Shown piece by piece: positions 1-64,000 of a stretch of 64,000 bases of DNA (position 1 is the stretch's first letter; every line of letters starts with the position of its first letter). The stretch spans positions 186,001-250,000 of the forward strand of contig JAFEFL010000070.1 in the NCBI GenBank assembly GCA_018240595.1, read 5' to 3'. The stretch comes from Pseudomonadota bacterium (GTDB taxonomy: Bacteria > Pseudomonadota > Alphaproteobacteria > Rhizobiales > Xanthobacteraceae). Position numbers and translations under genes: made by a program. The notes below the pieces were generated by a model, which did not search any database, was not told the origin of the DNA, and was given only the letters and a program-made list of their open reading frames with translations.

Positions 1-281
1 AGCGGGTCATGGCTGGGCTCGCAAGCGGGAGGCATTGACGCTGCTAGTATAGATGGGTCCGCCACAGCCAATGCACCGCAATCGCGCCGCAGGGACGCAG
101 AATGTTTCGTGCCGGCCCGCCGGTTTGGCATGGAGTTGCGCCATCCGGGCGCGGCCGGCGGGCCGCATAAGATGCGGCACCGGCCGCCGATCTCAGCCAA
201 AAGATGTCGCCGCTCCGGATTTGTTGGGAGCTTCTTCTCCGCGTCGAGCGCTAAGAAGTCATTCGAGAAAGACTGCGGGCC
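1..281. other. Left-edge non-coding stretch
   Basis: No gene can be supported here. Short open frames cross it, but none has a convincing ribosome binding site or a recognisable protein. It should contain the promoter of the acetyltransferase gene that starts at 282, but I see no well-spaced -35/-10 pair. Confidence 0.4.
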
Positions 282-1115
282 ATGAAGACCATCGACGTCA
301 CATTTTCCGACCTCGGCATCGAGCATCTCGACGGCGCGGTCGCCCTGTCCCGCCAGGCCGGTTGGCCGCATCGGCCGGAGGATTGGGCGCTGCTGCTCGG
401 CCTTAGCCGCGGCTTCGTCGCGCTGGCGGACTCCCGCGTCGTCGGAACCGTCAACCTGACACCCTTCGGACACGCGGCCACGATCAACATGGTGATCGTC
501 GACGCCGCCATGCGCGGTCAGGGGCTCGGCGCCCGGCTGATGCAGCTCGCCATCGAAGCGGCAGCGGATCGCGAATGCCGGCTTATCGCCACCGAGGAAG
601 GCCTGCCGCTCTACCGCAAGCTCGGCTTTCGCGAGGTCGCCGTCGTCCGCCAGCACCAGGGGATTGCGCTGCCGATCGAGGCGCCGACCGATGTGTCCTG
701 GGCTGCGGCCGATAGCGCTGCCGAGATTGCCGCGCTCGATCGCGCGGCCACCGGCCTCGATCGCGGCGCGCTGCTGCAAGCGCTGCAGAAAGTTGCCTTG
801 TTCGCCGTCATCCGCCGCGACGGAAAAGTTGCAGGTTATGGCGCCATCCGACGTTTCGGACGCGGCGACGTCATCGGCCCCGTGGTCGCGCCCGACACCG
901 CCGATGCGCGGCACCTTGTGTCGTTCCTGTTGTCGGGACGTGCCGGCGCTTTCGTCCGGGTCGATACGCCGCGCGATCTCGGCCTCTGCGATTGGCTGAG
1001 CGGTCTCGGATTGAAGGAGGTCGGCGGCGGCATCGCCATGCGGCGCTCCGACATCATCACTCAAGAAGACACCGGTGTTCGCGTTTACGCGCTCGCCAGC
1101 CAGGCACTCGGTTGA
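282..1115 (+). CDS. GNAT family N-acetyltransferase with a YitH-like second domain
   Basis: A 277-residue cytoplasmic acetyltransferase predicted to move an acetyl group from acetyl-CoA to an amine. The N-terminal half is a GNAT fold: strand four ends in VIVDAAMRG and the acetyl-CoA pyrophosphate loop RGQGLG lies at residues 78-83, followed by LYRKLGF. The C-terminal half (about 140-277) resembles the second domain of YitH-type acetyltransferases. The ATG at 282 follows an ordinary intergenic stretch. The class III aminotransferase gene begins 14 bases downstream, so the two are probably cotranscribed and the substrate may be an amino compound handled by that enzyme. The exact substrate is unknown. 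Confidence 0.85.
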   Translation: MKTIDVTFSDLGIEHLDGAVALSRQAGWPHRPEDWALLLGLSRGFVALADSRVVGTVNLTPFGHAATINMVIVDAAMRGQGLGARLMQLAIEAAADRECRLIATEEGLPLYRKLGFREVAVVRQHQGIALPIEAPTDVSWAAADSAAEIAALDRAATGLDRGALLQALQKVALFAVIRRDGKVAGYGAIRRFGRGDVIGPVVAPDTADARHLVSFLLSGRAGAFVRVDTPRDLGLCDWLSGLGLKEVGGGIAMRRSDIITQEDTGVRVYALASQALG

Positions 1116-1129
1116 ACCAGGAGAACACC

Positions 1130-2506
1130 ATGCTGAGCAATTCCCTGATCGAGATGGATCGGGCCCACCTGATCCACCCGGTGTCCTCCTATCGCGGCCA
1201 TGAACGCGTTGGCGCGCGCATCCTCAAGTCCGCCAAGGGCGCCCGCGTCACCGATGCCTCCGGTCACGAACTGGTCGATGGTTTTGCCGGACTATGGTGC
1301 GTGAATGCGGGCTATGGCCATGACAGCATCGTCGAGGCAGCGGCGCAGCAGATGCGCACGCTGCCTTATGCGACGGGCTATTTCGACCTCGCCTCGGAGC
1401 CGGCGATCCGCCTGGCCTCGGAGCTCGCCGACCGCGCCCCGGGCGACCTCAAGCACATCTATTTCACGCTAGGCGGCTCGGATGCCGTCGACAGCACGGT
1501 GCGCTTCATCCGCTATTATCAAAACGCGCGGGGCAAGCCGCGCAAGGACCAGTTCATTTCGCTGGAACAGGGCTATCACGGCTCGTCGACCGTCGGCGCC
1601 GGTCTGACGGCCCTGCCCGCCTTTCATGACGGCTTCGGCATTCCGCTTGACTGGCAGCACAAGATTCCGTCGCCTTACCCATATCGCAATCCGGTGGGCA
1701 GCAGCTCGGAGGCAATCATCAAGGCCTCGCTGGCCGCCCTGCGCGCCAAGGTCGAACAGCTCGGACCTGAGCGCGTCGCCGCTTTCTACGCCGAGCCGAT
1801 CCAGGGCTCGGGCGGCGTCATCGTGCCGCCGCCGGGCTGGCTCAAGGCCATGCGCGAGCTATGTCGCGAACTCGACATTCTTTTCGTCGCCGACGAGGTG
1901 ATCACCGGTTTCGGCCGCACCGGGCCGCTGTTCGCCTGCCAGGATGACGGCGTCGATCCGGATTTCATGACGACGGCCAAGGGCCTGACGTCCGGCTATG
2001 TCCCGATGGGCGCGGTGTTCATGGCCGATCACGTCTATCAGACGATTGCCGACGGCGCGGGCGCCAAGGCGGTAGGTCACGGCTACACTTATTCGGCGCA
2101 CCCGGTGAGCGCCGCGGTGGCGCTCGAGGTACTGAAGCTTTACGAGAGCGGACTCCTCGATAACGGCCGCAAGGCCGGTGCGCGGCTGATGACTGGCCTC
2201 TCTGCCCTATCCAACCATCCACTTGTCGGCGAAGTTCGCGGTCGCGGCATGCTCGCCGCGGTGGAACTCGTCACCGACAAGATGAAAAAGACGCCATTGC
2301 CGGCGGCGGCCGACCCGTCCCGCCGCATCTTCGACCGGGCCTGGGCCAATGGGCTGGTTATCCGAGCCTTCGGCAATGGCGTCATAGGCTTCGCGCCGCC
2401 TTTGTGCTGCACCGACAACGATATCGACCTGATTATCGAGCGCACGCGACTGACTCTCGATCAAACGCTCGAGGATCGCGACGTCCGGGCGAGCATGGCC
2501 GCCTGA
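1130..2506 (+). CDS. Class III PLP-dependent aminotransferase (omega-amino acid type)
   Basis: A 458-residue fold-type I aminotransferase that would transfer the amino group of an omega-amino acid or diamine to pyruvate or another oxo acid. The PLP-binding Asp is D255 in VADEVITGFGRTG and the Schiff-base Lys is K284 in TTAKGLTSGY. The cofactor-phosphate region GGSDAVDSTVR is present near residue 115. Length and motifs match the aspartate aminotransferase family (class III). The ATG at 1130 is chosen because it follows the ribosome site CCAGGAG with good spacing; the frame is open further upstream, but only as an overlap with the acetyltransferase gene. The substrate could be a beta-alanine-, taurine- or putrescine-like amine. 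Confidence 0.9.
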   Translation: MLSNSLIEMDRAHLIHPVSSYRGHERVGARILKSAKGARVTDASGHELVDGFAGLWCVNAGYGHDSIVEAAAQQMRTLPYATGYFDLASEPAIRLASELADRAPGDLKHIYFTLGGSDAVDSTVRFIRYYQNARGKPRKDQFISLEQGYHGSSTVGAGLTALPAFHDGFGIPLDWQHKIPSPYPYRNPVGSSSEAIIKASLAALRAKVEQLGPERVAAFYAEPIQGSGGVIVPPPGWLKAMRELCRELDILFVADEVITGFGRTGPLFACQDDGVDPDFMTTAKGLTSGYVPMGAVFMADHVYQTIADGAGAKAVGHGYTYSAHPVSAAVALEVLKLYESGLLDNGRKAGARLMTGLSALSNHPLVGEVRGRGMLAAVELVTDKMKKTPLPAAADPSRRIFDRAWANGLVIRAFGNGVIGFAPPLCCTDNDIDLIIERTRLTLDQTLEDRDVRASMAA

Positions 2507-2541
2507 TACCATCGACTTGGGGCTGGATACGGCTGCTGCGA

Positions 2542-2553
2542 AATTCCGGAATT
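2542..2553. promoter_or_regulatory. 12-bp perfect palindrome, possible operator
   Basis: AATTCCGGAATT is a perfect dyad in the 226-base gap between the aminotransferase and HAD genes. It is followed by an AT-rich stretch (GATTATAGGTATTTT) that could hold a -10 element for the HAD gene. A short palindrome like this can occur by chance. Confidence 0.25.
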
Positions 2554-2732
2554 CGTCGATTATAGGTATTTTGTGCCGTGGCAAACGACCGATTCAGCAA
2601 ACTCGCATAGCGGCCATGATGAAAATTGACCGTGCCAGTCGAGTTTGAGATTGGCCGGTTGGAGGATGATGCCGGCATCCACGAAACCGTAGCCCTTGAG
2701 CCGCTGTTTGTTGCAATGACAGGGATACGCGA

Positions 2733-3467
2733 TTGCCAAAGCCGTTCACCAGCTTCCGCTACCTGACCTTCGACGTCGTCGGCACGCTGATCGACTTCGA
2801 AAGCGGTCTCATCGATAGCCTGTCGGCGATCGCCGCCGAACACGGCACGACGCTCGACGGCGAGCAAGCGCTCTCGTTTTATCGCGCAGCCCGTTACATG
2901 CCGGAAGCCTTGCGCTTTCCCGACGATCTTTCCCGCGTTTATGTCGTCATCGCACCGCAGCTCGGGCTGCCGGCCGACAAAGCCCTCGGCGACCGCCTGC
3001 GAGCCTCCGTTCCGAACTGGCGCGCGTTTCCCGACAGCGTCGCCGCGCTGGCCCGCCTGGCGAAACGCTACCGGCTGATCGCAATGACCAATGCGCAGCG
3101 CTGGGCTTACGATCACTTTGCGCGTGAACTCGGCAATCCGTTCTACGCCGCCTTCACGACCGACGATACCGGCACTGAAAAGCCAGACCCCGCGTTCTTC
3201 GACCAGGTCCTCGCCTTCATCGCCAAGGACGGCGGATCGCGCGACGACGTTTTGCACGTCGCACAAAGCCAGTATCACGACATCGGAATTTCACGCCGGC
3301 TCGGCATCACCAATTGCTGGATCGAGCGCCGGCATGCCGTCAAGGGCTACGGCGGCACCATCGCTCCGGAGAGCTTCACCCAACCAGATTATCATTTCAC
3401 CTCGATGGCCGGATTGGCCGATGCCGTCGACCAGGCGATGGCCCGAGGCTTGCAAGCAAGTGAATGA
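2733..3467 (+). CDS. HAD-superfamily hydrolase, haloacid dehalogenase type II-like
   Basis: A 244-residue cytoplasmic hydrolase of the HAD superfamily. Motif I is FDVVGTL with the nucleophile D14. The +2 position is Val, not the general-acid Asp of phosphatases, which is the pattern of L-2-haloacid dehalogenases (Tyr in the classic enzymes). Motif II is IAMTNAQ, motif III is EKPDPAFF, and motif IV is the HVAQSQYHDIG segment. Length fits the dehalogenase-like subfamily. The start is TTG at 2733, needed to include motif I; an AGGGA-like site lies just before it. It is probably a dehalogenase or a related C-X hydrolase; a phosphatase is less likely. It sits just before an ABC importer operon. 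Confidence 0.8.
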   Translation: MPKPFTSFRYLTFDVVGTLIDFESGLIDSLSAIAAEHGTTLDGEQALSFYRAARYMPEALRFPDDLSRVYVVIAPQLGLPADKALGDRLRASVPNWRAFPDSVAALARLAKRYRLIAMTNAQRWAYDHFARELGNPFYAAFTTDDTGTEKPDPAFFDQVLAFIAKDGGSRDDVLHVAQSQYHDIGISRRLGITNCWIERRHAVKGYGGTIAPESFTQPDYHFTSMAGLADAVDQAMARGLQASE

Positions 3468-3484
3468 CTGCGGAGCTCTTAGTG

Positions 3485-3530
3485 AGTAACCGCGGCGATA
3501 TAATTAAGTAACTGCGCGTGAGTAAATGCG
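3485..3530. promoter_or_regulatory. Three direct repeats around a TATAAT box before the importer operon
   Basis: Three imperfect 10-bp direct repeats, AGTAACCGCG (3485-3494), AGTAACTGCG (3507-3516) and AGTAAATGCG (3521-3530), precede the binding-protein gene at 3580. A perfect TATAAT lies between the first two (3499-3504), with no good -35 at the expected distance. This suggests a regulated promoter whose regulator binds the repeats; the Lrp-family regulator encoded at 8748-9227 is a candidate. Promoter use is inferred. Confidence 0.4.
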
Positions 3531-3579
3531 GGCTGACGCCCTTCGGCGCCACCACTCGAAACAACGTGAGGGGAAGAAC

Positions 3580-5193
3580 ATGACGGACCGGATCAGTAAC
3601 TGGACTGCCGCCGACGATCGAATGGTGGAGAACGCGATCCGTCGCGGCGCCACCCGGCGCGAACTGCTCAATATGCTGCTGATGGGCGGCGTTGCCCTGA
3701 CCGCCGGCGCCAGCGTTCTGACTCGCGCGACCTCCGCCATCGCGGCGACGCCGGTCAAAGGCGGCCATATCCGCGCCGCCGGCTGGTCGTCCTCGACGTC
3801 CGACACGCTCGATCCGGCGAAAGCGTCGTTGTCCACCGACTATGTGCGCTGCTCGGCCTTCTACAGCCGCCTCACTTATCTCGGCGAAGACGGCAAGATC
3901 TCAATGGAGCTCGCCGAAAGTGTCGAATCGAAGGATGCCAAGGTTTGGACCGTCAAGCTGCGCAAAGGCGTCACCTTCCATGACGGCAAGCCGCTCACGT
4001 CGAAGGATGTGGTCTTCTCGCTCAAGCGTCACCTCGATCCGGCCGTCGGCTCCAAGGTCAACGCCATCGCCAAGCAGATGACCGGCTTCGCCGCCAAGGA
4101 CGACCTCACCGTCGAGGTCACGCTGGCGAACCCGAACGCCGACTTCCCGACCATCATGGCGATCCATCAGTTCATGATCGTCGCGGACGGCACCACCGAC
4201 TTCTCGAAGGGTAACGGCACCGGCGCCTTCGTCTGCAAGGTGTTCGAACCCGGCACCCGTTCGATTGCCGAGCGCAACAAGAACTACTTCAAGACCAATG
4301 GCGGGCCCTACCTCGACTCGTTCGAGTACATCGCCATCACAGAAGGCACGGCGCGGGCCAATGCACTTCTGTCCGGCGACATCCAGTTCGCCTCGAACAT
4401 GAACGCGCAGACGTCGCGGCTCTTGGAAAACAACCCGAAAATCACTTTGGTGAACCAAGCGAAGGGCAACTACACCGACCTCAATGCCCGGCTCGATCTC
4501 GATCCCGGCAACAAGGAAGGCTTCGCCACCGGCCTGAAGTATCTGATCAATCGCGAAGCCATCAAGACGTCGGTACTCCGCGGCGTGGCAGATATCGCCA
4601 ACGACCAACCCGTGCCGCCGTCGAATGTCTATTACAACAAGGAACTCAAGGCCAAGCCTTACGATCCGGAAAAGGCCAAGTTCTACTTCCAGAAGGCCGG
4701 TCTGATCGGCAAGAAAATTCCGCTCGTCACCTCCGAAGCGCCGACCGCGGGCGTGGAAATGGCCGTCCTGCTACAGCAGTCGGCCCAGGACATCGGCATG
4801 GATTTCGACGTACAGCGCGTACCGTCGGACGGCTATTGGTCGAAATACTGGCTCAAGGCGCCGGTGCACTTCGGCAATATCAATCCGCGGCCGACGCCCG
4901 ATATCCTGTTCTCACTGCTCTATACCTCGGACGCGCCGTGGAACGAAAGCCAGTACAAGTCGCCGAAGTTCGACGCCATGGTTCTCGAGGCCCGCGGCAT
5001 GCTCGATGAGACCAAGCGCACCGAGATGTACCACGAGCTGCAGCGCATGATTTCCGAAGATGCCGGCACGGTCATCCCGGTGTTCATGGGCGGCATCGAC
5101 GCGACCACGTCGAAACTCAAGGGCCTGAGGCCGAACCCGCTCGGCGGCTCGATGGGCTATGCGTTTGCCGAGTATGTCTGGCTGGAAAGCTGA
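3580..5193 (+). CDS. ABC importer, family 5 solute-binding protein (peptide/opine type), Tat-like signal
   Basis: A 537-residue periplasmic solute-binding protein of the DppA/OppA family. The N-terminus carries TRRELLNMLLMGG with hydrophobic residues after it and an AIAA cleavage region, a twin-arginine type signal. Family features include LAESVESKDAKVWTVKLRKG, VTFHDGKPL and the C-terminal pattern of lobe II. The ATG at 3580 is used because GAGGGGAAG precedes it at ideal spacing; an in-frame ATG at 3526 would add 18 residues that look unlike a signal. Two permeases and a double ATPase follow, so it is the receptor of a complete importer. The ligand is probably a di- or oligopeptide or an amino-acid derivative. 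Confidence 0.9.
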   Translation: MTDRISNWTAADDRMVENAIRRGATRRELLNMLLMGGVALTAGASVLTRATSAIAATPVKGGHIRAAGWSSSTSDTLDPAKASLSTDYVRCSAFYSRLTYLGEDGKISMELAESVESKDAKVWTVKLRKGVTFHDGKPLTSKDVVFSLKRHLDPAVGSKVNAIAKQMTGFAAKDDLTVEVTLANPNADFPTIMAIHQFMIVADGTTDFSKGNGTGAFVCKVFEPGTRSIAERNKNYFKTNGGPYLDSFEYIAITEGTARANALLSGDIQFASNMNAQTSRLLENNPKITLVNQAKGNYTDLNARLDLDPGNKEGFATGLKYLINREAIKTSVLRGVADIANDQPVPPSNVYYNKELKAKPYDPEKAKFYFQKAGLIGKKIPLVTSEAPTAGVEMAVLLQQSAQDIGMDFDVQRVPSDGYWSKYWLKAPVHFGNINPRPTPDILFSLLYTSDAPWNESQYKSPKFDAMVLEARGMLDETKRTEMYHELQRMISEDAGTVIPVFMGGIDATTSKLKGLRPNPLGGSMGYAFAEYVWLES

Positions 5194-5207
5194 GGACCAC
5201 GTCGATC

Positions 5208-5236
5208 CGGCCGCCGCTTGACGAAAGCGGCGGCCG
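5208..5236 (+). promoter_or_regulatory. Intercistronic 12-bp hairpin between binding-protein and permease genes
   Basis: The arms CGGCCGCCGCTT (5208-5219) and AAGCGGCGGCCG (5225-5236) pair perfectly around a 5-base loop. The hairpin starts 14 bases after the binding-protein stop and ends 36 bases before the permease start. No U-run follows, so it is more likely a transcript-stabilising or partially attenuating element than a full terminator. That would give more binding protein than permease, as known for other ABC importer operons. Confidence 0.65.
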
Positions 5237-5272
5237 CAGGTCCAGTAGAGGCTGGACGTCGCGCTTTAAGGG

Positions 5273-6232
5273 ATGCCGATGAACCGCCAGATCATTGAAC
5301 TGGTCTCCTGGCGTTTGGCATCCGCCGTCGTCACATTGCTCATCGTCTCGTTCACGATCTTCCTGGCGACGATGATGTTGCCGGGCGACGTGGCGCAGAT
5401 TCTGCTCGGCCAGGCGGCGACACCGGAGGCGGTGGCCGGCCTGCGCAAGGCCATGCATCTCGATGAACCGGCGATCTTCCAGTTCCTCAAGTGGCTCGGC
5501 GGACTGGCGTCCGGCGACCTCGGCCGTTCCTATGCCAACAACATGCCGATCGCCGCACTGATCGGCGGCCGCCTCGCCAACAGCCTCAAACTGGCGGCGG
5601 CGACCACCGCCATCGCCGTGCCGCTGGCTTTGACGCTCGGCATTACGTCGGCAATCAACCGCAACTCGCTTTACGACCGCATCATCTCCGGCCTGACCAT
5701 CGCCGTGATCTCCGTTCCGGAGTTTCTGCTGGCCACCCTCGCCGTCCTCGTCTTCGCCGTCTATCTGCGCTGGCTACCGGCACTGTCGCTGGCCAACGAG
5801 ACGAAAACCTTCGCCGATCTGCTGCGCGTTTACGCCTTGCCGGTCATTACGCTGACCTTCGGCGTTTCGGCGCAGATGATCCGCATGACGCGCGCGGCGG
5901 TGATCGAAACCCTGAACACACCTTATGTCGAAATGGCGATGCTCAAGGGCGCGTCGCGCCGCCGCAAGGTGCTGTGGCACGCTTTGCCCAACGCGCTGGG
6001 CCCGATCGTCAACGCCATCGCCCTGTCGCTGTCCTATCTGCTCGGCGGCGTGATCATCGTCGAGACGATCTTCAGCTACCCGGGAATCGCCAAGCTCATG
6101 GTCGATGCGGTGTCGACGCGCGATCTGCCGCTCATCCAGTCCTGCGCCATGATCTTCTGCGTCGGCTATCTGGTGCTCGTCACCATCGCGGACATCATCG
6201 CCATCGTGTCGAATCCAAGGCTCAGAACATGA
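5273..6232 (+). CDS. ABC importer inner-membrane permease (DppB type)
   Basis: A 319-residue inner-membrane permease of the BPD_transp_1 family. It has an N-terminal membrane helix (about 10-30), a periplasmic loop with LGQAATPEAV and AMHLDEP, then five further helices. The EAA loop that docks the ATPase is around MAMLKGASRRRKVLWHALPNA. It pairs with the DppC-type permease, whose ATG overlaps its stop by four bases. The ATG at 5273 is accepted; another ATG two codons later is also possible. Confidence 0.9.
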   Translation: MPMNRQIIELVSWRLASAVVTLLIVSFTIFLATMMLPGDVAQILLGQAATPEAVAGLRKAMHLDEPAIFQFLKWLGGLASGDLGRSYANNMPIAALIGGRLANSLKLAAATTAIAVPLALTLGITSAINRNSLYDRIISGLTIAVISVPEFLLATLAVLVFAVYLRWLPALSLANETKTFADLLRVYALPVITLTFGVSAQMIRMTRAAVIETLNTPYVEMAMLKGASRRRKVLWHALPNALGPIVNAIALSLSYLLGGVIIVETIFSYPGIAKLMVDAVSTRDLPLIQSCAMIFCVGYLVLVTIADIIAIVSNPRLRT

Positions 6233-7074
6233 CGACGGATACGGTGTCGCCAGGCCGGCGGGTTTCCTATCGCTTCAACAAGATCGGCTTGATGTCACTC
6301 TGCATCATCCTGGCCTGGGCACTGGTGGCGTTCCTTGCACCGCTGCTGGCCCCCTACCCGGTCGGCAAGATCGTCAACTTTGAGTTCTATGCTCCGATGT
6401 CGGCCAAATTCTGGATGGGGACCGACTATCTCGGACGCGACATGCTGTCGCGCGTTCTGATGGGGGCCCGCTACACCGTCGGCATATCGCTCGTCGCCGT
6501 CGCGCTCGCCTGCTTCATGGGCGTCGCTCTCGGCATGATGGCCGCGGTGCTCGGCGGCTGGATCGATACCGTGCTGAGCCGGTTGATGGATGCATTGATC
6601 TCCATTCCGAGCAAACTCTTCGGCCTTGTCGTCGTCGCCGGCCTGGGTTCATCGATACCGGTGCTCATTCTGACGCTGGCCGTCATCTATACGCCGGGAT
6701 CCTATCGCTTCGCCCGGGCCCTCGCCGTCAACATCAACGCGATGGATTACGTCGTCGTCGCGCGTGCGCGCGGCGAAGGCCTCGGCTATCTCGTCCGCTC
6801 GGAGATTCTGCCCAACATCACCGGGCCGGTGCTGGCCGACTTCGGACTTCGCTTTGTCTTCATCGTGCTGCTGCTGTCCGGTCTGTCCTTCCTCGGGCTC
6901 GGCGTGCAGCCGCCCTTTGCCGACTGGGGCGCGCTGGTCCGTGAGAATCTCGGCGGTCTGTCGCTTGGCGCGCCGGCCGTGGTCTTTCCGTCGCTGGCCA
7001 TTGCGACGCTCACGATCAGCGTCAACCTGCTGATCGACAACCTCCCCCGCAAAATTCGCGACCAGGGCGCCTGA
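6229..7074 (+). CDS. ABC importer inner-membrane permease (DppC type)
   Basis: A 281-residue permease. After an N-terminal helix (ILAWALVAFLAPLLAPY) it has the family motif GTDYLGRDMLSRVLMGAR near residue 65, typical of OppC/DppC proteins, and an EAA loop around VVARARGEGLGYLVRSEILP. The start ATG overlaps the stop of the DppB-type gene (ATGA), and its stop overlaps the start of the ATPase gene, so translation is coupled. It forms the membrane pore with the preceding permease. Confidence 0.9.
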   Translation: MTTDTVSPGRRVSYRFNKIGLMSLCIILAWALVAFLAPLLAPYPVGKIVNFEFYAPMSAKFWMGTDYLGRDMLSRVLMGARYTVGISLVAVALACFMGVALGMMAAVLGGWIDTVLSRLMDALISIPSKLFGLVVVAGLGSSIPVLILTLAVIYTPGSYRFARALAVNINAMDYVVVARARGEGLGYLVRSEILPNITGPVLADFGLRFVFIVLLLSGLSFLGLGVQPPFADWGALVRENLGGLSLGAPAVVFPSLAIATLTISVNLLIDNLPRKIRDQGA

Positions 7075-8735
7075 TGGCCAATATTGTCGAAGTCCGCAAC
7101 CTGAAGGTCGAGGCCGTCACCGACGCCGGCCGCGTCGTGACGATCATCGATGACGTGTCGTTCGATATTGCGGACGGCGAAATCGTCGCGCTGATCGGCG
7201 AAAGCGGCTCCGGCAAGACCACCATCGCCCTGACGCTGATGGGCTACGCCCGGCCGGGCTGCCGCATCAGCGGCGGCTCGGTGAAACTCGGCGCTCACGA
7301 CATGGCCGGACTCGGTGAAAGCGAATGCGCACGCGTTCGCGGCATCGAGGTCGCCTATATCCCGCAAAGCGCCGCGGCGGCCTTCAATCCCGCGCACACG
7401 ATCATGGACCAGGTCATCGAGGTGGTTCGCATTCACCGCTTGATGCCGCTCAGGGATGCGCGCGCCAAGGCCATCGAACTGTTCAAGGCCCTCGCCTTGC
7501 CTCATCCGGAAACGATCGGCGAGCGCTATCCGCATCAGGTGTCCGGCGGGCAGTTGCAGCGGCTCGCGGCGGCGATGGCGCTGATCGGCGACCCCAAGCT
7601 GATCATCTTCGACGAGCCGACCACCGCCCTCGACGTGACGACGCAAATCGAGGTGCTGCGCGCCTTCAAGTCGGTCATGCAAGGCAAAAAGATCGCCGGC
7701 GTCTATGTCTCGCACGATCTCGCGGTCGTCGCGCAGATGGCCGACCGCATCATCGTGCTCAAGGGGGGTACGATCCAGGAGGCCGGCGCGACAGAACAGA
7801 TTATCAAGCGCCCGGGCCACCCTTATACCCAGGCGCTGATCAACGCCGTGGAGCCGGCCCTGTTCGCCGGCGTGAATGCGAAGGAAGAAGCGGCGAAACC
7901 TCCGCTGATGGAGGTCAGCAATCTCTACGCCGGTTATGGTGGATTTCTGGACAAGGGCTTGCCGCGGCTGCTGGCTGTCAAACACGTCGATTTGCGCGTG
8001 CCCGCCGGACATAATCTCGGCATCATCGGCGAGTCCGGTTGCGGCAAGTCGACCCTGGCGCGCGCCATCGCCGGACTGCTGCCCGCGGTGACCGGCAACA
8101 TTCTGCTCGAAGGAAAGGCGCTGGCTCCCTACGCCCGCCATCGCAGCCGCGAGCAGCTGCGGCAGATTCAGATCGTCTTCCAGTCCGCGGATACGGCGCT
8201 CAATCCGTCCAAGTCGGTGAGCGAGATTCTGGAGCGGCCGCTTCTGTTCTATCACGGCATGACACGGCGAGACCGCGCGAAGCGCGTTGGCGAACTGCTC
8301 GACATGGTGAAACTGCCGCGCGGGCTCGGCAACCGGCGACCATCGGAACTGTCGGGCGGACAGAAGCAGCGCGTGAATTTCGCGCGCGCGCTGGCCGCCG
8401 ATCCGAAGCTGATCCTGTGCGACGAGATCACCTCGGCGCTCGACACGGTCGTGGCCGCGGCGGTTATCGATCTATTGAAGGAACTGCAGCGCGAGCTGGG
8501 ACTGTCCTACATCTTCATCAGCCACGATCTGTCGACTGTGCGCGCCATCTGCAACGACGTCGCCGTGATGTATGCCGGTGAGAAGGTCGAGCAGACCTCG
8601 CCGGACAAGATCGGCCAGGCCGGCGGCCACCCCTACTCGCGACTGCTGTTCGACTCGGTGCCCAAGCTCGATCAGGGTTGGCTCGACAGCCTCAAGCAGG
8701 ACGAAGCGCTGATCGAGGCTTATGCGGTGCGCTGA
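7074..8735 (+). CDS. ABC importer fused double ATPase (DppD-DppF type)
   Basis: A 553-residue cytoplasmic protein with two complete ABC ATPase domains in one chain, replacing separate DppD and DppF subunits. Domain 1 has Walker A GESGSGKTT, signature VSGGQLQR and Walker B LIIFDEP. Domain 2 (from about residue 280) has GESGCGKST, LSGGQKQR and LILCDEI, where the usual DEP is DEI. No C-terminal oligopeptide Cys cluster is evident. The start ATG overlaps the upstream stop (TGATG). The gene is followed after only 12 bases by the convergent Lrp-family gene. Confidence 0.9.
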   Translation: MANIVEVRNLKVEAVTDAGRVVTIIDDVSFDIADGEIVALIGESGSGKTTIALTLMGYARPGCRISGGSVKLGAHDMAGLGESECARVRGIEVAYIPQSAAAAFNPAHTIMDQVIEVVRIHRLMPLRDARAKAIELFKALALPHPETIGERYPHQVSGGQLQRLAAAMALIGDPKLIIFDEPTTALDVTTQIEVLRAFKSVMQGKKIAGVYVSHDLAVVAQMADRIIVLKGGTIQEAGATEQIIKRPGHPYTQALINAVEPALFAGVNAKEEAAKPPLMEVSNLYAGYGGFLDKGLPRLLAVKHVDLRVPAGHNLGIIGESGCGKSTLARAIAGLLPAVTGNILLEGKALAPYARHRSREQLRQIQIVFQSADTALNPSKSVSEILERPLLFYHGMTRRDRAKRVGELLDMVKLPRGLGNRRPSELSGGQKQRVNFARALAADPKLILCDEITSALDTVVAAAVIDLLKELQRELGLSYIFISHDLSTVRAICNDVAVMYAGEKVEQTSPDKIGQAGGHPYSRLLFDSVPKLDQGWLDSLKQDEALIEAYAVR

Positions 8736-8747
8736 AGCCGGGCGGTG

Positions 8748-9227
8748 TTACGACGCTGCGAAAAGCTTGGTCAACGGTAACTGCGCCTTGGCGATCGGCG
8801 TCTTCAGGACGACGAAGCTGAAATACTTGTCGATGCCGACGTCCAGGTCGATCAGCCGCTCCATGGTCTGCTGATAGTCCTCGATGCCTGAGGTGACGAA
8901 CTTGACGAGGTAATCATAGCCGCCCGACACCAGGTGGCACTCGACCACGGAGTGGATCTTCTCGATGGCGACGAGGAAGCGCGCGAAATCGGATTGGCGA
9001 TGGTTCTTCAGCGTGATCTCGGTGAAGACGGTCAAGGTCTGGCCGAGCTTGGCGACGTTGATCAAGCCCGCGTAGCCGAGAATATAGCCCTCTTCCTGCA
9101 GCTTCTTCACCCGCATCAGGCAGGGGCTGGGCGACAGGTTGACGAGTTCGGCGAGTTCGACATTCGTGATCCGACCGTTCTTCTGCAGTTCGTTGAGAAT
9201 CTTGATATCGATGCGGTCGAGTTTCAT
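8748..9227 (-). CDS. Lrp/AsnC family transcriptional regulator
   Basis: A 159-residue regulator. The N-terminal helix-turn-helix spans LDRIDIKILNEL to NVELAELVNLSPSPCLMRVK, and the C-terminal ligand-binding AsnC/RAM domain follows (VVECHLVSGGYDYLVKF). The chosen start is the ATG at 9227, where family members begin (MKLDRID). The frame stays open for 15 further codons. It is divergent from the FAD oxidoreductase gene and convergent with the first importer operon, so it probably senses an amino acid and controls one or both. An inverted repeat in the divergent gap is a candidate binding site. Confidence 0.9.
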   Translation of the reverse strand: MKLDRIDIKILNELQKNGRITNVELAELVNLSPSPCLMRVKKLQEEGYILGYAGLINVAKLGQTLTVFTEITLKNHRQSDFARFLVAIEKIHSVVECHLVSGGYDYLVKFVTSGIEDYQQTMERLIDLDVGIDKYFSFVVLKTPIAKAQLPLTKLFAAS

Positions 9228-9238
9228 CGTTGAACCAA

Positions 9239-9267
9239 ATAATATGCTGTCGAAAGCGTCATATAAT
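9239..9267. promoter_or_regulatory. Inverted repeat, candidate Lrp-family operator
   Basis: ATAATATG (9239-9246) and CATATAAT (9260-9267) form an inverted repeat with 7 of 8 matching pairs and a 13-base spacer, giving 21 bp centre to centre (two helical turns). It lies just upstream of the Lrp-type gene start, in an AT-rich island of an otherwise GC-rich region. This fits autoregulation by a dimeric regulator. It is inferred from position and symmetry only. Confidence 0.35.
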
Positions 9268-9316
9268 CCCAATATACCACCTCATCCGGTCTACCATTAC
9301 AATCTCTAATAGGTGG

Positions 9317-9332
9317 CGGCCCGTCAGGGCCG
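9317..9332 (+). other. Short GC hairpin in the leader of the FAD oxidoreductase gene
   Basis: CGGCCC (9317-9322) and GGGCCG (9327-9332) form a perfect 6-bp stem with a GTCA tetraloop. It lies in the presumed 5' leader, about 145 bases before the GTG start. There is no T-run. The role is unknown and it may be incidental in GC-rich DNA. Confidence 0.2.
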
Positions 9333-9476
9333 GCACCCGGGATTCCGAGTGTAAGGGCTTGCTACCGGCAGATATTTCGGCGGCGCCGACGTTTGCCGCA
9401 CAAAATACTGCCCGTAGGCGCGATCCAGCCGAAGTGCCGCCCGGCGCGAGGCTACAACCGACGCCGGAGATATTCC

Positions 9477-10802
9477 GTGCCCGCACCGCTTCAGCGCGTT
9501 CAATCCAGCCCGACCCTGCCGCCGGCCGCCGACGTCGTGATCATCGGCGGCGGCGTGGTCGGCAGCTTCGCCGCCTATTACCTGGCGAAGCGAGGTGTCA
9601 GCGTCGCCCTGGTTGAGAAAGGTCTGGTCGGCGCCGAACAGTCGAGCCGCAACTGGGGCTGGTGCCGGCAACAGAACCGAGACGAGCGCGAATTGCCGCT
9701 TGCCACGGCGAGCCTCGATCTGTGGCAGCGGTTCGGCGAGGACAACGCCGAGGACACCGGCTTTCGCCGCTGCGGCCTGTTCTATCTCAGCAATGACGAT
9801 GCCGAGTTGGCTCGCTGGAGCGCCTGGCGCGATTTCGCGCGTGGACAAGGCGTCACCACGCACATGCTTAGCGGCGATGAGGCCAGCGCGCGCGGCAGCG
9901 CCACCGGGCAGCGCTGGAAAGGCGGTGTGTTCTCGCCGAGCGACGGCACCGCCGACCCCTCACGCGCGGTGCCGGCGGTGGCGCGGGCGATCATGAAGAC
10001 CGGCGGCACCGTGCACGAGATGTGCGCGGCGCGCGGCCTGGAGTTCGAAGCCGGCCGGATTTGCGGTGTCGTCACCGAGGCCGGCACCATCCGCACCAGG
10101 ACTGTCGTGATGGCCGGCGGCGCCTGGGCTTCGTCATTCTGCCGTCAATACGGCATCCGCTTTCCGCAGGCCTCGGTGCGCTCCTCGATCTTGTCGGTCA
10201 CCGCGCCGGCGCAAGCGCTGCCCGACGCGCTGCACACCGCCGAGGTTTCGATCACCAGGCGCCTCGACGGCTCCTACACGCTCGCCATCAGCGGCAAGGC
10301 GCGCGTCGATCCGACGCCGCAGCAATTGCGGTTTGCGCGAGAGTTCGTGCCCATGTTCGCCAAGCGCTGGGCCAGCCTCGCACCGGGCAACCTCACCGGC
10401 TGGCGAGCCGGCCACGAAACCCTGGCGACCTGGCGGCTCGACCGGCCGACGCCGATGGAAGCCAACCGCATTCTCGATCCCGTGCCGGATCAAAAGCAAA
10501 TTGATGAGACCTATCTCCGGGCCGGCCGGCTCTTCGCCGCCATCAGGCAAACGCAGGTCGTTGCCCAATGGGCTGGCTATATCGACAGCACACCGGACGG
10601 CATCCCCGTCATCGACGCTATCGCGGACCGGCCGGGCTTCATCCTCGCCGCCGGCTTCAGCGGCCACGGCTTCGGCATCGGTCCGGGGGCCGGACACCTC
10701 ATCGCCGATTTGATAACGGGCCGGACGCCGCTCGTCGATCCGAAGCACTATGGCTTTACCCGCTTCACATCCGGCAAGGCTAGCCGCGTTTCCGACTTTT
10801 GA
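9477..10802 (+). CDS. FAD-dependent amino-acid oxidoreductase (DAO/DadA family)
   Basis: A 441-residue flavoprotein of the DAO family. The FAD-binding dinucleotide fold is near the N-terminus (VVIIGGGVVGSFAAYYL, then a Glu at LVEKG). A conserved NWGWCRQQ segment follows, and the FAD-contacting C-terminal motif is AAGFSGHGFGIGPGAG. Such enzymes oxidise D-amino acids, sarcosine-like amines or other N-substituted amino acids. The GTG at 9477 is chosen because GGAGA stands 6 bases before it; the upstream in-frame part is Arg-rich and not conserved-looking. It is divergent from the Lrp-type regulator and is a plausible target of it. The exact substrate is unknown. Confidence 0.85.
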   Translation: MPAPLQRVQSSPTLPPAADVVIIGGGVVGSFAAYYLAKRGVSVALVEKGLVGAEQSSRNWGWCRQQNRDERELPLATASLDLWQRFGEDNAEDTGFRRCGLFYLSNDDAELARWSAWRDFARGQGVTTHMLSGDEASARGSATGQRWKGGVFSPSDGTADPSRAVPAVARAIMKTGGTVHEMCAARGLEFEAGRICGVVTEAGTIRTRTVVMAGGAWASSFCRQYGIRFPQASVRSSILSVTAPAQALPDALHTAEVSITRRLDGSYTLAISGKARVDPTPQQLRFAREFVPMFAKRWASLAPGNLTGWRAGHETLATWRLDRPTPMEANRILDPVPDQKQIDETYLRAGRLFAAIRQTQVVAQWAGYIDSTPDGIPVIDAIADRPGFILAAGFSGHGFGIGPGAGHLIADLITGRTPLVDPKHYGFTRFTSGKASRVSDF

Positions 10803-11003
10803 GCCGCCTACACCCTGATGAGCACACGTGCTCAACAATCGTACTGAAAACGACGGCGGTGCACGAAGGTGGTCAGTGCCGGATCATGGGCACAGTCGAG
10901 CAACCAAAAGTTCCCTCGGCCACGAAACGACTCTCTTCTCTTCCTCCGCTGTGAAATTTCAGGGTTGCGACACGCTGCTGCCTTTGTTTGATGTTGTCTG
11001 GAC

Positions 11004-13022
11004 GTGTTGCGTGGGGTGCGAGTGTTGCAAAGTGCCGAATGGCGCGATGTCAGGCGAATTGCCATTGGTTGCTGCCTCGGCGCGGTTCTCTTAGGGCCGA
11101 GCCCGGCGCTCGCATTCGACTTCTTCGGCCTTTTTGGCGACGACAAGCCGCCGGCCGTCTCGCAACAGGCGCTGCCCTATCTTCTCGAGTTCCAGAGCGG
11201 CGAAAGTTCCAAAAGCCTCGACAAGGATCTCAAGGAGGCGCTGGAACAAGCCTCGACATTATACAGAACGCGTCAGGACCCCCCGCCCGATGGCGAGACC
11301 CTGGTGCGTCGCGCCGAAGGCGATCTCGCGCCGCTACTCGATGCGCTGTGGGGTGCCGGCTATTACGATGCGGCGCTCAGCATCCAGGTCGCCAGTCAGA
11401 GGCTCGCGCTCGGCCGTACCACGCCGCCGAACGTCGCACGCGCCGCCGAGAGCTTCCGAGCGCGCGAAGCGGTGCCGGTCAAGATCGTCGTCACGCCGGG
11501 TCCGCTGTTCCATCTGCGCAGCATCGGCATCGTCGATGCGCGCACGCGTCGCCCGTTCCCGCCCGAGCAACTGCCGCCCAAGATCGTCAAGCTGCGCCCC
11601 GGCGATCCGGCGCGCGCCGCCGACATCCGCGCCGCGCAGGCTGCGCTGATCGACCACTTCCGCGGCCTCTCCTATCCGCTGGCGAAGGTCATCAAGGTGC
11701 GTCCCACCGTCTTCCACCGCGACGACGTGATGGACGTCGAGATCGCCATCGACACCGGATCGCGCGCGCCGTTCGGGCCGGTCACCGTGTCCGGCAAATC
11801 GAATGTCGATCCGAAAGTCGTGCGCTCGATGATCTATATCGAGCCCGGCGATCCTTATTCGCCGGCGGCGGTGGCGGCGTCGCGCAAGTCGGTGCTCAAG
11901 CTGCCCGCGATCAGCTCGGTGCGCATGCGCGAGCCCGATCATCTCGACGCCAATGGCCAGTTGCCGATCGACGCCGAGGTGACTGACCGCAAGCCGCATG
12001 TCGTCGGCTTGTCCGCGCGCTATTCGACGCTCGATGGCCCGGCGCTGCGCGCCTACTGGCAGCATCGCAACCTGTTTGGCGGCGCCGAGAGCCTGCGGCT
12101 CGAGGGCGATCTGTTCGTACCGCCGCGAACCAACTCGCGCGCGCTCGACAACCTGAAGGACTTCGAGCTCGCCGATCTCGGCGGCCGGTTCAAGGCGAGT
12201 TTCGTCAAGCCAGGTCTTTACGGCACGCGCAACGATCTCCTGCTCGACGGCATGGTCGAGCGCGACAATACCGGCGGCGACATCTATGGCGGCTACAGCA
12301 GCAAGCGCGCAACCGCCGCAGCCGCGATCCGCCACCGCTTCACCGATACGTTCTCGACGCAGTTCGGCGTCACCGGCGAGCGCGGCACCACCAGCGACTC
12401 GCTGGGCACCGTCGATTACAGCCTGTTTGGGCTGCAGGCCGCGGTGACCTACGACTCGACCGATCGCCTGCTCGACCCGACCAAAGGTATCCGCGCCACC
12501 GGCACTGTCACCGCCTATCCGGAATTCCTCGGCTCTTCGGTCGGCATCGTCGAAAGCAAAGCGCAGGCCTCGACCTATTACGCGATCGACGACGAGGCCC
12601 GTTATGTGCTGGCCGGCCGCATCGGCCTCGGCTCGGTGACGGGTGCCTCGCTCGGCGATATTCCCTCGACGCACCGCTTCTACGCCGGCGGCGGCGGCTC
12701 GGTGCGCGGCTATCGCTTCCGCAGTCTGAGCCCGCTCGGCCCGACCGGCGAAGTCATCGGCGGCCGCAGCCTGGTCGAGGCCTCGCTTGAGGCGCGCATC
12801 AAGATCACCGACACGATCGGCCTCGTGCCGTTCTTCGATGCCGGCGGCGCGTTCGAGCCCGCTTACCCGGACTTCAGCCAGCCGCTGCGTTATTCGGCCG
12901 GCCTCGGCCTGCGTTACTACACCGCCGTCGGGCCGATCCGCGTCGACGTCGCCCTGCCCCTCAACCGGCGCGAAGGCGACAACCGCTGGGCGCTCTATGT
13001 CGGCATCGGACAGGCGTTCTGA
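11004..13022 (+). CDS. tamA: Outer-membrane translocation and assembly module TamA (Omp85 family)
   Basis: A 672-residue Omp85-superfamily protein. A signal sequence (VRRIAIGCCLGAVLLGPSPALA) is followed by POTRA-type domains (about 60-330) and a C-terminal 16-strand surface-antigen barrel. The barrel-lumen motif VRGY is at residues 567-570, after GGGG. It ends in GIGQAF, a C-terminal Phe being usual for outer-membrane barrels. It would work with TamB, encoded one base downstream, to insert certain outer-membrane proteins. The GTG at 11004 places the signal peptide correctly; GTG and TTG codons just after it are alternatives. Confidence 0.9.
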   Translation: MLRGVRVLQSAEWRDVRRIAIGCCLGAVLLGPSPALAFDFFGLFGDDKPPAVSQQALPYLLEFQSGESSKSLDKDLKEALEQASTLYRTRQDPPPDGETLVRRAEGDLAPLLDALWGAGYYDAALSIQVASQRLALGRTTPPNVARAAESFRAREAVPVKIVVTPGPLFHLRSIGIVDARTRRPFPPEQLPPKIVKLRPGDPARAADIRAAQAALIDHFRGLSYPLAKVIKVRPTVFHRDDVMDVEIAIDTGSRAPFGPVTVSGKSNVDPKVVRSMIYIEPGDPYSPAAVAASRKSVLKLPAISSVRMREPDHLDANGQLPIDAEVTDRKPHVVGLSARYSTLDGPALRAYWQHRNLFGGAESLRLEGDLFVPPRTNSRALDNLKDFELADLGGRFKASFVKPGLYGTRNDLLLDGMVERDNTGGDIYGGYSSKRATAAAAIRHRFTDTFSTQFGVTGERGTTSDSLGTVDYSLFGLQAAVTYDSTDRLLDPTKGIRATGTVTAYPEFLGSSVGIVESKAQASTYYAIDDEARYVLAGRIGLGSVTGASLGDIPSTHRFYAGGGGSVRGYRFRSLSPLGPTGEVIGGRSLVEASLEARIKITDTIGLVPFFDAGGAFEPAYPDFSQPLRYSAGLGLRYYTAVGPIRVDVALPLNRREGDNRWALYVGIGQAF

Positions 13023-13023
13023 C

Positions 13024-16000
13024 ATGCGGAAATGGCGCACCAGCATCGGCATCGGCTTCGCGGTCTGTCTGCTGGCCGTGGGGGTGCTGCTGATCACGAC
13101 GCTGGCGGGCCGCAGCGCCGATGACGACAAGGGCCTGCTGTCGAGCTTCCTGTCGCGCGCGCTGTCGACGCCGCAGTCGCGCGTCTCGATCGGGTTGGTG
13201 CAAGGCGCGCTGCTGTCGGACTCGACCATCAGCGACATCAAGATCGCCGATCGCAACGGCGTCTGGCTCGAGATCGACAAGGTGCATCTGAACTGGACGC
13301 GATCCGCGCTGCTGTTCCGCAAATTGCAGATCGACAAGCTCGAGATCGGCACCGTGCGTTATCTGCGGCGCGCCCTTCCCAACGAGCAGCCCGAGGCGGT
13401 GTCGAAAGAGCCGCTGCTGCCGGAACTGCCGCTCAAGGTCGAGGTCAAGGATTTCAGCTTGAAGGAGTTGGCGCTCGGCGCGCCGGTCATCGGCACCGCC
13501 GCCAGCATCGGCGCGACCGGCGCCGCTTCGCTCGGCAATCCGGCGGAAGGCCTCAACCTGCGCTTCGACGCGAAACGGCTCGATGCGCCCGGCACGCTGG
13601 CGGCGCGTGTTCAGCTCATACCCGACCATCAACGGCTGGCGCTCAAACTGACGGTCGACGAGCCGGCCAACGGCATTGCCGCCAACGCGCTGAATATCCC
13701 CGGCCGGCCACCGGTGAAGCTGAACCTCGACGGCGACGGCACGCTCGATGCCTTCAACGCGCAGCTTGCCTTCTCGGCCGGCGACGATATCGGCGCCAAC
13801 GGCACGGCGCGGATCAACCGCGTCAATACCGAGCGGCGGCTGACCGTCGACATGGCTTCGCGTATCGAAGGCCTGCTGCCGTCGCTCGCCGCGCCGGTCT
13901 TCGCCGGAACGACACGGCTCAATGGCAATGTGAGTTTCGCCGACGGCGGTGCGATCGCGATCGCGCCGCTGACCGTCGCGTCGCAGACGGCACGCCTCGA
14001 CATCAACGGCGGCCTGTCCGCGGACCAGATCGCCGATGTCGCCATCACCGCGCGCGCGCTGCCCAATGCCGGCGACAAGACCGCCGCAGGCGGCGCCGAG
14101 ATCGGCCGCCTCACCTTCGACGGCACCATCAAGGGCCCACTCGCGGGCCCGGCCATCAGCGCGACACTCGACGCCCGCGATATTGCCACGCCGCAGGGCC
14201 GTGCCAGCTCGGTCACCGCAAAGCTGAACGCCTCACCGAGCGGGGATGTCACCGACAAGGCAACGCGCATCGCCTTCAGCGCCGATGCGCAGGCCGCCGG
14301 TTTGGCCCCGCGCGACGCGGCGCTGGCCCGCGCGCTCGGCCATAACTTGTCGCTCACCGTGCGCGGCAACTGGCGCGGCGGCATTGCCGATGTCGCCACC
14401 GCCCGGCTGCAAACCAAAACCGCAAACGCCGCTTTCAACGGCAAGGTCGGCGAAACCCAGGTGCAGGGCCGGCTGTCGCTCGATGCTGCCGATCTTGCCC
14501 GTTTTGCCGGTATTGCCGGCACTTCCTTACGCGGCGCGCTCAAGGTCGATGCCGATATCGCCGGCGTTCCGAAGGACGGCCGCATCGAGGCGCTGCTCAA
14601 CGGCGACGTCAATCGCTTCGGCACCGGCATGGCGGCGATCGATGGACTCGCGGGCGAGCGCATCACGCTCAAGGGCAAGGTCCTGAAACTGCCGGCCGGC
14701 GGTTACGGCTTTGCCGATCTCAATCTCGACGGCGCACATGCCACGGCACGGCTCGACGGCCAGGCCACCGTCACCGCCGCCAATATCGACGCACGCGTCG
14801 TCATTCCCGAACTCAGATATGCCGATGCCCGGCTCGCCGGTCGCGCCGAACTTGCCGGCAAGCTGACCGGAACGGTCGAGCGGCCGAACGCCAACGCGAC
14901 CTTGACCGTGACCGACGCCCGCGCGCTGGGCCGGCCGATCTCGCGCCTCGCCGTCGGCATCACCGCAACCGATCTCACCGGCCTGATCGACGCGCGCGCC
15001 ACGCTCGAGGGCAACATCGATAACAAGCCCGCGAATGGGGCGCTGCATGTCGCCAAACAGCACGACGGCGCATGGCTCCTCAACGATGTCGATCTTCGCA
15101 TTGGCTCGGTCACCGCCCAGGGCGGCGTAACGCTGACGCCCGAGCAACTCGCCAGCGGCCGCCTGACCATCGATGCCGGCAATCTGGACGATCTCTCGCC
15201 ACTCGCATTGACCAAGCTCGCCGGGCAACTGCGCGCCGACGCGACGCTCGCTGCCGCCAATGGCGGCCAGGAAATCGCGCTGCAGGCCACCGCGCGCGGC
15301 GTCAAGTTCGGCGCCTCATCGCTCGACCAGCTCGACGCCGCGCTGCGCGGCACCGATGTCTATCGCAAGCCGGTGATCGACGGTCATATCTCGATCGATC
15401 GCGCCCAGTTTGCCGGCGAAGACATCAGGCAAGTACGGCTGACCGCGACCGGCGCGTCGGGCGCGAGCGACCTCGCCCTCACCGCACAGGCGCGCGGTTT
15501 CGCCCTCGACGCGCGCGGCCGCCTGATCGCCGCCGACAATGTCAGTCTCGAACTGTCGCGGTTCACCGCCACCCGCGACAAACATCGCCTTGCCCTGACG
15601 CAATTGGCGACGCTAACTCTGCGTGATCACGGTGTCGATATCCGCGCCCTCATGCTGTCGCTCGATCGCGGCCGGCTCAGCATCGACGGCCGCGCCGGCG
15701 ACACATACGATCTGACGCTCAAGGCGCAGGCCGTGCCGCTGTCGATTGCCGACGTGTTCGCGCCCAAGCTCGGTCTCGGCGGCACGCTCGACGCCGACGC
15801 GCGGGTCACCGGCTCCAAGGCTGCGCCCAACGGGCAATGGTCGCTACGCGTCGACAATCTCGTCGCACCGCAAACGCGCGATGCTGGTCTGCCGCCCATC
15901 GATGTGAAAGCCACAGGAGGGCTCGCCGATAGCAAGACCAGCGTCGATGGCACAATCGGCGCCAAAAGCGCCGGCACCATCCGCGTCACCGGTACGGTAC

Positions 16001-17322
16001 CCCTCGGCGGCGACGGTCTCGACCTCGCCGCCAAGGGCAACGTCAATATCGGCGTTGCCGATCGTTTCCTCGCGGCCAGCGGCCGCCGCGTCGCCGGCTC
16101 CGCGGCCATCGACCTCAAGATCGGCGGCAGCCTGCAGCAGCCGCGCATCGACGGCGCCGCCACCGTCAACGGCGCAAGCTACAGCGATTTGCTGCTCGGC
16201 ATCCGCTACACGAACATCGCGGCCCGCGTCGCTGCGCGCGGCGACGACGTAAGGATCGAGCGCTTCTCCGCGACGACGCCGAATGGCGGCACCATCTCCG
16301 CGCAAGGCTCGGTGGCAATCGACCCGGCCGCCGGCTTCCCCGGCGACATCAAAATTTCGGCGCAGCGCGCCAAGCTGATCGAGAACGACATCTACAGCCT
16401 GGTCGCCAACATGGCCGTGTCGCTGCGCGGACCGCTGGCGCGCAATCCGTCCATCGCAGGCAAGATCGATGTCGTGTCGCTCGACGTCACCGTGCCGGAG
16501 CGCCTGCCGACAACGCTCAGCCCGATCCCGGGAACGGTGCATGTCGGCGCGCCGCCGCAGGCGGCGGCCCGCCTCGCGGCTCAGGCCCGCGACCGGGCGC
16601 GCGCCAATCGCGCGCCACCTTTCGATGCCTCGCTCGATTTGACCATTTCCGCGCCGAACCGCGTCTTTGTACGCGGCCGCGGCATCGATGCAGAGCTCGG
16701 CGGCGACCTCAAGTTGCGCGGTCGGCTGTCCGACCCTCAGACCGTCGGCTCTTTCGAGTTGCGGCGCGGCCGTATGTCGATCGCCGGCACGCGACTCGAC
16801 TTCACCGAAGGCCATATCGTCTTCACCGGCGATCTGACGCCCGATCTCGACTTCAAGGCGCAGACGCAAGCGAGCGACGTCACCGCCATCATCGCCGTCA
16901 GCGGCCCGGCGCGCGAGCCGCAATTCACCTTCAGCTCGCAGCCCGACCTGCCGCAGGACGAGGTACTGTCGCGCATCCTGTTCTCGAAAGCGAGCGGTGG
17001 CCTCTCCGCCCTCCAGGCGCTGCAGCTGGCGCAGGTCGCGGCGCAGTTCTCCGGCGGCGGCGGCCCGGATGTGTTCGAGCGCGTGCGCAAGTCGCTCGGC
17101 GTCGACAGCCTCGACGTTTCGGTCGGCAGCAGCGGCAGCCCGACCGTCGGCATTTCGCGTTCGATCAACCGCCGGCTCAGTGTCGGCGTCAAAACCGGCG
17201 CGGAAGCCGGCGACAGCGGCGTCAGCGTCGATCTCGATGTCACGCGCAACCTGCGCCTCAAGGGCGAGGCCGATGCCAATGGCGGTACCGCCGTCGGCGC
17301 CGGGGTCGAGTGGGAATACTAG
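13024..17322 (+). CDS. tamB: Translocation and assembly module TamB (AsmA-like/DUF490)
   Basis: A 1432-residue inner-membrane-anchored periplasmic protein. One N-terminal membrane helix (IGIGFAVCLLAVGVLLI) is followed by a long beta-rich region of repeating hydrophobic groove strands, and the C-terminal TamB (DUF490) domain starts around residue 1170 (DLTISAPNRVFVRGRG, LPQDEVLSRILF) and ends in GVEWEY. It forms a bridge across the periplasm for TamA and may also carry phospholipid. The ATG at 13024 is one base after the TamA stop; the frame is open upstream only as overlap with tamA. Confidence 0.93.
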   Translation: MRKWRTSIGIGFAVCLLAVGVLLITTLAGRSADDDKGLLSSFLSRALSTPQSRVSIGLVQGALLSDSTISDIKIADRNGVWLEIDKVHLNWTRSALLFRKLQIDKLEIGTVRYLRRALPNEQPEAVSKEPLLPELPLKVEVKDFSLKELALGAPVIGTAASIGATGAASLGNPAEGLNLRFDAKRLDAPGTLAARVQLIPDHQRLALKLTVDEPANGIAANALNIPGRPPVKLNLDGDGTLDAFNAQLAFSAGDDIGANGTARINRVNTERRLTVDMASRIEGLLPSLAAPVFAGTTRLNGNVSFADGGAIAIAPLTVASQTARLDINGGLSADQIADVAITARALPNAGDKTAAGGAEIGRLTFDGTIKGPLAGPAISATLDARDIATPQGRASSVTAKLNASPSGDVTDKATRIAFSADAQAAGLAPRDAALARALGHNLSLTVRGNWRGGIADVATARLQTKTANAAFNGKVGETQVQGRLSLDAADLARFAGIAGTSLRGALKVDADIAGVPKDGRIEALLNGDVNRFGTGMAAIDGLAGERITLKGKVLKLPAGGYGFADLNLDGAHATARLDGQATVTAANIDARVVIPELRYADARLAGRAELAGKLTGTVERPNANATLTVTDARALGRPISRLAVGITATDLTGLIDARATLEGNIDNKPANGALHVAKQHDGAWLLNDVDLRIGSVTAQGGVTLTPEQLASGRLTIDAGNLDDLSPLALTKLAGQLRADATLAAANGGQEIALQATARGVKFGASSLDQLDAALRGTDVYRKPVIDGHISIDRAQFAGEDIRQVRLTATGASGASDLALTAQARGFALDARGRLIAADNVSLELSRFTATRDKHRLALTQLATLTLRDHGVDIRALMLSLDRGRLSIDGRAGDTYDLTLKAQAVPLSIADVFAPKLGLGGTLDADARVTGSKAAPNGQWSLRVDNLVAPQTRDAGLPPIDVKATGGLADSKTSVDGTIGAKSAGTIRVTGTVPLGGDGLDLAAKGNVNIGVADRFLAASGRRVAGSAAIDLKIGGSLQQPRIDGAATVNGASYSDLLLGIRYTNIAARVAARGDDVRIERFSATTPNGGTISAQGSVAIDPAAGFPGDIKISAQRAKLIENDIYSLVANMAVSLRGPLARNPSIAGKIDVVSLDVTVPERLPTTLSPIPGTVHVGAPPQAAARLAAQARDRARANRAPPFDASLDLTISAPNRVFVRGRGIDAELGGDLKLRGRLSDPQTVGSFELRRGRMSIAGTRLDFTEGHIVFTGDLTPDLDFKAQTQASDVTAIIAVSGPAREPQFTFSSQPDLPQDEVLSRILFSKASGGLSALQALQLAQVAAQFSGGGGPDVFERVRKSLGVDSLDVSVGSSGSPTVGISRSINRRLSVGVKTGAEAGDSGVSVDLDVTRNLRLKGEADANGGTAVGAGVEWEY

Positions 17323-17435
17323 GCGTGCGCGGCAAGCCGTAGCGCCAATCGATTGGAAACGCTAATAAGCGGCTGCGAGCACTCGCCGGGCTCGCTTTAA
17401 GGCAACGACACACATCACCTTTCAAGGGAAAGCCG

Positions 17436-18227
17436 ATGAGCGAGAGCAGGAAGAAATTTCGCATCTGGGCGCAAGGGGCAACGCATCAGACCGCTCACGG
17501 CAACTATCTCGGGGAATTGCTGCCGCATATGCAGTCCTGCCTGGACCCGGATTTCGAGCTGACCTTTCATACGATCGAGCCACCGGTCACGACCGTCCAT
17601 GCCCTGACCGAATTTCGCTTCTCGCGCGAGGTTATTCGCGGCGCCATCGAAGCCGAAAAGACGGGCTGCGACATCTTCTTCATGAACCATTTCCAGGATG
17701 TCGGCCTGTACGAGGCACGCTCAGCGGTCTCGATCCCGGTGCTCGGCCTCGGCGAAACCACCCTGCTCCACAGTTGCATGCTGGGGCGGAAGCTCGGCTT
17801 GCTGGCGATCAATCCGGCTTTCATCCCGGCCCATGCCGATCAAGTGACCCGGTACGGGCTGCAAAACCGCGTGGTGGGCATTCGCGCCATCAACGCCAAT
17901 ATCAGCGACTACATGGAAGCCTTCAAATCTCCCGCCAAGAAGGAGGCTCTCGCAGCGGTGTTCAACCGCGAAGCGCGGCGCCTGATGGACGATGGCGCCG
18001 ACGTCATCGTGCCGACGGGCGGCATTCCGATGATGCTGTTCGCCAATGACAATGGCGCCAACATCGACGGCGCTCCGATCGTCAACGGCGTCACCATTCT
18101 GGTGAAGGCCGCCGAGATGGCGCTGAAGCTGAAGATGCGCGGCGGCATCGGTTGCAGCCGCGTCGTCCATTCCGGCTACGCCCTGCCGTCACCGCAAGCC
18201 CTTCAGGAATTTCTCACGCACGGCTGA
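17436..18227 (+). CDS. Asp/Glu/hydantoin racemase-fold protein without the two catalytic Cys
   Basis: A 263-residue protein of the Asp/Glu/hydantoin racemase superfamily. It keeps the two-domain layout and the motifs around both active sites, but the first site reads NHFQDVGL (usual CFGDPGL, so His85 replaces Cys) and the second reads VPTGGIP (usual LGCGGM, so Thr194 replaces Cys). The usual two-cysteine racemisation cannot work as such. It is likely a subfamily with another reaction (isomerase, decarboxylase, lyase or hydrolase). The ATG at 17436 has AAGGGAAAGCC upstream. It converges on an FAD-linked 2-hydroxyacid dehydrogenase with a 5-base gap, which hints at hydroxy- or oxo-acid chemistry. 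Confidence 0.75.
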   Translation: MSESRKKFRIWAQGATHQTAHGNYLGELLPHMQSCLDPDFELTFHTIEPPVTTVHALTEFRFSREVIRGAIEAEKTGCDIFFMNHFQDVGLYEARSAVSIPVLGLGETTLLHSCMLGRKLGLLAINPAFIPAHADQVTRYGLQNRVVGIRAINANISDYMEAFKSPAKKEALAAVFNREARRLMDDGADVIVPTGGIPMMLFANDNGANIDGAPIVNGVTILVKAAEMALKLKMRGGIGCSRVVHSGYALPSPQALQEFLTHG

Positions 18228-18232
18228 CGCCC

Positions 18233-19657
18233 TCAGGCGTCGAGCGTGAAAATCTTGCCCGGGTTCATAATGTTGTGCGGATCGATGCTGCGTTTGATCT
18301 GACGCATGAAATCGAGCGCCGGGCCGAATTCATCGACCAGATAAGCAATCTTTCCCTGTCCGACACCGTGCTCCCCGGTGCAGGTGCCGTCCATCGCAAT
18401 CGCGCGCCGCGCCAGCCGCGCGGTGAAGTCCTTGACGCGGGCAAGCTCGTTTTTGTCATCGCGATCGAAAAGCACGGCGACATGGAAATTGCCGTCGCCG
18501 ACATGGCCGACGATCGGACCGAACAGCCCACTCTCGGTGAGATCCTTCTTGGTTTCGGCCACGCAATCGGCGAGCCGCGAAATCGGCACGCAAACATCGG
18601 TTGGCGACACCTGGGCCCCGGGCCGCAAGGTCAGGCACGAAAACGCCGCATCGTGGCGCGCCTGCCAGAGCTTGCTGCGCTCCTCCGGCCGTGTCGACCA
18701 ATGGAATTCGCCGCCGCCATGCTCGGCGGTGATCGCTTTGAACATCTCGACCTGCTCGTCGACAGAAGATGACGTGCCGTGGAATTCGACAAACAAGGTC
18801 GGCGTCTCGGCCAGCGATAATTTGGAATAGGTGTTGCAGGCGCGGATCTGCAACTCGTCGATAAGCTCGATGCGCGCGATTGGCAGGCCCATCTGGATGG
18901 CGGCAATCGCCGTCTGGCAGGCGCCGTCTAGGCTTTCGAAGGGGCAGACGGCAGCGGCCACCGTTTCGGGGATGCCGTGTAGGCGCAGCGTCACTTCGGT
19001 GATGATGCCGAGCGTACCTTCCGAACCGACCAGAAGGCGCGTCAGGTCATAGCCCGCCGACGACTTCCTGGCGCGATGCGCGGTGCGAATGACGCGCGTG
19101 TCCGGCATCACCGCCTGAAGCGCGATCACGTTCTCGCGCATGGTGCCGTAACGCACGGCGTTGGTGCCAGACGCTCGCGTCGCCGCCATGCCGCCAAGGC
19201 TGGCGTCGGCGCCCGGATCGATGGGGAAAAACAGCCCCTTGTCGCGCAAGTGATCATTTAGTTGTTTGCGCGTCACGCCGGCCTGTACGGTGCAGGTCAG
19301 GTCTTCCTCATTGACGGCAACGATCGCGTTCATGCGCGACAGGTCGATGCACAGGCCGCCGAACGGCGCATTGACCTGCCCTTCCAGTGACGTGCCAGTG
19401 CCGAAGGCAATGATCGGCGCGCCATGTTGCGCGCAGAGACGAACGGCCTCCTGAACCTCGGCCGTGCTTTCGGCAAAGAAGACGGCATCGGCCATCTGCG
19501 GCCGATGCCAGGTCATGGTGTTGGCGTGATGCAGCCGCACGGCTTCGGCGCGCGAGACGCGCTCGGGCCAGCGTTGCGTCAGCGCCTCGATCACCGCCTC
19601 GATGTCAGGTTGCGGCTCGCCGCTCGCCAGGGGTTGGGCCAAGGTGCACTCCTTCAT
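18233..19657 (-). CDS. FAD-binding D-lactate/glycolate-type dehydrogenase (GlcD/DLD family)
   Basis: A flavoprotein of about 474 residues that oxidises a D-2-hydroxy acid to the 2-oxo acid. It has a FAD_binding_4 domain (IIAFGTGTSLEGQV, then DPGADASLGGMAATRASGTN, and LLVGSEGTLGIITEVTLR) and the FAD-oxidase C-terminal domain with TCTGEHGVGQGK near the end. The start is uncertain: ATG at 19657 (MKECT) has purine-rich GGGGATGGAAG before it, while ATGs at 19666, 19705 and 19717 and a start at 19771 are in frame. It is divergent from the EthD-like gene. Substrate could be D-lactate, glycolate or a longer 2-hydroxy acid. Confidence 0.87.
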   Translation of the reverse strand: MKECTLAQPLASGEPQPDIEAVIEALTQRWPERVSRAEAVRLHHANTMTWHRPQMADAVFFAESTAEVQEAVRLCAQHGAPIIAFGTGTSLEGQVNAPFGGLCIDLSRMNAIVAVNEEDLTCTVQAGVTRKQLNDHLRDKGLFFPIDPGADASLGGMAATRASGTNAVRYGTMRENVIALQAVMPDTRVIRTAHRARKSSAGYDLTRLLVGSEGTLGIITEVTLRLHGIPETVAAAVCPFESLDGACQTAIAAIQMGLPIARIELIDELQIRACNTYSKLSLAETPTLFVEFHGTSSSVDEQVEMFKAITAEHGGGEFHWSTRPEERSKLWQARHDAAFSCLTLRPGAQVSPTDVCVPISRLADCVAETKKDLTESGLFGPIVGHVGDGNFHVAVLFDRDDKNELARVKDFTARLARRAIAMDGTCTGEHGVGQGKIAYLVDEFGPALDFMRQIKRSIDPHNIMNPGKIFTLDA

Positions 19658-19804
19658 CGCTTCCATCCCCGGCAAAGGGACCGGGGCGGCGAATATTTGA
19701 AGCATGAAGTATTCCATTCCGCCGGCAAAGAATCCATAGTTTGGCAGGCCGCCGCCGGAGACCTGGCTCATCCGGCGGCGAGCGGACGGCCGGCAGGAGA
19801 TGGA

Positions 19805-20503
19805 ATGTCACACGACTTTGCCTTCGAAGTGGCGCTGCGCGGCGAAGAGAGCCAGCCGGGCGCGCTGGCGGCATGGTTTGTGGACGGGCCGCTGCAGGCA
19901 CTGACGCCCCTGCCCGGCCTCAAGAGCCTCGACCAGTATCTGCCGATCGGCGGCGCCTCACGCGACCCGTACAATCACGACGGCGTCGGGCCCCTGATGC
20001 TGTTGATGCTCGTCTTTCGGACGCGGTCGGCGTTGAACGAAGCCCGTTCCGCGATCGCGGCCGCGTTTGAACGGCTCCCTGCGTCCATCGCCGCGACCGG
20101 CGCAGGTTGCGAACGTCTCCTTTATCCGGTCAGCGAAGGCGGTGCGCCCGCGCCGTTGCAGGCGCCGTTCTCTTACGTCGTGCGCTACCATCGGCCCGCC
20201 GACGACGAGGTGCTGTTCGTCCGCAACTATCTCGCCACGCATCCGCACACCCAGGCCAGGCTTCCGGCGATCCGCAGCATCCTTTGTTACGTGCCGATCG
20301 AGGCGAATGCCGCCAACGGACGTCTGGCCGATGCCAATTACATGGTCGGTAACGAAGTCGTGTTCGACGATGCCGATGCCTTCGGCGCCGCCATGGCTTC
20401 CCCGGCGCGCGAGGAACTGCGTGCGCACTATCGCGAGTTTCCGCGCTTCACGGGAGCCAACACGCATTATCCGATGCAGCGCACGCGCCTGTTCGAATCG
20501 TAG
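19805..20503 (+). CDS. EthD-like dimeric alpha-beta barrel protein
   Basis: A 232-residue cytoplasmic protein. The segment around FVRNYLATHPHTQARLPAIRS resembles the EthD core (a ferredoxin-like fold where HxPxxARLPG is typical), and a second similar half precedes it, suggesting a duplicated dimeric alpha-beta barrel. The C-terminus has FPRFTGANTHYPM. EthD-like proteins assist oxidative or isomerisation steps in ring or hydroxy-acid catabolism, but no reaction can be assigned. The ATG at 19805 is preceded by AGGAGATGG. It is divergent from the GlcD-like dehydrogenase and probably works with it. Confidence 0.65.
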   Translation: MSHDFAFEVALRGEESQPGALAAWFVDGPLQALTPLPGLKSLDQYLPIGGASRDPYNHDGVGPLMLLMLVFRTRSALNEARSAIAAAFERLPASIAATGAGCERLLYPVSEGGAPAPLQAPFSYVVRYHRPADDEVLFVRNYLATHPHTQARLPAIRSILCYVPIEANAANGRLADANYMVGNEVVFDDADAFGAAMASPAREELRAHYREFPRFTGANTHYPMQRTRLFES

Positions 20504-20858
20504 CGCCGCGAACGGCCAGAGTGCCGCATTGCGATGCAAAACCAGAACTGTGCAGGCGGCCTGTGCCTCAAATATCCCCATTGGCCGCCCCAATCGCTAT
20601 TGCACCCCTCCGGCATACATTTTAAGCTTCAAGTAATTGGTGCCTTTGCCCAGTCCGGCCGAGTGGCTTCGATGCTCCGTTCCGTTGCGGTGAGAAAGCC
20701 TGCAGTGTGGTGCCCATCCCACAACGCCGATGACTGCCGGCCGCTCTTGGCCCCCACATGCGTGGCGCCCGGGCTTTCGCAGCGCGCATTTCCACCCATT
20801 CGACATATGACGGCCGCGACCAGGCGTGCGGCATGACCCGTGAACCGGAGGAATCCCA
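20504..20858. other. Intergenic stretch of 355 bases before the second importer operon
   Basis: I find no supportable gene here; a 100-codon open frame (20534-20836) has no ribosome site and an improbable composition. A 7-bp inverted repeat, GGCGGCC (20555-20561) and GGCCGCC (20583-20589), lies just after the EthD-like gene and could form a weak terminator, although no T-run follows. The rest should contain the promoter of the binding-protein gene at 20859 (CCGGAGGAAT just before its ATG is the ribosome site). No clear -35/-10 pair is visible. Confidence 0.4.
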
Positions 20859-22394
20859 ATGACAGCGGCCATCGACCGTCGCACCTTGATGCAATTGCTT
20901 GGTCTCGGCGCTGCCGGTGGCGCGACGCTCGGCCTGCTCTGGCCGGCCGCGGCGCAGCAGGCCGATGCCGTGACCATCGGATGGCCGAGCGACGTGCCCT
21001 CCTGGGATCCCAACCAGCGTTTCACGCCGGAGGCGCAGCATATCTACAAGCTGGTGTTCGATCAGCCGCTCGATCAGGATCCCAAACTCGCGCTGGTTCC
21101 GGCCCTGATCAAGACCTGGGACATGGCAGCCGACGGCAAGTCGCTCAAGGTCGAGCTGCGCGATGACGTCGTCTTCCACGACGGCGCCAAGATGACGACG
21201 GAAGACTTCCGCTACACCTTCTTCGAGCGGATCAAGGCGGGACACGCCGTCGACACCAAGAACTCCTGGCGCAACGTCTCCGATATCGAAATTTCGTCGC
21301 CGACCCAGTGCATCGTCAAGTTCTCCGCCCCCGCCGTCACGGCGCCGCAGTGGCTGGCCTTCATGGGCAGCTTCGTCGTGCCGAAGAAATACATGGAATC
21401 CGTCGGCGTCGAGAAATTCCGCGAGAAGCCGATCGGCAGCGGCCCCTACAAGCTGGTCGATTACCAGCTCAATACGCGCATGGTGCTGGAGCGCAACGAG
21501 CAGTATTGGGGGCCGAAGCCGAAGCTCAAGCGCGTCACCATCGAGATCATCAAGGATCCGTCGGCCCGCGTCGCGGCTCTGCAATCCGGCCAGATCGACC
21601 TCACCATCAACGTGCCGGTGCGCGAGGTCGTGCGCCTCGAACGCGAGCCGACACTGGCCGGCGAGATCAACCCGATCACCCGCGTCATGCTGCTGCAATG
21701 CCGCAACGACCAGGGCTTCGCCGACCAGAACATTCGCCTCGCCGCGCATCACGCCATCGACAAGGCCGCGCTGTCCAAGGCGTTCTTCAACAACGCCGCG
21801 GTGCCGCTGTCGGTGCCGGTGACGCCCGGCACGCCCGGCTTCCCGGCCGACTACAAGTTCGCCTACGATCCGGACAAGGCCAAGGCCCTGCTTGCCAAGT
21901 CCGGCTTCGACATGAACAAGCCGGCGAAGATCACCTTCGGCTCCACCAACGGCCAGTTCCCGAGCGATTACGACATCGCTCGCGCCATCCAGCAGATGTG
22001 GAAGAAGGTCGGCATCGACGCCGAGCTGGAGACCATCGAATACGCCAAATATTTCGAACTCAACCGCGGCGGCAAATTGCCCGACGCGATGCTCTATAGC
22101 TGGGACAACGCCACAGGCGATCCGGAAATTTTCGCCGGCTACCTGCTCAACACCAAGATGCCCTTCTCGGCGTTCAAGGATCCGGTGGTGGGCGACAAGA
22201 TCGCGCCGCTGTTCGGCGTCACCGACTATCAGGCTCGCATCCAGGGCTACAAGGACGTGGTGAAGTTCGCCGTCGACTATGGCGCGACGATCCCGCTGCT
22301 GCAGAGCGTGCAGACGGTGGTCCGCAAGAAGAAGCTGAACTACGAGAAATTCGGCAATGGCTGGGTGCTCGCCAACACCATGTCGTGGTCGTAA
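20859..22394 (+). CDS. ABC importer, family 5 solute-binding protein
   Basis: A 511-residue periplasmic binding protein of the DppA/OppA family. The N-terminus DRRTLMQLLGLGAAGG with the later AAAQQAD gives a signal peptide with a twin-arginine-like RR. Family signatures include KVELRDDVVFHDGAKM and GSGPYKLVDY, and LERNEQYWGPKP in lobe I. The ATG at 20859 follows CCGGAGGAATCCC. Two permeases and a double ATPase follow, with an NADPH:quinone-reductase-like enzyme after them. The ligand is not known; peptides, opines or glutathione-like compounds are all possible. Confidence 0.9.
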   Translation: MTAAIDRRTLMQLLGLGAAGGATLGLLWPAAAQQADAVTIGWPSDVPSWDPNQRFTPEAQHIYKLVFDQPLDQDPKLALVPALIKTWDMAADGKSLKVELRDDVVFHDGAKMTTEDFRYTFFERIKAGHAVDTKNSWRNVSDIEISSPTQCIVKFSAPAVTAPQWLAFMGSFVVPKKYMESVGVEKFREKPIGSGPYKLVDYQLNTRMVLERNEQYWGPKPKLKRVTIEIIKDPSARVAALQSGQIDLTINVPVREVVRLEREPTLAGEINPITRVMLLQCRNDQGFADQNIRLAAHHAIDKAALSKAFFNNAAVPLSVPVTPGTPGFPADYKFAYDPDKAKALLAKSGFDMNKPAKITFGSTNGQFPSDYDIARAIQQMWKKVGIDAELETIEYAKYFELNRGGKLPDAMLYSWDNATGDPEIFAGYLLNTKMPFSAFKDPVVGDKIAPLFGVTDYQARIQGYKDVVKFAVDYGATIPLLQSVQTVVRKKKLNYEKFGNGWVLANTMSWS

Positions 22395-22424
22395 CGGCGC
22401 CGACGATCTCGACAAGCCGGACTT

Positions 22425-22474
22425 GAGTGGTTCGGCGGCTATCGCGCCGCCGGCGCGAGGGGCGCCAGCCACTC
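22425..22474 (+). promoter_or_regulatory. Intercistronic three-way RNA junction between binding-protein and permease genes
   Basis: An outer 8-pair stem (22425-22432 with 22467-22474, one G-U pair) encloses two hairpins back to back: 22434-22439 with 22446-22451, and 22452-22456 with 22462-22466. All elements fit without overlap. It lies 30 bases after the binding-protein stop and 22 before the permease start. Like the simpler hairpins in the other importers, it could protect the upstream transcript or limit read-through. Folding is inferred from complementarity only. Confidence 0.5.
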
Positions 22475-22496
22475 CCCGCCGCACCCGGAGCAATGC

Positions 22497-23513
22497 ATGC
22501 TTGCCACTGTCCTGACGCTCATTGGCAGGCGCGTGCTGCTGTCGTTCCTGATCCTGTTCATCGTCTCGGTGCTGCTGTTCATCGTGCTCCGGGCGCTGCC
22601 GGTCGATCCGGCGGCCATGTCCCTGCCGCCCAACGCCACCGTCGCCGAGATCGAGGCCAAGCGCCACGAGATGGGCCTCGATCTCTCCCTGCCCCAGCAA
22701 TACCTGATCTGGCTGTCGCATGCCGTCAGCGGCGATCTCGGCAATTCCATCCAGTTCCGCCGCGGCGTGCTCGGTCTCGTCGCCAGCACCTTGCCGGCGA
22801 CGATCGAACTCGCGGTGCTGGCCATGCTGGTTGCCTCGCTGCTCGGCCTGGCCGGCGGCCTCGCCCTTTTTCACGTCCGCGGCACCGCCAAGGAGCCGGC
22901 GCTCGATCTCGGCACCGTCATCCTGTTGTCGCTGCCGGAATTCCTGTGGGCGCTGTTTTTCATTCTCGTCGTCGGCGTCGCATTGCGCTGGCTGCCTTTC
23001 ACCGGCCGCATCGATCCCGATATGCGTCTGCCGGTCACAACCGGTTTCCTGCTGATCGATTCATGGATTGCCGGGCGGCCCGATATCTTCCGCAGCGCCA
23101 TCGAGCATCTCATCCTGCCATCGCTGGCGCTCGGCATCGCGTTTTCGCCGGCGATCATGCGCGTGCTGCGCTCCAGCCTCATCGATGTCTATCAGGAAGA
23201 CTATATCCATCTCGCGCGCCTGCGCGGCCTCGGCGAGAAGCACATCCTCATCCGCCATGCGCTGAAAAACGCCATCCTGCCGACGCTGAGCCTCATGGGC
23301 GTGCAGTTCGGCTTCCTGTTCGGCGGCACGCTATTGGTCGAGCTGATCTTCTCCTATCCCGGCCTCGGCAACCTGATGGTCGATGCGGTCCGCAATGCCG
23401 ACCTGCCGATCATCCAGGCGGTCGGCCTCACATATTGCATCGTCGTGCTGTCCATCAACACGATCGTCGACAGCCTGTACGTCATTCTCAATCCGAAGCT
23501 GAGGCTGCGGTGA
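22497..23513 (+). CDS. ABC importer inner-membrane permease (DppB type)
   Basis: A 338-residue permease of the BPD_transp_1 family. The first membrane helix is LLSFLILFIVSVLLFIVL; a periplasmic loop with AEIEAKRHEMGLDLSLP follows, then five more helices. The EAA loop lies near LRGLGEKHILIRHALKNA, and FSYPGLGNLMVDAV is a strong family signature. The stop overlaps the next gene's ATG by one base (TGATG). The ATG at 22497 is used. Confidence 0.9.
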   Translation: MLATVLTLIGRRVLLSFLILFIVSVLLFIVLRALPVDPAAMSLPPNATVAEIEAKRHEMGLDLSLPQQYLIWLSHAVSGDLGNSIQFRRGVLGLVASTLPATIELAVLAMLVASLLGLAGGLALFHVRGTAKEPALDLGTVILLSLPEFLWALFFILVVGVALRWLPFTGRIDPDMRLPVTTGFLLIDSWIAGRPDIFRSAIEHLILPSLALGIAFSPAIMRVLRSSLIDVYQEDYIHLARLRGLGEKHILIRHALKNAILPTLSLMGVQFGFLFGGTLLVELIFSYPGLGNLMVDAVRNADLPIIQAVGLTYCIVVLSINTIVDSLYVILNPKLRLR

Positions 23514-24382
23514 TGGCCGCCCGCGCATTCACCTCCCTGCCGCCGTGGCTGCGGTCGGGCCGCGTCCTTATTGGCCTGACCATCGTCGCCGCGCTGGCCA
23601 TCTGCGCGCTGCTCGCGCCGCAGATCGCACCACACGATCCGAACGAACAGAACCTGTTGACCACTTTTCTGCCGCCGGCCTGGATGCAGGGCGGCGATCC
23701 AGCTTACCTGCTCGGCACCGACAGCCTAGGCCGCGATGTGCTGTCGCGGCTGATCTACGGCGCGCGCGTCGCCATGATGGTCGCCGTGTTTGCGTCATTC
23801 GGCGCCATGATCGTCGGCGCGACATTGGCTTATATCGCCGGCTATTTCGGCGGCCGCGTCGATGCGCTGATCGGGCGCGCGGTCGATGTCTGGATGTCGT
23901 TCCCGCCGGTCATCCTGTCGCTGATCCTGATGGTCGGTCTCGGCATCGGCCTGCGCAACGTCATTCTCGCCATCATCTTGGTCGACTGGACGCGGTTCTG
24001 CCGCGTCATGCGCAGCGAAGTCCTGGTGATCGCGCGCAAGGACTATGTCGCGGCGGCCCGCCTGCTCGGGTTTTCGCATGCCCGCACCATCACCAGCGAG
24101 ATCGTCCCGGCGACGGTGCCGCTGCTGATCACGCTGCTCAGCCTCGAAATGGGCGTTGCCGTGATCGTCGAGGCGCTGCTGTCCTTTGTCGGCATGAGCG
24201 TCGGCCCGCAAACGCCGGCCTGGGGCCAGATGATCGCCGATGCGCGGCAATACATCTACGATTCGCCGTGGGGCCTGATCCTGCCCATCCTGGCGATTTT
24301 CCTCGCGGTGTTCGGCTTCAACATACTTGGCGACGGTCTGCGGCGCACGCTCGACGTCCGCGTCACCGCGCAGCGGACCTGA
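23513..24382 (+). CDS. ABC importer inner-membrane permease (DppC type)
   Basis: A 289-residue permease with the OppC/DppC N-terminal helix (GLTIVAALAICALLAPQIA), the GTDSLGRDVLSRLIYGAR motif, and an EAA loop around AAARLLGFSHARTITSEIVP. The frame is open far upstream, but translation should begin at the ATG at 23513, which overlaps the previous stop. The ATPase gene starts four bases after its stop. Confidence 0.9.
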   Translation: MAARAFTSLPPWLRSGRVLIGLTIVAALAICALLAPQIAPHDPNEQNLLTTFLPPAWMQGGDPAYLLGTDSLGRDVLSRLIYGARVAMMVAVFASFGAMIVGATLAYIAGYFGGRVDALIGRAVDVWMSFPPVILSLILMVGLGIGLRNVILAIILVDWTRFCRVMRSEVLVIARKDYVAAARLLGFSHARTITSEIVPATVPLLITLLSLEMGVAVIVEALLSFVGMSVGPQTPAWGQMIADARQYIYDSPWGLILPILAIFLAVFGFNILGDGLRRTLDVRVTAQRT

Positions 24383-24386
24383 CGCC

Positions 24387-26252
24387 ATGGATACCCTAGC
24401 CGCCCGAAAACTCAGCGTCAGCGCCGCTCTTGCCGGGCGTCCGGTCAATGTGATCGACAACCTCGATTTCACGCTGGCGCCGGGACGCATCCTCGGCATT
24501 GTCGGCGAATCCGGGGCCGGCAAGTCGATGATCGGCCGCACCATCGCGCAGCTATTGCCGCCGCTGTTTTCGGTGTCGCAGGGCGAGCTGATGTTCGACG
24601 GTCAGGATCTGGTGACCATGGCCGCAGAGGATCGCCGCGAGCTGCTCGGGCGCGACATCGCCTTCGTGCCGCAGGAGCCGATGTCCGGCTTGAACCCGGT
24701 GCTGACCATCGGCCGGCAGATCGACGAACACCTCGCGCGGCTGAAGGTCGGCGGGCGCCGCGCTCGCTTCGATCGGGCCATCGAAATGCTGGAAGCGGTG
24801 CACTTGCCGCGCGCGCGGGAGCTGCTCTCCAAATATCCGCATCAGCTGTCGGGCGGCATGTGCCAACGCGTGCTGATCGCCATGGCTTTTGCCAGCCGAC
24901 CGAAGCTTCTCGTCGCCGACGAACCGACGACCGCGCTCGACGTCACGATCCAGGCGCGTATCGTCCAGCTGATTGCCGAGATGCAGCGCCAGGACGGCAC
25001 CAGCGTCGTCTTCATCACGCACGATCTGCGGCTCGCCGCCCAGATCTGCGACGAGATCCTGGTGCTCTATGCCGGCCGCGTCGCCGAATACGGACCGGCG
25101 CGCGAGATCTTCGCCCGCCCCCGGCATCCCTACACACGCTGCCTGCAGCTCGCGAATCCCGTGATGAGCGGCGCCCGCCGCGGGCTCTTCACTTTGCCGG
25201 AGCGGATGCCGGGCCTCGCCGCGCTCAGCGGGCTGACCGGCTGCGCCTTCGCGTCACGCTGCCCGGTCGTCAAGGACGATTGCCGGTCGGTCGCGCCGCC
25301 GCCGGTCGAAGTCGGCCCGGCGCATCGCGCGGCCTGTCTGCACAGCGAATTGACCGCCACGATCGCCGCGCCCGACCTGCCGGCTGAAGCCGAGCCGTCC
25401 GCCGCCGCGCCACTGCTGACCGTGAACAATCTCGGCAAGACCTTCCGCGTCGGCCGGGGCTTCTTCCGCCATGAGAGCGTCGAGGCGGTCAAGAATGTGA
25501 ACTTCGATCTCGCCGACAACGAGTTCGTTGGTATCGTCGGTGAAAGTGGCAGCGGCAAGTCAACCGTGGCGCGCATGCTGTGCGGTCTGGAAACCACGAC
25601 ATCCGGCACGGTGGCATTGGCCGGCCGCGACGTCAGCGCCGGCGATGCCGCAGCGCGCCGCCATCTGCGGGCTTATGCCCAGATGGTGTTCCAGGACCCG
25701 CAATCGGCGCTCAATCCGCGCCGCCGCGTCGGCAGCATCGTGACGCAATCGATGGAGGCGACCGGCACCGGCGACCGCGCCGCGCGGCTGGCCCGCGCCC
25801 AAGCGCTGCTCTCGGAAATCGGCCTGCCGCCGGAAGCGGCGCTGCGCTTTCCGCCGCAGCTCTCCGGCGGCCAGCGCCAACGGGTCAATATCGCGCGCGC
25901 GCTGTGCGCCGAGCCGCGCATCCTGATCGCCGACGAAATCGTGTCGGGACTCGATGTGTCCGTGCAGGCGCAGCTGCTCAATCTCCTGCTGCGGCTGCGG
26001 CGCCAGCGCGGCTTCGCCATGCTGTTCATCTCGCACGATCTGTCGGTCGTCCGCTATCTTTGCGACAAGGTGTTGGTGATGTACCGCGGCGAAGTGGTCG
26101 AAAGCGGCCCGACCGCCGAGGTCTTCGACAATCCGCAGCACGCTTACACAAAGGCTTTGCTCGCCGCCGTACCGCCCGATGATCCGTCGTCGGCGTGGAG
26201 CCCGAGCACGGAAGCTTCGGACCGCGACGCCGCGACTGGAAATCCACTCTGA
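24387..26252 (+). CDS. ABC importer fused double ATPase
   Basis: A 621-residue protein with two ABC ATPase domains. Domain 1 has GESGAGKSM, LSGGMCQR and LLVADEP, then an oligopeptide-type C-terminal Cys-rich tail (CAFASRCPVVKDDC). Domain 2 starts near residue 345 and has [17 protein letters not shown] and ILIADEI. Walker A of domain 1 ends in Ser-Met, not the usual Ser-Thr, and Walker B of domain 2 has DEI instead of DEP. It energises the second importer. The ATG at 24387 is the first that gives the usual domain start. Confidence 0.9.
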   Translation: MDTLAARKLSVSAALAGRPVNVIDNLDFTLAPGRILGIVGESGAGKSMIGRTIAQLLPPLFSVSQGELMFDGQDLVTMAAEDRRELLGRDIAFVPQEPMSGLNPVLTIGRQIDEHLARLKVGGRRARFDRAIEMLEAVHLPRARELLSKYPHQLSGGMCQRVLIAMAFASRPKLLVADEPTTALDVTIQARIVQLIAEMQRQDGTSVVFITHDLRLAAQICDEILVLYAGRVAEYGPAREIFARPRHPYTRCLQLANPVMSGARRGLFTLPERMPGLAALSGLTGCAFASRCPVVKDDCRSVAPPPVEVGPAHRAACLHSELTATIAAPDLPAEAEPSAAAPLLTVNNLGKTFRVGRGFFRHESVEAVKNVNFDLADNEFVGIVGESGSGKSTVARMLCGLETTTSGTVALAGRDVSAGDAAARRHLRAYAQMVFQDPQSALNPRRRVGSIVTQSMEATGTGDRAARLARAQALLSEIGLPPEAALRFPPQLSGGQRQRVNIARALCAEPRILIADEIVSGLDVSVQAQLLNLLLRLRRQRGFAMLFISHDLSVVRYLCDKVLVMYRGEVVESGPTAEVFDNPQHAYTKALLAAVPPDDPSSAWSPSTEASDRDAATGNPL

Positions 26253-26276
26253 ACAACCACTCCCGGAATCCGAGCC

Positions 26277-27212
26277 ATGAGCGACATCGCCGCCATCCAA
26301 TTCTCCGCCTATGGCGGCCCGGATGTTCTTTCAATGAATCGCATCGCAGCGCCGGTGGCGCGCGCCGGCGAAGTCGTGGTCGAGGTGCACGCCGCCAGCG
26401 TCAATCCGATCGACTGGAAGGTGCGCGCGGGTCTGTTGCGCAACATCATTCCCGTGGCATTTCCGATGACCACCGGCCGCGATGGCGCAGGCATCATCAG
26501 TGCGGCCGGCGACGGCGTATCGCCTGACCGCATCGGCCAGCGCGTCTGCTTCCTGGCCTCGCGCGGCGTCGGCACCTTCGCGGAGCGCATCGCGCTGCCG
26601 GCAGCACTCGCCGTTCCGATTCCCGATGCGCTTACGACGCCGGAGGCCGCGGCGCTACCGCTCGGCGGCCTGAGCGCCTGGGCGGCGCTGGTGTCGGCGG
26701 CGCCGGTGACCGCGGGGATGAAAGTGCTGATCCATGCCGGTGCCGGCGGCGTCGGCTCGATGGCCATCCAGCTCGCCCGTCACCGCGGTGCTTACGTGGC
26801 CGCCACCTGCTCCGCCGCCAATGTCGACTTCGTCAAATCCCTCGGCGCCGATTTGCCGATCGCCTACGACCGGGACGACTTCTCGAAGGCCATTGCCGAT
26901 GTCGACGTCGTGTTCGACACGCTCGGCGGCGACGTGCACCGCAAGAGTTACGGGGTGCTGCGCAAGGGCGGCACCATGGTTTGTCTCGTCGCGGCCCCGT
27001 TCGAAGACGAAGGCGCGGCCCATGGCGTGACTGTCAAAGTTGCGCAGGTGCTTCCCGACCCGGACGCCTTGACCCGGCTTGTCGAACTGGTCGCTGCCGG
27101 CATCGTCAAGCCGATCGTCGGCAAGACTTTGGCTTTTGGCGACTTTGCCGAAGCCCACCGGCTGTCCGAGCGCGGTCATGGCCGCGGCAAGATCGTGGTG
27201 ACCAGGCGCTGA
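26277..27212 (+). CDS. NADP-dependent quinone-oxidoreductase-like enzyme (zinc-free MDR family)
   Basis: A 311-residue medium-chain dehydrogenase/reductase. It has the N-terminal catalytic domain (ASVNPIDWKVRAG, FPMTTGRDGAGII) and a Rossmann fold with AGAGGVGSMAIQLAR. The zinc-binding Cys residues of alcohol dehydrogenases are absent, as in quinone oxidoreductases and enoyl reductases. It would reduce quinones or alpha,beta-unsaturated carbonyls with NADPH. It lies 24 bases after the importer ATPase gene and is probably the last gene of that operon. Confidence 0.87.
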   Translation: MSDIAAIQFSAYGGPDVLSMNRIAAPVARAGEVVVEVHAASVNPIDWKVRAGLLRNIIPVAFPMTTGRDGAGIISAAGDGVSPDRIGQRVCFLASRGVGTFAERIALPAALAVPIPDALTTPEAAALPLGGLSAWAALVSAAPVTAGMKVLIHAGAGGVGSMAIQLARHRGAYVAATCSAANVDFVKSLGADLPIAYDRDDFSKAIADVDVVFDTLGGDVHRKSYGVLRKGGTMVCLVAAPFEDEGAAHGVTVKVAQVLPDPDALTRLVELVAAGIVKPIVGKTLAFGDFAEAHRLSERGHGRGKIVVTRR

Positions 27213-27281
27213 ACGCCGTTACGCCGTTCGCTGAGATGCAAGGCCCGCGATCGGTGATCGAACTTGGGCGTCTGGCCCGCC

Positions 27282-28448
27282 TCAGCTCCGGCGCGCCGCC
27301 CAGTCGATTACCTTGGCGAGAAAGGCGTCACAGCGTTCGAGCTGTGCAACCTCGATATACTCATCGGGACGATGCGCCTCGGCGATGCGGCCGGGGCCGC
27401 AGATAACGGTTTCGATGCCGAGGATGTCCTTGAAGCGCCCGGCCTCCGTGCCATAGGCGACCTTGGCGTAGCCATTGCTGCCGGCAAAATGCTGCACGAG
27501 ATGCGTGAGCTCGCCGTCCGGCGCCGTTTCGATGCCCGGCACGGAAGCGAAGACCTCGAACGCGATCCCGGCCTCGGGCGCGACGGCCCGCATTTCCGGT
27601 TCGAGCGTGTCGCGCGCATAGGCGACGATTTCCTCGACCAGCGCGTCCGGGTCCTCGTCCGGCATGACGCGAAATTCGAACTCGAAGCAGCACTGGTCCG
27701 GCACGATGTTCAGCGCCGTTCCGCCGGCGATCTTGCCGGTATGGGCGGTGCTGACCGGGACGTCGTAAGCCGCGTCCTGGTCGCCCCGGCGTGCCAGACG
27801 CGCGCCGATGCTGCGCAGTTTGGCGATCAAAAGTGCTGCATATTCAACGGCATTGACGCCCTGCGGCGCCAGCGAGGAGTGGCAGGCGCGGCCGCTCACC
27901 GTCACCCGCACGGAACGTTTGGCCTTGTGCCCGACCACAACCTCCATGGACGTCGGTTCGCCGACGATGCAGTACCGCGGTCCGTTCGGCCGCTCCTTCA
28001 ACGTCTCGAGCAGCCGGATAACGCCGACGCAGCCCACCTCTTCGTCGTAGGAAAAGGCGATATGAATAGGTCGCGCGAGATCACGCGCCAGCATCGCGGG
28101 CACAGCGGCAAGAACGCAGGCGAGAAACCCTTTCATGTCACACGCCCCGCGACCGTAGAGACGGCCGTCCAGCTCCGTTAATTCGAACGGATCGCTCTGC
28201 CAGTCCTGGCCGTCGACGGGCACGACATCGGTATGGCCCGACAGAACGATGCCGGGGACGTCCACCGGCCCGATCGTCGCCCACAGATTGGCCTTCTGCC
28301 CGGTGACGTCATACACCCGCTCACTCACCACACCCAGGTCACCGAGATAACCTTCGACGAAGTCGATGAGCGCCAGGTTGGAGTTGCGGCTGGTCGTGTC
28401 GAAACTGACCAGGCGGCGCAGGATCTCAGGGCTTGACGGCGAATGCAT
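27282..28448 (-). CDS. argE: Acetylornithine deacetylase-like M20 metallopeptidase (ArgE)
   Basis: A 388-residue M20/ArgE-DapE zinc hydrolase that removes an N-acyl group from an amino acid, acetylornithine in the classic enzyme. Metal-ligand motifs are visible: SGHTDVVPVDG with its His and Asp, GRGACDMKGF with the bridging Asp, and the catalytic Glu pair in YDEEVGCVG. Dimerisation-domain features appear around SGRACHSSLAPQGVNA. It lies directly downstream of the LysR-type regulator gene on the same strand. The third peptide importer, divergent from that regulator, ends with a second M20 enzyme, so this copy may serve catabolism of an imported acylated amino acid, not arginine synthesis. Confidence 0.85.
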   Translation of the reverse strand: MHSPSSPEILRRLVSFDTTSRNSNLALIDFVEGYLGDLGVVSERVYDVTGQKANLWATIGPVDVPGIVLSGHTDVVPVDGQDWQSDPFELTELDGRLYGRGACDMKGFLACVLAAVPAMLARDLARPIHIAFSYDEEVGCVGVIRLLETLKERPNGPRYCIVGEPTSMEVVVGHKAKRSVRVTVSGRACHSSLAPQGVNAVEYAALLIAKLRSIGARLARRGDQDAAYDVPVSTAHTGKIAGGTALNIVPDQCCFEFEFRVMPDEDPDALVEEIVAYARDTLEPEMRAVAPEAGIAFEVFASVPGIETAPDGELTHLVQHFAGSNGYAKVAYGTEAGRFKDILGIETVICGPGRIAEAHRPDEYIEVAQLERCDAFLAKVIDWAARRS

Positions 28449-28481
28449 CGATGAACTCCAAAGGGCGCGCCTCTTGCGCGG

Positions 28482-29408
28482 TCACGAAAGCCTCTTGCGT
28501 ACGGCCGCGATGAAATCCGCCGCGGCGAGCGACGGCGGCCGGCTGGCAGGCGTGAGAAAGCACGTGCGGTAGGGAATGGCGGTGGCGAACGGCCGCACGA
28601 CGATGCCGTTGCCGAGCTGATGGACGATCGGGAATGGATTGAGCAGCGCGACGCCCAGCCCCTCGCGCACGAATTCCGCCGCCGAAACCGCGGTCGCTGT
28701 TTCAATGACGATACGACGGCGGACCCCTGCCTTGTCGAACAGCCGATCGGTCAACGTCCGGCCGGAATGCCGGCGGGTCAGTGCGACAAATGCCTGCCCT
28801 TCAAGATCGTGCAGCCGAATTGTCTCCCGCTTGGCCAAGGGGTGACGGCTCGGCAGCGCGCAAATCGCGTCAGTTGCGATCAGCAGGTCGCTGCGCACGC
28901 TGTCATGCGAAACGGCGGTGTCGGTCAAGCCGACGTCGTGCCGGTCTTCCGCAATATTGGTGACGAGAACATCACCGGAGAGCACCTCGAACACCACTTC
29001 GAGCTGCGGATTGGCGTTGGTGAAGGCCGCGACGATTGGCGGCAGGAAGCGATGCGCGATCGTTGGCGGCGCGGCAATGCGGAGAGTTCCGACGTGAGAG
29101 CCGGTGCCGGCGACCGAGCGATTGGCGATCCTCGTCAGCGCGGAGAAGATCGGTCCTAGTTCGTCGTTGACGGCGAGCGCCTCGGAGTTGGGCACCAGAC
29201 GGCCGCCGGCCCGGTCGAAAAGCTGCCGTCCGAGAGTTGCTTCCAGCTCCGCCAGAGCGCGACTGACGGCCGGCTGCGACAGACCGAGACGCTGGCCCGC
29301 AACGGTCGTCTTGCCGGTTTCAACAAGCGCCCGAAGCACCTCGAGCTCGCGAAGCGTGAAGCCGGCGCGCCGTTGTTCCTGTCCACCGCTTGATGACTTT
29401 CCGGGCAT
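28482..29408 (-). CDS. LysR-type transcriptional regulator
   Basis: A 308-residue regulator with an N-terminal winged helix-turn-helix (VAGQRLGLSQPAVSRALAEL) and a substrate-binding domain of the periplasmic-binding fold. The ATG at 29408 (MPGKSSS) is preferred since family members start about 15 residues before the HTH; an in-frame start at 29450 would add a Lys-rich stretch. It is divergent from the third importer operon and 33 bases upstream of argE, so it probably controls both in response to the imported compound. Confidence 0.9.
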   Translation of the reverse strand: MPGKSSSGGQEQRRAGFTLRELEVLRALVETGKTTVAGQRLGLSQPAVSRALAELEATLGRQLFDRAGGRLVPNSEALAVNDELGPIFSALTRIANRSVAGTGSHVGTLRIAAPPTIAHRFLPPIVAAFTNANPQLEVVFEVLSGDVLVTNIAEDRHDVGLTDTAVSHDSVRSDLLIATDAICALPSRHPLAKRETIRLHDLEGQAFVALTRRHSGRTLTDRLFDKAGVRRRIVIETATAVSAAEFVREGLGVALLNPFPIVHQLGNGIVVRPFATAIPYRTCFLTPASRPPSLAAADFIAAVRKRLS

Positions 29409-29450
29409 CTCTATGCAATTTTTGTATATCTTTTTCGCTTTGAAATTCAT

Positions 29451-29464
29451 TTACTGCATAATAA
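29451..29464. promoter_or_regulatory. Candidate LysR-type binding site in divergent promoter region
   Basis: TTACTGCATAATAA is a partly symmetrical AT-rich element (TTAnT-N4-AnTAA) in the 143-base gap between the LysR-type gene and the third importer operon. The surrounding 60 bases are unusually AT-rich for this genome. LysR regulators usually bind T-N11-A type sites in such gaps. The assignment rests on position and partial symmetry. Confidence 0.25.
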
Positions 29465-29551
29465 CGTTGCTGCCAATAGCCGGCTTGGCACCCGGTCAAA
29501 AAGCCGACGAAGCTGCGCTCCGAAGCCGTCGAAACGTCGAGGAGATACAAG

Positions 29552-31159
29552 ATGAAGAAATCCGCCCTTGTTGCCTGCCTTCTCGCCGGCGTCACTGTGT
29601 CCGGAACCGCCGCCGCTGCGGACCTTGCGATCGGTCTGAAGTCAGAAGCGACGTCGATGGACCCGCAATTCCACCAGCTTTCGACCAACACACAGGTGCT
29701 GCTCAATATCTTCGAGCCGTTGACCAAACAGGACCCGCTGCAGAAAGTGACGCCGGGCCTTGCGACGAAATGGGAAGCCGTCAACGACACGACTTGGCGC
29801 TTCACGCTGCGCGACGGCGTCAAATTTCAGAACGGCAGCACCTTCTCAGCGCGCGACGTGATCTACAGCTATTGCCGCGTGCCGCTGGTGGTGAACTCGC
29901 CCTCCTCCTTCACAATCTTCACGGCGGCGATCCTCGACGTCACGGCCGACGGCAAGAACGCCGTGCTGATCAAGACGGATGGCGCCAACCCGCTGCTGCC
30001 GACGGACCTATCTAACCTCCCAATTCTCTCCGCCGACGCTGCCGGCGCCGAAGCCAAGGTCACCTACAAACCGGGCGGCAAATGCGAAGGCATGGGCAAG
30101 GTGCCGCAGTCGGTCGACTTCAATTCTCCCGCTCTCGCGGTCGGCACCGGGCCCTACAAGCTCGACAGATTCGTCCGCGGCAGCGAGATGGTGCTGACAC
30201 GCTATGACGGCTACTGGGGCACCAAGCCGGACTGGGACAAGGTGACGATGCGGCCCATCACCAGCGACGGCCCGCGCATCGCGGCGCTGCTGTCGGGCGA
30301 CGTCGATATGATCGAATCGCCGCCGATCCAGGATCTCAAGCGCGTGAAGGACGCCGGCTTCAAGATCATCGACGCCCTCTCCAATCGAGTCGTTTATCTG
30401 GCGCTGTTCCAGGATGCCAAGGCGACCGCCCCAAGCATCAACGGCACCAACGGCAAGAACCCGCTCCTCGACAAGAGAGTGCGCGAGGCGATCTCGCTGG
30501 CGATCAACCGCGACGCCATCGTTGCCCGCATCATGGGCGGCTATGCGAAAGCCGCCGGCGAACTGCTGCCGCCGCCGATGTTCGGCACAAATAACCGCGC
30601 CGTCGACAAGTACGATCCGAAGAAGGCCAAGGAGCTTCTGGCCGAAGCCGGCTATCCCGACGGCTTCGAGATCACGCTCGGCACGCCGAACGACCGCTAC
30701 ATCAACGACTCCCAGATCGCCCAGGCGGTCGCACAGATGCTGGTGCGCATCGGCATCAAGACCAAGGTCGATGCGCAAACGGCGAGCCAGTTCTTCTCCC
30801 GCCGCAACAAGCTGGAATTCCCAATGTACCTCGCCGGGTGGAGCGCTTCATCAGGCGAAATGTCGTCGCCGCTGAAGTCGCTGGTCGCGACCTACGACAA
30901 GGAAGCCGGGACCGGTCCGACCAATGCCGGACGCTACTCCAACCCAGAGATGGACAAGCTGTTGAAGGCAGCGATGGCGACCATCGACGACGGCAAGCGC
31001 GAGGCGATGCTCGGCAAGGCCGAAAAGATGGTGCTCGACGACTACGGCATCATCCCGTTGCACTACGAGCAGACGCTGTGGGCGCTGAAGAAGGGTTTGA
31101 GTTACGCGCCCCGCGTCGACCAGTATACGATCGCGTCCGACGTGCACGCGATGAAGTAG
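29552..31159 (+). CDS. ABC importer, family 5 solute-binding protein
   Basis: A 535-residue periplasmic binding protein with a Sec-type signal peptide (MKKSALVACLLAGVTVSG, cleavage after TAAAA). Family features include FTLRDGVKFQNGS, GTGPYKLDRF and the C-terminal YAPRVDQYT. It lacks twin arginines, unlike the other two family 5 binding proteins in this window. The ATG at 29552 follows CGAGGAGATACAAG. It is the receptor of the third importer, upstream of two permeases, two separate ATPases and an amidohydrolase, so it may bind an acylated amino acid, dipeptide or aminobenzoyl-glutamate-like ligand. Confidence 0.9.
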   Translation: MKKSALVACLLAGVTVSGTAAAADLAIGLKSEATSMDPQFHQLSTNTQVLLNIFEPLTKQDPLQKVTPGLATKWEAVNDTTWRFTLRDGVKFQNGSTFSARDVIYSYCRVPLVVNSPSSFTIFTAAILDVTADGKNAVLIKTDGANPLLPTDLSNLPILSADAAGAEAKVTYKPGGKCEGMGKVPQSVDFNSPALAVGTGPYKLDRFVRGSEMVLTRYDGYWGTKPDWDKVTMRPITSDGPRIAALLSGDVDMIESPPIQDLKRVKDAGFKIIDALSNRVVYLALFQDAKATAPSINGTNGKNPLLDKRVREAISLAINRDAIVARIMGGYAKAAGELLPPPMFGTNNRAVDKYDPKKAKELLAEAGYPDGFEITLGTPNDRYINDSQIAQAVAQMLVRIGIKTKVDAQTASQFFSRRNKLEFPMYLAGWSASSGEMSSPLKSLVATYDKEAGTGPTNAGRYSNPEMDKLLKAAMATIDDGKREAMLGKAEKMVLDDYGIIPLHYEQTLWALKKGLSYAPRVDQYTIASDVHAMK

Positions 31160-31175
31160 CAGTTCGCCTGGCCGG

Positions 31176-31206
31176 GGCCGCGCGCCGGATCCCTTAACGC
31201 GCGGCC
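31176..31206 (+). promoter_or_regulatory. Intercistronic 9-bp hairpin between binding-protein and permease genes
   Basis: GGCCGCGCG (31176-31184) pairs perfectly with CGCGCGGCC (31198-31206) around a 13-base loop. It begins 16 bases after the binding-protein stop and ends 20 bases before the permease start. It has no T-run. It is placed like the hairpins of the other importers in the window. Confidence 0.55.
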
Positions 31207-31226
31207 TATCCCCTGCGGAGGCGATC

Positions 31227-32204
31227 ATGATCGTCTATATTTTGCGGCGCATCGGGCAAAGCCTCGTCGCCCTGGCGGCGATGGCGATCCTGGTGTTCAT
31301 CGGCGTTTACGCTATCGGCAATCCGGTCGATATTCTGATCAACCCGGAAGCGAACCAGGCCGAAATCGCCGCGACGACCGCGCGCCTCGGCCTCGACAAG
31401 CCGCTGTGGGAACAGTTCGCCCGCTTCGTCGCTCACCTGTTTCAGGGCGATCTCGGCACGTCCTTCGTCTATGGACGGCCGGCGACGGAAATCATTCTGC
31501 AGCGTTTGCCGGCGACGATGGAGCTGGCGCTGACGGCGCTCGTCCTGTCGCTGGTCATAGGCGTCCCGCTCGGCGTCTATGCCGGGCTGAAGCCCGACAG
31601 CATCGGCGGACGCTCGGTAATGGCCGCTTCGATCCTCGGCTTCTCGCTGCCGAATTTCTGGCAGGGCCTGCTGATGATCCTGATCTTTGCCGTGTTGCTT
31701 GGCTGGCTACCCGCCGGCGGTCGCGGCGAGACTGTCGAGCTGCTCGGCATCCGCGTCAGCTTCCTCACCGTGGACGGCCTCCGACACATGATCCTGCCGG
31801 CGCTGAACCTCGCGCTGTTCAAAATGTCGCTGGTGATCCGGCTGACTCGGGCCAATACCCGCGAGGTCTGCCTGCAGGAATACATCAAGTTCGCACGGGC
31901 GAAGGGACTTTCGTCCACTCGAATCGTTCTCGTTCACATCCTCAAGAATATCATGATCCCGGTCGTAACGATCCTCGGCCTGGAGCTCGGCTCGATGATT
32001 GCCTTCGCCATTGTCACGGAGACCGTATTTGCCTGGCCGGGCATGGGAAAGCTCCTGATCGATTCGATCAACCTACTCGACCGACCGGTCATCGTCGCGT
32101 ACCTTATGCTGACGGTGGTGATCATCGTCACCATCAACCTCATTGTCGACCTGCTCTATTCCGCGCTCGATCCCCGGGTCCGCCTCTCGCAGGTTAAGTC
32201 ATGA
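31227..32204 (+). CDS. ABC importer inner-membrane permease (DppB type)
   Basis: A 325-residue BPD_transp_1 permease. It has the N-terminal helix SLVALAAMAILVFIGVYAIG, a periplasmic loop with ARLGLDKPLWEQF, and LVIRLTRANTREV before the EAA region (FARAKGLSSTRIVLVHILKN). FAWPGMGKLLIDSI is the family signature. A ribosome site (TGCGGAGG) precedes the ATG. Its stop overlaps the next ATG by four bases. Confidence 0.9.
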   Translation: MIVYILRRIGQSLVALAAMAILVFIGVYAIGNPVDILINPEANQAEIAATTARLGLDKPLWEQFARFVAHLFQGDLGTSFVYGRPATEIILQRLPATMELALTALVLSLVIGVPLGVYAGLKPDSIGGRSVMAASILGFSLPNFWQGLLMILIFAVLLGWLPAGGRGETVELLGIRVSFLTVDGLRHMILPALNLALFKMSLVIRLTRANTREVCLQEYIKFARAKGLSSTRIVLVHILKNIMIPVVTILGLELGSMIAFAIVTETVFAWPGMGKLLIDSINLLDRPVIVAYLMLTVVIIVTINLIVDLLYSALDPRVRLSQVKS

Positions 32205-33136
32205 GCGACGACGCTTTCATCTCCGGTCTCGCGCCGATCGCAGCGGCCAAGCCCGTCTCCATCGATACCCCGCTCAGGCGCATCGTACGCGGCTTTTTCG
32301 AGGACAGGCTGGCTGTCTTCGGCCTGGCCATCTTCATTGCTATCGTTCTCGTCGCGATCTTCGCGCCCTTGATCGCGCCGCAGAATCCTTATGATCTCGC
32401 CCAGCTCGACGTCCTCGACGGCGGCTTGCCACCCGGCTCGGCGAGCATGTCCGGCGGTGGCATCTACTATCTCGGCACTGACGAACAGGGCCGCGACATG
32501 CTGTCCGCGATCCTGTACGGCTTGCGCATCAGCCTGCTGGTCGCGACGGTGTCGCTGGCCTTCGCCATCGTCATCGGCGTTACCGCCGGCACGACGGCCG
32601 CCTATTTCGGTGGCAAGGTCGACAGCCTGATCATGCGGGTGGTCGATTTGCAGCTGTCCTTCCCCGCGATCCTCATCGCTTTGATCCTGCTCGCGCTCTG
32701 GGGCCGCGGCGTCGACAAAGTGATCATCGCCCTCGTGATCGTGCAGTGGGCCTATTACGCCCGCACCGTCCGGTCCTCGGCCATCGTCGAAGCGCGCAAG
32801 GACTATATTGAGGCGGCGCATTGTCTGGCGCTGTCGCACAGCCGGATCATGTTTCACCACCTGCTGCCGAACTGCCTGCCGCCGCTGATCGTCGTCGCAA
32901 CGGTGCAGATCGCCCAAGCCATCGCGCTCGAGGCAACGCTGTCGTTTCTCGGCGCCGGCGTGCCGATCACCGAGCCGTCGCTCGGCCTGCTGATCGCCAA
33001 CGGCTACAACTACCTTCTGTCCGGCCGCTACTGGGTCAGCCTGTTTCCCGGCGTCGCGCTCGTCGTGACCATCGTGGCGATCAACCTCGTCGGCGACCGT
33101 CTGCGCGACGTGTTCAATCCGAGGCTGCAGAAATGA
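32201..33136 (+). CDS. ABC importer inner-membrane permease (DppC type)
   Basis: A 311-residue permease with the OppC-like N-terminal helix (FGLAIFIAIVLVAIFAPLIA), the YLGTDEQGRDMLSAILYG motif, and an EAA loop near EAAHCLALSHSRIMFHHLLP. It ends with DVFNPRLQK. The ATGs at both ends overlap neighbouring genes, so the operon is translationally coupled. It forms the pore with the preceding permease. Confidence 0.9.
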   Translation: MSDDAFISGLAPIAAAKPVSIDTPLRRIVRGFFEDRLAVFGLAIFIAIVLVAIFAPLIAPQNPYDLAQLDVLDGGLPPGSASMSGGGIYYLGTDEQGRDMLSAILYGLRISLLVATVSLAFAIVIGVTAGTTAAYFGGKVDSLIMRVVDLQLSFPAILIALILLALWGRGVDKVIIALVIVQWAYYARTVRSSAIVEARKDYIEAAHCLALSHSRIMFHHLLPNCLPPLIVVATVQIAQAIALEATLSFLGAGVPITEPSLGLLIANGYNYLLSGRYWVSLFPGVALVVTIVAINLVGDRLRDVFNPRLQK

Positions 33137-34161
33137 CGGCCCTTCTCAGCATCAAGGACCTGAGGACCTACTTCTTCACCGACGATGGCGTGGTCAAGGC
33201 GGTTGACGGCGTCAGCTTCAGCCTGGCCCGCGGGCAGATTCTCGGCCTGGTCGGGGAATCGGGCTCGGGCAAGTCGGTGACCGGCTTCTCCCTGCTCGGC
33301 CTGGTCGATCCGCCGGGGCGCGTCGTCGGCGGCTCGATCCGGTTCGACGGCAAGGATCTTCTGACAGGCGGCGAGCCGGCGCTGCGCGCTCTGCGCGGCA
33401 AGCGCATCGCGATGATCTTCCAGGATCCGATGATGACGCTGAACCCGGTGCTGCGCATCGACACGCAAATGATCGAAACCGTGCTCGCGCATGACAACGT
33501 TTCGCGCACCGAGGCGCTGAAACGCGCCCGCGACGCGCTCGTCATGGTCGGGATCTCGTCGCCGGACGAACGGCTGCAATCCTATCCGCACCAGTTCTCG
33601 GGCGGCATGCGCCAGCGCGTCGCCATCGCCATCGCCATGCTGCACAAGCCGGATCTGATCATCGCAGACGAACCGACCACTGCGCTCGATGTGACCATCC
33701 AGGCGCAAATCCTTGCTGAGGTGCAGAAACTGTGCGCCGAGACCGGTACCGCGCTGATCTGGATCACGCATGATCTTGCCATCGTCTCCGGCCTCGCCGA
33801 TCGCCTCGCCGTGATGTATGCCGGGCGCGTCGTCGAAGAAGGCGAAACCGCCCGTGTCATCGAGCGCCCACTCCATCCCTACACCAAGGGCCTGATCGCT
33901 TCGGTCCCTCAGGGCAAAACCCGCGGCGCTCGGCTGCAACAGATCAGCGGCATGCCGCCGTCGCTGCGCAACTTACCGAAGGGCTGCGCCTTCCGTCCGC
34001 GCTGTTCGCGCGCCGACGAGGCGTGCCTGGAAGAGCCGGCGCTCGAGGAGAAACTTCCCGACCGCAAGACGCGCTGTTTCCATCCCTGGTCGCTCGACGA
34101 TGCCAGGGATACGCGCCGGCAGGCACCGTCGAAAGACGGCATGGCGGAAACGACGACATGA
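33133..34161 (+). CDS. ABC importer ATPase (DppD type)
   Basis: A 342-residue ABC ATPase. Walker A is GESGSGKSV, the signature is FSGGMRQR, and Walker B is LIIADEP. The oligopeptide C-terminal domain has the Cys cluster [14 protein letters not shown] that is linked to an iron-sulfur site in some DppD proteins. It starts at the ATG at 33133, which overlaps the previous stop; upstream in-frame sequence belongs to the permease gene. It pairs with the next ATPase. Confidence 0.9.
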
Positions 34162-35156
34162 CCGGACCGATCATCGACATCGACGGCGTCTCCAAACGTT
34201 TCGTCAAATCGCTCGACATGGCGGAGCGAGCGGCTCGCCTGCTTGGCGCCAACGTCCGCGAATTCGTCGTGAATGCGGTGGACGACGTTCACCTGTCGAT
34301 CCGGCAGGGCGAGGTCATGGGCCTGGTCGGCGAGTCCGGCTGCGGCAAGTCCACGCTCGGCCGTATTGTCGCCGGCCTGTACGCGCCGAGCGCCGGCACT
34401 GTCCGCTTTCGCGGCCGCGACGTCGCCGCACTCGAGGGCGAGGACGCGCGGGAAGCAGCGCTCAAGGTGCAGATGGTATTCCAGGACCCGATGGCGTCGC
34501 TCAATCCGCGGCTCCGTATCGATGAGATCATCGGCGAGGCGCCGCGCGTCCACGGCCTTGCTGCGCGCGGCGAGATCGGTGCCTATGTCGAGGCGGCACT
34601 GCAGCGCGTCGGCCTCGATCCGGCAATGCGCAAGCGCTATCCGCACCAGTTCTCCGGCGGGCAGCGGGCGCGAATCGGCATCGCGCGGGCCCTCGCCGTC
34701 AAGCCGGAGTTCATGGTCTGCGATGAATCTGTCGCCGCGCTCGACGTCTCAATCCAGGCACAGATCCTCAACCTGTTCATGGATCTGCGCGAGGAGCTGA
34801 ACCTCACTTATCTGTTCATCAGCCACGATCTCGGCGTCGTCGAGCACATCTCCGACCGGGTCGCGGTCATGTACCTCGGCCGCGTCGTTGAGCAGGGCGT
34901 TAGCGAGGACGTCTTTGCCTCGCCCAATCATCCCTATACCCAGGCATTGCTCGCGGAAATCCCGACCTTCGAGGCGAAAAAGAAATCGTATTCGGTGATC
35001 AAGGGCGAGATCCCCTCGCCGATCGATCCGCCCAGCGGCTGTCATTTTCATCCACGCTGCCCGCATGCCTTCGCTCTCTGCCGGGCCGAGCGGCCGCCGC
35101 TCAAGGAAATAGCGCCGCAGCGTTATTCGGCCTGCCATCTCAACGACGCGACCTGA
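34158..35156 (+). CDS. ABC importer ATPase (DppF type)
   Basis: A 332-residue ABC ATPase. It has Walker A GESGCGKST, signature FSGGQRAR and the Walker B region FMVCDESVAALD, where the usual DEP is DES. The C-terminal oligopeptide domain has the CHFHPRCPHAFALC cluster. The ATG at 34158 overlaps the previous stop. This importer uses two separate ATPases while the other two family 5 importers in the window use fused ones. Confidence 0.9.
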   Translation: MTGPIIDIDGVSKRFVKSLDMAERAARLLGANVREFVVNAVDDVHLSIRQGEVMGLVGESGCGKSTLGRIVAGLYAPSAGTVRFRGRDVAALEGEDAREAALKVQMVFQDPMASLNPRLRIDEIIGEAPRVHGLAARGEIGAYVEAALQRVGLDPAMRKRYPHQFSGGQRARIGIARALAVKPEFMVCDESVAALDVSIQAQILNLFMDLREELNLTYLFISHDLGVVEHISDRVAVMYLGRVVEQGVSEDVFASPNHPYTQALLAEIPTFEAKKKSYSVIKGEIPSPIDPPSGCHFHPRCPHAFALCRAERPPLKEIAPQRYSACHLNDAT

Positions 35157-35188
35157 CCAACCGCCCTTCGCAAGACAAGAGGACGACC

Positions 35189-36622
35189 ATGACCATCACC
35201 AACGCCGAGATCATCTGGAATCTCGTCGACGCCCGCCGCGAGGATTACGAGGCGCTGAGCGACCGAATCTGGGGTATGCCGGAGATCGCCTATACCGAGT
35301 TCAAGTCCAGCGCCGAGCACACCAAGATGCTGCGCGACGAGGGCTTCAAGGTGACCGAAGGCCCCGCCGGCATCCCCACCGCGGTGATCGGCGAGGCCGG
35401 CCAGGGCGGTCCGGTCATCGCATTCCTCGGCGAGTACGATGCTTTGCCCGGCCTCAGCCAGGAAGCCAACATCGCCGAACCCCGGCCGCTCGAGGGCAAT
35501 GGTTACGGCCACGGCTGCGGTCACAACATGCTCGGCTCGGCCGCGCTTCTGGCGGCAACCGCGCTCAAGAATTATCTGGCCGAGAACAAACTGCCGGGCA
35601 CGGTGCGTTACTACGGCTGCCCGGCCGAGGAAGGCGGCGCCGCCAAGGCCTTCATGGTGCGCGATGGCCTGTTCGACGATGTCGATGCCGCGATCACCTG
35701 GCATCCGGCGGCGCTGACGCGCGTCGACGAGGCCAAGTCGCTCGCCAACACGCGCATCGATTTCACCTTCAAGGGCCGCGCCTCGCACGCCGCGGCGGCG
35801 CCGCATCTCGGCCGTTCGGCGCTCGACGCGGTCGAGCTGATGAATGTTGGCGTCAATTATCTGCGCGAACACGTGCCGGCGGATTCGCGCATCCACTATG
35901 CCATGATCGACGGCGGCGGTATCGCGCCGAACGTCGTCCAGGCGCGCGCCAAGGTCCGCTATGCGGTGCGCTCGCGCGACATCCACGGCATGAAGGCGCT
36001 GAACGAAAGGGTGATCGATGTCGCCAAGGGCGCGGCGATGATGACCGGCACCGAGGTCGAAATCAAAATTCTCAGCGCCGTTTCCAACCTCCTGCCGAAT
36101 ACGCCGATGGAAGAGGCCATGCACGCCAATCTCGAACGACTCGGCCCCGTCCCCTTCGACGCCGAGGACCGCGCCTTCGCCGCGCAAATCCAGGCGACGC
36201 TCAGCGAGGAAGACATCGCCAGCGACTACCTGCGCTGCGGCGTCGAGGAGCGTGCGAATATGCCGCTTTGCGACTTCATCGTGCCGATGGATTCGGTCGG
36301 CGAGCCGATGATCGGTTCGACCGATGTCGGCGATGTTTCCTGGGCGGTGCCGACGGTACAGGCCCGCGTTGCCACGCATGCCATCGGTTCGCCCGGCCAT
36401 TCCTGGCAGATCACCGCCCAGGGCAAGGCGCCCGCGGCCAAGAAAGGCATGGTCTATGCGGCGAAGGCGATGGCGGGAACGGCCGTCGATCTGCTCAACG
36501 ATCCGAAGCTGCTGGAGCGGGCCAAAGCCGACCATCAGGCGCGTCTGGCGCGAATGCCCTACGCCTCGCCGATCCCCGCCGACGTCAAGGCGCCGATCCA
36601 GCCGCGGCCGCAAACCAAGTAA
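35189..36622 (+). CDS. M20 amidohydrolase (AbgB/p-aminobenzoyl-glutamate hydrolase-like)
   Basis: A 477-residue metal-dependent amidohydrolase of the M20D/AbgB type, likely cytoplasmic. Motifs seen: GEYDALPGLSQ, GHGCGHNMLG with the metal-binding His and Cys, CPAEEGGAAKAFM with the catalytic Glu pair, and TWHPAALTRV. The dimerisation domain is around GRASHAAAAPHLGRSALDA. Members cleave N-acyl or aminobenzoyl-glutamate amide bonds. It begins 32 bases after the importer ATPase gene and is almost surely in its operon, so it should process the imported ligand. Confidence 0.88.
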   Translation: MTITNAEIIWNLVDARREDYEALSDRIWGMPEIAYTEFKSSAEHTKMLRDEGFKVTEGPAGIPTAVIGEAGQGGPVIAFLGEYDALPGLSQEANIAEPRPLEGNGYGHGCGHNMLGSAALLAATALKNYLAENKLPGTVRYYGCPAEEGGAAKAFMVRDGLFDDVDAAITWHPAALTRVDEAKSLANTRIDFTFKGRASHAAAAPHLGRSALDAVELMNVGVNYLREHVPADSRIHYAMIDGGGIAPNVVQARAKVRYAVRSRDIHGMKALNERVIDVAKGAAMMTGTEVEIKILSAVSNLLPNTPMEEAMHANLERLGPVPFDAEDRAFAAQIQATLSEEDIASDYLRCGVEERANMPLCDFIVPMDSVGEPMIGSTDVGDVSWAVPTVQARVATHAIGSPGHSWQITAQGKAPAAKKGMVYAAKAMAGTAVDLLNDPKLLERAKADHQARLARMPYASPIPADVKAPIQPRPQTK

Positions 36623-36731
36623 GCCTAAGGCGGAGCGTCGGCTTCAAGCGGGAAAGCGCATCCTTGCCGGCCAGCGCCGGTTCGACGGCCGCATGCTTGA
36701 GCCCATTGCGCGACAACCGGCCCCGCGACCG

Positions 36732-36989
36732 TCAGGTCTTGCTGAGGTTTTTTCGAGCAATGGCCGCGAGCAGCAGAGCAAAGCCGAGGAGCCGCAGCAC
36801 GAACACCGTGGTCTTGTCGTCGTGCAGGAAGTCAAAAGACACCGACAGGCTCTGGCTGATGGCGAAGAGCGCGAAAGACACTCCGAATGTCGCGAAAAGC
36901 GTGTCGCTGGTCCGTTTCCAGAAACGCAAGAAGAACAGCGCCGCGATCAGGTAGCCGGCCGTGATCATGCCCGAGAGAAAGGTCGCCAT
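36732..36989 (-). CDS. Small membrane protein, DUF5985 type (second of pair)
   Basis: An 85-residue protein with three predicted membrane helices: MITAGYLIAALFFLRFW, DTLFATFGVSFALFAIS and FVLRLLGFALLLAAIA. It resembles the DUF5985 small-membrane-protein family. The ATG at 36989 overlaps the stop of the previous gene by one base. It is the last gene of the minus-strand signalling operon. Function is unknown; it may anchor or sense for the upstream kinases. Confidence 0.75.
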   Translation of the reverse strand: MATFLSGMITAGYLIAALFFLRFWKRTSDTLFATFGVSFALFAISQSLSVSFDFLHDDKTTVFVLRLLGFALLLAAIARKNLSKT

Positions 36990-37261
36990 CAGTCGATCTC
37001 CCAGATGAATCCGTAGACCAGCGTTGCCACGGCAATAAGTGTTACGGTCAGTCGGACGACCTGCAAATCGACGCTCTCCGGCAGAACGACCAGATCGACG
37101 ATCACCAGAAAGTTGTTCACCGCCAGCAGGACGAAGCACGCCGCGGTCCATAGCAGGAGCGCCGTGCGCGCCCGCAAATAACTTCGCACCAGCAGCGCAC
37201 CGCAGGCGGCACTGGCCGCGAAACAAAGGAAATAGACAATCGTCGCCACCGGGCTGCTCAT
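36989..37261 (-). CDS. Small membrane protein, DUF5985 type (first of pair)
   Basis: A 90-residue protein with three hydrophobic segments: VATIVYFLCFAASAACGALL, ALLLWTAACFVLLAVNNFL and RLTVTLIAVATLVYGFI. The CF/NNFLVIVDLVV pattern fits DUF5985 small membrane proteins. Its start overlaps the stop of the winged-helix-like gene by four bases and its stop overlaps the next gene. With its partner it could form a small membrane complex. Function is unknown. Confidence 0.75.
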   Translation of the reverse strand: MSSPVATIVYFLCFAASAACGALLVRSYLRARTALLLWTAACFVLLAVNNFLVIVDLVVLPESVDLQVVRLTVTLIAVATLVYGFIWEID

Positions 37262-37620
37262 TCTTTGATCCTGAATGCGTTTGATAGCATCTGAAGTTTC
37301 GAGTTCGGGGAATTCACGATACTTCGCATCACGAGCGTCGACTTCACAGCATAAAGGCGTTCAAGGTCGGCAATCAGCTGCTCGGCCTGTCCGGCGGCGA
37401 CGTAACGGTACTCGTCGCCCTCCTCCCGCACGGCGAGCCCAGCGGCGGTCAGGTTGTTCAGCGCCTCGATCACAACGACGCGGCTGCTGCGCAGCTCCTT
37501 GATGATATCGGCCGGCGTCCAACTTCGCCCGCTTCGGCGCAGCAGCAGCAGCAGTTCGAGCGCCCATACGGACCTGAACGACGCTCCGGCATATTCAAGG
37601 ATGTCTGCTTCCGAGTTCAT
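37258..37620 (-). CDS. Small winged-helix-like conserved protein
   Basis: A 120-residue soluble protein. The middle (LELLLLLRRSGRSWTPADI, then ELRSSRVVVIEALNNLTAAG and a wing-like VREEGDEYRYV) reads as a winged-helix domain, though no specific DNA-binding family is recognised. The C-terminal half (KSTLVMRSIVNSPNSKLQM) is helical. It lies 70 bases after the HWE kinase gene and is coupled to the two DUF5985 genes. It may be the output regulator of the kinases or a protein-interaction adaptor. Confidence 0.65.
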   Translation of the reverse strand: MNSEADILEYAGASFRSVWALELLLLLRRSGRSWTPADIIKELRSSRVVVIEALNNLTAAGLAVREEGDEYRYVAAGQAEQLIADLERLYAVKSTLVMRSIVNSPNSKLQMLSNAFRIKE

Positions 37621-37690
37621 GCCATCACGATCACAAGGGCCACCTCGCCGTCGGGTATCGGGCGGAGCCCGAGCGCATTGGACGGATTTG

Positions 37691-39577
37691 TCAGGCCGTC
37701 TTCAGATTGGCCTGTTCTCCGCTGGGGGAAGGAGTTTTCGACTCGATGACGATGCCGAGCATCGTTCCGAGCTGACGCTGCAGCGTTTCACGCGTGATCG
37801 GCTTTTGCAGGATCGGCGCGCCGGCGAACCTGCCATCCAGGCTTTCGGCGCCATAGCCGGTCACGAATGTGAACGGAATTCCGCGTTCAAGGAGAAGCTG
37901 GGCGACCGGGTAAACGAACTTGCCGCCGAGATTAAGGTCGAGCAGCGCGCCGTCGAACTCACCGGACGCTTCCGCCAGCGCCTCTTCCAGCGTGCAACAC
38001 GGACCGACAACGAACATGCCCGACTCGGTCAACAGCTCACGCATCATCAGCCCGACCATCGCCTCGTCCTCGACAAGCAGAACGCGCTTGGTCGCACCGG
38101 CCGGCAGCCTTATCAGATTCTTCGACGGCTGCAGCGACAGGTCGGCTCTCTCGAGCGGAATCCGCAAGGTGCATTGCAGGCCGGTCACGCGCCAGTCGAA
38201 GGTGACGTCGCCGCCGATCTGATGCTTGATGCCGGCATTCATGATCTTTGTGCCGAAGCCGTGTGAGGTCGGCGGATGGACCGGCGGCCCGCCCGCCTCC
38301 GTCCACACCATCGTCATGACGTTGCCTTCGACCGACCACTCCACCGCCAGCGTGCCTTCGGCGACCGACAGCGCACCGTATTTGACCGAATTGGTCGCCA
38401 GTTCGTGAAGCGCCAGCGCCAGGCTCTGCGCCCGCTCCGGAGCCAAAGTGACGGCAGGACCATCCGTCCGGACGCGCGGGCGGTCCAGCCCGCGATACGG
38501 CGCAACCTCCTCGACCACCAGACGCGCAACGTCGGCCCCCTGCCAGCGAGTTTCCGACAGCAGCGTGTGCGCCTGGGCCAGCGCCTGGACACGGCCCTCG
38601 ACGGCTCTGACGTAGTTTTCCTTCGAGTCCGACCGGGTCAGCCGCACGATCGCCTGCACGACGGCCAGCGCATTGCGAGCCCGATGATCGACCTCGCGGG
38701 CGAGGAGGAACTGCCGCTGCTCGGCCTTCTTGCGCTCGGTGATGTCAAGGGCCGTCCCGATAACGCGGATACAGCGGCCGTGGTCATCGAATATTCCGCG
38801 TCCCTTGGCTGCGACCCAGCGGACGATGCCGTCCTCCTTACCGATGGTGCGGTATTCGACATCGTATAGCGCGCGCTTGTGCCGGTCACAGGCGGCATCG
38901 AAGGCCGCGCAGGTGGCCTCCTTGTCGTCCGGGTGAAGGCCGGCGAAGAAGTCCGTCATGCTGACCGGCACATCGGGAGAAATGCCGAACATCGCCTTCA
39001 CCCGCGGCGGCCAGAACAACGTATTGCTGACCGTGTCGAGATCCCAGAGCCCGATCTCGGCCGCGTCGGTCGCCAGCCGCAACTGGTGTTCGCTATCCTG
39101 CAGGCGCAGGGTCGATGCCTGCAGTTCGGCCGTGCGCTCGGCAACGCGATGCTCGAGGTCCTGGTTGAGCGCTTCGAGTTGCCGAGTCTTTCTGTAAAGC
39201 TCGGCGAAGACCTTGACCTTGGCGCGCAAGAGCTCCGGAACCACCGGCACCGGCACGTAATCGACGGCGCCCATCTCGTAGCCACGCAGGAGATCCGTGT
39301 CAGACAGCAGAATGGCCGAGATAAAGATGATCGCGGTGCGCTGAAACCGCGGATGCTCTCGGATCATGGCGGCGAGCTCGAAGCCGTCGAGATCCGGCAT
39401 GCAGACGTCGACCAGAACGACGGCAACTTCGTTCTTCAGGAGAACCTGCAGCGCCTCGGTCGCGGATGAGGCCTGAATGAGATTCTCACCCAGATCGCGC
39501 AGCACGACTTCATAGCTGAGCAGCTTTGCCGGCTGATCATCAACGAGAAGGATATTGACCTTTTCATGCTCGATCAT
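37691..39577 (-). CDS. Hybrid HWE-family histidine kinase with REC at both ends and PAS
   Basis: A 628-residue cytoplasmic signalling protein. Order: receiver domain (about 7-125, phospho-acceptor D57 in LVDVCMPD), a coiled-coil linker, a PAS domain (about 170-285, ending TALDITERKKAEQ), an HWE histidine-kinase domain with phospho-accepting H298 in REVDHRARNALAVVQ, an ATPase region with LALHELATNSVKYGAL, and a C-terminal receiver (VLLVEDEAMVGLMM, LLDLNLGG). There are no membrane helices, so the input must come from a partner, probably the poly-HAMP kinase encoded 6 bases upstream. HWE kinases are mainly alphaproteobacterial and often feed light, stress or redox responses. Confidence 0.9.
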   Translation of the reverse strand: MIEHEKVNILLVDDQPAKLLSYEVVLRDLGENLIQASSATEALQVLLKNEVAVVLVDVCMPDLDGFELAAMIREHPRFQRTAIIFISAILLSDTDLLRGYEMGAVDYVPVPVVPELLRAKVKVFAELYRKTRQLEALNQDLEHRVAERTAELQASTLRLQDSEHQLRLATDAAEIGLWDLDTVSNTLFWPPRVKAMFGISPDVPVSMTDFFAGLHPDDKEATCAAFDAACDRHKRALYDVEYRTIGKEDGIVRWVAAKGRGIFDDHGRCIRVIGTALDITERKKAEQRQFLLAREVDHRARNALAVVQAIVRLTRSDSKENYVRAVEGRVQALAQAHTLLSETRWQGADVARLVVEEVAPYRGLDRPRVRTDGPAVTLAPERAQSLALALHELATNSVKYGALSVAEGTLAVEWSVEGNVMTMVWTEAGGPPVHPPTSHGFGTKIMNAGIKHQIGGDVTFDWRVTGLQCTLRIPLERADLSLQPSKNLIRLPAGATKRVLLVEDEAMVGLMMRELLTESGMFVVGPCCTLEEALAEASGEFDGALLDLNLGGKFVYPVAQLLLERGIPFTFVTGYGAESLDGRFAGAPILQKPITRETLQRQLGTMLGIVIESKTPSPSGEQANLKTA

Positions 39578-39583
39578 GGCCGC

Positions 39584-42500
39584 TCACCGATGCAGCCACA
39601 TCCGCAGCATGGTCAGAAGCTGCTCTGTGTTTACGGGCTTGGCGAGATAATCCGAGGCCCCGGCCTCCAGGCACTTTTCGCGATCGCCCTTCATCGCCTT
39701 GGCGGTCAGCGCCACGATGGGCAGTCGCCGGAACTCGTTGCGGGCCCGGATGTGTTCGATCGTCTCATAGCCGTCCATCTCAGGCATCATGATGTCCATG
39801 AGCACGATGGCGATGTCCGGATTCGCGCCGATCAGGTCGATCGCCTCGCGTCCCGTCGTCGCAGTCAGAACGTGCATTCCGTGCCGCTCGAGCACGCTCG
39901 ACAGGGCGAAGATGTTGCGGGCGTCGTCGTCGACCAGCAGCGCGGTGCGGCCGATCAGGTCCTCGTCCGACGAGTTCAACCGCTCGAGCATGCGCTGCTT
40001 CTCCGGCGGCAGCTCGGCGATGACCCGATGCAGGAAGAGCGCAGTTTCATCGAGCAACCGCTCGGGAGATTCGACGCCCTTGACGACAATGCTGCGCGCC
40101 ATCGTGTGGAGCTGGGCGTCCTCCTCGGCGCTGAGCTCGCGCCCCGTGAAGACGACGACCGGGACATCCGCCAGCCCGCTTTCGCTGTGTAACTGCTCGA
40201 GGACGTCAAAACCGCTCATATCCGGAAGGCGCAGATCGAGTACCACGCAGTCGATGACTTCGCTGCGCAGCGCCGTGAGCGCCTCTTCGCCGGACTGGGC
40301 GCCGACGATCTCGATGTCGTCATGCCCCAGAAGTTCGGAAATGCTGAGTTGCTCTGCGGCATTATCCTCGACAACCAGAAGCCGCTTCCGCTTGCGTGAC
40401 GAATACTCCTTGATGCGGGTCAGAGCCTCCTTGACGCCCTCGGTGGTCGTCGGCTTGCTGACATAGGAGAACGCGCCGCGAGCAAGGCCGTGCTGGCGGT
40501 CTTCGTCCTGAGTCACGATCTGAACCGGGATGTGCCGCGTCAGCGGATTCTGCTTGAGCTGGCTGAGGACATTCCAGCCGAGCATGTCCGGCAGAAACAC
40601 GTCGAGTGAGACAGCGGTCGGTTGGTACTGCTTGGCAAGCTCGATGGCCTGATTGCCGCTGGTCGTCACAAGGACCTTGAAGCCCTTGTCACGCGCGAGA
40701 TCAACCAGGATGCGCCCGTAATGCGGGTCGTCCTCCACGATCAGCAGGATCGAGTCGCCCGCCTCCAGACGGCTGCGGTCGTCAGCGATCGTTTCGACGA
40801 TGCGTTCGGGCGGCAGCAGAATCGGCGGGGCGCTTTGCTGGCGGGCGCCGCCATTCTCCACGCGGGCGCGGGCCGCGAGGGCCGAACCCGCATATTGCAG
40901 CGGCAGAAACAGCGTGAAGGCGCTGCCAACGCCCGGCGTGCTGCGCAGCTGTATCTCGCCGCCGAGCAGCGCCGCGAGTTCGCGACTGATGGCGAGACCG
41001 AGACCGGTACCGCCGTATTTGCGGCTGGTCGAGGCGTCGGCCTGCTGAAAAGCTTCGAAGATGATCTTCTGTTTCTCCGGCGGAATGCCGATGCCGGTGT
41101 CGGTCACTTCGAAGGCGACGACGCCACTGGCCTGACTCAGCACCGGGTGAGCGCTACTCCACCCCTCGGATACGCGTGAAACCGAGAGCTTTACCTTGCC
41201 GCGCGAGGTGAACTTGAAAGCGTTCGAGAGCAGGTTCTTGAGGACCTGCTGGAGGCGCTTGGAATCCGTCGTAATGCTGCGCTCCAGTGCCGGATCGACG
41301 TTGAGCTCGAAAGACAAGTCCTTCGCCTCGGCCTCGTGCCGGAACGGGCGACCGACCGCATCGAGAAGACTGGCGAAGAGGATTTCCTCCGCCTCGACGC
41401 TGACTGTGCCGGATTCGATCTTAGACAGATCGAGGATGTCACTGATGAGATTGAGAAGGTCGGTTCCGGCGCCGTGGATGGTGCGAGCAAACTCGACCTG
41501 CTTCATGCTGAGATTGCCGTCCGGATTTTCGCCGAGCTGCTGTCCCAGAATGAGGATCGAGTTGAGCGGTGTGCGCAGCTCGTGCGACATATTGGCCAGG
41601 AACTCGGACTTGTACTTGGACGTCAGCGCGAGTTCGGCCGCCTTTTCTTCGAGTTCGCGGCGGGCCTGCTCGATTTCCTGATTTTTGCGCTCGACTTCCA
41701 CGTTACGCTCAGCAAGCTGCTGCGCCTTTTGCTCGAGCTGCTCGTTGGTCTGCTGCAACTCCTTCTGCTGCGACTGCAGTTCGGCCGCGAGTTGCTGCGA
41801 CTGCTTGAGGAAGCCTTCGGTCCGCATCGTCGCTTCGATCGAGTTCAGCACGATGCCGATGCTGGCGGTGAGTTGCTCGAGAAACGCCAGTTGCAGCGGG
41901 GTGAAGGAGTCGATCGAAGCCAGTTCGATCACGGCCTTGACCTGGTTTTCAAACAGCACCGGCAGAACGACAATGTTCCGCGGCGCCGTCTGGAACAGCG
42001 CCGAGGAAATCGGAACGACCGATTCCGGCACGTTGGCTACTAGCAGACGGCGCTTGTCGGCGGCACACTGGCCGACCAGGCCGTTACCAAGCTTCAGGCT
42101 CTCCGGATGGCCACCTTCTTCCATTCCGGCATAGGACGACAGAAGGCGCAGGCGGGGCCCGTCGTCGGCTTCCATCTGATAGATGACGCTTTGCTGCGCA
42201 TTGACGAGCGGGGTCAGCTCGGTGAGCAGCAGCCGACCCACGGTGCCGAGGTCGCGCTGGCCCTGGAGCATGTTGGTGAACTTGGCGAGGTTCGTCTTCA
42301 GCCAATCTTGTTCGGTGTTGCGGTCGGTCGTGAGGCGCAGGTTGCCAATCATCGTATTGATGTTGTCTTTAAGTTCGGCCACCTCGCCGCGCGCATCGAC
42401 CTGAATCGATCGCGTCAGGTCGCCCTTGGTCACGGCGGTCGCCACTTCGGCGATAGCCCGCACCTGGGTCGTCAGGTTGGCCGCAAGCAAATTGACGTTG

Positions 42501-45500
42501 CCGGTCAGATCCTTCCACGTGCCGGCCGCGCCGGGCACATTGGCCTGACCGCCGAGGCGGCCTTCGACGCCGACTTCGCGGGCAACCGTCGTCACCTGAT
42601 CGGCGAAGGTCGCCAGCGTCTCGGTCATGTTGTTGATGGTTTCGGCGAGCGCGGCCACCTCGCCCTTCGATTTCACCGTGAGGTTCTGCTTGAGGTCGCC
42701 GTTGGCGACGGCGGTCACGACCTTGACGATGCCGCGCACCTGTTCGGTCAGGTTCGCAGCCATCAGGTTGACGGTATCCGTCAAGTCCTTCCAGGTGCCG
42801 GCAACGCCGGGCACTTCGGCCTGGCCGCCGAGCTTGCCTTCCGTACCCACTTCGCGGGACACACGCGTCACTTCCGAGGCAAAGGAGTTGAGCTGGTCCA
42901 CCATCGTGTTGATGGTGTTCTTCAGCTCGAGAATTTCGCCCTTCACGTCCACCGTGATCTTGCGCGACAGGTCGCCCCGCGCCACCGCAGTAGTGACTTC
43001 GGCGATGTTGCGCACCTGCGTGGTCAGGTTCGCCGCCAGCAGGTTGACGTTGTCGGTCAGATCCTTCCAGGTGCCGGCGACGCCCGACACGTTGGCCTGG
43101 CCGCCGAGACGTCCCTCGGTACCCACTTCACGCGCGACGCGCGTCACTTCGCCGGCGAAGGACCGGAGCTGGTCCACCATCGTATTGAGCGTTTCCTTGA
43201 GCTGAAGGATTTCGCCACGCACGTCGACCGTGATCTTCTTCGACAGGTCACCGGAGGCGATGGCGGTCGCCACCTCGGCGATGTTGCGCACTTGTGCGGT
43301 TAGATTCGACGCCATGAAGTTGACGTTGTCGGTCAGGTCCTTCCACGTGCCGGCGACTTCCGGCACCTGCGCCTGACCGCCAAGCTTGCCTTCGGTACCG
43401 ACTTCGCGGGCCACGCGCGTCACTTCCGAGGCGAAGGAGTTGAGCTGGTCCACCATGGTGTTGATGGTGTTCTTCAGCTCGAGAATTTCGCCCTTCACGT
43501 CCACGGTGATTTTGCGCGACAGGTCGCCGCGCGCCACGGCCGTCGTCACCTCGGCGATGTTGCGGACCTGGGCGGTCAGGTTGCCCGCCATCGAGTTGAC
43601 GCTGTCGGTCAGATCCTTCCAGGTGCCGGCAACGCCTGGCACGTTGGCCTGCCCCGCCAGCCGGCCCTCGGTGCCGACTTCGCGCGCGACGCGCGTCACT
43701 TCGCCGGCGAAGCGGTTGAGCTGGTCGACCATGGTGTTCAGCGTTTCCTTCAGCTGAAGGATTTCGCCGCGCACGTCGACGGTGATCTTGCGCGACAGGT
43801 CGCCATTGGCGATCGCGGTCGCCACCTCGGCGATGTTGCGCACCTGTCCGGTCAGGTTGCCGGCCATCGAGTTGACGCTGTCGGTCAGATCCTTCCAGGT
43901 GCCGGCGACGCCGGGCACTTCGGCCTGACCGCCGAGCTTGCCTTCGGTGCCGACCTCGCGCGCCACGCGCGTCACTTCCGAGGCGAAGGCGTTGAGCTGG
44001 TCAACCATGGTATTCAGCGTTTCCTTCAGACGAAGGATTTCGCCGCTCACATTCACCGTGATCTTCTTCGACAGGTCGCCTTGCGCCACCGCGGTCGCCA
44101 CGTCGGCGATGTTACGCACTTGTGCGGTGAGGTTCGACGCCATGGAGTTGACGGAGTCGGTCAGATCCTTCCAGGTGCCGGCGACGCCGCGCACCATCGC
44201 CTGGCCGCCGAGCTTGCCTTCGGTGCCGACTTCGCGCGCCACACGCGTCACCTCGCCGGCGAAGGCATTTAGCTGGTCCACCATCGTGTTGATGGTGTCC
44301 TTCAATTCGAGGATTTCGCCCTTGACGTCGACGGTGATCTTCTTCGACAGGTCGCCGCCCGCCACCGCGGTTGTCACTTCGGCGATGTTGCGCACCTGCG
44401 CCGTCAGGTTCGACGCCATCGAGTTGACGGAGTCGGTCAGATCCTTCCAGGTGCCTGCGACGCCGAGCACGTTGGCCTGGCCGCCCAAACGCCCTTCGGT
44501 GCCGACCTCGCGCGCCACGCGCGTCACTTCGCCGGCGAAGGCGTTGAGCTGATCGACCATCGTGTTGATGGTCTCCTTGAGCTGAAGGATTTCGCCAGAG
44601 ACGTTGACGGTGATCTTCTTCGACAGGTCGCCGCCGGCGATGGCGGTCGCCACCTCGGCGATGTTGCGGACCTGCGCCGTGAGGTTCGACGCCATGAAGT
44701 TGACGTTGTCGGTCAGGTCCTTCCAGGTGCCGGCGATGCCGGGGACCTGCGCCTGGCCGCCGAGCTTGCCCTCGGTGCCGACTTCGCGGGCGACGCGCGT
44801 CACTTCCGACGCGAAGCCATTGAGCTGATCGACCATCGTGTTGATGGTGTCCTTGAGCTCTAGAATTTCGCCGCGCACGTCGACGGTGATCTTGCGCGAC
44901 AGGTCCCCGCGCGCCACGGCGGTGGTCACCTGCGCGATGTTGCGCACCTGGTCGGTAAGGTTGCCGCACATTGCGTTGACGGAATCGGTGAGGTCCTTCC
45001 ATGTGCCGGCAACGCCGGGCACGATGGCCTGGCCGCCGAGCTTGCCTTCGGTACCGACTTCACGGGCGACGCGCGTCACTTCCGAGGCGAAGGAGCGCAG
45101 CTGATCGACCATCGTATTGATGGCTTCCTTGAGCTGCAGGATTTCGCCGCGCACGTCGACGGTGATCTTCTTCGACAAATCGCCGCTGGCGACCGCGATC
45201 GTCACTTCCGAAATGTTGCGGACCTGTGCGGTCAGGTTCGAGGCCATCGAGTTGACGGACTCGGTGAGGTCCTTCCAGACGCCGGTGACCTCGCTGACCT
45301 GGGCTTGGCCGCCGAGCTTGCCCTCGGTGCCGACTTCGCGGGCGACGCGCGTCACTTCCGAGGTAAACACGCCGAGCTGCTTGATCATCGTGTTGACGAT
45401 GGTCGCGGACTCGAGGAATTCGCCCTTGAGCGGCCGGCCGTCCACTTCGGTGCGGACGGTCTTTAGAAGATCGCCCTGAGCGACCGCGGCGACGGCGCGG

Positions 45501-45910
45501 GTGACTTCTTTGGTCGGCCACAACAGGTCTTCGATCAGCGTGTTGACCGAGGACTCCATGTCGCCCCAGGCGCCGCTGGTGCCGTCGAATTTCACGCGGT
45601 GGCGGGTCTTGCCCTCTCGCCCGACCATCTCGCCGACGCGCTCCAGTTCGCGCGACATGCGTTCGTTGGCGGCAACGATGTCGTTAAAGGTGCTGGCGAT
45701 CTTGCCTGCCAGGCCGTCGTGGTGCAGCGACATGCGGACCGAGAAATCGCCGGACCGCATGGCTTGGAGCGCCGTGAGCAACTCGATCAATTCCGGTGAG
45801 CTGCCGCCGTTCGCCCGAGGCTCCCGCAGTTCTTCGGACGCCAAGTGCCCCGCAACCGGTGCCGGAATTTCCTTGGACTCGCCCTCTGCGCTTGTACGCG
45901 ACCTGCCCAT
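39584..45910 (-). CDS. Giant poly-HAMP hybrid histidine kinase (Nik1/group III-like)
   Basis: A 2108-residue protein without obvious membrane helices. After a 90-residue leader and a first HAMP-like stretch, eleven 92-residue repeats run from about residue 183 to 1195, each with a version of [31 protein letters not shown] and GEILELKxTINTM. Then come a GAF domain (about 1220-1380), a long coiled coil rich in Gln, HisKA with H1443 in [13 protein letters not shown], a HATPase domain ([15 protein letters not shown]) and three receivers (about 1720-1838, 1842-1960, 1990-2104). The repeat type is the one known from fungal group III osmosensor kinases. The ATG at 45910 follows AGGGGGG; the frame is open upstream only as antisense of the next gene. 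Confidence 0.92.
42310..45365 (-). repeat. Eleven tandem 276-bp repeats encoding poly-HAMP units
   Basis: Units are spaced at exactly 276 bp, for example at the conserved GACGCGCGTCACTTC site near 45342 and 45066 and onward to about 42590. The units are highly similar in DNA. The last unit is the most diverged ([12 protein letters not shown]). Units alternate between KLGGQA and RLGGQA forms and between VDV and VNV forms, which suggests duplication in blocks larger than one unit. Such repeats can recombine and change number. Confidence 0.9.
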
Positions 45911-45982
45911 ACGGCCCCCCTGCGCTGCCTTTGGACGCGGAATTCGCAAGTGAAATCGAGCGGATAGGGTCAGCCCCCGAAG

Positions 45983-46000
45983 CGGCCCCTGCCGGGGCCG
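45983..46000 (+). terminator. GC hairpin with T-run, plus-strand orientation
   Basis: CGGCCCC and GGGGCCG form a 7-bp stem around TGCC, followed by TTTT (46001-46004) on the plus strand. There is no plus-strand gene ending here. It may end antisense transcription from the opposite strand of the kinase gene, or the stem may act in the minus-strand leader of the kinase, where no T-run follows. Confidence 0.35.
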
Positions 46001-46155
46001 TTTTGCTGTTCCTACTGCGCTGCTGGCTTGCGATACACCCCGGTGGACACGATGCCGCCCCCTTAACGTCAAAGTCCGGACAAGGTTCCGCATTTTTCGG
46101 GCGGGATGTGCGGGGGCGCGCGCTTTTTTAAACGGGCGCCCGGCCGGCCGGGGGC

Positions 46156-47553
46156 TCAGCTTTGGCCGATACTCGCGGCGGCGCCTCCCGCCAGGCGCCC
46201 GAGGGTCGTCGCGGTGAGCAGTCCGTTGCCGGAGAGATAGCCGGCCGCCGTTTCGCCGGACACGCCAGCCGCGGCGCCGCCCGCCGCGAACAGATTGGGA
46301 AACAGGCTGCCGTCCTGGCGCTTCACGCGCGCCCGGCCATCGACGACGAGGCCGCCCTGGGTGTGAAACAGCGCGCCGGTAACCTTCACCGCGTGGAACG
46401 CCGGCTTGAGCGCCTGCCCGGCAGCGAAGACGCGGCCGAAGCGATCGACGCCGGCGCTCGCCTTCAGTTCTTCGGTCTCTCGATACGAGGCGACCAGCGC
46501 ATCTGCCGGCACCCGCATGCGCGTGGCAAGCTCCTCCAGCGTGTCGGCGGTGAGCAGCGCCCCGCCCTTTTCCGCGCCGCGGAAATCCTCGAACTGCCGC
46601 GCGATCGCGGCGATGCGCGCATCGAACACATCGAATGCGATCTCGCCCGGCTGACGCAGTACTTCGGCCGCCTGCTCGGAATAGCCATGCGTCTCGTCGC
46701 TGAATCTGTGGCCCTGAGCGTTGACCTGGAAGCCGCCTTCGGCGATCACCGCCCAGGTGATGAGGATATTGTGCGGGCTCGCCACCGAACCGTGGCCCTG
46801 ATAGGCGGACAGATGCGCCAGCTGCGCGCCGAGCGCGCGGCCCCACAGCACGGCATCGCCTTGATTGCCAGGGTGGCCGAAATACAAGGCCTCCGCCATT
46901 TCCGGAATGAGTTCCCGCACCAACGCGGCGTTGCCGCCGTAGCCGTTGCAGGCGAGCACAAGCGCGCCGCAGCCGATCGTCTCGCTCGAGCCATCGGCGC
47001 GCGCCAGCGCGACGCCGCAGATACGGCCGTCGCCATCGGCGTACAGGGTGTCGGCGCGGCTCTCGGTCAGGATGGTGACGCCGGCCGCCTCCGCCGCGCT
47101 GCGCAGGCGGTCGATCAGCTCGGCGCCGGAGCGCGACGGCAGGCCGTGCATGCGCATTGCCGAATGGCCGGGATAGGTGAAGTTGTCGATGACATCGAAT
47201 GGCAGGCCGTAGCGCTCGGCCAGCCATTCGACCGCCGGTCCCACCTCACGCGCCACGACATCGACCAGCGCCGTGTCGTTCTTCCCATGCGCCTTGCGCT
47301 GGATATCTTCGGCAAACAGCGCCGGGCTGTCGTCGATGCCCTTGGCGCGCTGGAAGCGCGTGCCGGCGGCGGGAATGAGTCCTGCCGACAGAGCGGTCGA
47401 GCCCGCGGGCACAGCATCGCGCTCGATAACGACTGGATCGGCGCCCGCCTCCTTCGCCGCCAGCGCCGCGCACAAACCTGCCGCGCCGGCGCCGATGATG
47501 ACGAGCGGCACCTCGGCGTCGAACATGGCGGGCGGCGGAAGGACGCGGCTCAT
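46156..47553 (-). CDS. FAD-dependent dehydrogenase/reductase (FAD_binding_2, fumarate reductase-like)
   Basis: A 465-residue flavoprotein. The FAD fold is at the N-terminus ([21 protein letters not shown], then VIERD), with [18 protein letters not shown] as the second FAD contact and [17 protein letters not shown] near the end. Relatives include fumarate reductase flavoproteins, 3-ketosteroid dehydrogenases and tricarballylate dehydrogenase. It would add or remove hydrogen across a C-C bond next to a carbonyl. It is the last gene of the catabolic operon; its ATG overlaps the stop of the isochorismatase-fold gene by four bases. Confidence 0.87.
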
Positions 47554-48143
47554 CCGATGCTTTTCAGGACCTCGGCGATGGTGGCTATCTCCGCCACCGG
47601 CTTCAAACCTTCGATCGCGGCGGCGTGCAGGGCCGGCGTCGGCGCGGCGCAGCCGTCTTCCAGCACGGTGACCTCGATGTCGCGGACATGCGCGTCGCGC
47701 ACGGTGGAGGCAACGCCGCCATTGGTGACGATGCCGCCGACGATCAGCTTTTCGATGCCGAACTTGCGCAGCAGCCAGTCGAGGCGGCTCATGTAGAAGG
47801 CTGAGTAAGCGAGCTTCTCGACCGTAAAGTCGAGCGGCTGCAATTCATCGACCACCTGCTGGCCCCACGAGGCCGGCAGGAAGTCGCCCTTGCGCAGGAA
47901 CGGCCGCAGCTTTTTCAAATGCGGCGAGATCATCGGTTCGCCGCCGCGGCCCGGCACCAAAGTGAACATCGTGCCGCCGACCACACCGCCCTTCTCGCGC
48001 ACTGCACCGGCCAGCGGCTTGAGTTTGGCCGGCAAGGCGGCGGCTTCGGCGCTGACGGCGCCGCCGCGCGCATAGGCGCCCTTGGGGTGGATGAAATCGT
48101 TCTGCAGATCGACCAGCAGCAGCGCCGTTGTCGCTATGCTCAT
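47550..48143 (-). CDS. Isochorismatase-fold hydrolase with Gly at the nucleophile position
   Basis: A 197-residue alpha-beta hydrolase of the isochorismatase superfamily. The catalytic Asp is D12 in LLVDLQNDF and the Lys is K110 in TVEKLAYSAFY. The usual Cys nucleophile site (TNVCV in amidases) reads TNGGV, so Gly143 stands there, as in the true isochorismatases EntB and PhzD. The enzyme therefore may cleave a vinyl ether or act by a non-thioester route, and a half-amidase role of NicF type is less likely. The ATG at 48143 overlaps the HyuA stop (TGATG); a GTG at 48146 is an alternative. Confidence 0.8.
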   Translation of the reverse strand: MSIATTALLLVDLQNDFIHPKGAYARGGAVSAEAAALPAKLKPLAGAVREKGGVVGGTMFTLVPGRGGEPMISPHLKKLRPFLRKGDFLPASWGQQVVDELQPLDFTVEKLAYSAFYMSRLDWLLRKFGIEKLIVGGIVTNGGVASTVRDAHVRDIEVTVLEDGCAAPTPALHAAAIEGLKPVAEIATIAEVLKSIG

Positions 48144-50212
48144 CACTTGCGCTCCACCACGAGATTGCCCAGCGCATCGACGCGGCCGGCAAGATCAGGA
48201 TCGATGAAGATCGTCGCGTCGGGCTGTTCGAGCACAGCCGGGCCTTCGATCACCGCATTCGCCGGCAGATCGAGTCGCGACCACACATTGGCCTGGTGCC
48301 ATCCGCCGCCGTGGAACACCTTGCGCGTGCCCTTCCCGGCCTTTTCCAGCGAGGCATCGGCGCCCGGCGCGAAGGCGGTGAGATCGAAGGCCGGCCGCCG
48401 GCCGACTGCCGCGGTGCGCAGCGACACGATGCGCGTCGGAATGCCGGGCAACAGCCGGCTGAACGCGGCTTCGTAGGTCTTGTCAAAGGCGGCGCGGATC
48501 GCAGATTCGGTGATGCCCGTGCCGGCCTCGTCGAACGTCACCGGCAATGGCACGGCCACCGTGTGCGTCTGGCCGAGGTAATGCATGTCGAGTTCGAACA
48601 GCACGTCGATGCGTTCGACGGCGATGCCGGCGGCGTCGACCACCGCCTTGGCTTCCTTGCCGGCGGCGACCATGCGCGCATCGAGCGCGGCGATGTCGAG
48701 GCCATCGACCATCAGGTTGACGGTCTGCACCTGATCGTGCCGCAGATCCGCGATGACGCAGCCGAGCGCCGACGTGACGCCGGGAAAGCGCGGCACCAGA
48801 GCCCCCTTGAGGCCAATCTCCTTGACCAGCGCGCCGACATGCAGCGCGCCGCCGCCACCGAACGGCATGGCGACAAACTTGCCCGGATCGTGGCCGCGCT
48901 CGATGGAGACGAGGCGGATCGCGCCGGCCATGCGCGCATCGGCGACGCGGACGATCGCCTCCGCCGCCGCCATGACGTCGATCTTCAAAGGCTGCGCGAC
49001 ATGCTTTTCGATGGCGCGCTTGGCCGCCTCGACATCGAGCGCCGCCAGCTTGCCGCCGATCGGACGCGCCGCGTTGATGCGACCAAGCACGACATGGGCG
49101 TCGGTCAAAGTCGGCCGCTCGTTGCCCTGCCCGTAGCACACCGGCCCCGGCACCGAGCCGGCGCTTTCCGGGCCGACCTGCAGCAGACCGCCGCGATCGA
49201 CCCAGGCGATGGAGCCGCCGCCGGCGCCGATGGTGGTGATCTCGATCATCGGCGTGCGGATGACCATGCCGAAGTCGATGGTGGTCTGCGCCGCCAGCGA
49301 CGGCTTGCCGCCGGCGACCAGCGACACGTCGAACGAAGTGCCGCCGAGATCGCCGGTGATGATGTTGTCGTGACCAGCCGCGCGGGCGATGGCCGCGGCG
49401 GCGATGACACCGGCGGCAGGGCCCGACAAGGCCGTGCGCACCGGCAGGCGGCGCGCCGTCTTGGTGGACATCACGCCGCCGTTCGACTGCACGATGTGGA
49501 ACGTGCCCTTGAAACTGTTGTCGTCGAGCGCCTGCTCCAGCCGCGCCAGATACGCGGCAACGCCCGGCTGCAGATAAGCGTTAAGCCCGGTGGTCGAGGC
49601 ACGCTCGAACTCACGGATCTCTGGCAGCACCTGGTGCGAGGCCGAGACATGCTCGTTGTGCCACACCGCCTGCGCCGCTTCGAACGCCCGCTTTTCGTTC
49701 TCGGCATTGGCATAGGCATTGATGAAGATGATGGCCAGCGCCTGCGCGCCGTTGGCCTTCAGCTCTTCCGCCGCCTGGCGCACCGCATCGACATCCACCG
49801 CGGTGCGGATAGTGCCGTCGGCAAGCGTGCGCTCATCAACCTCGAGGCGGAGGTCGCGGTCGGCGATCGGCGTGAAGTTGCCCCACAGGCCCCAGGTCTG
49901 GCGGCGATCGCGACGGCGCATTTCCAGGACGTCGCGGAAGCCGCGCGTGGTGATGACGCCGACGCGCGTGCCCTTGCGCTCCAAGAGCATATTGGTGCCG
50001 ACCGTGGTGCCGTGCACGATGGAGCCGAAGGTCTTGACATCGCCGAGCGCTTCCAGGCCCTGCATGAAGCCGGCCGCCTCGTTGCCGCGGTTCGACGGCA
50101 CCTTGGCGGTGCGGAAGGCGCGCGCCGCCTCGTCGAACAGGAACAGGTCGGTAAAGGTGCCGCCGACATCGACACCGACGATGGCTTGCTTGTCACTCAT
50201 CTTGTCACTCAC
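48143..50212 (-). CDS. Hydantoinase/oxoprolinase subunit A (HyuA-like, ATP-dependent)
   Basis: A 689-residue subunit with an actin-like ATPase fold. The phosphate-binding loop is VGVDVGGTFTDLFLF at the N-terminus; SGPAAGVIAAA and GDLGGTSFDVSLV follow. Together with HyuB it should hydrolyse a cyclic amide, imide or hydantoin, or act as a carboxylase, using ATP. It starts at GTG 50212, which overlaps the HyuB stop and has GGGGGAG upstream; a second start (ATG 50200) lies in a tandem 12-bp copy (MSDKMSDK). Subfamilies include N-methylhydantoinase, 5-oxoprolinase, caprolactamase and acetophenone carboxylase; the exact one cannot be told. Confidence 0.9.
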   Translation of the reverse strand: MSDKMSDKQAIVGVDVGGTFTDLFLFDEAARAFRTAKVPSNRGNEAAGFMQGLEALGDVKTFGSIVHGTTVGTNMLLERKGTRVGVITTRGFRDVLEMRRRDRRQTWGLWGNFTPIADRDLRLEVDERTLADGTIRTAVDVDAVRQAAEELKANGAQALAIIFINAYANAENEKRAFEAAQAVWHNEHVSASHQVLPEIREFERASTTGLNAYLQPGVAAYLARLEQALDDNSFKGTFHIVQSNGGVMSTKTARRLPVRTALSGPAAGVIAAAAIARAAGHDNIITGDLGGTSFDVSLVAGGKPSLAAQTTIDFGMVIRTPMIEITTIGAGGGSIAWVDRGGLLQVGPESAGSVPGPVCYGQGNERPTLTDAHVVLGRINAARPIGGKLAALDVEAAKRAIEKHVAQPLKIDVMAAAEAIVRVADARMAGAIRLVSIERGHDPGKFVAMPFGGGGALHVGALVKEIGLKGALVPRFPGVTSALGCVIADLRHDQVQTVNLMVDGLDIAALDARMVAAGKEAKAVVDAAGIAVERIDVLFELDMHYLGQTHTVAVPLPVTFDEAGTGITESAIRAAFDKTYEAAFSRLLPGIPTRIVSLRTAAVGRRPAFDLTAFAPGADASLEKAGKGTRKVFHGGGWHQANVWSRLDLPANAVIEGPAVLEQPDATIFIDPDLAGRVDALGNLVVERK

Positions 50213-51948
50213 GCGCGGACTCCCCCGCGGAGCTTCGCGGTTGCGCCCTCATCCACCGAACCGTCCGTCTTCAGCGCCACGCCGTAATCGCTCGCCGCCT
50301 TGTCGCGCGACACATAGCCGAGAGCCACGTCGCGGGCGACGCGGGCCGATTCGCGCGTCATCGGATCGCCGAAGCCGCCGCCGCCGGGCGTTTCCAGCCG
50401 CACACGCTGGCCGCGCTTGATGCGCACATCGGTAATCTTGGAGACGAGATCCGGGGAGCGCTCACCGCTTTCGGTTTCAAAGAAGAATCGATTGAGCGCA
50501 GCGCTCTTGCCACCATTGACGCCGAACGGCGGAAACTTGCCACGCTCGCCGAGCAGGAACACGTCGGTGTCGCCTTCGTTCAGCGCCTCGATCTCGTAAA
50601 TCGCGCCGCAGCCGCCGCGGTTGAAGCCGGGCCCGGCGGAGTCGGCGCGTAGCGCCCACTGCGTGAACATCACCGGATACAGCGACTCCAGGATCTCGGC
50701 CGGCGGAATGGTCGCGGTCGAGATCGGATTGTTGCCGTGGTTGAGGCCGTCGCCTTCCGGATTGCCGCCCAGGCCGCCGCCGAAGAAGCAAAACATCACC
50801 CAGCGCTTGTGATCCGCCCGCCAACCGGCGAGCGACAAAGCGTTGATGGTCGCGTAAGGGCTGCCATTTGCGCGCTCCGGCGCCGCCCTGGCGAAAGCGC
50901 CGAACACGGTGTCGATGACGCGCAGGATGGTCTCGGTGTAACCGCCGACCGGCTTCGGCGCCGAGACGCCGAGCAAAGTCGTATCGGGAATGACAAACTC
51001 GATCGGCGCCAGGCACCCGGCATTGGCCGGCACGTCGGTGAACAAATGCTTGAGCGCGACATAGCAACAGGCCACCGCGGTCGAGCGCGCGATGTTCAAG
51101 GGCCCGCGGCACGGCGGCGCCGAGCGCGAGAAATCGAGCGTCATGCGGTCGCCGGCGATGGTCAGATCGAGCGCGATGCGCAGCGGCTCGTCGGTGATGC
51201 CATCATTGTCGAGGAACTCGTCGTACGAATAGGTGCCGTCCGGCAGCGCCGCGATATTGGCGCGCATCAGCGCCTCGGCGCGTTGCGCCAGCGCCTGCAT
51301 GGCGGTCTGGACGGTGTCGTCGCCATATTCGTCGAGCAGCGCATGGACGCGCTGTTCGCCTAGCTGCAGCGCGTTGAGCTGGCCGTTGAGGTCGCCCCAG
51401 TTCGACTGCGGCACGCGCGAATTGGCGGCGAGAATGTCGGCGACGTCCTGCTGGAACACGCCGGCGCGCACGATCTTCACCGGCGGCACGCGAAAGCCCT
51501 CCTGGAAGCTCTCGGTCGCCTTGGCGTTGAAGTTGCCGGGCACATTGCCGCCGACATCGAGCCAGTGGCCGACCGAAGCGAGCCAGGCGAACACCTTGCC
51601 CTTTCGCATCACCGGCCGCACCAGACGGAAATCGTTGAGATGCGTGCCGCCGTCATAAGGGTCGTTGAAGAGATAGATGTCGCCTTCTTCGAGATCGCCC
51701 TGCGCTTTGGCCTTGTCGATCACGGCCTTGACCGCAAAAGCCATGGCGCCAACGAAGATCGGCAAGCCCGACGTGCCCTGCACCATCGTGGCGCCGGTTT
51801 CGGCGTGATAGAGGCCGTGGCAGGCGTCATGCGCCTCGGCGATGATCGGGTTGAAGGCCGAGCGATAGAGCGTCGCGTCCATCTCGTCGGCGATCTGCAC
51901 CAGACGGCCGTTAAGCACGGCGAGCGTGACCGGATCGAGCGTACGCAT
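50209..51948 (-). CDS. Hydantoinase/oxoprolinase subunit B (HyuB-like)
   Basis: A 579-residue subunit that carries out the hydrolytic half of HyuAB-type enzymes. Seen motifs include EMDATLYRSAFNPIIAEAHD, the metal-region NDPYDGGTHLNDF, and VGGNVPGNFNAKATESF; the C-terminus has LETPGGGGFGDP. The ATG at 51948 overlaps the stop of the lyase gene by one base (TGATG). It forms a complex with HyuA, encoded by the next gene. Confidence 0.9.
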   Translation of the reverse strand: MRTLDPVTLAVLNGRLVQIADEMDATLYRSAFNPIIAEAHDACHGLYHAETGATMVQGTSGLPIFVGAMAFAVKAVIDKAKAQGDLEEGDIYLFNDPYDGGTHLNDFRLVRPVMRKGKVFAWLASVGHWLDVGGNVPGNFNAKATESFQEGFRVPPVKIVRAGVFQQDVADILAANSRVPQSNWGDLNGQLNALQLGEQRVHALLDEYGDDTVQTAMQALAQRAEALMRANIAALPDGTYSYDEFLDNDGITDEPLRIALDLTIAGDRMTLDFSRSAPPCRGPLNIARSTAVACCYVALKHLFTDVPANAGCLAPIEFVIPDTTLLGVSAPKPVGGYTETILRVIDTVFGAFARAAPERANGSPYATINALSLAGWRADHKRWVMFCFFGGGLGGNPEGDGLNHGNNPISTATIPPAEILESLYPVMFTQWALRADSAGPGFNRGGCGAIYEIEALNEGDTDVFLLGERGKFPPFGVNGGKSAALNRFFFETESGERSPDLVSKITDVRIKRGQRVRLETPGGGGFGDPMTRESARVARDVALGYVSRDKAASDYGVALKTDGSVDEGATAKLRGGVRA

Positions 51949-52832
51949 CAGTTCTTGCCCGGCTTGTAGTCGGCGTACCACTTGCCGCGCTCCAGCGTCT
52001 CCGGCGTTCCGATGAGGTCGTTGAGCGCGTTGAAGTCGAACATCTTCGGTCGGAAGGCGTCGGTGGTGCCTTCGGCGTGCAAGGTGGCGTAGAAATCCTG
52101 CGCCGCCTTGGCGATGGCGCGCACGATGCCGCCGGGGAAGATAACAAAAGAGAAGCCGAGCTTCTCCAGCTCGTGCGCCGGCACGATCGGCGTCTTGCCG
52201 CCTTCCACCATATTGGCCATCAGCGGCAAGCCCTTCCCGACGCGCTCGACGACGCGGGAGAGTTCACCGCGCTCGCGTGGCGCCTCGACGAACAGCATGT
52301 CGGCCCCGGCCTCGCGATAAATGGCGACGCGCTCGACGGCGCTGTCGAAACCCTCCACCGCCACCGCATCGGTGCGGGCGATGATCAGCGTATTGCGCGA
52401 GGCCCGCGCATCGACCGCGGCCTTGATCTTGCCGGCCATTTCCAGCGCCGGGATCAGCGTCTTGTCATCGAGATGGCCGCAGCGCTTGGGAAAATCCTGG
52501 TCCTCGAGTTGGATGGCGCAGGCGCCGGCGCGCTCCAGGAGGCGCACGGTGCGTTCGACATTGAGCGCGTTGCCGTAGCCGGTGTCGGCATCGACCACGA
52601 GATAGGCATCGACGCGGTCGCGGACCAGCGTCACCGTGTCGACCACTTCACTCAAGGAGACGAGACCGATATCGGGGCGGCCGAGCTTGGTATAGGCGAT
52701 TGCCGCGCCGGAGACATAGAGCGCTTCAAAACCGGCCTGGACGGCGATCAACGCCGTCAGTGGGTCATAGACTCCCGGCGCCACCAGGATCGGCGGGCTG
52801 GCGAGGCGCGCGCGCAAATTCTTCTCAGTCAT
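51948..52832 (-). CDS. Isocitrate lyase/PEP mutase-family lyase (methylisocitrate or dimethylmalate lyase-like)
   Basis: A 294-residue TIM-barrel enzyme. It has DADTGYGN (metal-binding, residues 81-88) and the active-site loop KRCGH (116-120), the lyase signature with the catalytic Cys118; mutases and oxaloacetate decarboxylases lack it or differ. It would cleave a substituted malate or citrate-type acid by retro-aldol chemistry, giving pyruvate or a 2-oxo acid plus a carboxylate. Length fits methylisocitrate and 2,3-dimethylmalate lyases. It lies between the importer and HyuB and is coupled to both. Confidence 0.85.
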   Translation of the reverse strand: MTEKNLRARLASPPILVAPGVYDPLTALIAVQAGFEALYVSGAAIAYTKLGRPDIGLVSLSEVVDTVTLVRDRVDAYLVVDADTGYGNALNVERTVRLLERAGACAIQLEDQDFPKRCGHLDDKTLIPALEMAGKIKAAVDARASRNTLIIARTDAVAVEGFDSAVERVAIYREAGADMLFVEAPRERGELSRVVERVGKGLPLMANMVEGGKTPIVPAHELEKLGFSFVIFPGGIVRAIAKAAQDFYATLHAEGTTDAFRPKMFDFNALNDLIGTPETLERGKWYADYKPGKN

Positions 52833-52835
52833 GCA

Positions 52836-53552
52836 TCACAGTCCCAGGTAAGTGCGTTTGAGTTCCGGATCGGCGCCGATCTCGGCGGCCGTGCCGGACA
52901 TGGCGAATTGGCCCTCGGCGAGGATAAAGGCGCGGTCGGCGACTTCGAGGCTCTGCACCACATTCTGCTCGACCAGCAGGATGGCGACACCGTCGTCGTG
53001 AATGCGCTTGATCAGCGTGAAAAGCTCTTCGACCAGCAGCGGTGACAAGCCGAGCGACGGCTCGTCGAGGATCAGTAGTTTCGGCTCGGCCATCAGGCCG
53101 CGGCCGATGGCCAGCATCTGCTGCTCGCCACCAGACAAGGTGCCGGCATATTGCCCGGCGCGCTCGCGCAGCCGCGGGAAGATGCCGAACACGCGCTCGC
53201 GATTCTGCGCCCGGCGCGGCTTGGCGCGGGCATAGGAGCCGAGGTCGAGGTTTTCCCGCACCGACAGGTTCGGGAAAATGCGGCGGCCTTCCGGCACGTG
53301 GATCAGCCCGCGCGCGACGATGGCCGGCGGCTTCTCGTGCTCGATGGCCTCGCCGGCAAAACGAATGCTGCCGCCCTGCGCGCGCACGATGCCGGAAATG
53401 GTGCGGTTGAGCGTCGATTTGCCGACTCCGTTGGAACCGAGCACGGTGACGATCTCGCCAGCCTTCACCGCGAGATCGATGCCGCGCAGCACTTCGGTTT
53501 CGCCGTAACCGGCGCGCAGGTTTTCGACGGCGAGCAGCGTTACGTCCGTCAT
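52836..53552 (-). CDS. Liv-type ABC importer ATPase (LivF-like)
   Basis: A 238-residue ABC ATPase of the branched-chain amino acid type. It has Walker A GSNGVGKST, signature LSGGEQQM and Walker B LLILDEPSLGLSP. Short length and GRRIFPNLSVRENL are typical of LivF. Its start overlaps the stop of the LivG-like gene by four bases; the lyase gene follows three bases downstream. With LivG it energises the importer encoded upstream. Confidence 0.9.
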   Translation of the reverse strand: MTDVTLLAVENLRAGYGETEVLRGIDLAVKAGEIVTVLGSNGVGKSTLNRTISGIVRAQGGSIRFAGEAIEHEKPPAIVARGLIHVPEGRRIFPNLSVRENLDLGSYARAKPRRAQNRERVFGIFPRLRERAGQYAGTLSGGEQQMLAIGRGLMAEPKLLILDEPSLGLSPLLVEELFTLIKRIHDDGVAILLVEQNVVQSLEVADRAFILAEGQFAMSGTAAEIGADPELKRTYLGL

Positions 53553-54295
53553 GGCGACCTCGCCAGCCGCTTGGCGGCGCCGTGGCCGAGATAGGCTTCT
53601 ATAACGGCAGCATCGGCCGCTACGCCTTCCGGCGTGCCTTCGGCAATGAGCCGGCCTTCGGCGAGCACATAGACGCGCTCGGCGAGACTCATGACCGCCT
53701 GCATGACGTGTTCGATCATCAGGATGGTGATGCCGCGATCGCGCAAGGACCGGATCACCGGGATGATGTCGCGAATCTCCGACGGATTGAGCCCCGCCAA
53801 CACTTCGTCGAGCAGCAGCAGCTTGGGTTCGGTGGCCAGCGCCTTGGCGAGTTCGAGACGCTTGCGGCCTGCTACCGTCAGGCTGTCAGCCGGCGCGTCG
53901 AGTAGACCCTCCAGGCCGACCTCGCGCGCCACCGCCTCGGCCGCGGCGAAGGCCGCGCTACGCTCCGGATGGCGCAGATGCGCGCCGACGCGAATATTCT
54001 CGCGCACGGTCAGGCCGGCGAAAGGCTGCACGATCTGAAAGGTGCGGGCGATACCGCGCCGCGCAAGTCTGTGCGCCGGCTCGCCCGTGACATCGGCGCC
54101 GCCGAAGCGAACGATGCCGTCGCTGGGCTTGAGAAAGCCGGAGATCAGCGCGAACATCGTCGTCTTGCCGGCACCATTCGGGCCGATCAGGGCGGTGATG
54201 CTGCCTTCGCGCACGGCCATCGACACGCCACCGACGGCCAGCAGGCCGCCGAACCGGCGCGATACGCCCTCGACGCTGAGCAGCGGTTCAGCCAC
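53549..54295 (-). CDS. Liv-type ABC importer ATPase (LivG-like)
   Basis: A 248-residue ABC ATPase. It has Walker A GPNGAGKTT and Walker B LLLLDEVLAGLNP; the signature is degenerate (LTVAGRKRLEL instead of the usual LSYGQQRRLEI), where AGRKR replaces GQQRR. It has IARTFQIVQPFAGLTVREN, typical of LivG. The GTG at 54295 (VAEPLL) is chosen and overlaps the permease stop by 8 bases; the frame is open to 54361. It pairs with the LivF-like subunit. Confidence 0.87.
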   Translation of the reverse strand: MAEPLLSVEGVSRRFGGLLAVGGVSMAVREGSITALIGPNGAGKTTMFALISGFLKPSDGIVRFGGADVTGEPAHRLARRGIARTFQIVQPFAGLTVRENIRVGAHLRHPERSAAFAAAEAVAREVGLEGLLDAPADSLTVAGRKRLELAKALATEPKLLLLDEVLAGLNPSEIRDIIPVIRSLRDRGITILMIEHVMQAVMSLAERVYVLAEGRLIAEGTPEGVAADAAVIEAYLGHGAAKRLARSP

Positions 54296-55268
54296 GGCTG
54301 GCCTCCCCCGCCCCGCGGCGGCTACCGAAGCGCGCACCAAGTTGCTGGCGCAGGCCGACAATGCCGCGCGGCGACAGGCCGACGACAGCGATCAGCACGA
54401 TGCCGAACACGACGAGATCGAGCCCGGGCGCCTGCCCGGTGACCAGCAGCGCGCCTTCGCCCAAAGCCTTCACCACCAGCGCGCCGACCAACGGGCCGAA
54501 AATTGTGCCGGCGCCGCCGATGATCGGCGTCAGCAGCGCCTCGACCGAAATCCAGGCGCCGTAGGCGATATGGGAATCGACGAACAGAAAATATTGCACG
54601 TAGAAGCAGCCGGCCGCCGCCGTGATAGCGCCGGAGATGACCATGGCACCGAGCTTGACGGCGACGGCATCGACGCCGAGCGCGCGAGCCGCGTCCTCGT
54701 TCTCGCGCACGGCCGTGAGCCACGCGCCGAAGCGCGAGCGTTCGACCGCATAGGTGACGACCAGCGCGACGGCGACCAGCGCCAGGATCAGCCAATAAAA
54801 TAGCGCACGGCTTTCGAACTGCAACGCGGCGAAACGCAGATCGAGCTTGACCAGAGTGCCAACGCCGGCGCCGGTGATCGGCGCGACGCTGGCGAGGATG
54901 CGCAGTACTTCGGCAAAGGCGAGCGTCACCAGAGCGAAATACGAACCGCGCAGCCCGGCGCGGAACGCCAGCCAGCCGACGACGACGCCGACGGCGGCGC
55001 CGGCGACAATACCGGCGCCGAACGCCAGCCAGGCGTTGATGCCGTACTGCACCTGCAGGATCGCGGTGACATAGGCGCCGGTGCCGAAGAAGATGGCATG
55101 GCCGAACGAATACTGGCCGCCATAGCCGCCGAGGATGTTCCAGCCCTGCCCGGCCAGCGCGATCATCAGTGCGACGACGAGAAAGTTCAGCACGACGTTG
55201 GAGTGCACCAGCAGCGGCACTGCGGTGAGGACGGCGATGACGAGCGCGATCGGCGCGAACGACTTCAT
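54288..55268 (-). CDS. Liv-type ABC importer permease (LivM-like)
   Basis: A 326-residue inner-membrane permease with about 8-9 helices. The GYGGQYSFGHAIFFGTGAY segment and DEDAARALGV-like RENEDAARALGVDAV are LivM signatures. Its ATG overlaps the stop of the LivH-like gene by four bases. It forms the pore with LivH and likely handles branched-chain, aromatic or small carboxylate substrates. Confidence 0.9.
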   Translation of the reverse strand: MKSFAPIALVIAVLTAVPLLVHSNVVLNFLVVALMIALAGQGWNILGGYGGQYSFGHAIFFGTGAYVTAILQVQYGINAWLAFGAGIVAGAAVGVVVGWLAFRAGLRGSYFALVTLAFAEVLRILASVAPITGAGVGTLVKLDLRFAALQFESRALFYWLILALVAVALVVTYAVERSRFGAWLTAVRENEDAARALGVDAVAVKLGAMVISGAITAAAGCFYVQYFLFVDSHIAYGAWISVEALLTPIIGGAGTIFGPLVGALVVKALGEGALLVTGQAPGLDLVVFGIVLIAVVGLSPRGIVGLRQQLGARFGSRRGAGEASRG

Positions 55269-56137
55269 GCGTTCGCTCCGAACAGGCCCTGTGGGCGCAC
55301 CAGCAGCACGGCAATGAAGATCAGGAAGATGCCGACCTGACCGAGCGAGTCACCGAGGAACAGGCTGGACAGGCTTTCGACGACGCCGATCATCAGTCCG
55401 CCGAGCACGGCGCCGGGCACCGAACCCATGCCGCCGAGCACGACGATGGTGAAGGCAATCAGCACGAAGGCATTGCCGGCGCCGGGATTGACGTAATAGG
55501 TCGGCATCAGCAGGCAGGCCGCCACCGCGACGCAGGCGGTGCCGAGACCGAAGGTCACGGCGTAGACATGGGCGACGTCAATGCCGGACAGTTGCGCGCC
55601 GAGCTTCTCCTTGGCGACGGCGCGGATCGCCCGGCCGATATCGGTCAGGCTCATGATCAGCCACAAGATCAGGGCGACGACGAAGACCGCGACGAAGCCG
55701 ACCAGCCGCGGCACCGCCAGATATGTGAAGCCGAGATCGATAGTCTGGAAGGCGTAAGGCACGTCGATGGTGCGGGTATCGCCGCGGAAGCCGAACAGCA
55801 GCGCGTTCTCGATGACGACGGCGAGCCCGAGCGTCACCAGCAACATGTTGCGGTCCTCGCCGTGCGAAGCGAGGCCGATGACGAAGCGTTGCAACGCGTA
55901 GCCGACGGCGAAGAATAGCGGCGCGATGATGAACACAGACAGATACGGGTCGATGCCGAGCACCTTGAAGGCGAAATAGGCCGCGAACATCGCCGCCGTC
56001 AGCAGCGCGCCGTGGGCGAAGTTGATAATGTGCAGCACGCCGTAGATCAGCGTCAGCCCGAGCGCGACAAGCGCATAGACCGCCCCGGTCAGAAGACCGT
56101 TGAGCAGCGCCGGAATGAGAATGACGGGTGACAGCAC
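55265..56137 (-). CDS. Liv-type ABC importer permease (LivH-like)
   Basis: A 290-residue permease. It begins with LSPVILIPALLNGLLTGAVY and has the LivH patterns ALGLTLIYGVLHIINFAHG and VLGGMGSVPGAVLGG. The start is GTG at 56137 (a TTG at 56143 is also possible); no strong ribosome site precedes it, since a 13-bp hairpin ends just upstream, so translation may depend on unfolding. It pairs with the LivM-like permease. Confidence 0.87.
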   Translation of the reverse strand: MLSPVILIPALLNGLLTGAVYALVALGLTLIYGVLHIINFAHGALLTAAMFAAYFAFKVLGIDPYLSVFIIAPLFFAVGYALQRFVIGLASHGEDRNMLLVTLGLAVVIENALLFGFRGDTRTIDVPYAFQTIDLGFTYLAVPRLVGFVAVFVVALILWLIMSLTDIGRAIRAVAKEKLGAQLSGIDVAHVYAVTFGLGTACVAVAACLLMPTYYVNPGAGNAFVLIAFTIVVLGGMGSVPGAVLGGLMIGVVESLSSLFLGDSLGQVGIFLIFIAVLLVRPQGLFGANA

Positions 56138-56150
56138 TAACAATAGGCGG

Positions 56151-56182
56151 TCGTGGGCGGCCCTGACGCGGGCCGCCCACGA
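56151..56182 (-). promoter_or_regulatory. Intercistronic 13-bp hairpin between binding-protein and LivH genes
   Basis: TCGTGGGCGGCCC (56151-56163) and GGGCCGCCCACGA (56170-56182) pair perfectly around a 6-base loop. It lies in the 56-base gap after the binding-protein stop. In minus-strand reading, no T-run follows at once. It should protect the upstream binding-protein message or slow entry into livH. It is the strongest of the four importer hairpins. Confidence 0.7.
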
Positions 56183-56193
56183 TCTCTCCAGAA

Positions 56194-57426
56194 TCAGGTG
56201 ATCGGGAATTTCGGCTTGGCGTCGGCGAACTTCGCCGGCAGGATCACCTTGATGTCGTTGCCCTGCACCTGCGTACCGCACGGCGCGGCGCCCTGGTTCT
56301 GGCCGTCGACGAACTTGGTCGGGCCGTAAGGCATGATGTGTCCCGCCCAGGTGGACGACGCGAGCGCCTCGATGAGCTTGGCGCGATCGGCGGAGGCCGC
56401 CCGCTCCAGCGCGTCGGCGACGAGGCCGATCGAGGCATAGTTGAGATAGACCTCGTAGGTGAAGAACTGGCCCTTGGCTTCGACCTTCTTCTTCAGCGCT
56501 TGCGCCTTGTCGCTCAGCGGATTGAACCAGTGATTGCAATCCATGATGCCGTTGGCGGCTTCCGGGAATTCCTTGACGAACTTGTAGGACGAGGCCGCGC
56601 CGCCGAGCACCGAATAGATGCCCTTCGGCTTGACGTGCTGCTGCTGCATGGTGCGGGCGAGAAGCACGTATTCGTTATAGTAGTTCGCCGGAATGACGAG
56701 ATCCGGGTTCTGCGCCTTGATCTTGAGCACGATGGTGTTGAAGTCGCGAGTCGGCGTCGGATGCGCGATAGTCTCGAGCACCTGGAAGCCCTTCTCCGGC
56801 AGCTTGGCGTTGAGCAACTTGGCGAGGCCGGCGCCGAACAGCGAGTCCTCGTGCACGATCATCACCGTCTTGGCGGCCTTGCCGGCGGCGTCGTTGATGG
56901 CGATGAGGTTGTCGATCGCCGCATTGGCGATGACGCCGAAGCCCGGCCCGAAGCGGAAGGTGTTCTTGAGGCCGCGCGTCATGATGTTGTCGGCGACGCC
57001 GACGTCGACGACATAAGGCAGGTCGTAGCGCGCCGCCGCCTGCGTCGTGGCAAGGCAAATGCCGGAGGCGTAGCCGCCGACGATGCAGGACACGCCGGCC
57101 GCGTTCATCTTCTCGACCTCGGCGGTGCCGCCGGCCGGGGTCGACTGCGCATCGCCAACCATCGGGTCGAGCTGCGCGCCGCCGAGTGCCTTGATGCCGC
57201 CCGCGGCGTTGATCTCCTCGATCGCCAGCATGGCGCCGAGCTGGCCCTGCGTGCCGGAGTAAGAGAGCGGGCCAGTGACCGGCTGCAGCACGCCGATCTT
57301 GACCGGCGTGCCGGCGGCGCGCAGCACAGATGGCATGGCAATCGTGCCGGTGGCCGCGGCGGCCGCGCCGAGCGCGGTCGATGCAATGAATTGACGTCGG
57401 CTGAGCGGTATCTTCCTGGTCGACAT
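56194..57426 (-). CDS. Liv-type periplasmic binding protein (type 1 fold), Tat signal
   Basis: A 410-residue solute-binding protein with a twin-arginine signal: SRRQFIASTALGAAAAA, then a cleavable segment ending near LRAAG. The type 1 periplasmic fold shows KIGVLQPVTGPLSYSGTQ at the start of the mature protein. The ATG at 57426 is chosen as GGGAGAG stands 5 bases before it; a GTG two codons earlier is in frame. Tat export suggests folding or cofactor needs in the cytoplasm. It is the receptor for the catabolic operon's substrate. Confidence 0.9.
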   Translation of the reverse strand: MSTRKIPLSRRQFIASTALGAAAAATGTIAMPSVLRAAGTPVKIGVLQPVTGPLSYSGTQGQLGAMLAIEEINAAGGIKALGGAQLDPMVGDAQSTPAGGTAEVEKMNAAGVSCIVGGYASGICLATTQAAARYDLPYVVDVGVADNIMTRGLKNTFRFGPGFGVIANAAIDNLIAINDAAGKAAKTVMIVHEDSLFGAGLAKLLNAKLPEKGFQVLETIAHPTPTRDFNTIVLKIKAQNPDLVIPANYYNEYVLLARTMQQQHVKPKGIYSVLGGAASSYKFVKEFPEAANGIMDCNHWFNPLSDKAQALKKKVEAKGQFFTYEVYLNYASIGLVADALERAASADRAKLIEALASSTWAGHIMPYGPTKFVDGQNQGAAPCGTQVQGNDIKVILPAKFADAKPKFPIT

Positions 57427-57444
57427 GAGCACTCTCCCTTTCTT

Positions 57445-58287
57445 TTAACGTTGCGGCCGGAGTCCGGCCGGTTTGGCTTTGCTGTGGTGCGACTTCGTAG
57501 CGGTCTTGATTTTGCCGTCACGACTCTGTCGCATCACCGGCGCCCAGGCTGAACTCGCAGCGCTGGAACGCACGAGATCGATCTCGAAGGCGTAACGGTC
57601 GGGACGGTACAGCGCGTGCAGATGTTCGACGCCGCGGCCGTCGCGGTCGTAGACCACGCGCACCAGTTCGATCAGCGGCGAGCCAGTGTGCAGATCGAGT
57701 GCCGCGGCCGCATCGGGACCGGCGAGCACGGCGCTGATGCGCTGGCGGGCGTGGCCGACCTTGACGCCGGCGCGCTCGATGAGGTCGAGCAGCGGGCGGG
57801 TCGCCAGCTCCTGCTCGGAGAAGGTCACCGAGACGCTCTCCGGCACATGTGTCGTCAGATAGGAGAACGGCAGGCCGTCGACCGAGCGCACGCGCACCGA
57901 GCGCTGCAGCAACTGGTCTGCAGTAGCGCCGAGCGCCTCGGCCACCGCGCCTTCGGCCGGCACATAATCGAAAGACAGCAGCTTGACCGCGGTGCGCCGC
58001 CCCATTTCAGCAAGATTAGCGAGCACGCCGGAAATATCGGCGGTCATCGGCGCCGGCGACGGACGATAAACGACGCGGGTGCCGACGCTGCGGCGGCGCT
58101 CGATCAGGCGCTCGCGCTCGAGTTCGCCGAGCGCCCGCCGCACCGTGACGCGCGAGACGCCGTAGAGCGCGGCCAGTTCGTTCTCCGTCGAAAGCCGTGC
58201 GCCGAAGCCGACGGCGCCGCTCAGAATGCGGTCGCGCAGCACCAGATAGACCTGCTTTGCTTTCGCTTCGCCGAGCCAGTCGCGCAA
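57445..58287 (-). CDS. GntR/HutC-family transcriptional regulator with UTRA domain
   Basis: A 280-residue regulator. An N-terminal winged HTH (ENELAALYGVSRVTVRRALGEL) is followed by a UTRA ligand-binding domain (about 80-240). The C-terminus is Lys/Arg-rich. The start is TTG at 58287, with GGGGGAG 6 bases before it. It is the first gene of the minus-strand catabolic operon, 18 bases before the binding-protein gene, and divergent from leuC-like. It probably represses both transcripts until the substrate or an intermediate binds. Confidence 0.9.
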   Translation of the reverse strand: MRDWLGEAKAKQVYLVLRDRILSGAVGFGARLSTENELAALYGVSRVTVRRALGELERERLIERRRSVGTRVVYRPSPAPMTADISGVLANLAEMGRRTAVKLLSFDYVPAEGAVAEALGATADQLLQRSVRVRSVDGLPFSYLTTHVPESVSVTFSEQELATRPLLDLIERAGVKVGHARQRISAVLAGPDAAAALDLHTGSPLIELVRVVYDRDGRGVEHLHALYRPDRYAFEIDLVRSSAASSAWAPVMRQSRDGKIKTATKSHHSKAKPAGLRPQR

Positions 58288-58337
58288 CCGCCACTCCCCC
58301 GTGTCAAAAGACGGCTTTGGCGCCGCCCCTTTACTTG

Positions 58338-58353
58338 GTATTCTTTAGCATAC
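58338..58353. promoter_or_regulatory. 16-bp palindrome, candidate GntR/HutC operator
   Basis: GTATTCTTTAGCATAC is symmetrical at 12 of 16 positions (GTATnCTnnAGnATAC). It is in the 128-base gap between the divergent GntR-type and LeuC-like genes, in a short AT-rich island. A TACAAT (58351-58356) with TTTACT (58330-58335) could form a plus-strand promoter overlapped by the palindrome, fitting repression. The assignment is by position and symmetry. Confidence 0.55.
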
Positions 58354-58415
58354 AATATTGGAAGGCCGCGGCAAGCCCCGCCAGCGCCGTAATTGCGAGC
58401 AAGAGACGCGACGAA

Positions 58416-59831
58416 ATGAGGCACACGTCCCAGACCCTGTTCGACAAGCTGTGGTCGAGCCACGAGATCGCCCGCCGCGAAGATGGTGCCGCGTTACTGT
58501 TCGTCGATCGGCACTTCGTGCATGAGGGCTCGTTTCACGGCTTCAGCCAGATCAAGGCGCGCGGCCGCAAGGTCGCCGAACCGAACCTCACTTTCGGCGT
58601 CGCCGATCATTATGTGCCGACGCATGATCGCGACAAGGCGATCGCCAATCCCGAAATCGCCGAGATGGTGCGCAAGCTCGAGCAGAACACGATCGACAAC
58701 GGCGTCACTTTGTTCGGCCTGCGCGACCGGCGCCAAGGCATCGTACACGTCGTCGGCCCGGAACAGGGCCTCACTCTGCCCGGCCTACTGATCGTCTGCG
58801 GCGACAGCCACACCTCGACCCATGGCGCCTTCGGCACTTATGCTTTCGGCATCGGCGCCTCGGAAGTTGCCCATGTGCTGATGACGCAGACGCTGTGGCA
58901 GAAAAAGCCGAAGCGCATGCGCATTACGGTGGACGGGCAGACCGGCGCCGGCATTGCCGCCAAGGACATCGCTCTCGCCATCATCGCGCATATTCATGCG
59001 GATGGCGCCCAAGGTCACGCCATCGAATATGCCGGCAGCGCCATTCGCGCGCTGTCGATGGAAGGCCGCCTCACCTTGTGCAACCTCTCGATCGAAGCCG
59101 GCGGCCGCTGCGGCATGGTGGCGCCCGACGCCACCACCTTCGCCTATATCAAGGGACGCCCCTACGCGCCGCAAGGCGAATTGTTCGAGCGCGCCGTCGA
59201 GGACTGGTCGAGGCTTCCCTCGGACGCCGATGCGGAATTCGACCGCGAAGTATCGCTCGATGCCGGCGCTATCGCGCCCGTCGTCACCTGGGGCACGACG
59301 CCCGACGATGCCCTGCCGATCGATGCCAGCGCCCCCGATCCGGCGCGCGAGACCGACGAGGCGCGCGCCAGCTACATCCGCGACGCGCTCGATTACATGG
59401 CGATCCGCCCCGGCATGAAGCTGACCGATGTCGCCATCGACCGCGTCTTCATCGGTTCCTGCACCAATGCCCGCATCGAGGATCTGCGCGCCGCGGCCGC
59501 GGTGCTGGCCGGCCGTCGGAGCAAGGTGCCTGGCCTGGTGTCGCCCGGCTCCTCTCTGGTCAAGAGCCAGGCCGAACAGGAAGGCCTCGACCGCATCTTC
59601 AGGGACGCCGGGCTCGAGTGGGCAGAGTCGGGCTGCTCGATGTGCGTCGGGATCAATGGCGACCTGGTGCCGGAAGGCGAGCGATGCGCCTCGACCACCA
59701 ATCGTAACTTCAAGGGCCGGCAAGGCCGCGGCGCCCGCACGCACCTGATGTCGCCGGCGATGGTGGCGGCCGCCGCCGTGTCCGGCCATCTCGCCGATGT
59801 CCGGCCGATGCTCGCCGGGCGCAAGGTCTGA
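58416..59831 (+). CDS. LeuC-like aconitase-family hydro-lyase, large subunit
   Basis: A 471-residue iron-sulfur (de)hydratase large subunit. The 4Fe-4S Cys ligands are C349 in IGSCTN and C407/C410 in GCSMC, and VCGDSHTSTHGAFGTYAFG is present. It is close to isopropylmalate dehydratase (LeuC), but the N-terminal substrate region reads VHEGSFHGFSQIKARG, where LeuC has a TSPQAF-type segment. It is thus more likely a paralogue acting on another C4 to C7 di- or tricarboxylate, such as a substituted maleate. It is divergent from the GntR-type regulator and has no leuB near. The ATG at 58416 replaces a longer in-frame frame. Confidence 0.8.
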   Translation: MRHTSQTLFDKLWSSHEIARREDGAALLFVDRHFVHEGSFHGFSQIKARGRKVAEPNLTFGVADHYVPTHDRDKAIANPEIAEMVRKLEQNTIDNGVTLFGLRDRRQGIVHVVGPEQGLTLPGLLIVCGDSHTSTHGAFGTYAFGIGASEVAHVLMTQTLWQKKPKRMRITVDGQTGAGIAAKDIALAIIAHIHADGAQGHAIEYAGSAIRALSMEGRLTLCNLSIEAGGRCGMVAPDATTFAYIKGRPYAPQGELFERAVEDWSRLPSDADAEFDREVSLDAGAIAPVVTWGTTPDDALPIDASAPDPARETDEARASYIRDALDYMAIRPGMKLTDVAIDRVFIGSCTNARIEDLRAAAAVLAGRRSKVPGLVSPGSSLVKSQAEQEGLDRIFRDAGLEWAESGCSMCVGINGDLVPEGERCASTTNRNFKGRQGRGARTHLMSPAMVAAAAVSGHLADVRPMLAGRKV

Positions 59832-59840
59832 GGCAGCGCG

Positions 59841-60455
59841 ATGGACAATTTCACCCGCCTCACCGCTACGGCCTGCCCGCTGCCACAGCCGAACATCAAC
59901 ACCGACGCCATTCTCCCGGCGCGTTTCCTGAAGTGGCCTCGCGACAAGGGCCTCGGCTCGGTGTTGTTCAACGACATCCGCAGGGACGCCGACGGCAATG
60001 AGCTTGCCGACTTCCCCCTCAACAAGCCGGCCTGGCGCAACGCCCAAATCCTCATCGCCGGCCGCAATTTCGGCGGCGGCTCGTCACGCGAGGCCGCGGT
60101 CTATGCGGTCTATGATTACGGCATCCGCTGCGTCATCGCGCCGTCCTTCGGCGATATCTTCGCCCAGAATTCGGTGAAGAACGGCCTGCTCACCGCCGCC
60201 GTCTCGGACGCGGAGGCGGCGGAGCTTGCCGCCGCGGTGGCTGCCGATCCGTCGCGCGCGGTGACAGTCGATCTCGACGAGCAGACCATCACCTGTGGCA
60301 ACCGCACTTACAGTTTCGCGATCGATCCGGTGAGCAAGAACCAGTTGCTGAACGGCTGGGACGACGTCGACTTGACCGAAAGTTTCCGGCAGAAGATCGA
60401 GGATTACCGCGAGGCGGACCGCCAGAGCCGGCCCTGGGCCGCCATCGGGCGCTGA
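59841..60455 (+). CDS. LeuD-like aconitase-family hydro-lyase, small subunit
   Basis: A 204-residue swivelling subunit for the LeuC-like protein, 9 bases upstream. It has NTDAILPARFLK, then GRNFGGGSSREAAVYAV and APSFGDIFAQNSVKNGLL. Canonical LeuD has FGCGSSREHAPWAL here; the Cys after FG is Gly and the REHAPW is REAAVY, which alters the substrate-binding side. This supports a catabolic paralogue. It abuts the convergent cupredoxin gene with no intergenic bases. Confidence 0.82.
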   Translation: MDNFTRLTATACPLPQPNINTDAILPARFLKWPRDKGLGSVLFNDIRRDADGNELADFPLNKPAWRNAQILIAGRNFGGGSSREAAVYAVYDYGIRCVIAPSFGDIFAQNSVKNGLLTAAVSDAEAAELAAAVAADPSRAVTVDLDEQTITCGNRTYSFAIDPVSKNQLLNGWDDVDLTESFRQKIEDYREADRQSRPWAAIGR

Positions 60456-60767
60456 TCACGGCGAGACGACAACGCGGCCCTTCATGTTGGGATGGAAACG
60501 GCAGAAGTAATCGAAGCTGCCCGCCTTCTCGACAGCGACGCGACCGGTCTTGCCAGCTGCGATCGTCACGTCCCAGCTTTTGTCGGTCGCCGTGGCGGTG
60601 TGCGCCACGACGTCTTTGTTGTCCCAGACGATCGTGTCGCCGACCTTGGCCGTCACCTCGGGCTGAAACGCCATCTTGTCGATTGTGACCGTGATTACCT
60701 CGGCATGCACCGAGACGGAGCCCAGCCAGCATAGGGTGACAGCCGTCAGTATCCGTCCCGGCATCAT
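60456..60767 (-). CDS. Periplasmic cupredoxin (amicyanin/plastocyanin-like)
   Basis: A 103-residue periplasmic type 1 copper protein. A signal peptide (RILTAVTLCWLGSVSVHA) is followed by a single cupredoxin domain with all four ligands: H56 in VVAHTAT, C89, H92 and M95 in FCRFHPNM. It would carry electrons. It is the last gene of the ECF sigma operon, 11 bases after the DUF4142 gene. Confidence 0.9.
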   Translation of the reverse strand: MMPGRILTAVTLCWLGSVSVHAEVITVTIDKMAFQPEVTAKVGDTIVWDNKDVVAHTATATDKSWDVTIAAGKTGRVAVEKAGSFDYFCRFHPNMKGRVVVSP

Positions 60768-60778
60768 GGCGTCATTCC

Positions 60779-61303
60779 TTACTTGAGCTCGCCGGCCACG
60801 TGCTCGGCGTGTTGCTCATGCCCCTGAAACAGCTTGAGGCCGGTCTGTAGCAGCCCCTTCAGCTCAGCATTGGTGGCCGCCGGGATCAGCGTGGTCTCGA
60901 GCGCGCCATTGACGGTCTTGTGGTAGGTGATCTCATTGGCGACATAAGCCTTGTCGAAAGCGGCGCCGCTGAGCTTGGCAAGGCTGGCTCGTTTTTCCGC
61001 TGCGGCCTTGGTCAGCGCCTTGCTCGTGTCGTTGTCTTCCGGCTTGACGCCGAGCTTATTGACCAGATCGAGCGCCTGCTTGTTCACCGCCGTATGGTCG
61101 CGCACCATGTTCTCGGCGAACTCCTTCACCGCCTTGTTCTTGGTTTTGGCGAGTGCCTGCTTGCCGGCCTCGATGTCGAGTTCGCCAGCGGTATAGGCGA
61201 TATGGGCGATCTGTGGATCGGTTGGCTTGGCTCCACCTTGGGCCAGTGCTGTGCCAGGCAGCAGGCAAAACGCGGCCAGCGCCGCAATTACATTGAGCTT
61301 CAT
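60779..61303 (-). CDS. Periplasmic DUF4142 protein
   Basis: A 174-residue exported helical protein. The signal peptide is LNVIAALAAFCLLPGTALAQ. The DUF4142 domain (ferritin-like helical bundle) shows GKQALAKTKNKAVKEFAENM, HTAVNKQALDLVNKLG and GHEQHAEHVAGELK. The ATG at 61303 has CGGAGGATCATC upstream. Similar proteins are common in ECF stress regulons; the molecular role is unknown. A promoter motif shared with the sigma gene lies 30 bases upstream of its start. Confidence 0.88.
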   Translation of the reverse strand: MKLNVIAALAAFCLLPGTALAQGGAKPTDPQIAHIAYTAGELDIEAGKQALAKTKNKAVKEFAENMVRDHTAVNKQALDLVNKLGVKPEDNDTSKALTKAAAEKRASLAKLSGAAFDKAYVANEITYHKTVNGALETTLIPAATNAELKGLLQTGLKLFQGHEQHAEHVAGELK

Positions 61304-61332
61304 GATGATCCTCCGTTGCGTGCATCTCATCG

Positions 61333-61361
61333 TTGGATGCGCGAGGTGGCCGGAGGTTTCC
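61333..61361 (-). promoter_or_regulatory. Candidate ECF promoter of the DUF4142-cupredoxin pair
   Basis: On the minus strand, GGAAACCTCCGGCC is followed after 7 bases by GCATCCAA. The same layout (GGAACCTTCCGGCC, 6 bases, GCATCTAA) stands before the sigma gene. It lies 30 bases before the DUF4142 start. A GGAA-type -35 is usual for ECF sigma factors. Confidence 0.5.
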
Positions 61362-61364
61362 GCT

Positions 61365-62051
61365 TTAGCGGCACATCAGCCCGATTATTTTCTCGGTCAT
61401 GGCTTCGCAGCGGCGACCGCCAAACGGGAATGTGCCGGTCAGCGCCGGGCCGAGCTGGTTTTCCAGGGCTTCGCGCAAAAGCGCGCGGGCCCGGTGCAGC
61501 CGCGTCTTGACCGTCTCCGGCTTCAGGCTGAACAGATCAGCCGTCTCTTCGACCGTCATGCCCTCGACGACGCGCGCGACGAACACGATGCGGAACGAAT
61601 CCGGCAACTGATCGATGGCCTGTTCCAGGGCGACCCGAATCTCGCCTTGCGCCATTGTCTTCTCCGGATCGATGCTGGCCGCCGAGGCAGGAAAATCGAT
61701 GACCTGCGCCTGCGTGCGGTTTTCTCCGTAGCTTTCCCAGTCGACGCTGGGCCTTTGCTTGCGCAAACGCCCCAGTGCTTCGTTCATGGCGATGCGGGTG
61801 ATCCAGGTGCCGAAGGCGGCATCGCCGCGAAAGGCATCCAAGCCGGTGAAGGCGCGGACATAGGTCTCCTGCACCACGTCTTCCGCTTCGGCGTCATTGC
61901 GCAGGATGCCGCGGGCGACGCGGAACAGGCGGCGATTGTAGCGGATTGTCAGGGCGCGCACGGCGGCCTCGTCCCGGCAAAGCGCGCGCCGCACCAGGTC
62001 CTCGTCCGTCGGTATGTCGGCCCGGGTCTTCGGAACGGTCGTCAGAGTCAT
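61365..62051 (-). CDS. ECF-type RNA polymerase sigma factor
   Basis: A 228-residue sigma-70-family factor. Region 2 is ARGILRNDAEAEDVVQETYVRAF and region 4 is LPDSFRIVFVARVVEGMTVEETADLFSLKPETVKTRLHRAR. The C-terminus has the FPFGGRRCEAM motif with a conserved Cys, as in several ECF groups. No anti-sigma gene is adjacent; the next genes encode DUF4142 and a cupredoxin. The ATG at 62051 has GAGGAC before it. It likely controls its own operon. Confidence 0.92.
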   Translation of the reverse strand: MTLTTVPKTRADIPTDEDLVRRALCRDEAAVRALTIRYNRRLFRVARGILRNDAEAEDVVQETYVRAFTGLDAFRGDAAFGTWITRIAMNEALGRLRKQRPSVDWESYGENRTQAQVIDFPASAASIDPEKTMAQGEIRVALEQAIDQLPDSFRIVFVARVVEGMTVEETADLFSLKPETVKTRLHRARALLREALENQLGPALTGTFPFGGRRCEAMTEKIIGLMCR

Positions 62052-62075
62052 GGAAGCGTCCTCGGTTGCTATGCC

Positions 62076-62103
62076 TTAGATGCGGCAAGGGCCGGAAGGT
62101 TCC
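62076..62103 (-). promoter_or_regulatory. Candidate ECF promoter of the sigma factor gene
   Basis: On the minus strand, GGAACCTTCCGGCC (-35 region) is followed after 6 bases by GCATCTAA (-10 region). It lies 24 bases before the sigma gene start. The close match with the sequence before the DUF4142 gene suggests both are read by this sigma factor. Confidence 0.5.
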
Positions 62104-62180
62104 TGGCTCTATGTTGCCTCCGCATTCTGGACGAGGTGAGCAAATTCTGCCATTTCGCGATCAAATCAAGGGAGGTCTCA

Positions 62181-62477
62181 ATGCCGAAAGCCTATTGGGT
62201 AGTGACGTATCGTTCCGTGACCAATCCGGCCGCCTGGCAGGCCTACGCCAAATTGGCCGTGCCGGCGATTACCGAGGCCGGCGGACGATTCCTGGCATTG
62301 AACCAGCCCGCGAAAATCTATGAGTCGGGCATCAACCAGCGCGTCGTGCTGGTCGAATTCGACAGCCTCGAAGCGGCCATCGCCTGCCACGACACGCCGG
62401 GCTACGCCGCCGCGCTGGACGTGCTCGGCACCGGCAATGTCGAACGCGACCTGCGCATCGTCGAAGGGGCGGCGTAG
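62181..62477 (+). CDS. DUF1330 family protein
   Basis: A 98-residue soluble protein with the DUF1330 dimeric ferredoxin-like fold: KAYWVVTYRSVTNPAAWQAY at the start, VPAITEAGGRFLAL, and VVLVEFDSLEAAIACHDTPG near residue 75. Function in this family is unknown. The ATG at 62181 has AGGGAGG upstream. It is divergent from the ECF sigma gene and ends before a bidirectional terminator. Confidence 0.88.
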   Translation: MPKAYWVVTYRSVTNPAAWQAYAKLAVPAITEAGGRFLALNQPAKIYESGINQRVVLVEFDSLEAAIACHDTPGYAAALDVLGTGNVERDLRIVEGAA

Positions 62478-62500
62478 GAGGGTTCATTAGCCAGACGCAA

Positions 62501-62533
62501 AACGGCCCGCCGGCGTTTGCGCGGCGGGCCGTT
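62501..62533. terminator. Bidirectional hairpin terminator
   Basis: AACGGCCCGCC (62501-62511) and GGCGGGCCGTT (62523-62533) form a perfect 11-bp stem with A-rich and T-rich flanks. It lies between the convergent DUF1330 gene and the secreted-protein gene and can end both transcripts. Confidence 0.8.
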
Positions 62534-62556
62534 ATTCGTGGGACGATGCGCGCGGC

Positions 62557-63243
62557 TCAGAACGAGCCGGGCGGCAGGCGATAGATGTCCGGAGTCTTGG
62601 CGTCGGCGATGTAGAACAGCATCAGGGCTGTCGGCGTCAGGATGCGCTGGTTGTTCTCACCTTGGCTGAAGGTACCCTGCAGCAGCATCATGGTCGTCCG
62701 GTCCTTTGCGTCGCTGCCGCGGAACATCAGGAGGCCGTTGTTCAGGGGCATGTTGGTCGCGATGCTCTCCGGTTTGAAGCCTTCGCTCAGGAAATGCGAA
62801 CGGAGCACGCTCGAATTCGAGAACAATTGCTCGGGCGTCATCTTGTCGTCGGTCGCCTTCGACCAGGACACCGACACCTGGATCAGTTTCTTCGACTGAT
62901 AACCGAAGACATAGGACACTTCCGCGGTGCCGCCGCCCTGCAGCAGATCCGGAACCTTGATCAGGAGCGCCTTGGTCCGCTCGCCTGCATTCGGCTGCTC
63001 CTTGATCGCGTCAGGCTTGAGGTTGAACTCCTTGGCGATGATACCCTTCACCTCGGCCTCGGTCATGCCGAACTTGGCCGAGCGGAAGCCGTCGACCGAG
63101 GCAGTCGCGGTCTGCATGACGCCGGAAGCGCCGGCCGGCGCCGCGGGCTGCTCTTTCTTACCCTGGCTGAGCGCGGGACCCTGCCCGGCCAGCAGCACCG
63201 CCGCGACGATCGCGCCGGCAAATCTGTAAGAAGTCATTTTCAT
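62557..63243 (-). CDS. Secreted protein of unknown function next to a TPS transporter
   Basis: A 228-residue exported protein. The signal peptide is FAGAIVAAVLLAGQGPALSQ. A segment FRSAKFGMTEAEVKGIIAKEF looks like a small alpha-beta repeat seen in periplasmic proteins of unknown role. No catalytic motif is seen. The ATG at 63243 is chosen as GGAGAG stands 4 bases before it. It lies 51 bases after the two-partner-secretion transporter gene on the same strand, so it may be cotranscribed. Confidence 0.7.
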   Translation of the reverse strand: MKMTSYRFAGAIVAAVLLAGQGPALSQGKKEQPAAPAGASGVMQTATASVDGFRSAKFGMTEAEVKGIIAKEFNLKPDAIKEQPNAGERTKALLIKVPDLLQGGGTAEVSYVFGYQSKKLIQVSVSWSKATDDKMTPEQLFSNSSVLRSHFLSEGFKPESIATNMPLNNGLLMFRGSDAKDRTTMMLLQGTFSQGENNQRILTPTALMLFYIADAKTPDIYRLPPGSF

Positions 63244-63294
63244 CAGGCTCTCCATGGGGCTCCATTCCGCATCGCGCGGTTACGCGGAGCCGGT

Positions 63295-64000
63295 TTACAA
63301 AAGTTGCAAGGGACGAATGGTCACACGGCCGTAGAATTCGCTGCGCGCCTGGCCCACGATCACCGTGCGCCACGGCACGCCAACGCTCGCTTCCAGCGTG
63401 ATCGGCGAATAAGGGGTCCACGACAGGCCGACGCCGGCGGAATCGAGCTGGGTGACCGACGGAAATGTCGAGAACACGGCGCCGCTGTCGAAGAAGGCGA
63501 AGAGGTCGAGCCCCTTGATCAGGTCCGACATGTTTCGGTGCAGTTCGAGATTGTAGTAATAGCCGCTGTCGCCCGATGCCGCATTGGTCGGATAACCGCG
63601 CACCGTTGTCGGACCACCGACCGAGAACAACTGGTCGCCAGGCAACAATTTCTCCCAGGTGTACTGCCAGCTGCCGAGCAGAACGGCGCTGAACTGCGCC
63701 GGCAGTTGCAGCGTGCCATTGGTCGAGCCCGTGAACGTATTGAAGCTGCGCTCGCCGCCGAGAATCTTGTCGTGCCAGTTGATGGTGTTGAAGCCCGGCG
63801 ACACCGTCAGGCTGTAGCTGGCGGCCAGCGCCGACAGCGACAGGCCGCCTGTGGTCTTTGAGTAGCGGTCGTTCGACACGGCGACGGCGGAGAAATCGCT
63901 TTCCGAGTTGCCGTAGGCATAGGCGCCGGTCGCCTGCAGCAGCCAGACGTCGTTGGTCCACACCGGCTGCGCCAGGTTAAGCGCGGCCTGGTTCGACGTG
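63295..64000 (-). CDS. Two-partner secretion outer-membrane transporter, C-terminal part (FhaC/ShlB family)
   Basis: The C-terminal part of an Omp85-superfamily TpsB transporter; the frame stays open to the window edge, so the start lies beyond 64000. About 235 residues are seen, all barrel. The barrel-lumen motif is VRGY in GGPTTVRGYPTNAASGD, and the sequence ends in a beta strand (GRVTIRPLQLL). It would export a large TpsA exoprotein, which should be encoded upstream outside this window. Confidence 0.85.
   Translation of the reverse strand, partial: TSNQAALNLAQPVWTNDVWLLQATGAYAYGNSESDFSAVAVSNDRYSKTTGGLSLSALAASYSLTVSPGFNTINWHDKILGGERSFNTFTGSTNGTLQLPAQFSAVLLGSWQYTWEKLLPGDQLFSVGGPTTVRGYPTNAASGDSGYYYNLELHRNMSDLIKGLDLFAFFDSGAVFSTFPSVTQLDSAGVGLSWTPYSPITLEASVGVPWRTVIVGQARSEFYGRVTIRPLQLL

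Follow-up and report, generated by a model that had tools for sequence, protein, structure and literature searches.

The ECF sigma factor encoded in the window (the whole 64,000-nucleotide stretch of DNA analysed here) probably drives its own gene from one site (site A) and a neighbouring DUF4142-cupredoxin gene pair from another (site B); we put the probability of this at roughly 90%. The sigma factor (61365-62051) would join RNA polymerase and recognise promoters of the GGGAAC-N15-GCATCCAA type, with site A giving transcription of the sigma gene itself (positive autoregulation) and site B giving transcription of the DUF4142-cupredoxin pair. Direct recognition, autoregulation and a copper- or redox-related role are what we infer from the data below. 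Coordinates are collected in Table 1.

Table 1. Promoter sites and genes at the sigma factor locus of the window, with further sites of the same type in related genomes.
Feature	Position	Strand	Details
Site A, predicted ECF29-type promoter of the sigma gene	62076..62104	-	-35 AGGAAC (62104-62099), 15-nt spacer, -10 GCATCTAA (62083-62076)
Site B, predicted ECF29-type promoter of DUF4142-cupredoxin	61333..61361	-	-35 GGAAAC (61361-61356), 15-nt spacer, -10 GCATCCAA (61340-61333)
ECF sigma factor, 228 aa, orthologue of S. meliloti RpoE8 (ECF29)	61365..62051	-	sigma-70 regions 2 and 4, short C-terminal tail FPFGGRRC
DUF4142 protein with signal peptide, like SMb20593, 174 aa	60779..61303	-	predicted first gene of the site B transcript
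Cupredoxin (amicyanin/plastocyanin-like, like AmcY), 103 aa	60456..60767	-	11 nt after DUF4142
Third ECF29-type site, Mesorhizobium-type	G063:C45:296716-296743	-	
Third ECF29-type site, Mesorhizobium-type	G064:C219:490683-490710	-	
Third ECF29-type site, Mesorhizobium-type	G065:C10:73906-73933	+	
Third ECF29-type site, Mesorhizobium-type, also	G361:C40:74173; G261:C4:1420		
folE / Rieske-oxidoreductase site loci	L196 (G015:C71), L199 (G015:C7), L197 (G016:C5), L198 (G001:C160), L201 (G023:C2)		

Two matching minus-strand sites had been proposed from the letters alone, and both are found where they were claimed, at 62103-62076 (GGAACCTTCCGGCCCTTGCCGCATCTAA) and 61361-61333 (GGAAACCTCCGGCCACCTCGCGCATCCAA). 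The proposed distance to the start codon is right for the sigma gene (24 bases, ATG at 62051), but for the DUF4142 gene (ATG at 61303) it is 29 bases rather than 30. Site B starts 3 nt past the stop codon of the sigma gene. The motif itself needed more correction. Its -35 and -10 elements hold, and are best described as GGGAAC and GCATCCAA, 15 nt apart. The CCGGCC block that had been counted as part of it belongs to the spacer, where its copies in the two sites are offset by one base, and it shows no conservation: 65 and 57 homologous sites give about 0.1-0.5 bits per position. Likewise, the reported spacing difference (6 versus 7) was an alignment slip in which the wrong G had been paired; aligned to relatives, both sites have N15 in register, reading AGGAAC-N15-GCATCTAA at site A and GGAAAC-N15-GCATCCAA at site B. 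With this spacing, site A has 2 mismatches to the consensus over 14 positions and site B has 1, while the sites of close relatives have 0 or 1. The -35 of site B is a single G-to-A substitution away from the otherwise conserved GGGAAC, which may make this site weaker. We also considered a 1-nt insertion in site B (giving a 17-nt spacer), but the alignment of relatives rules this out, showing a substitution of GGGAAC to GGAAAC with normal spacing.

The combined pattern has two matches in the window, whereas shuffled versions of the window have none. Over all 4.9 Mb of the genome, RGRAAC-N15/16-GCATCNAA, a relaxed form of the pattern, likewise matches sites A and B alone, with no extra ECF29-type site elsewhere. 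Four other genome positions (C1:1859, C12:50123, C17:12488 and C66:29986) match looser patterns only; with the spacing required, they do not fit the relaxed form with its two boxes, and were taken as chance. The sequence-only reading had named a lack of further sites near stress genes as grounds for rejecting it, and taken literally this is what the genome gives. We think that the lack of further sites instead points to a very small local regulon, rather than to an error.

Judging from sequence comparison, the sigma factor is an orthologue of Sinorhizobium meliloti RpoE8 (group ECF29). It is 52% identical to the copy in S. meliloti 4H41, whose promoter flanks (L094) match those printed for rpoE8 (SMb20592) and SMb20593 almost base for base (PMC6180224). 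RpoE8 was placed in ECF29 in 2018, with a consensus of GGGAAC (-35) and GCATCCAA (-10) separated by N15, and has no known anti-sigma factor (PMC6180224). In S. meliloti, 5'-RACE maps a transcript start to the rpoE8 site, and a second, perfect consensus match lies before SMb20593, the significance of which 'remains to be determined' (PMC6180224). Thus, the sigma group, its promoter and the two-site layout in S. meliloti were known before.

The window locus closely resembles rpoE8-SMb20593-amcY, with an orthologous sigma gene, the same gene order, an amicyanin-like gene downstream and no recognisable anti-sigma gene. In S. meliloti, GGGAAC/GCATCCAA likewise occurs twice, once ahead of the sigma gene and once ahead of the DUF4142-type gene, immediately past the sigma stop codon. 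The differences are that the window belongs to a Pseudolabrys-like genome, and that its two sites have AGGAAC and GGAAAC as -35 elements and GCATCTAA as one of the -10 elements. The divergent gene also differs, being an acylphosphatase in Sinorhizobium and DUF1330 at the window locus. The promoter consensus, RpoE8 orthology, DUF4142 and blue-copper neighbours and absence of a recognised anti-sigma gene all agree with ECF29. Among the adjacent genes scanned with family models, none was recognisable as an anti-sigma gene. The best NCBIfam match of the sigma factor is PRK11922, and the cupredoxin has the C-x-x-H-x-x-M copper-ligand pattern. The nearby region 62557-64000 (minus strand) encodes a 232-aa exported protein without Pfam hits, preceded by an open-ended reading frame that by eye resembles an outer-membrane secretion protein.

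Other sigma groups fit less well. Both the GTAAC/CGAA promoter and the DUF1109 anti-sigma of ECF16 are missing at the window locus, and neither the GGAATA/GT promoter nor the adjacent anti-sigma of ECF26 fits it. Bradyrhizobium EcfF/OsrA and other ECF16 systems are similar in being autoregulated ECF sigma factors with small regulons, but they use GTAAC/CGAA promoters and membrane-bound DUF1109 anti-sigma factors, neither of which the window locus has (PMC3420878). The CorE-type sigma factors of Myxococcus (ECF44/ECF238) share the lack of an anti-sigma, a copper connection and cysteine in a C-terminal extension (PMC8999054). However, CorE carries a CXC motif in its linker and its C-terminal domain is rich in cysteine (PMC8999054), whereas the window's sigma factor has a tail of about 25 residues with one invariant cysteine.

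Related loci were found in Pseudolabrys, Bradyrhizobium, Nitrobacter, Mesorhizobium, Rhizobium, Sinorhizobium, Brucella/Ochrobactrum and Devosia. Of 87 orthologous loci ranging from Pseudolabrys to Brucella/Ochrobactrum, 65 have a strict match at site A, 57 at site B and 54 at both sites. Across orthologous loci, the spacers vary in sequence while the boxes are near-invariant and their spacing is fixed. The strong positions in the aligned sites are GGGAAC, then [CG]TTT, and GCATCCAA, although the sites in this logo were picked by a pattern fixing GGAAC and C[AG]TC[CT], and conservation at those letters is therefore partly by construction. A mismatch-tolerant test was instead scored against the published consensus, not the pattern that selected the logo. 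When as many as 2 of the 14 box positions may mismatch, 61/81 loci have site A (vs 0/810 shuffles) and 61/81 have site B (vs 3/810 shuffles). The absence of matches in shuffled windows, the uniqueness in the genome and the conservation across genera all agree with the earlier claim that two such long sites are unlikely to fall in the right places by chance. That the pair is merely a chance likeness of two GC-rich intergenic stretches can be given next to no weight; the CCGGCC part of the match was indeed coincidental, but the sites are unmatched in shuffled windows, unique in 4.9 Mb and conserved across families.

The position of site B also varies with its gene. Sixteen loci, nearly all ordered DUF4142-cupredoxin-ECF, are missing the ECF-proximal site; their one site is found some 1 kb further upstream, in front of DUF4142. 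The same order and single upstream site are found in most loci that do not have both sites in the mismatch-tolerant test. In one genome (G023), some 2.5 kb separate the DUF4142-cupredoxin pair from the ECF gene, and the pair has retained its own site. The second site thus follows its gene: in the order-swapped loci it stands before DUF4142, which is now the first gene, and in G023 it has stayed with DUF4142. This bears on whether only site A is active, with site B a relic or duplicated remnant that is weak here through its GGAAAC -35. Such a role for site B would explain why SMb20593 showed neither a start site nor induction in S. meliloti (PMC6180224), and the one -35 substitution in the window's site B is in keeping with it. 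We nevertheless consider it improbable, as site B is as conserved across genera as site A, is retained when DUF4142 is parted from the sigma gene and is the sole site in the order-swapped loci. The comparison speaks for a genuine, conserved promoter at the second site, which the S. meliloti study had left open (PMC6180224).

The motif also tracks the sigma factor between genomes. GGAACSTTT-N12-CATCYAA occurs in 23 of 397 genomes of the order, all 23 of them among the 46 that encode a sigma factor of the window's type (hypergeometric 7e-25, without correction for kinship), while a reversed control pattern occurs in none of the 397. Within the window's genus, the motif is present in 11/11 genomes with an ECF29 sigma factor and in 2/25 others. 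The sigma factor was undetected in G034, an 83% complete genome with one site preceding DUF4142, and in G021, which has one chance-like site.

Published experiments in S. meliloti are harder to reconcile with a simple activator. Overexpressing RpoE8 126-fold induced no target, and amcY rose after deletion of rpoE8-SMb20593, by 2.6-fold in a strain without any ECF sigma and 3.2-fold in the single deletion (PMC6180224). These results misfit a simple activator unless RpoE8 was kept inactive without its signal or amcY ended up nearer to an upstream promoter through the deletion, which the authors themselves raise as an explanation (PMC6180224). They would suit a different regulator, either a repressor or an activator, that is common to both genes and binds the paired element. 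This seems distinctly unlikely, given that the boxes have the form and spacing of ECF -35/-10 elements at promoter distance from the start codons, that the mapped rpoE8 transcript start fits them (PMC6180224), and that, among the 397 genomes, the strict motif is confined to those with ECF29. In a non-exhaustive look, no other regulator gene was seen consistently adjacent. We favour recognition by the sigma factor. The sequence-only reading had predicted autoregulation and the sigma factor's -35/-10 preference. Its motif was partly wrong, but the comparisons bear out the promoter elements and lend strong support to the predicted autoregulation and to activation of DUF4142-cupredoxin.

Some relatives have additional sites. 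Five Mesorhizobium-type genomes have a conserved third, and in the 3/3 that were read it precedes a PCuAC-DUF1775(YcnI)-CopC/CopD copper-handling operon, PCuAC being a copper chaperone. In the window's genus, sites lie before folE (GTP cyclohydrolase I) in three genomes (G001, G015 and G016), and G015 has a separate site before a Rieske/FAD oxidoreductase. The same two genes, folE and the Rieske/FAD oxidoreductase, lie between ECF and DUF4142 in G023; one locus has traces of both (L042), and another has the oxidoreductase downstream of ECF (L055). In some lineages (L202, L205, L100 and L106), a TTHB210-like protein replaces DUF4142, with the cupredoxin alongside where read. These extra sites hint at a small copper/redox regulon. 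Separately, one Bradyrhizobium-type genome has a lone strict motif far from the sigma gene (L222, G246:C1:1985195-1985222), some 175 nt ahead of the gene for a protein that resembles bacterial globins and seems to carry an export signal.

Sensing by the sigma factor may involve its tail. A C-terminal tail of the FPF-x-G-x-R-C type and Cys215, the only conserved cysteine, are kept in 89/89 homologues. This invariant cysteine could be a redox or metal sensor. Since no anti-sigma is recognisable nearby, perhaps the tail does the sensing, though this is a weak inference. An AlphaFold2 model of the sigma factor (mean pLDDT 71.9, pTM 0.48) is confident in regions 2 and 4, but the tail has a pLDDT of about 44-58, and its docking on the sigma domains is not readable from the model.

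The ECF29 group is widespread among rhizobia, and what it responds to, which genes it controls and how it is itself controlled have been reported as a mystery (PMC6180224); our literature search found no further study of its targets. The two sites described here are almost certainly, on comparative grounds, promoters used by the ECF29 sigma factor for its own gene and for the adjacent gene pair, one member of which encodes a copper protein. The extra targets in relatives give a short list that points to copper or redox. Tentatively, ECF29 might be a copper-linked sigma factor that works without an anti-sigma, controls a cupredoxin as part of a tiny regulon and has its activity set by the invariant tail cysteine; some lineages would have recruited PCuAC-YcnI-CopCD (Mesorhizobium), or GTP cyclohydrolase I and a Rieske/FAD oxidoreductase (the window's genus).
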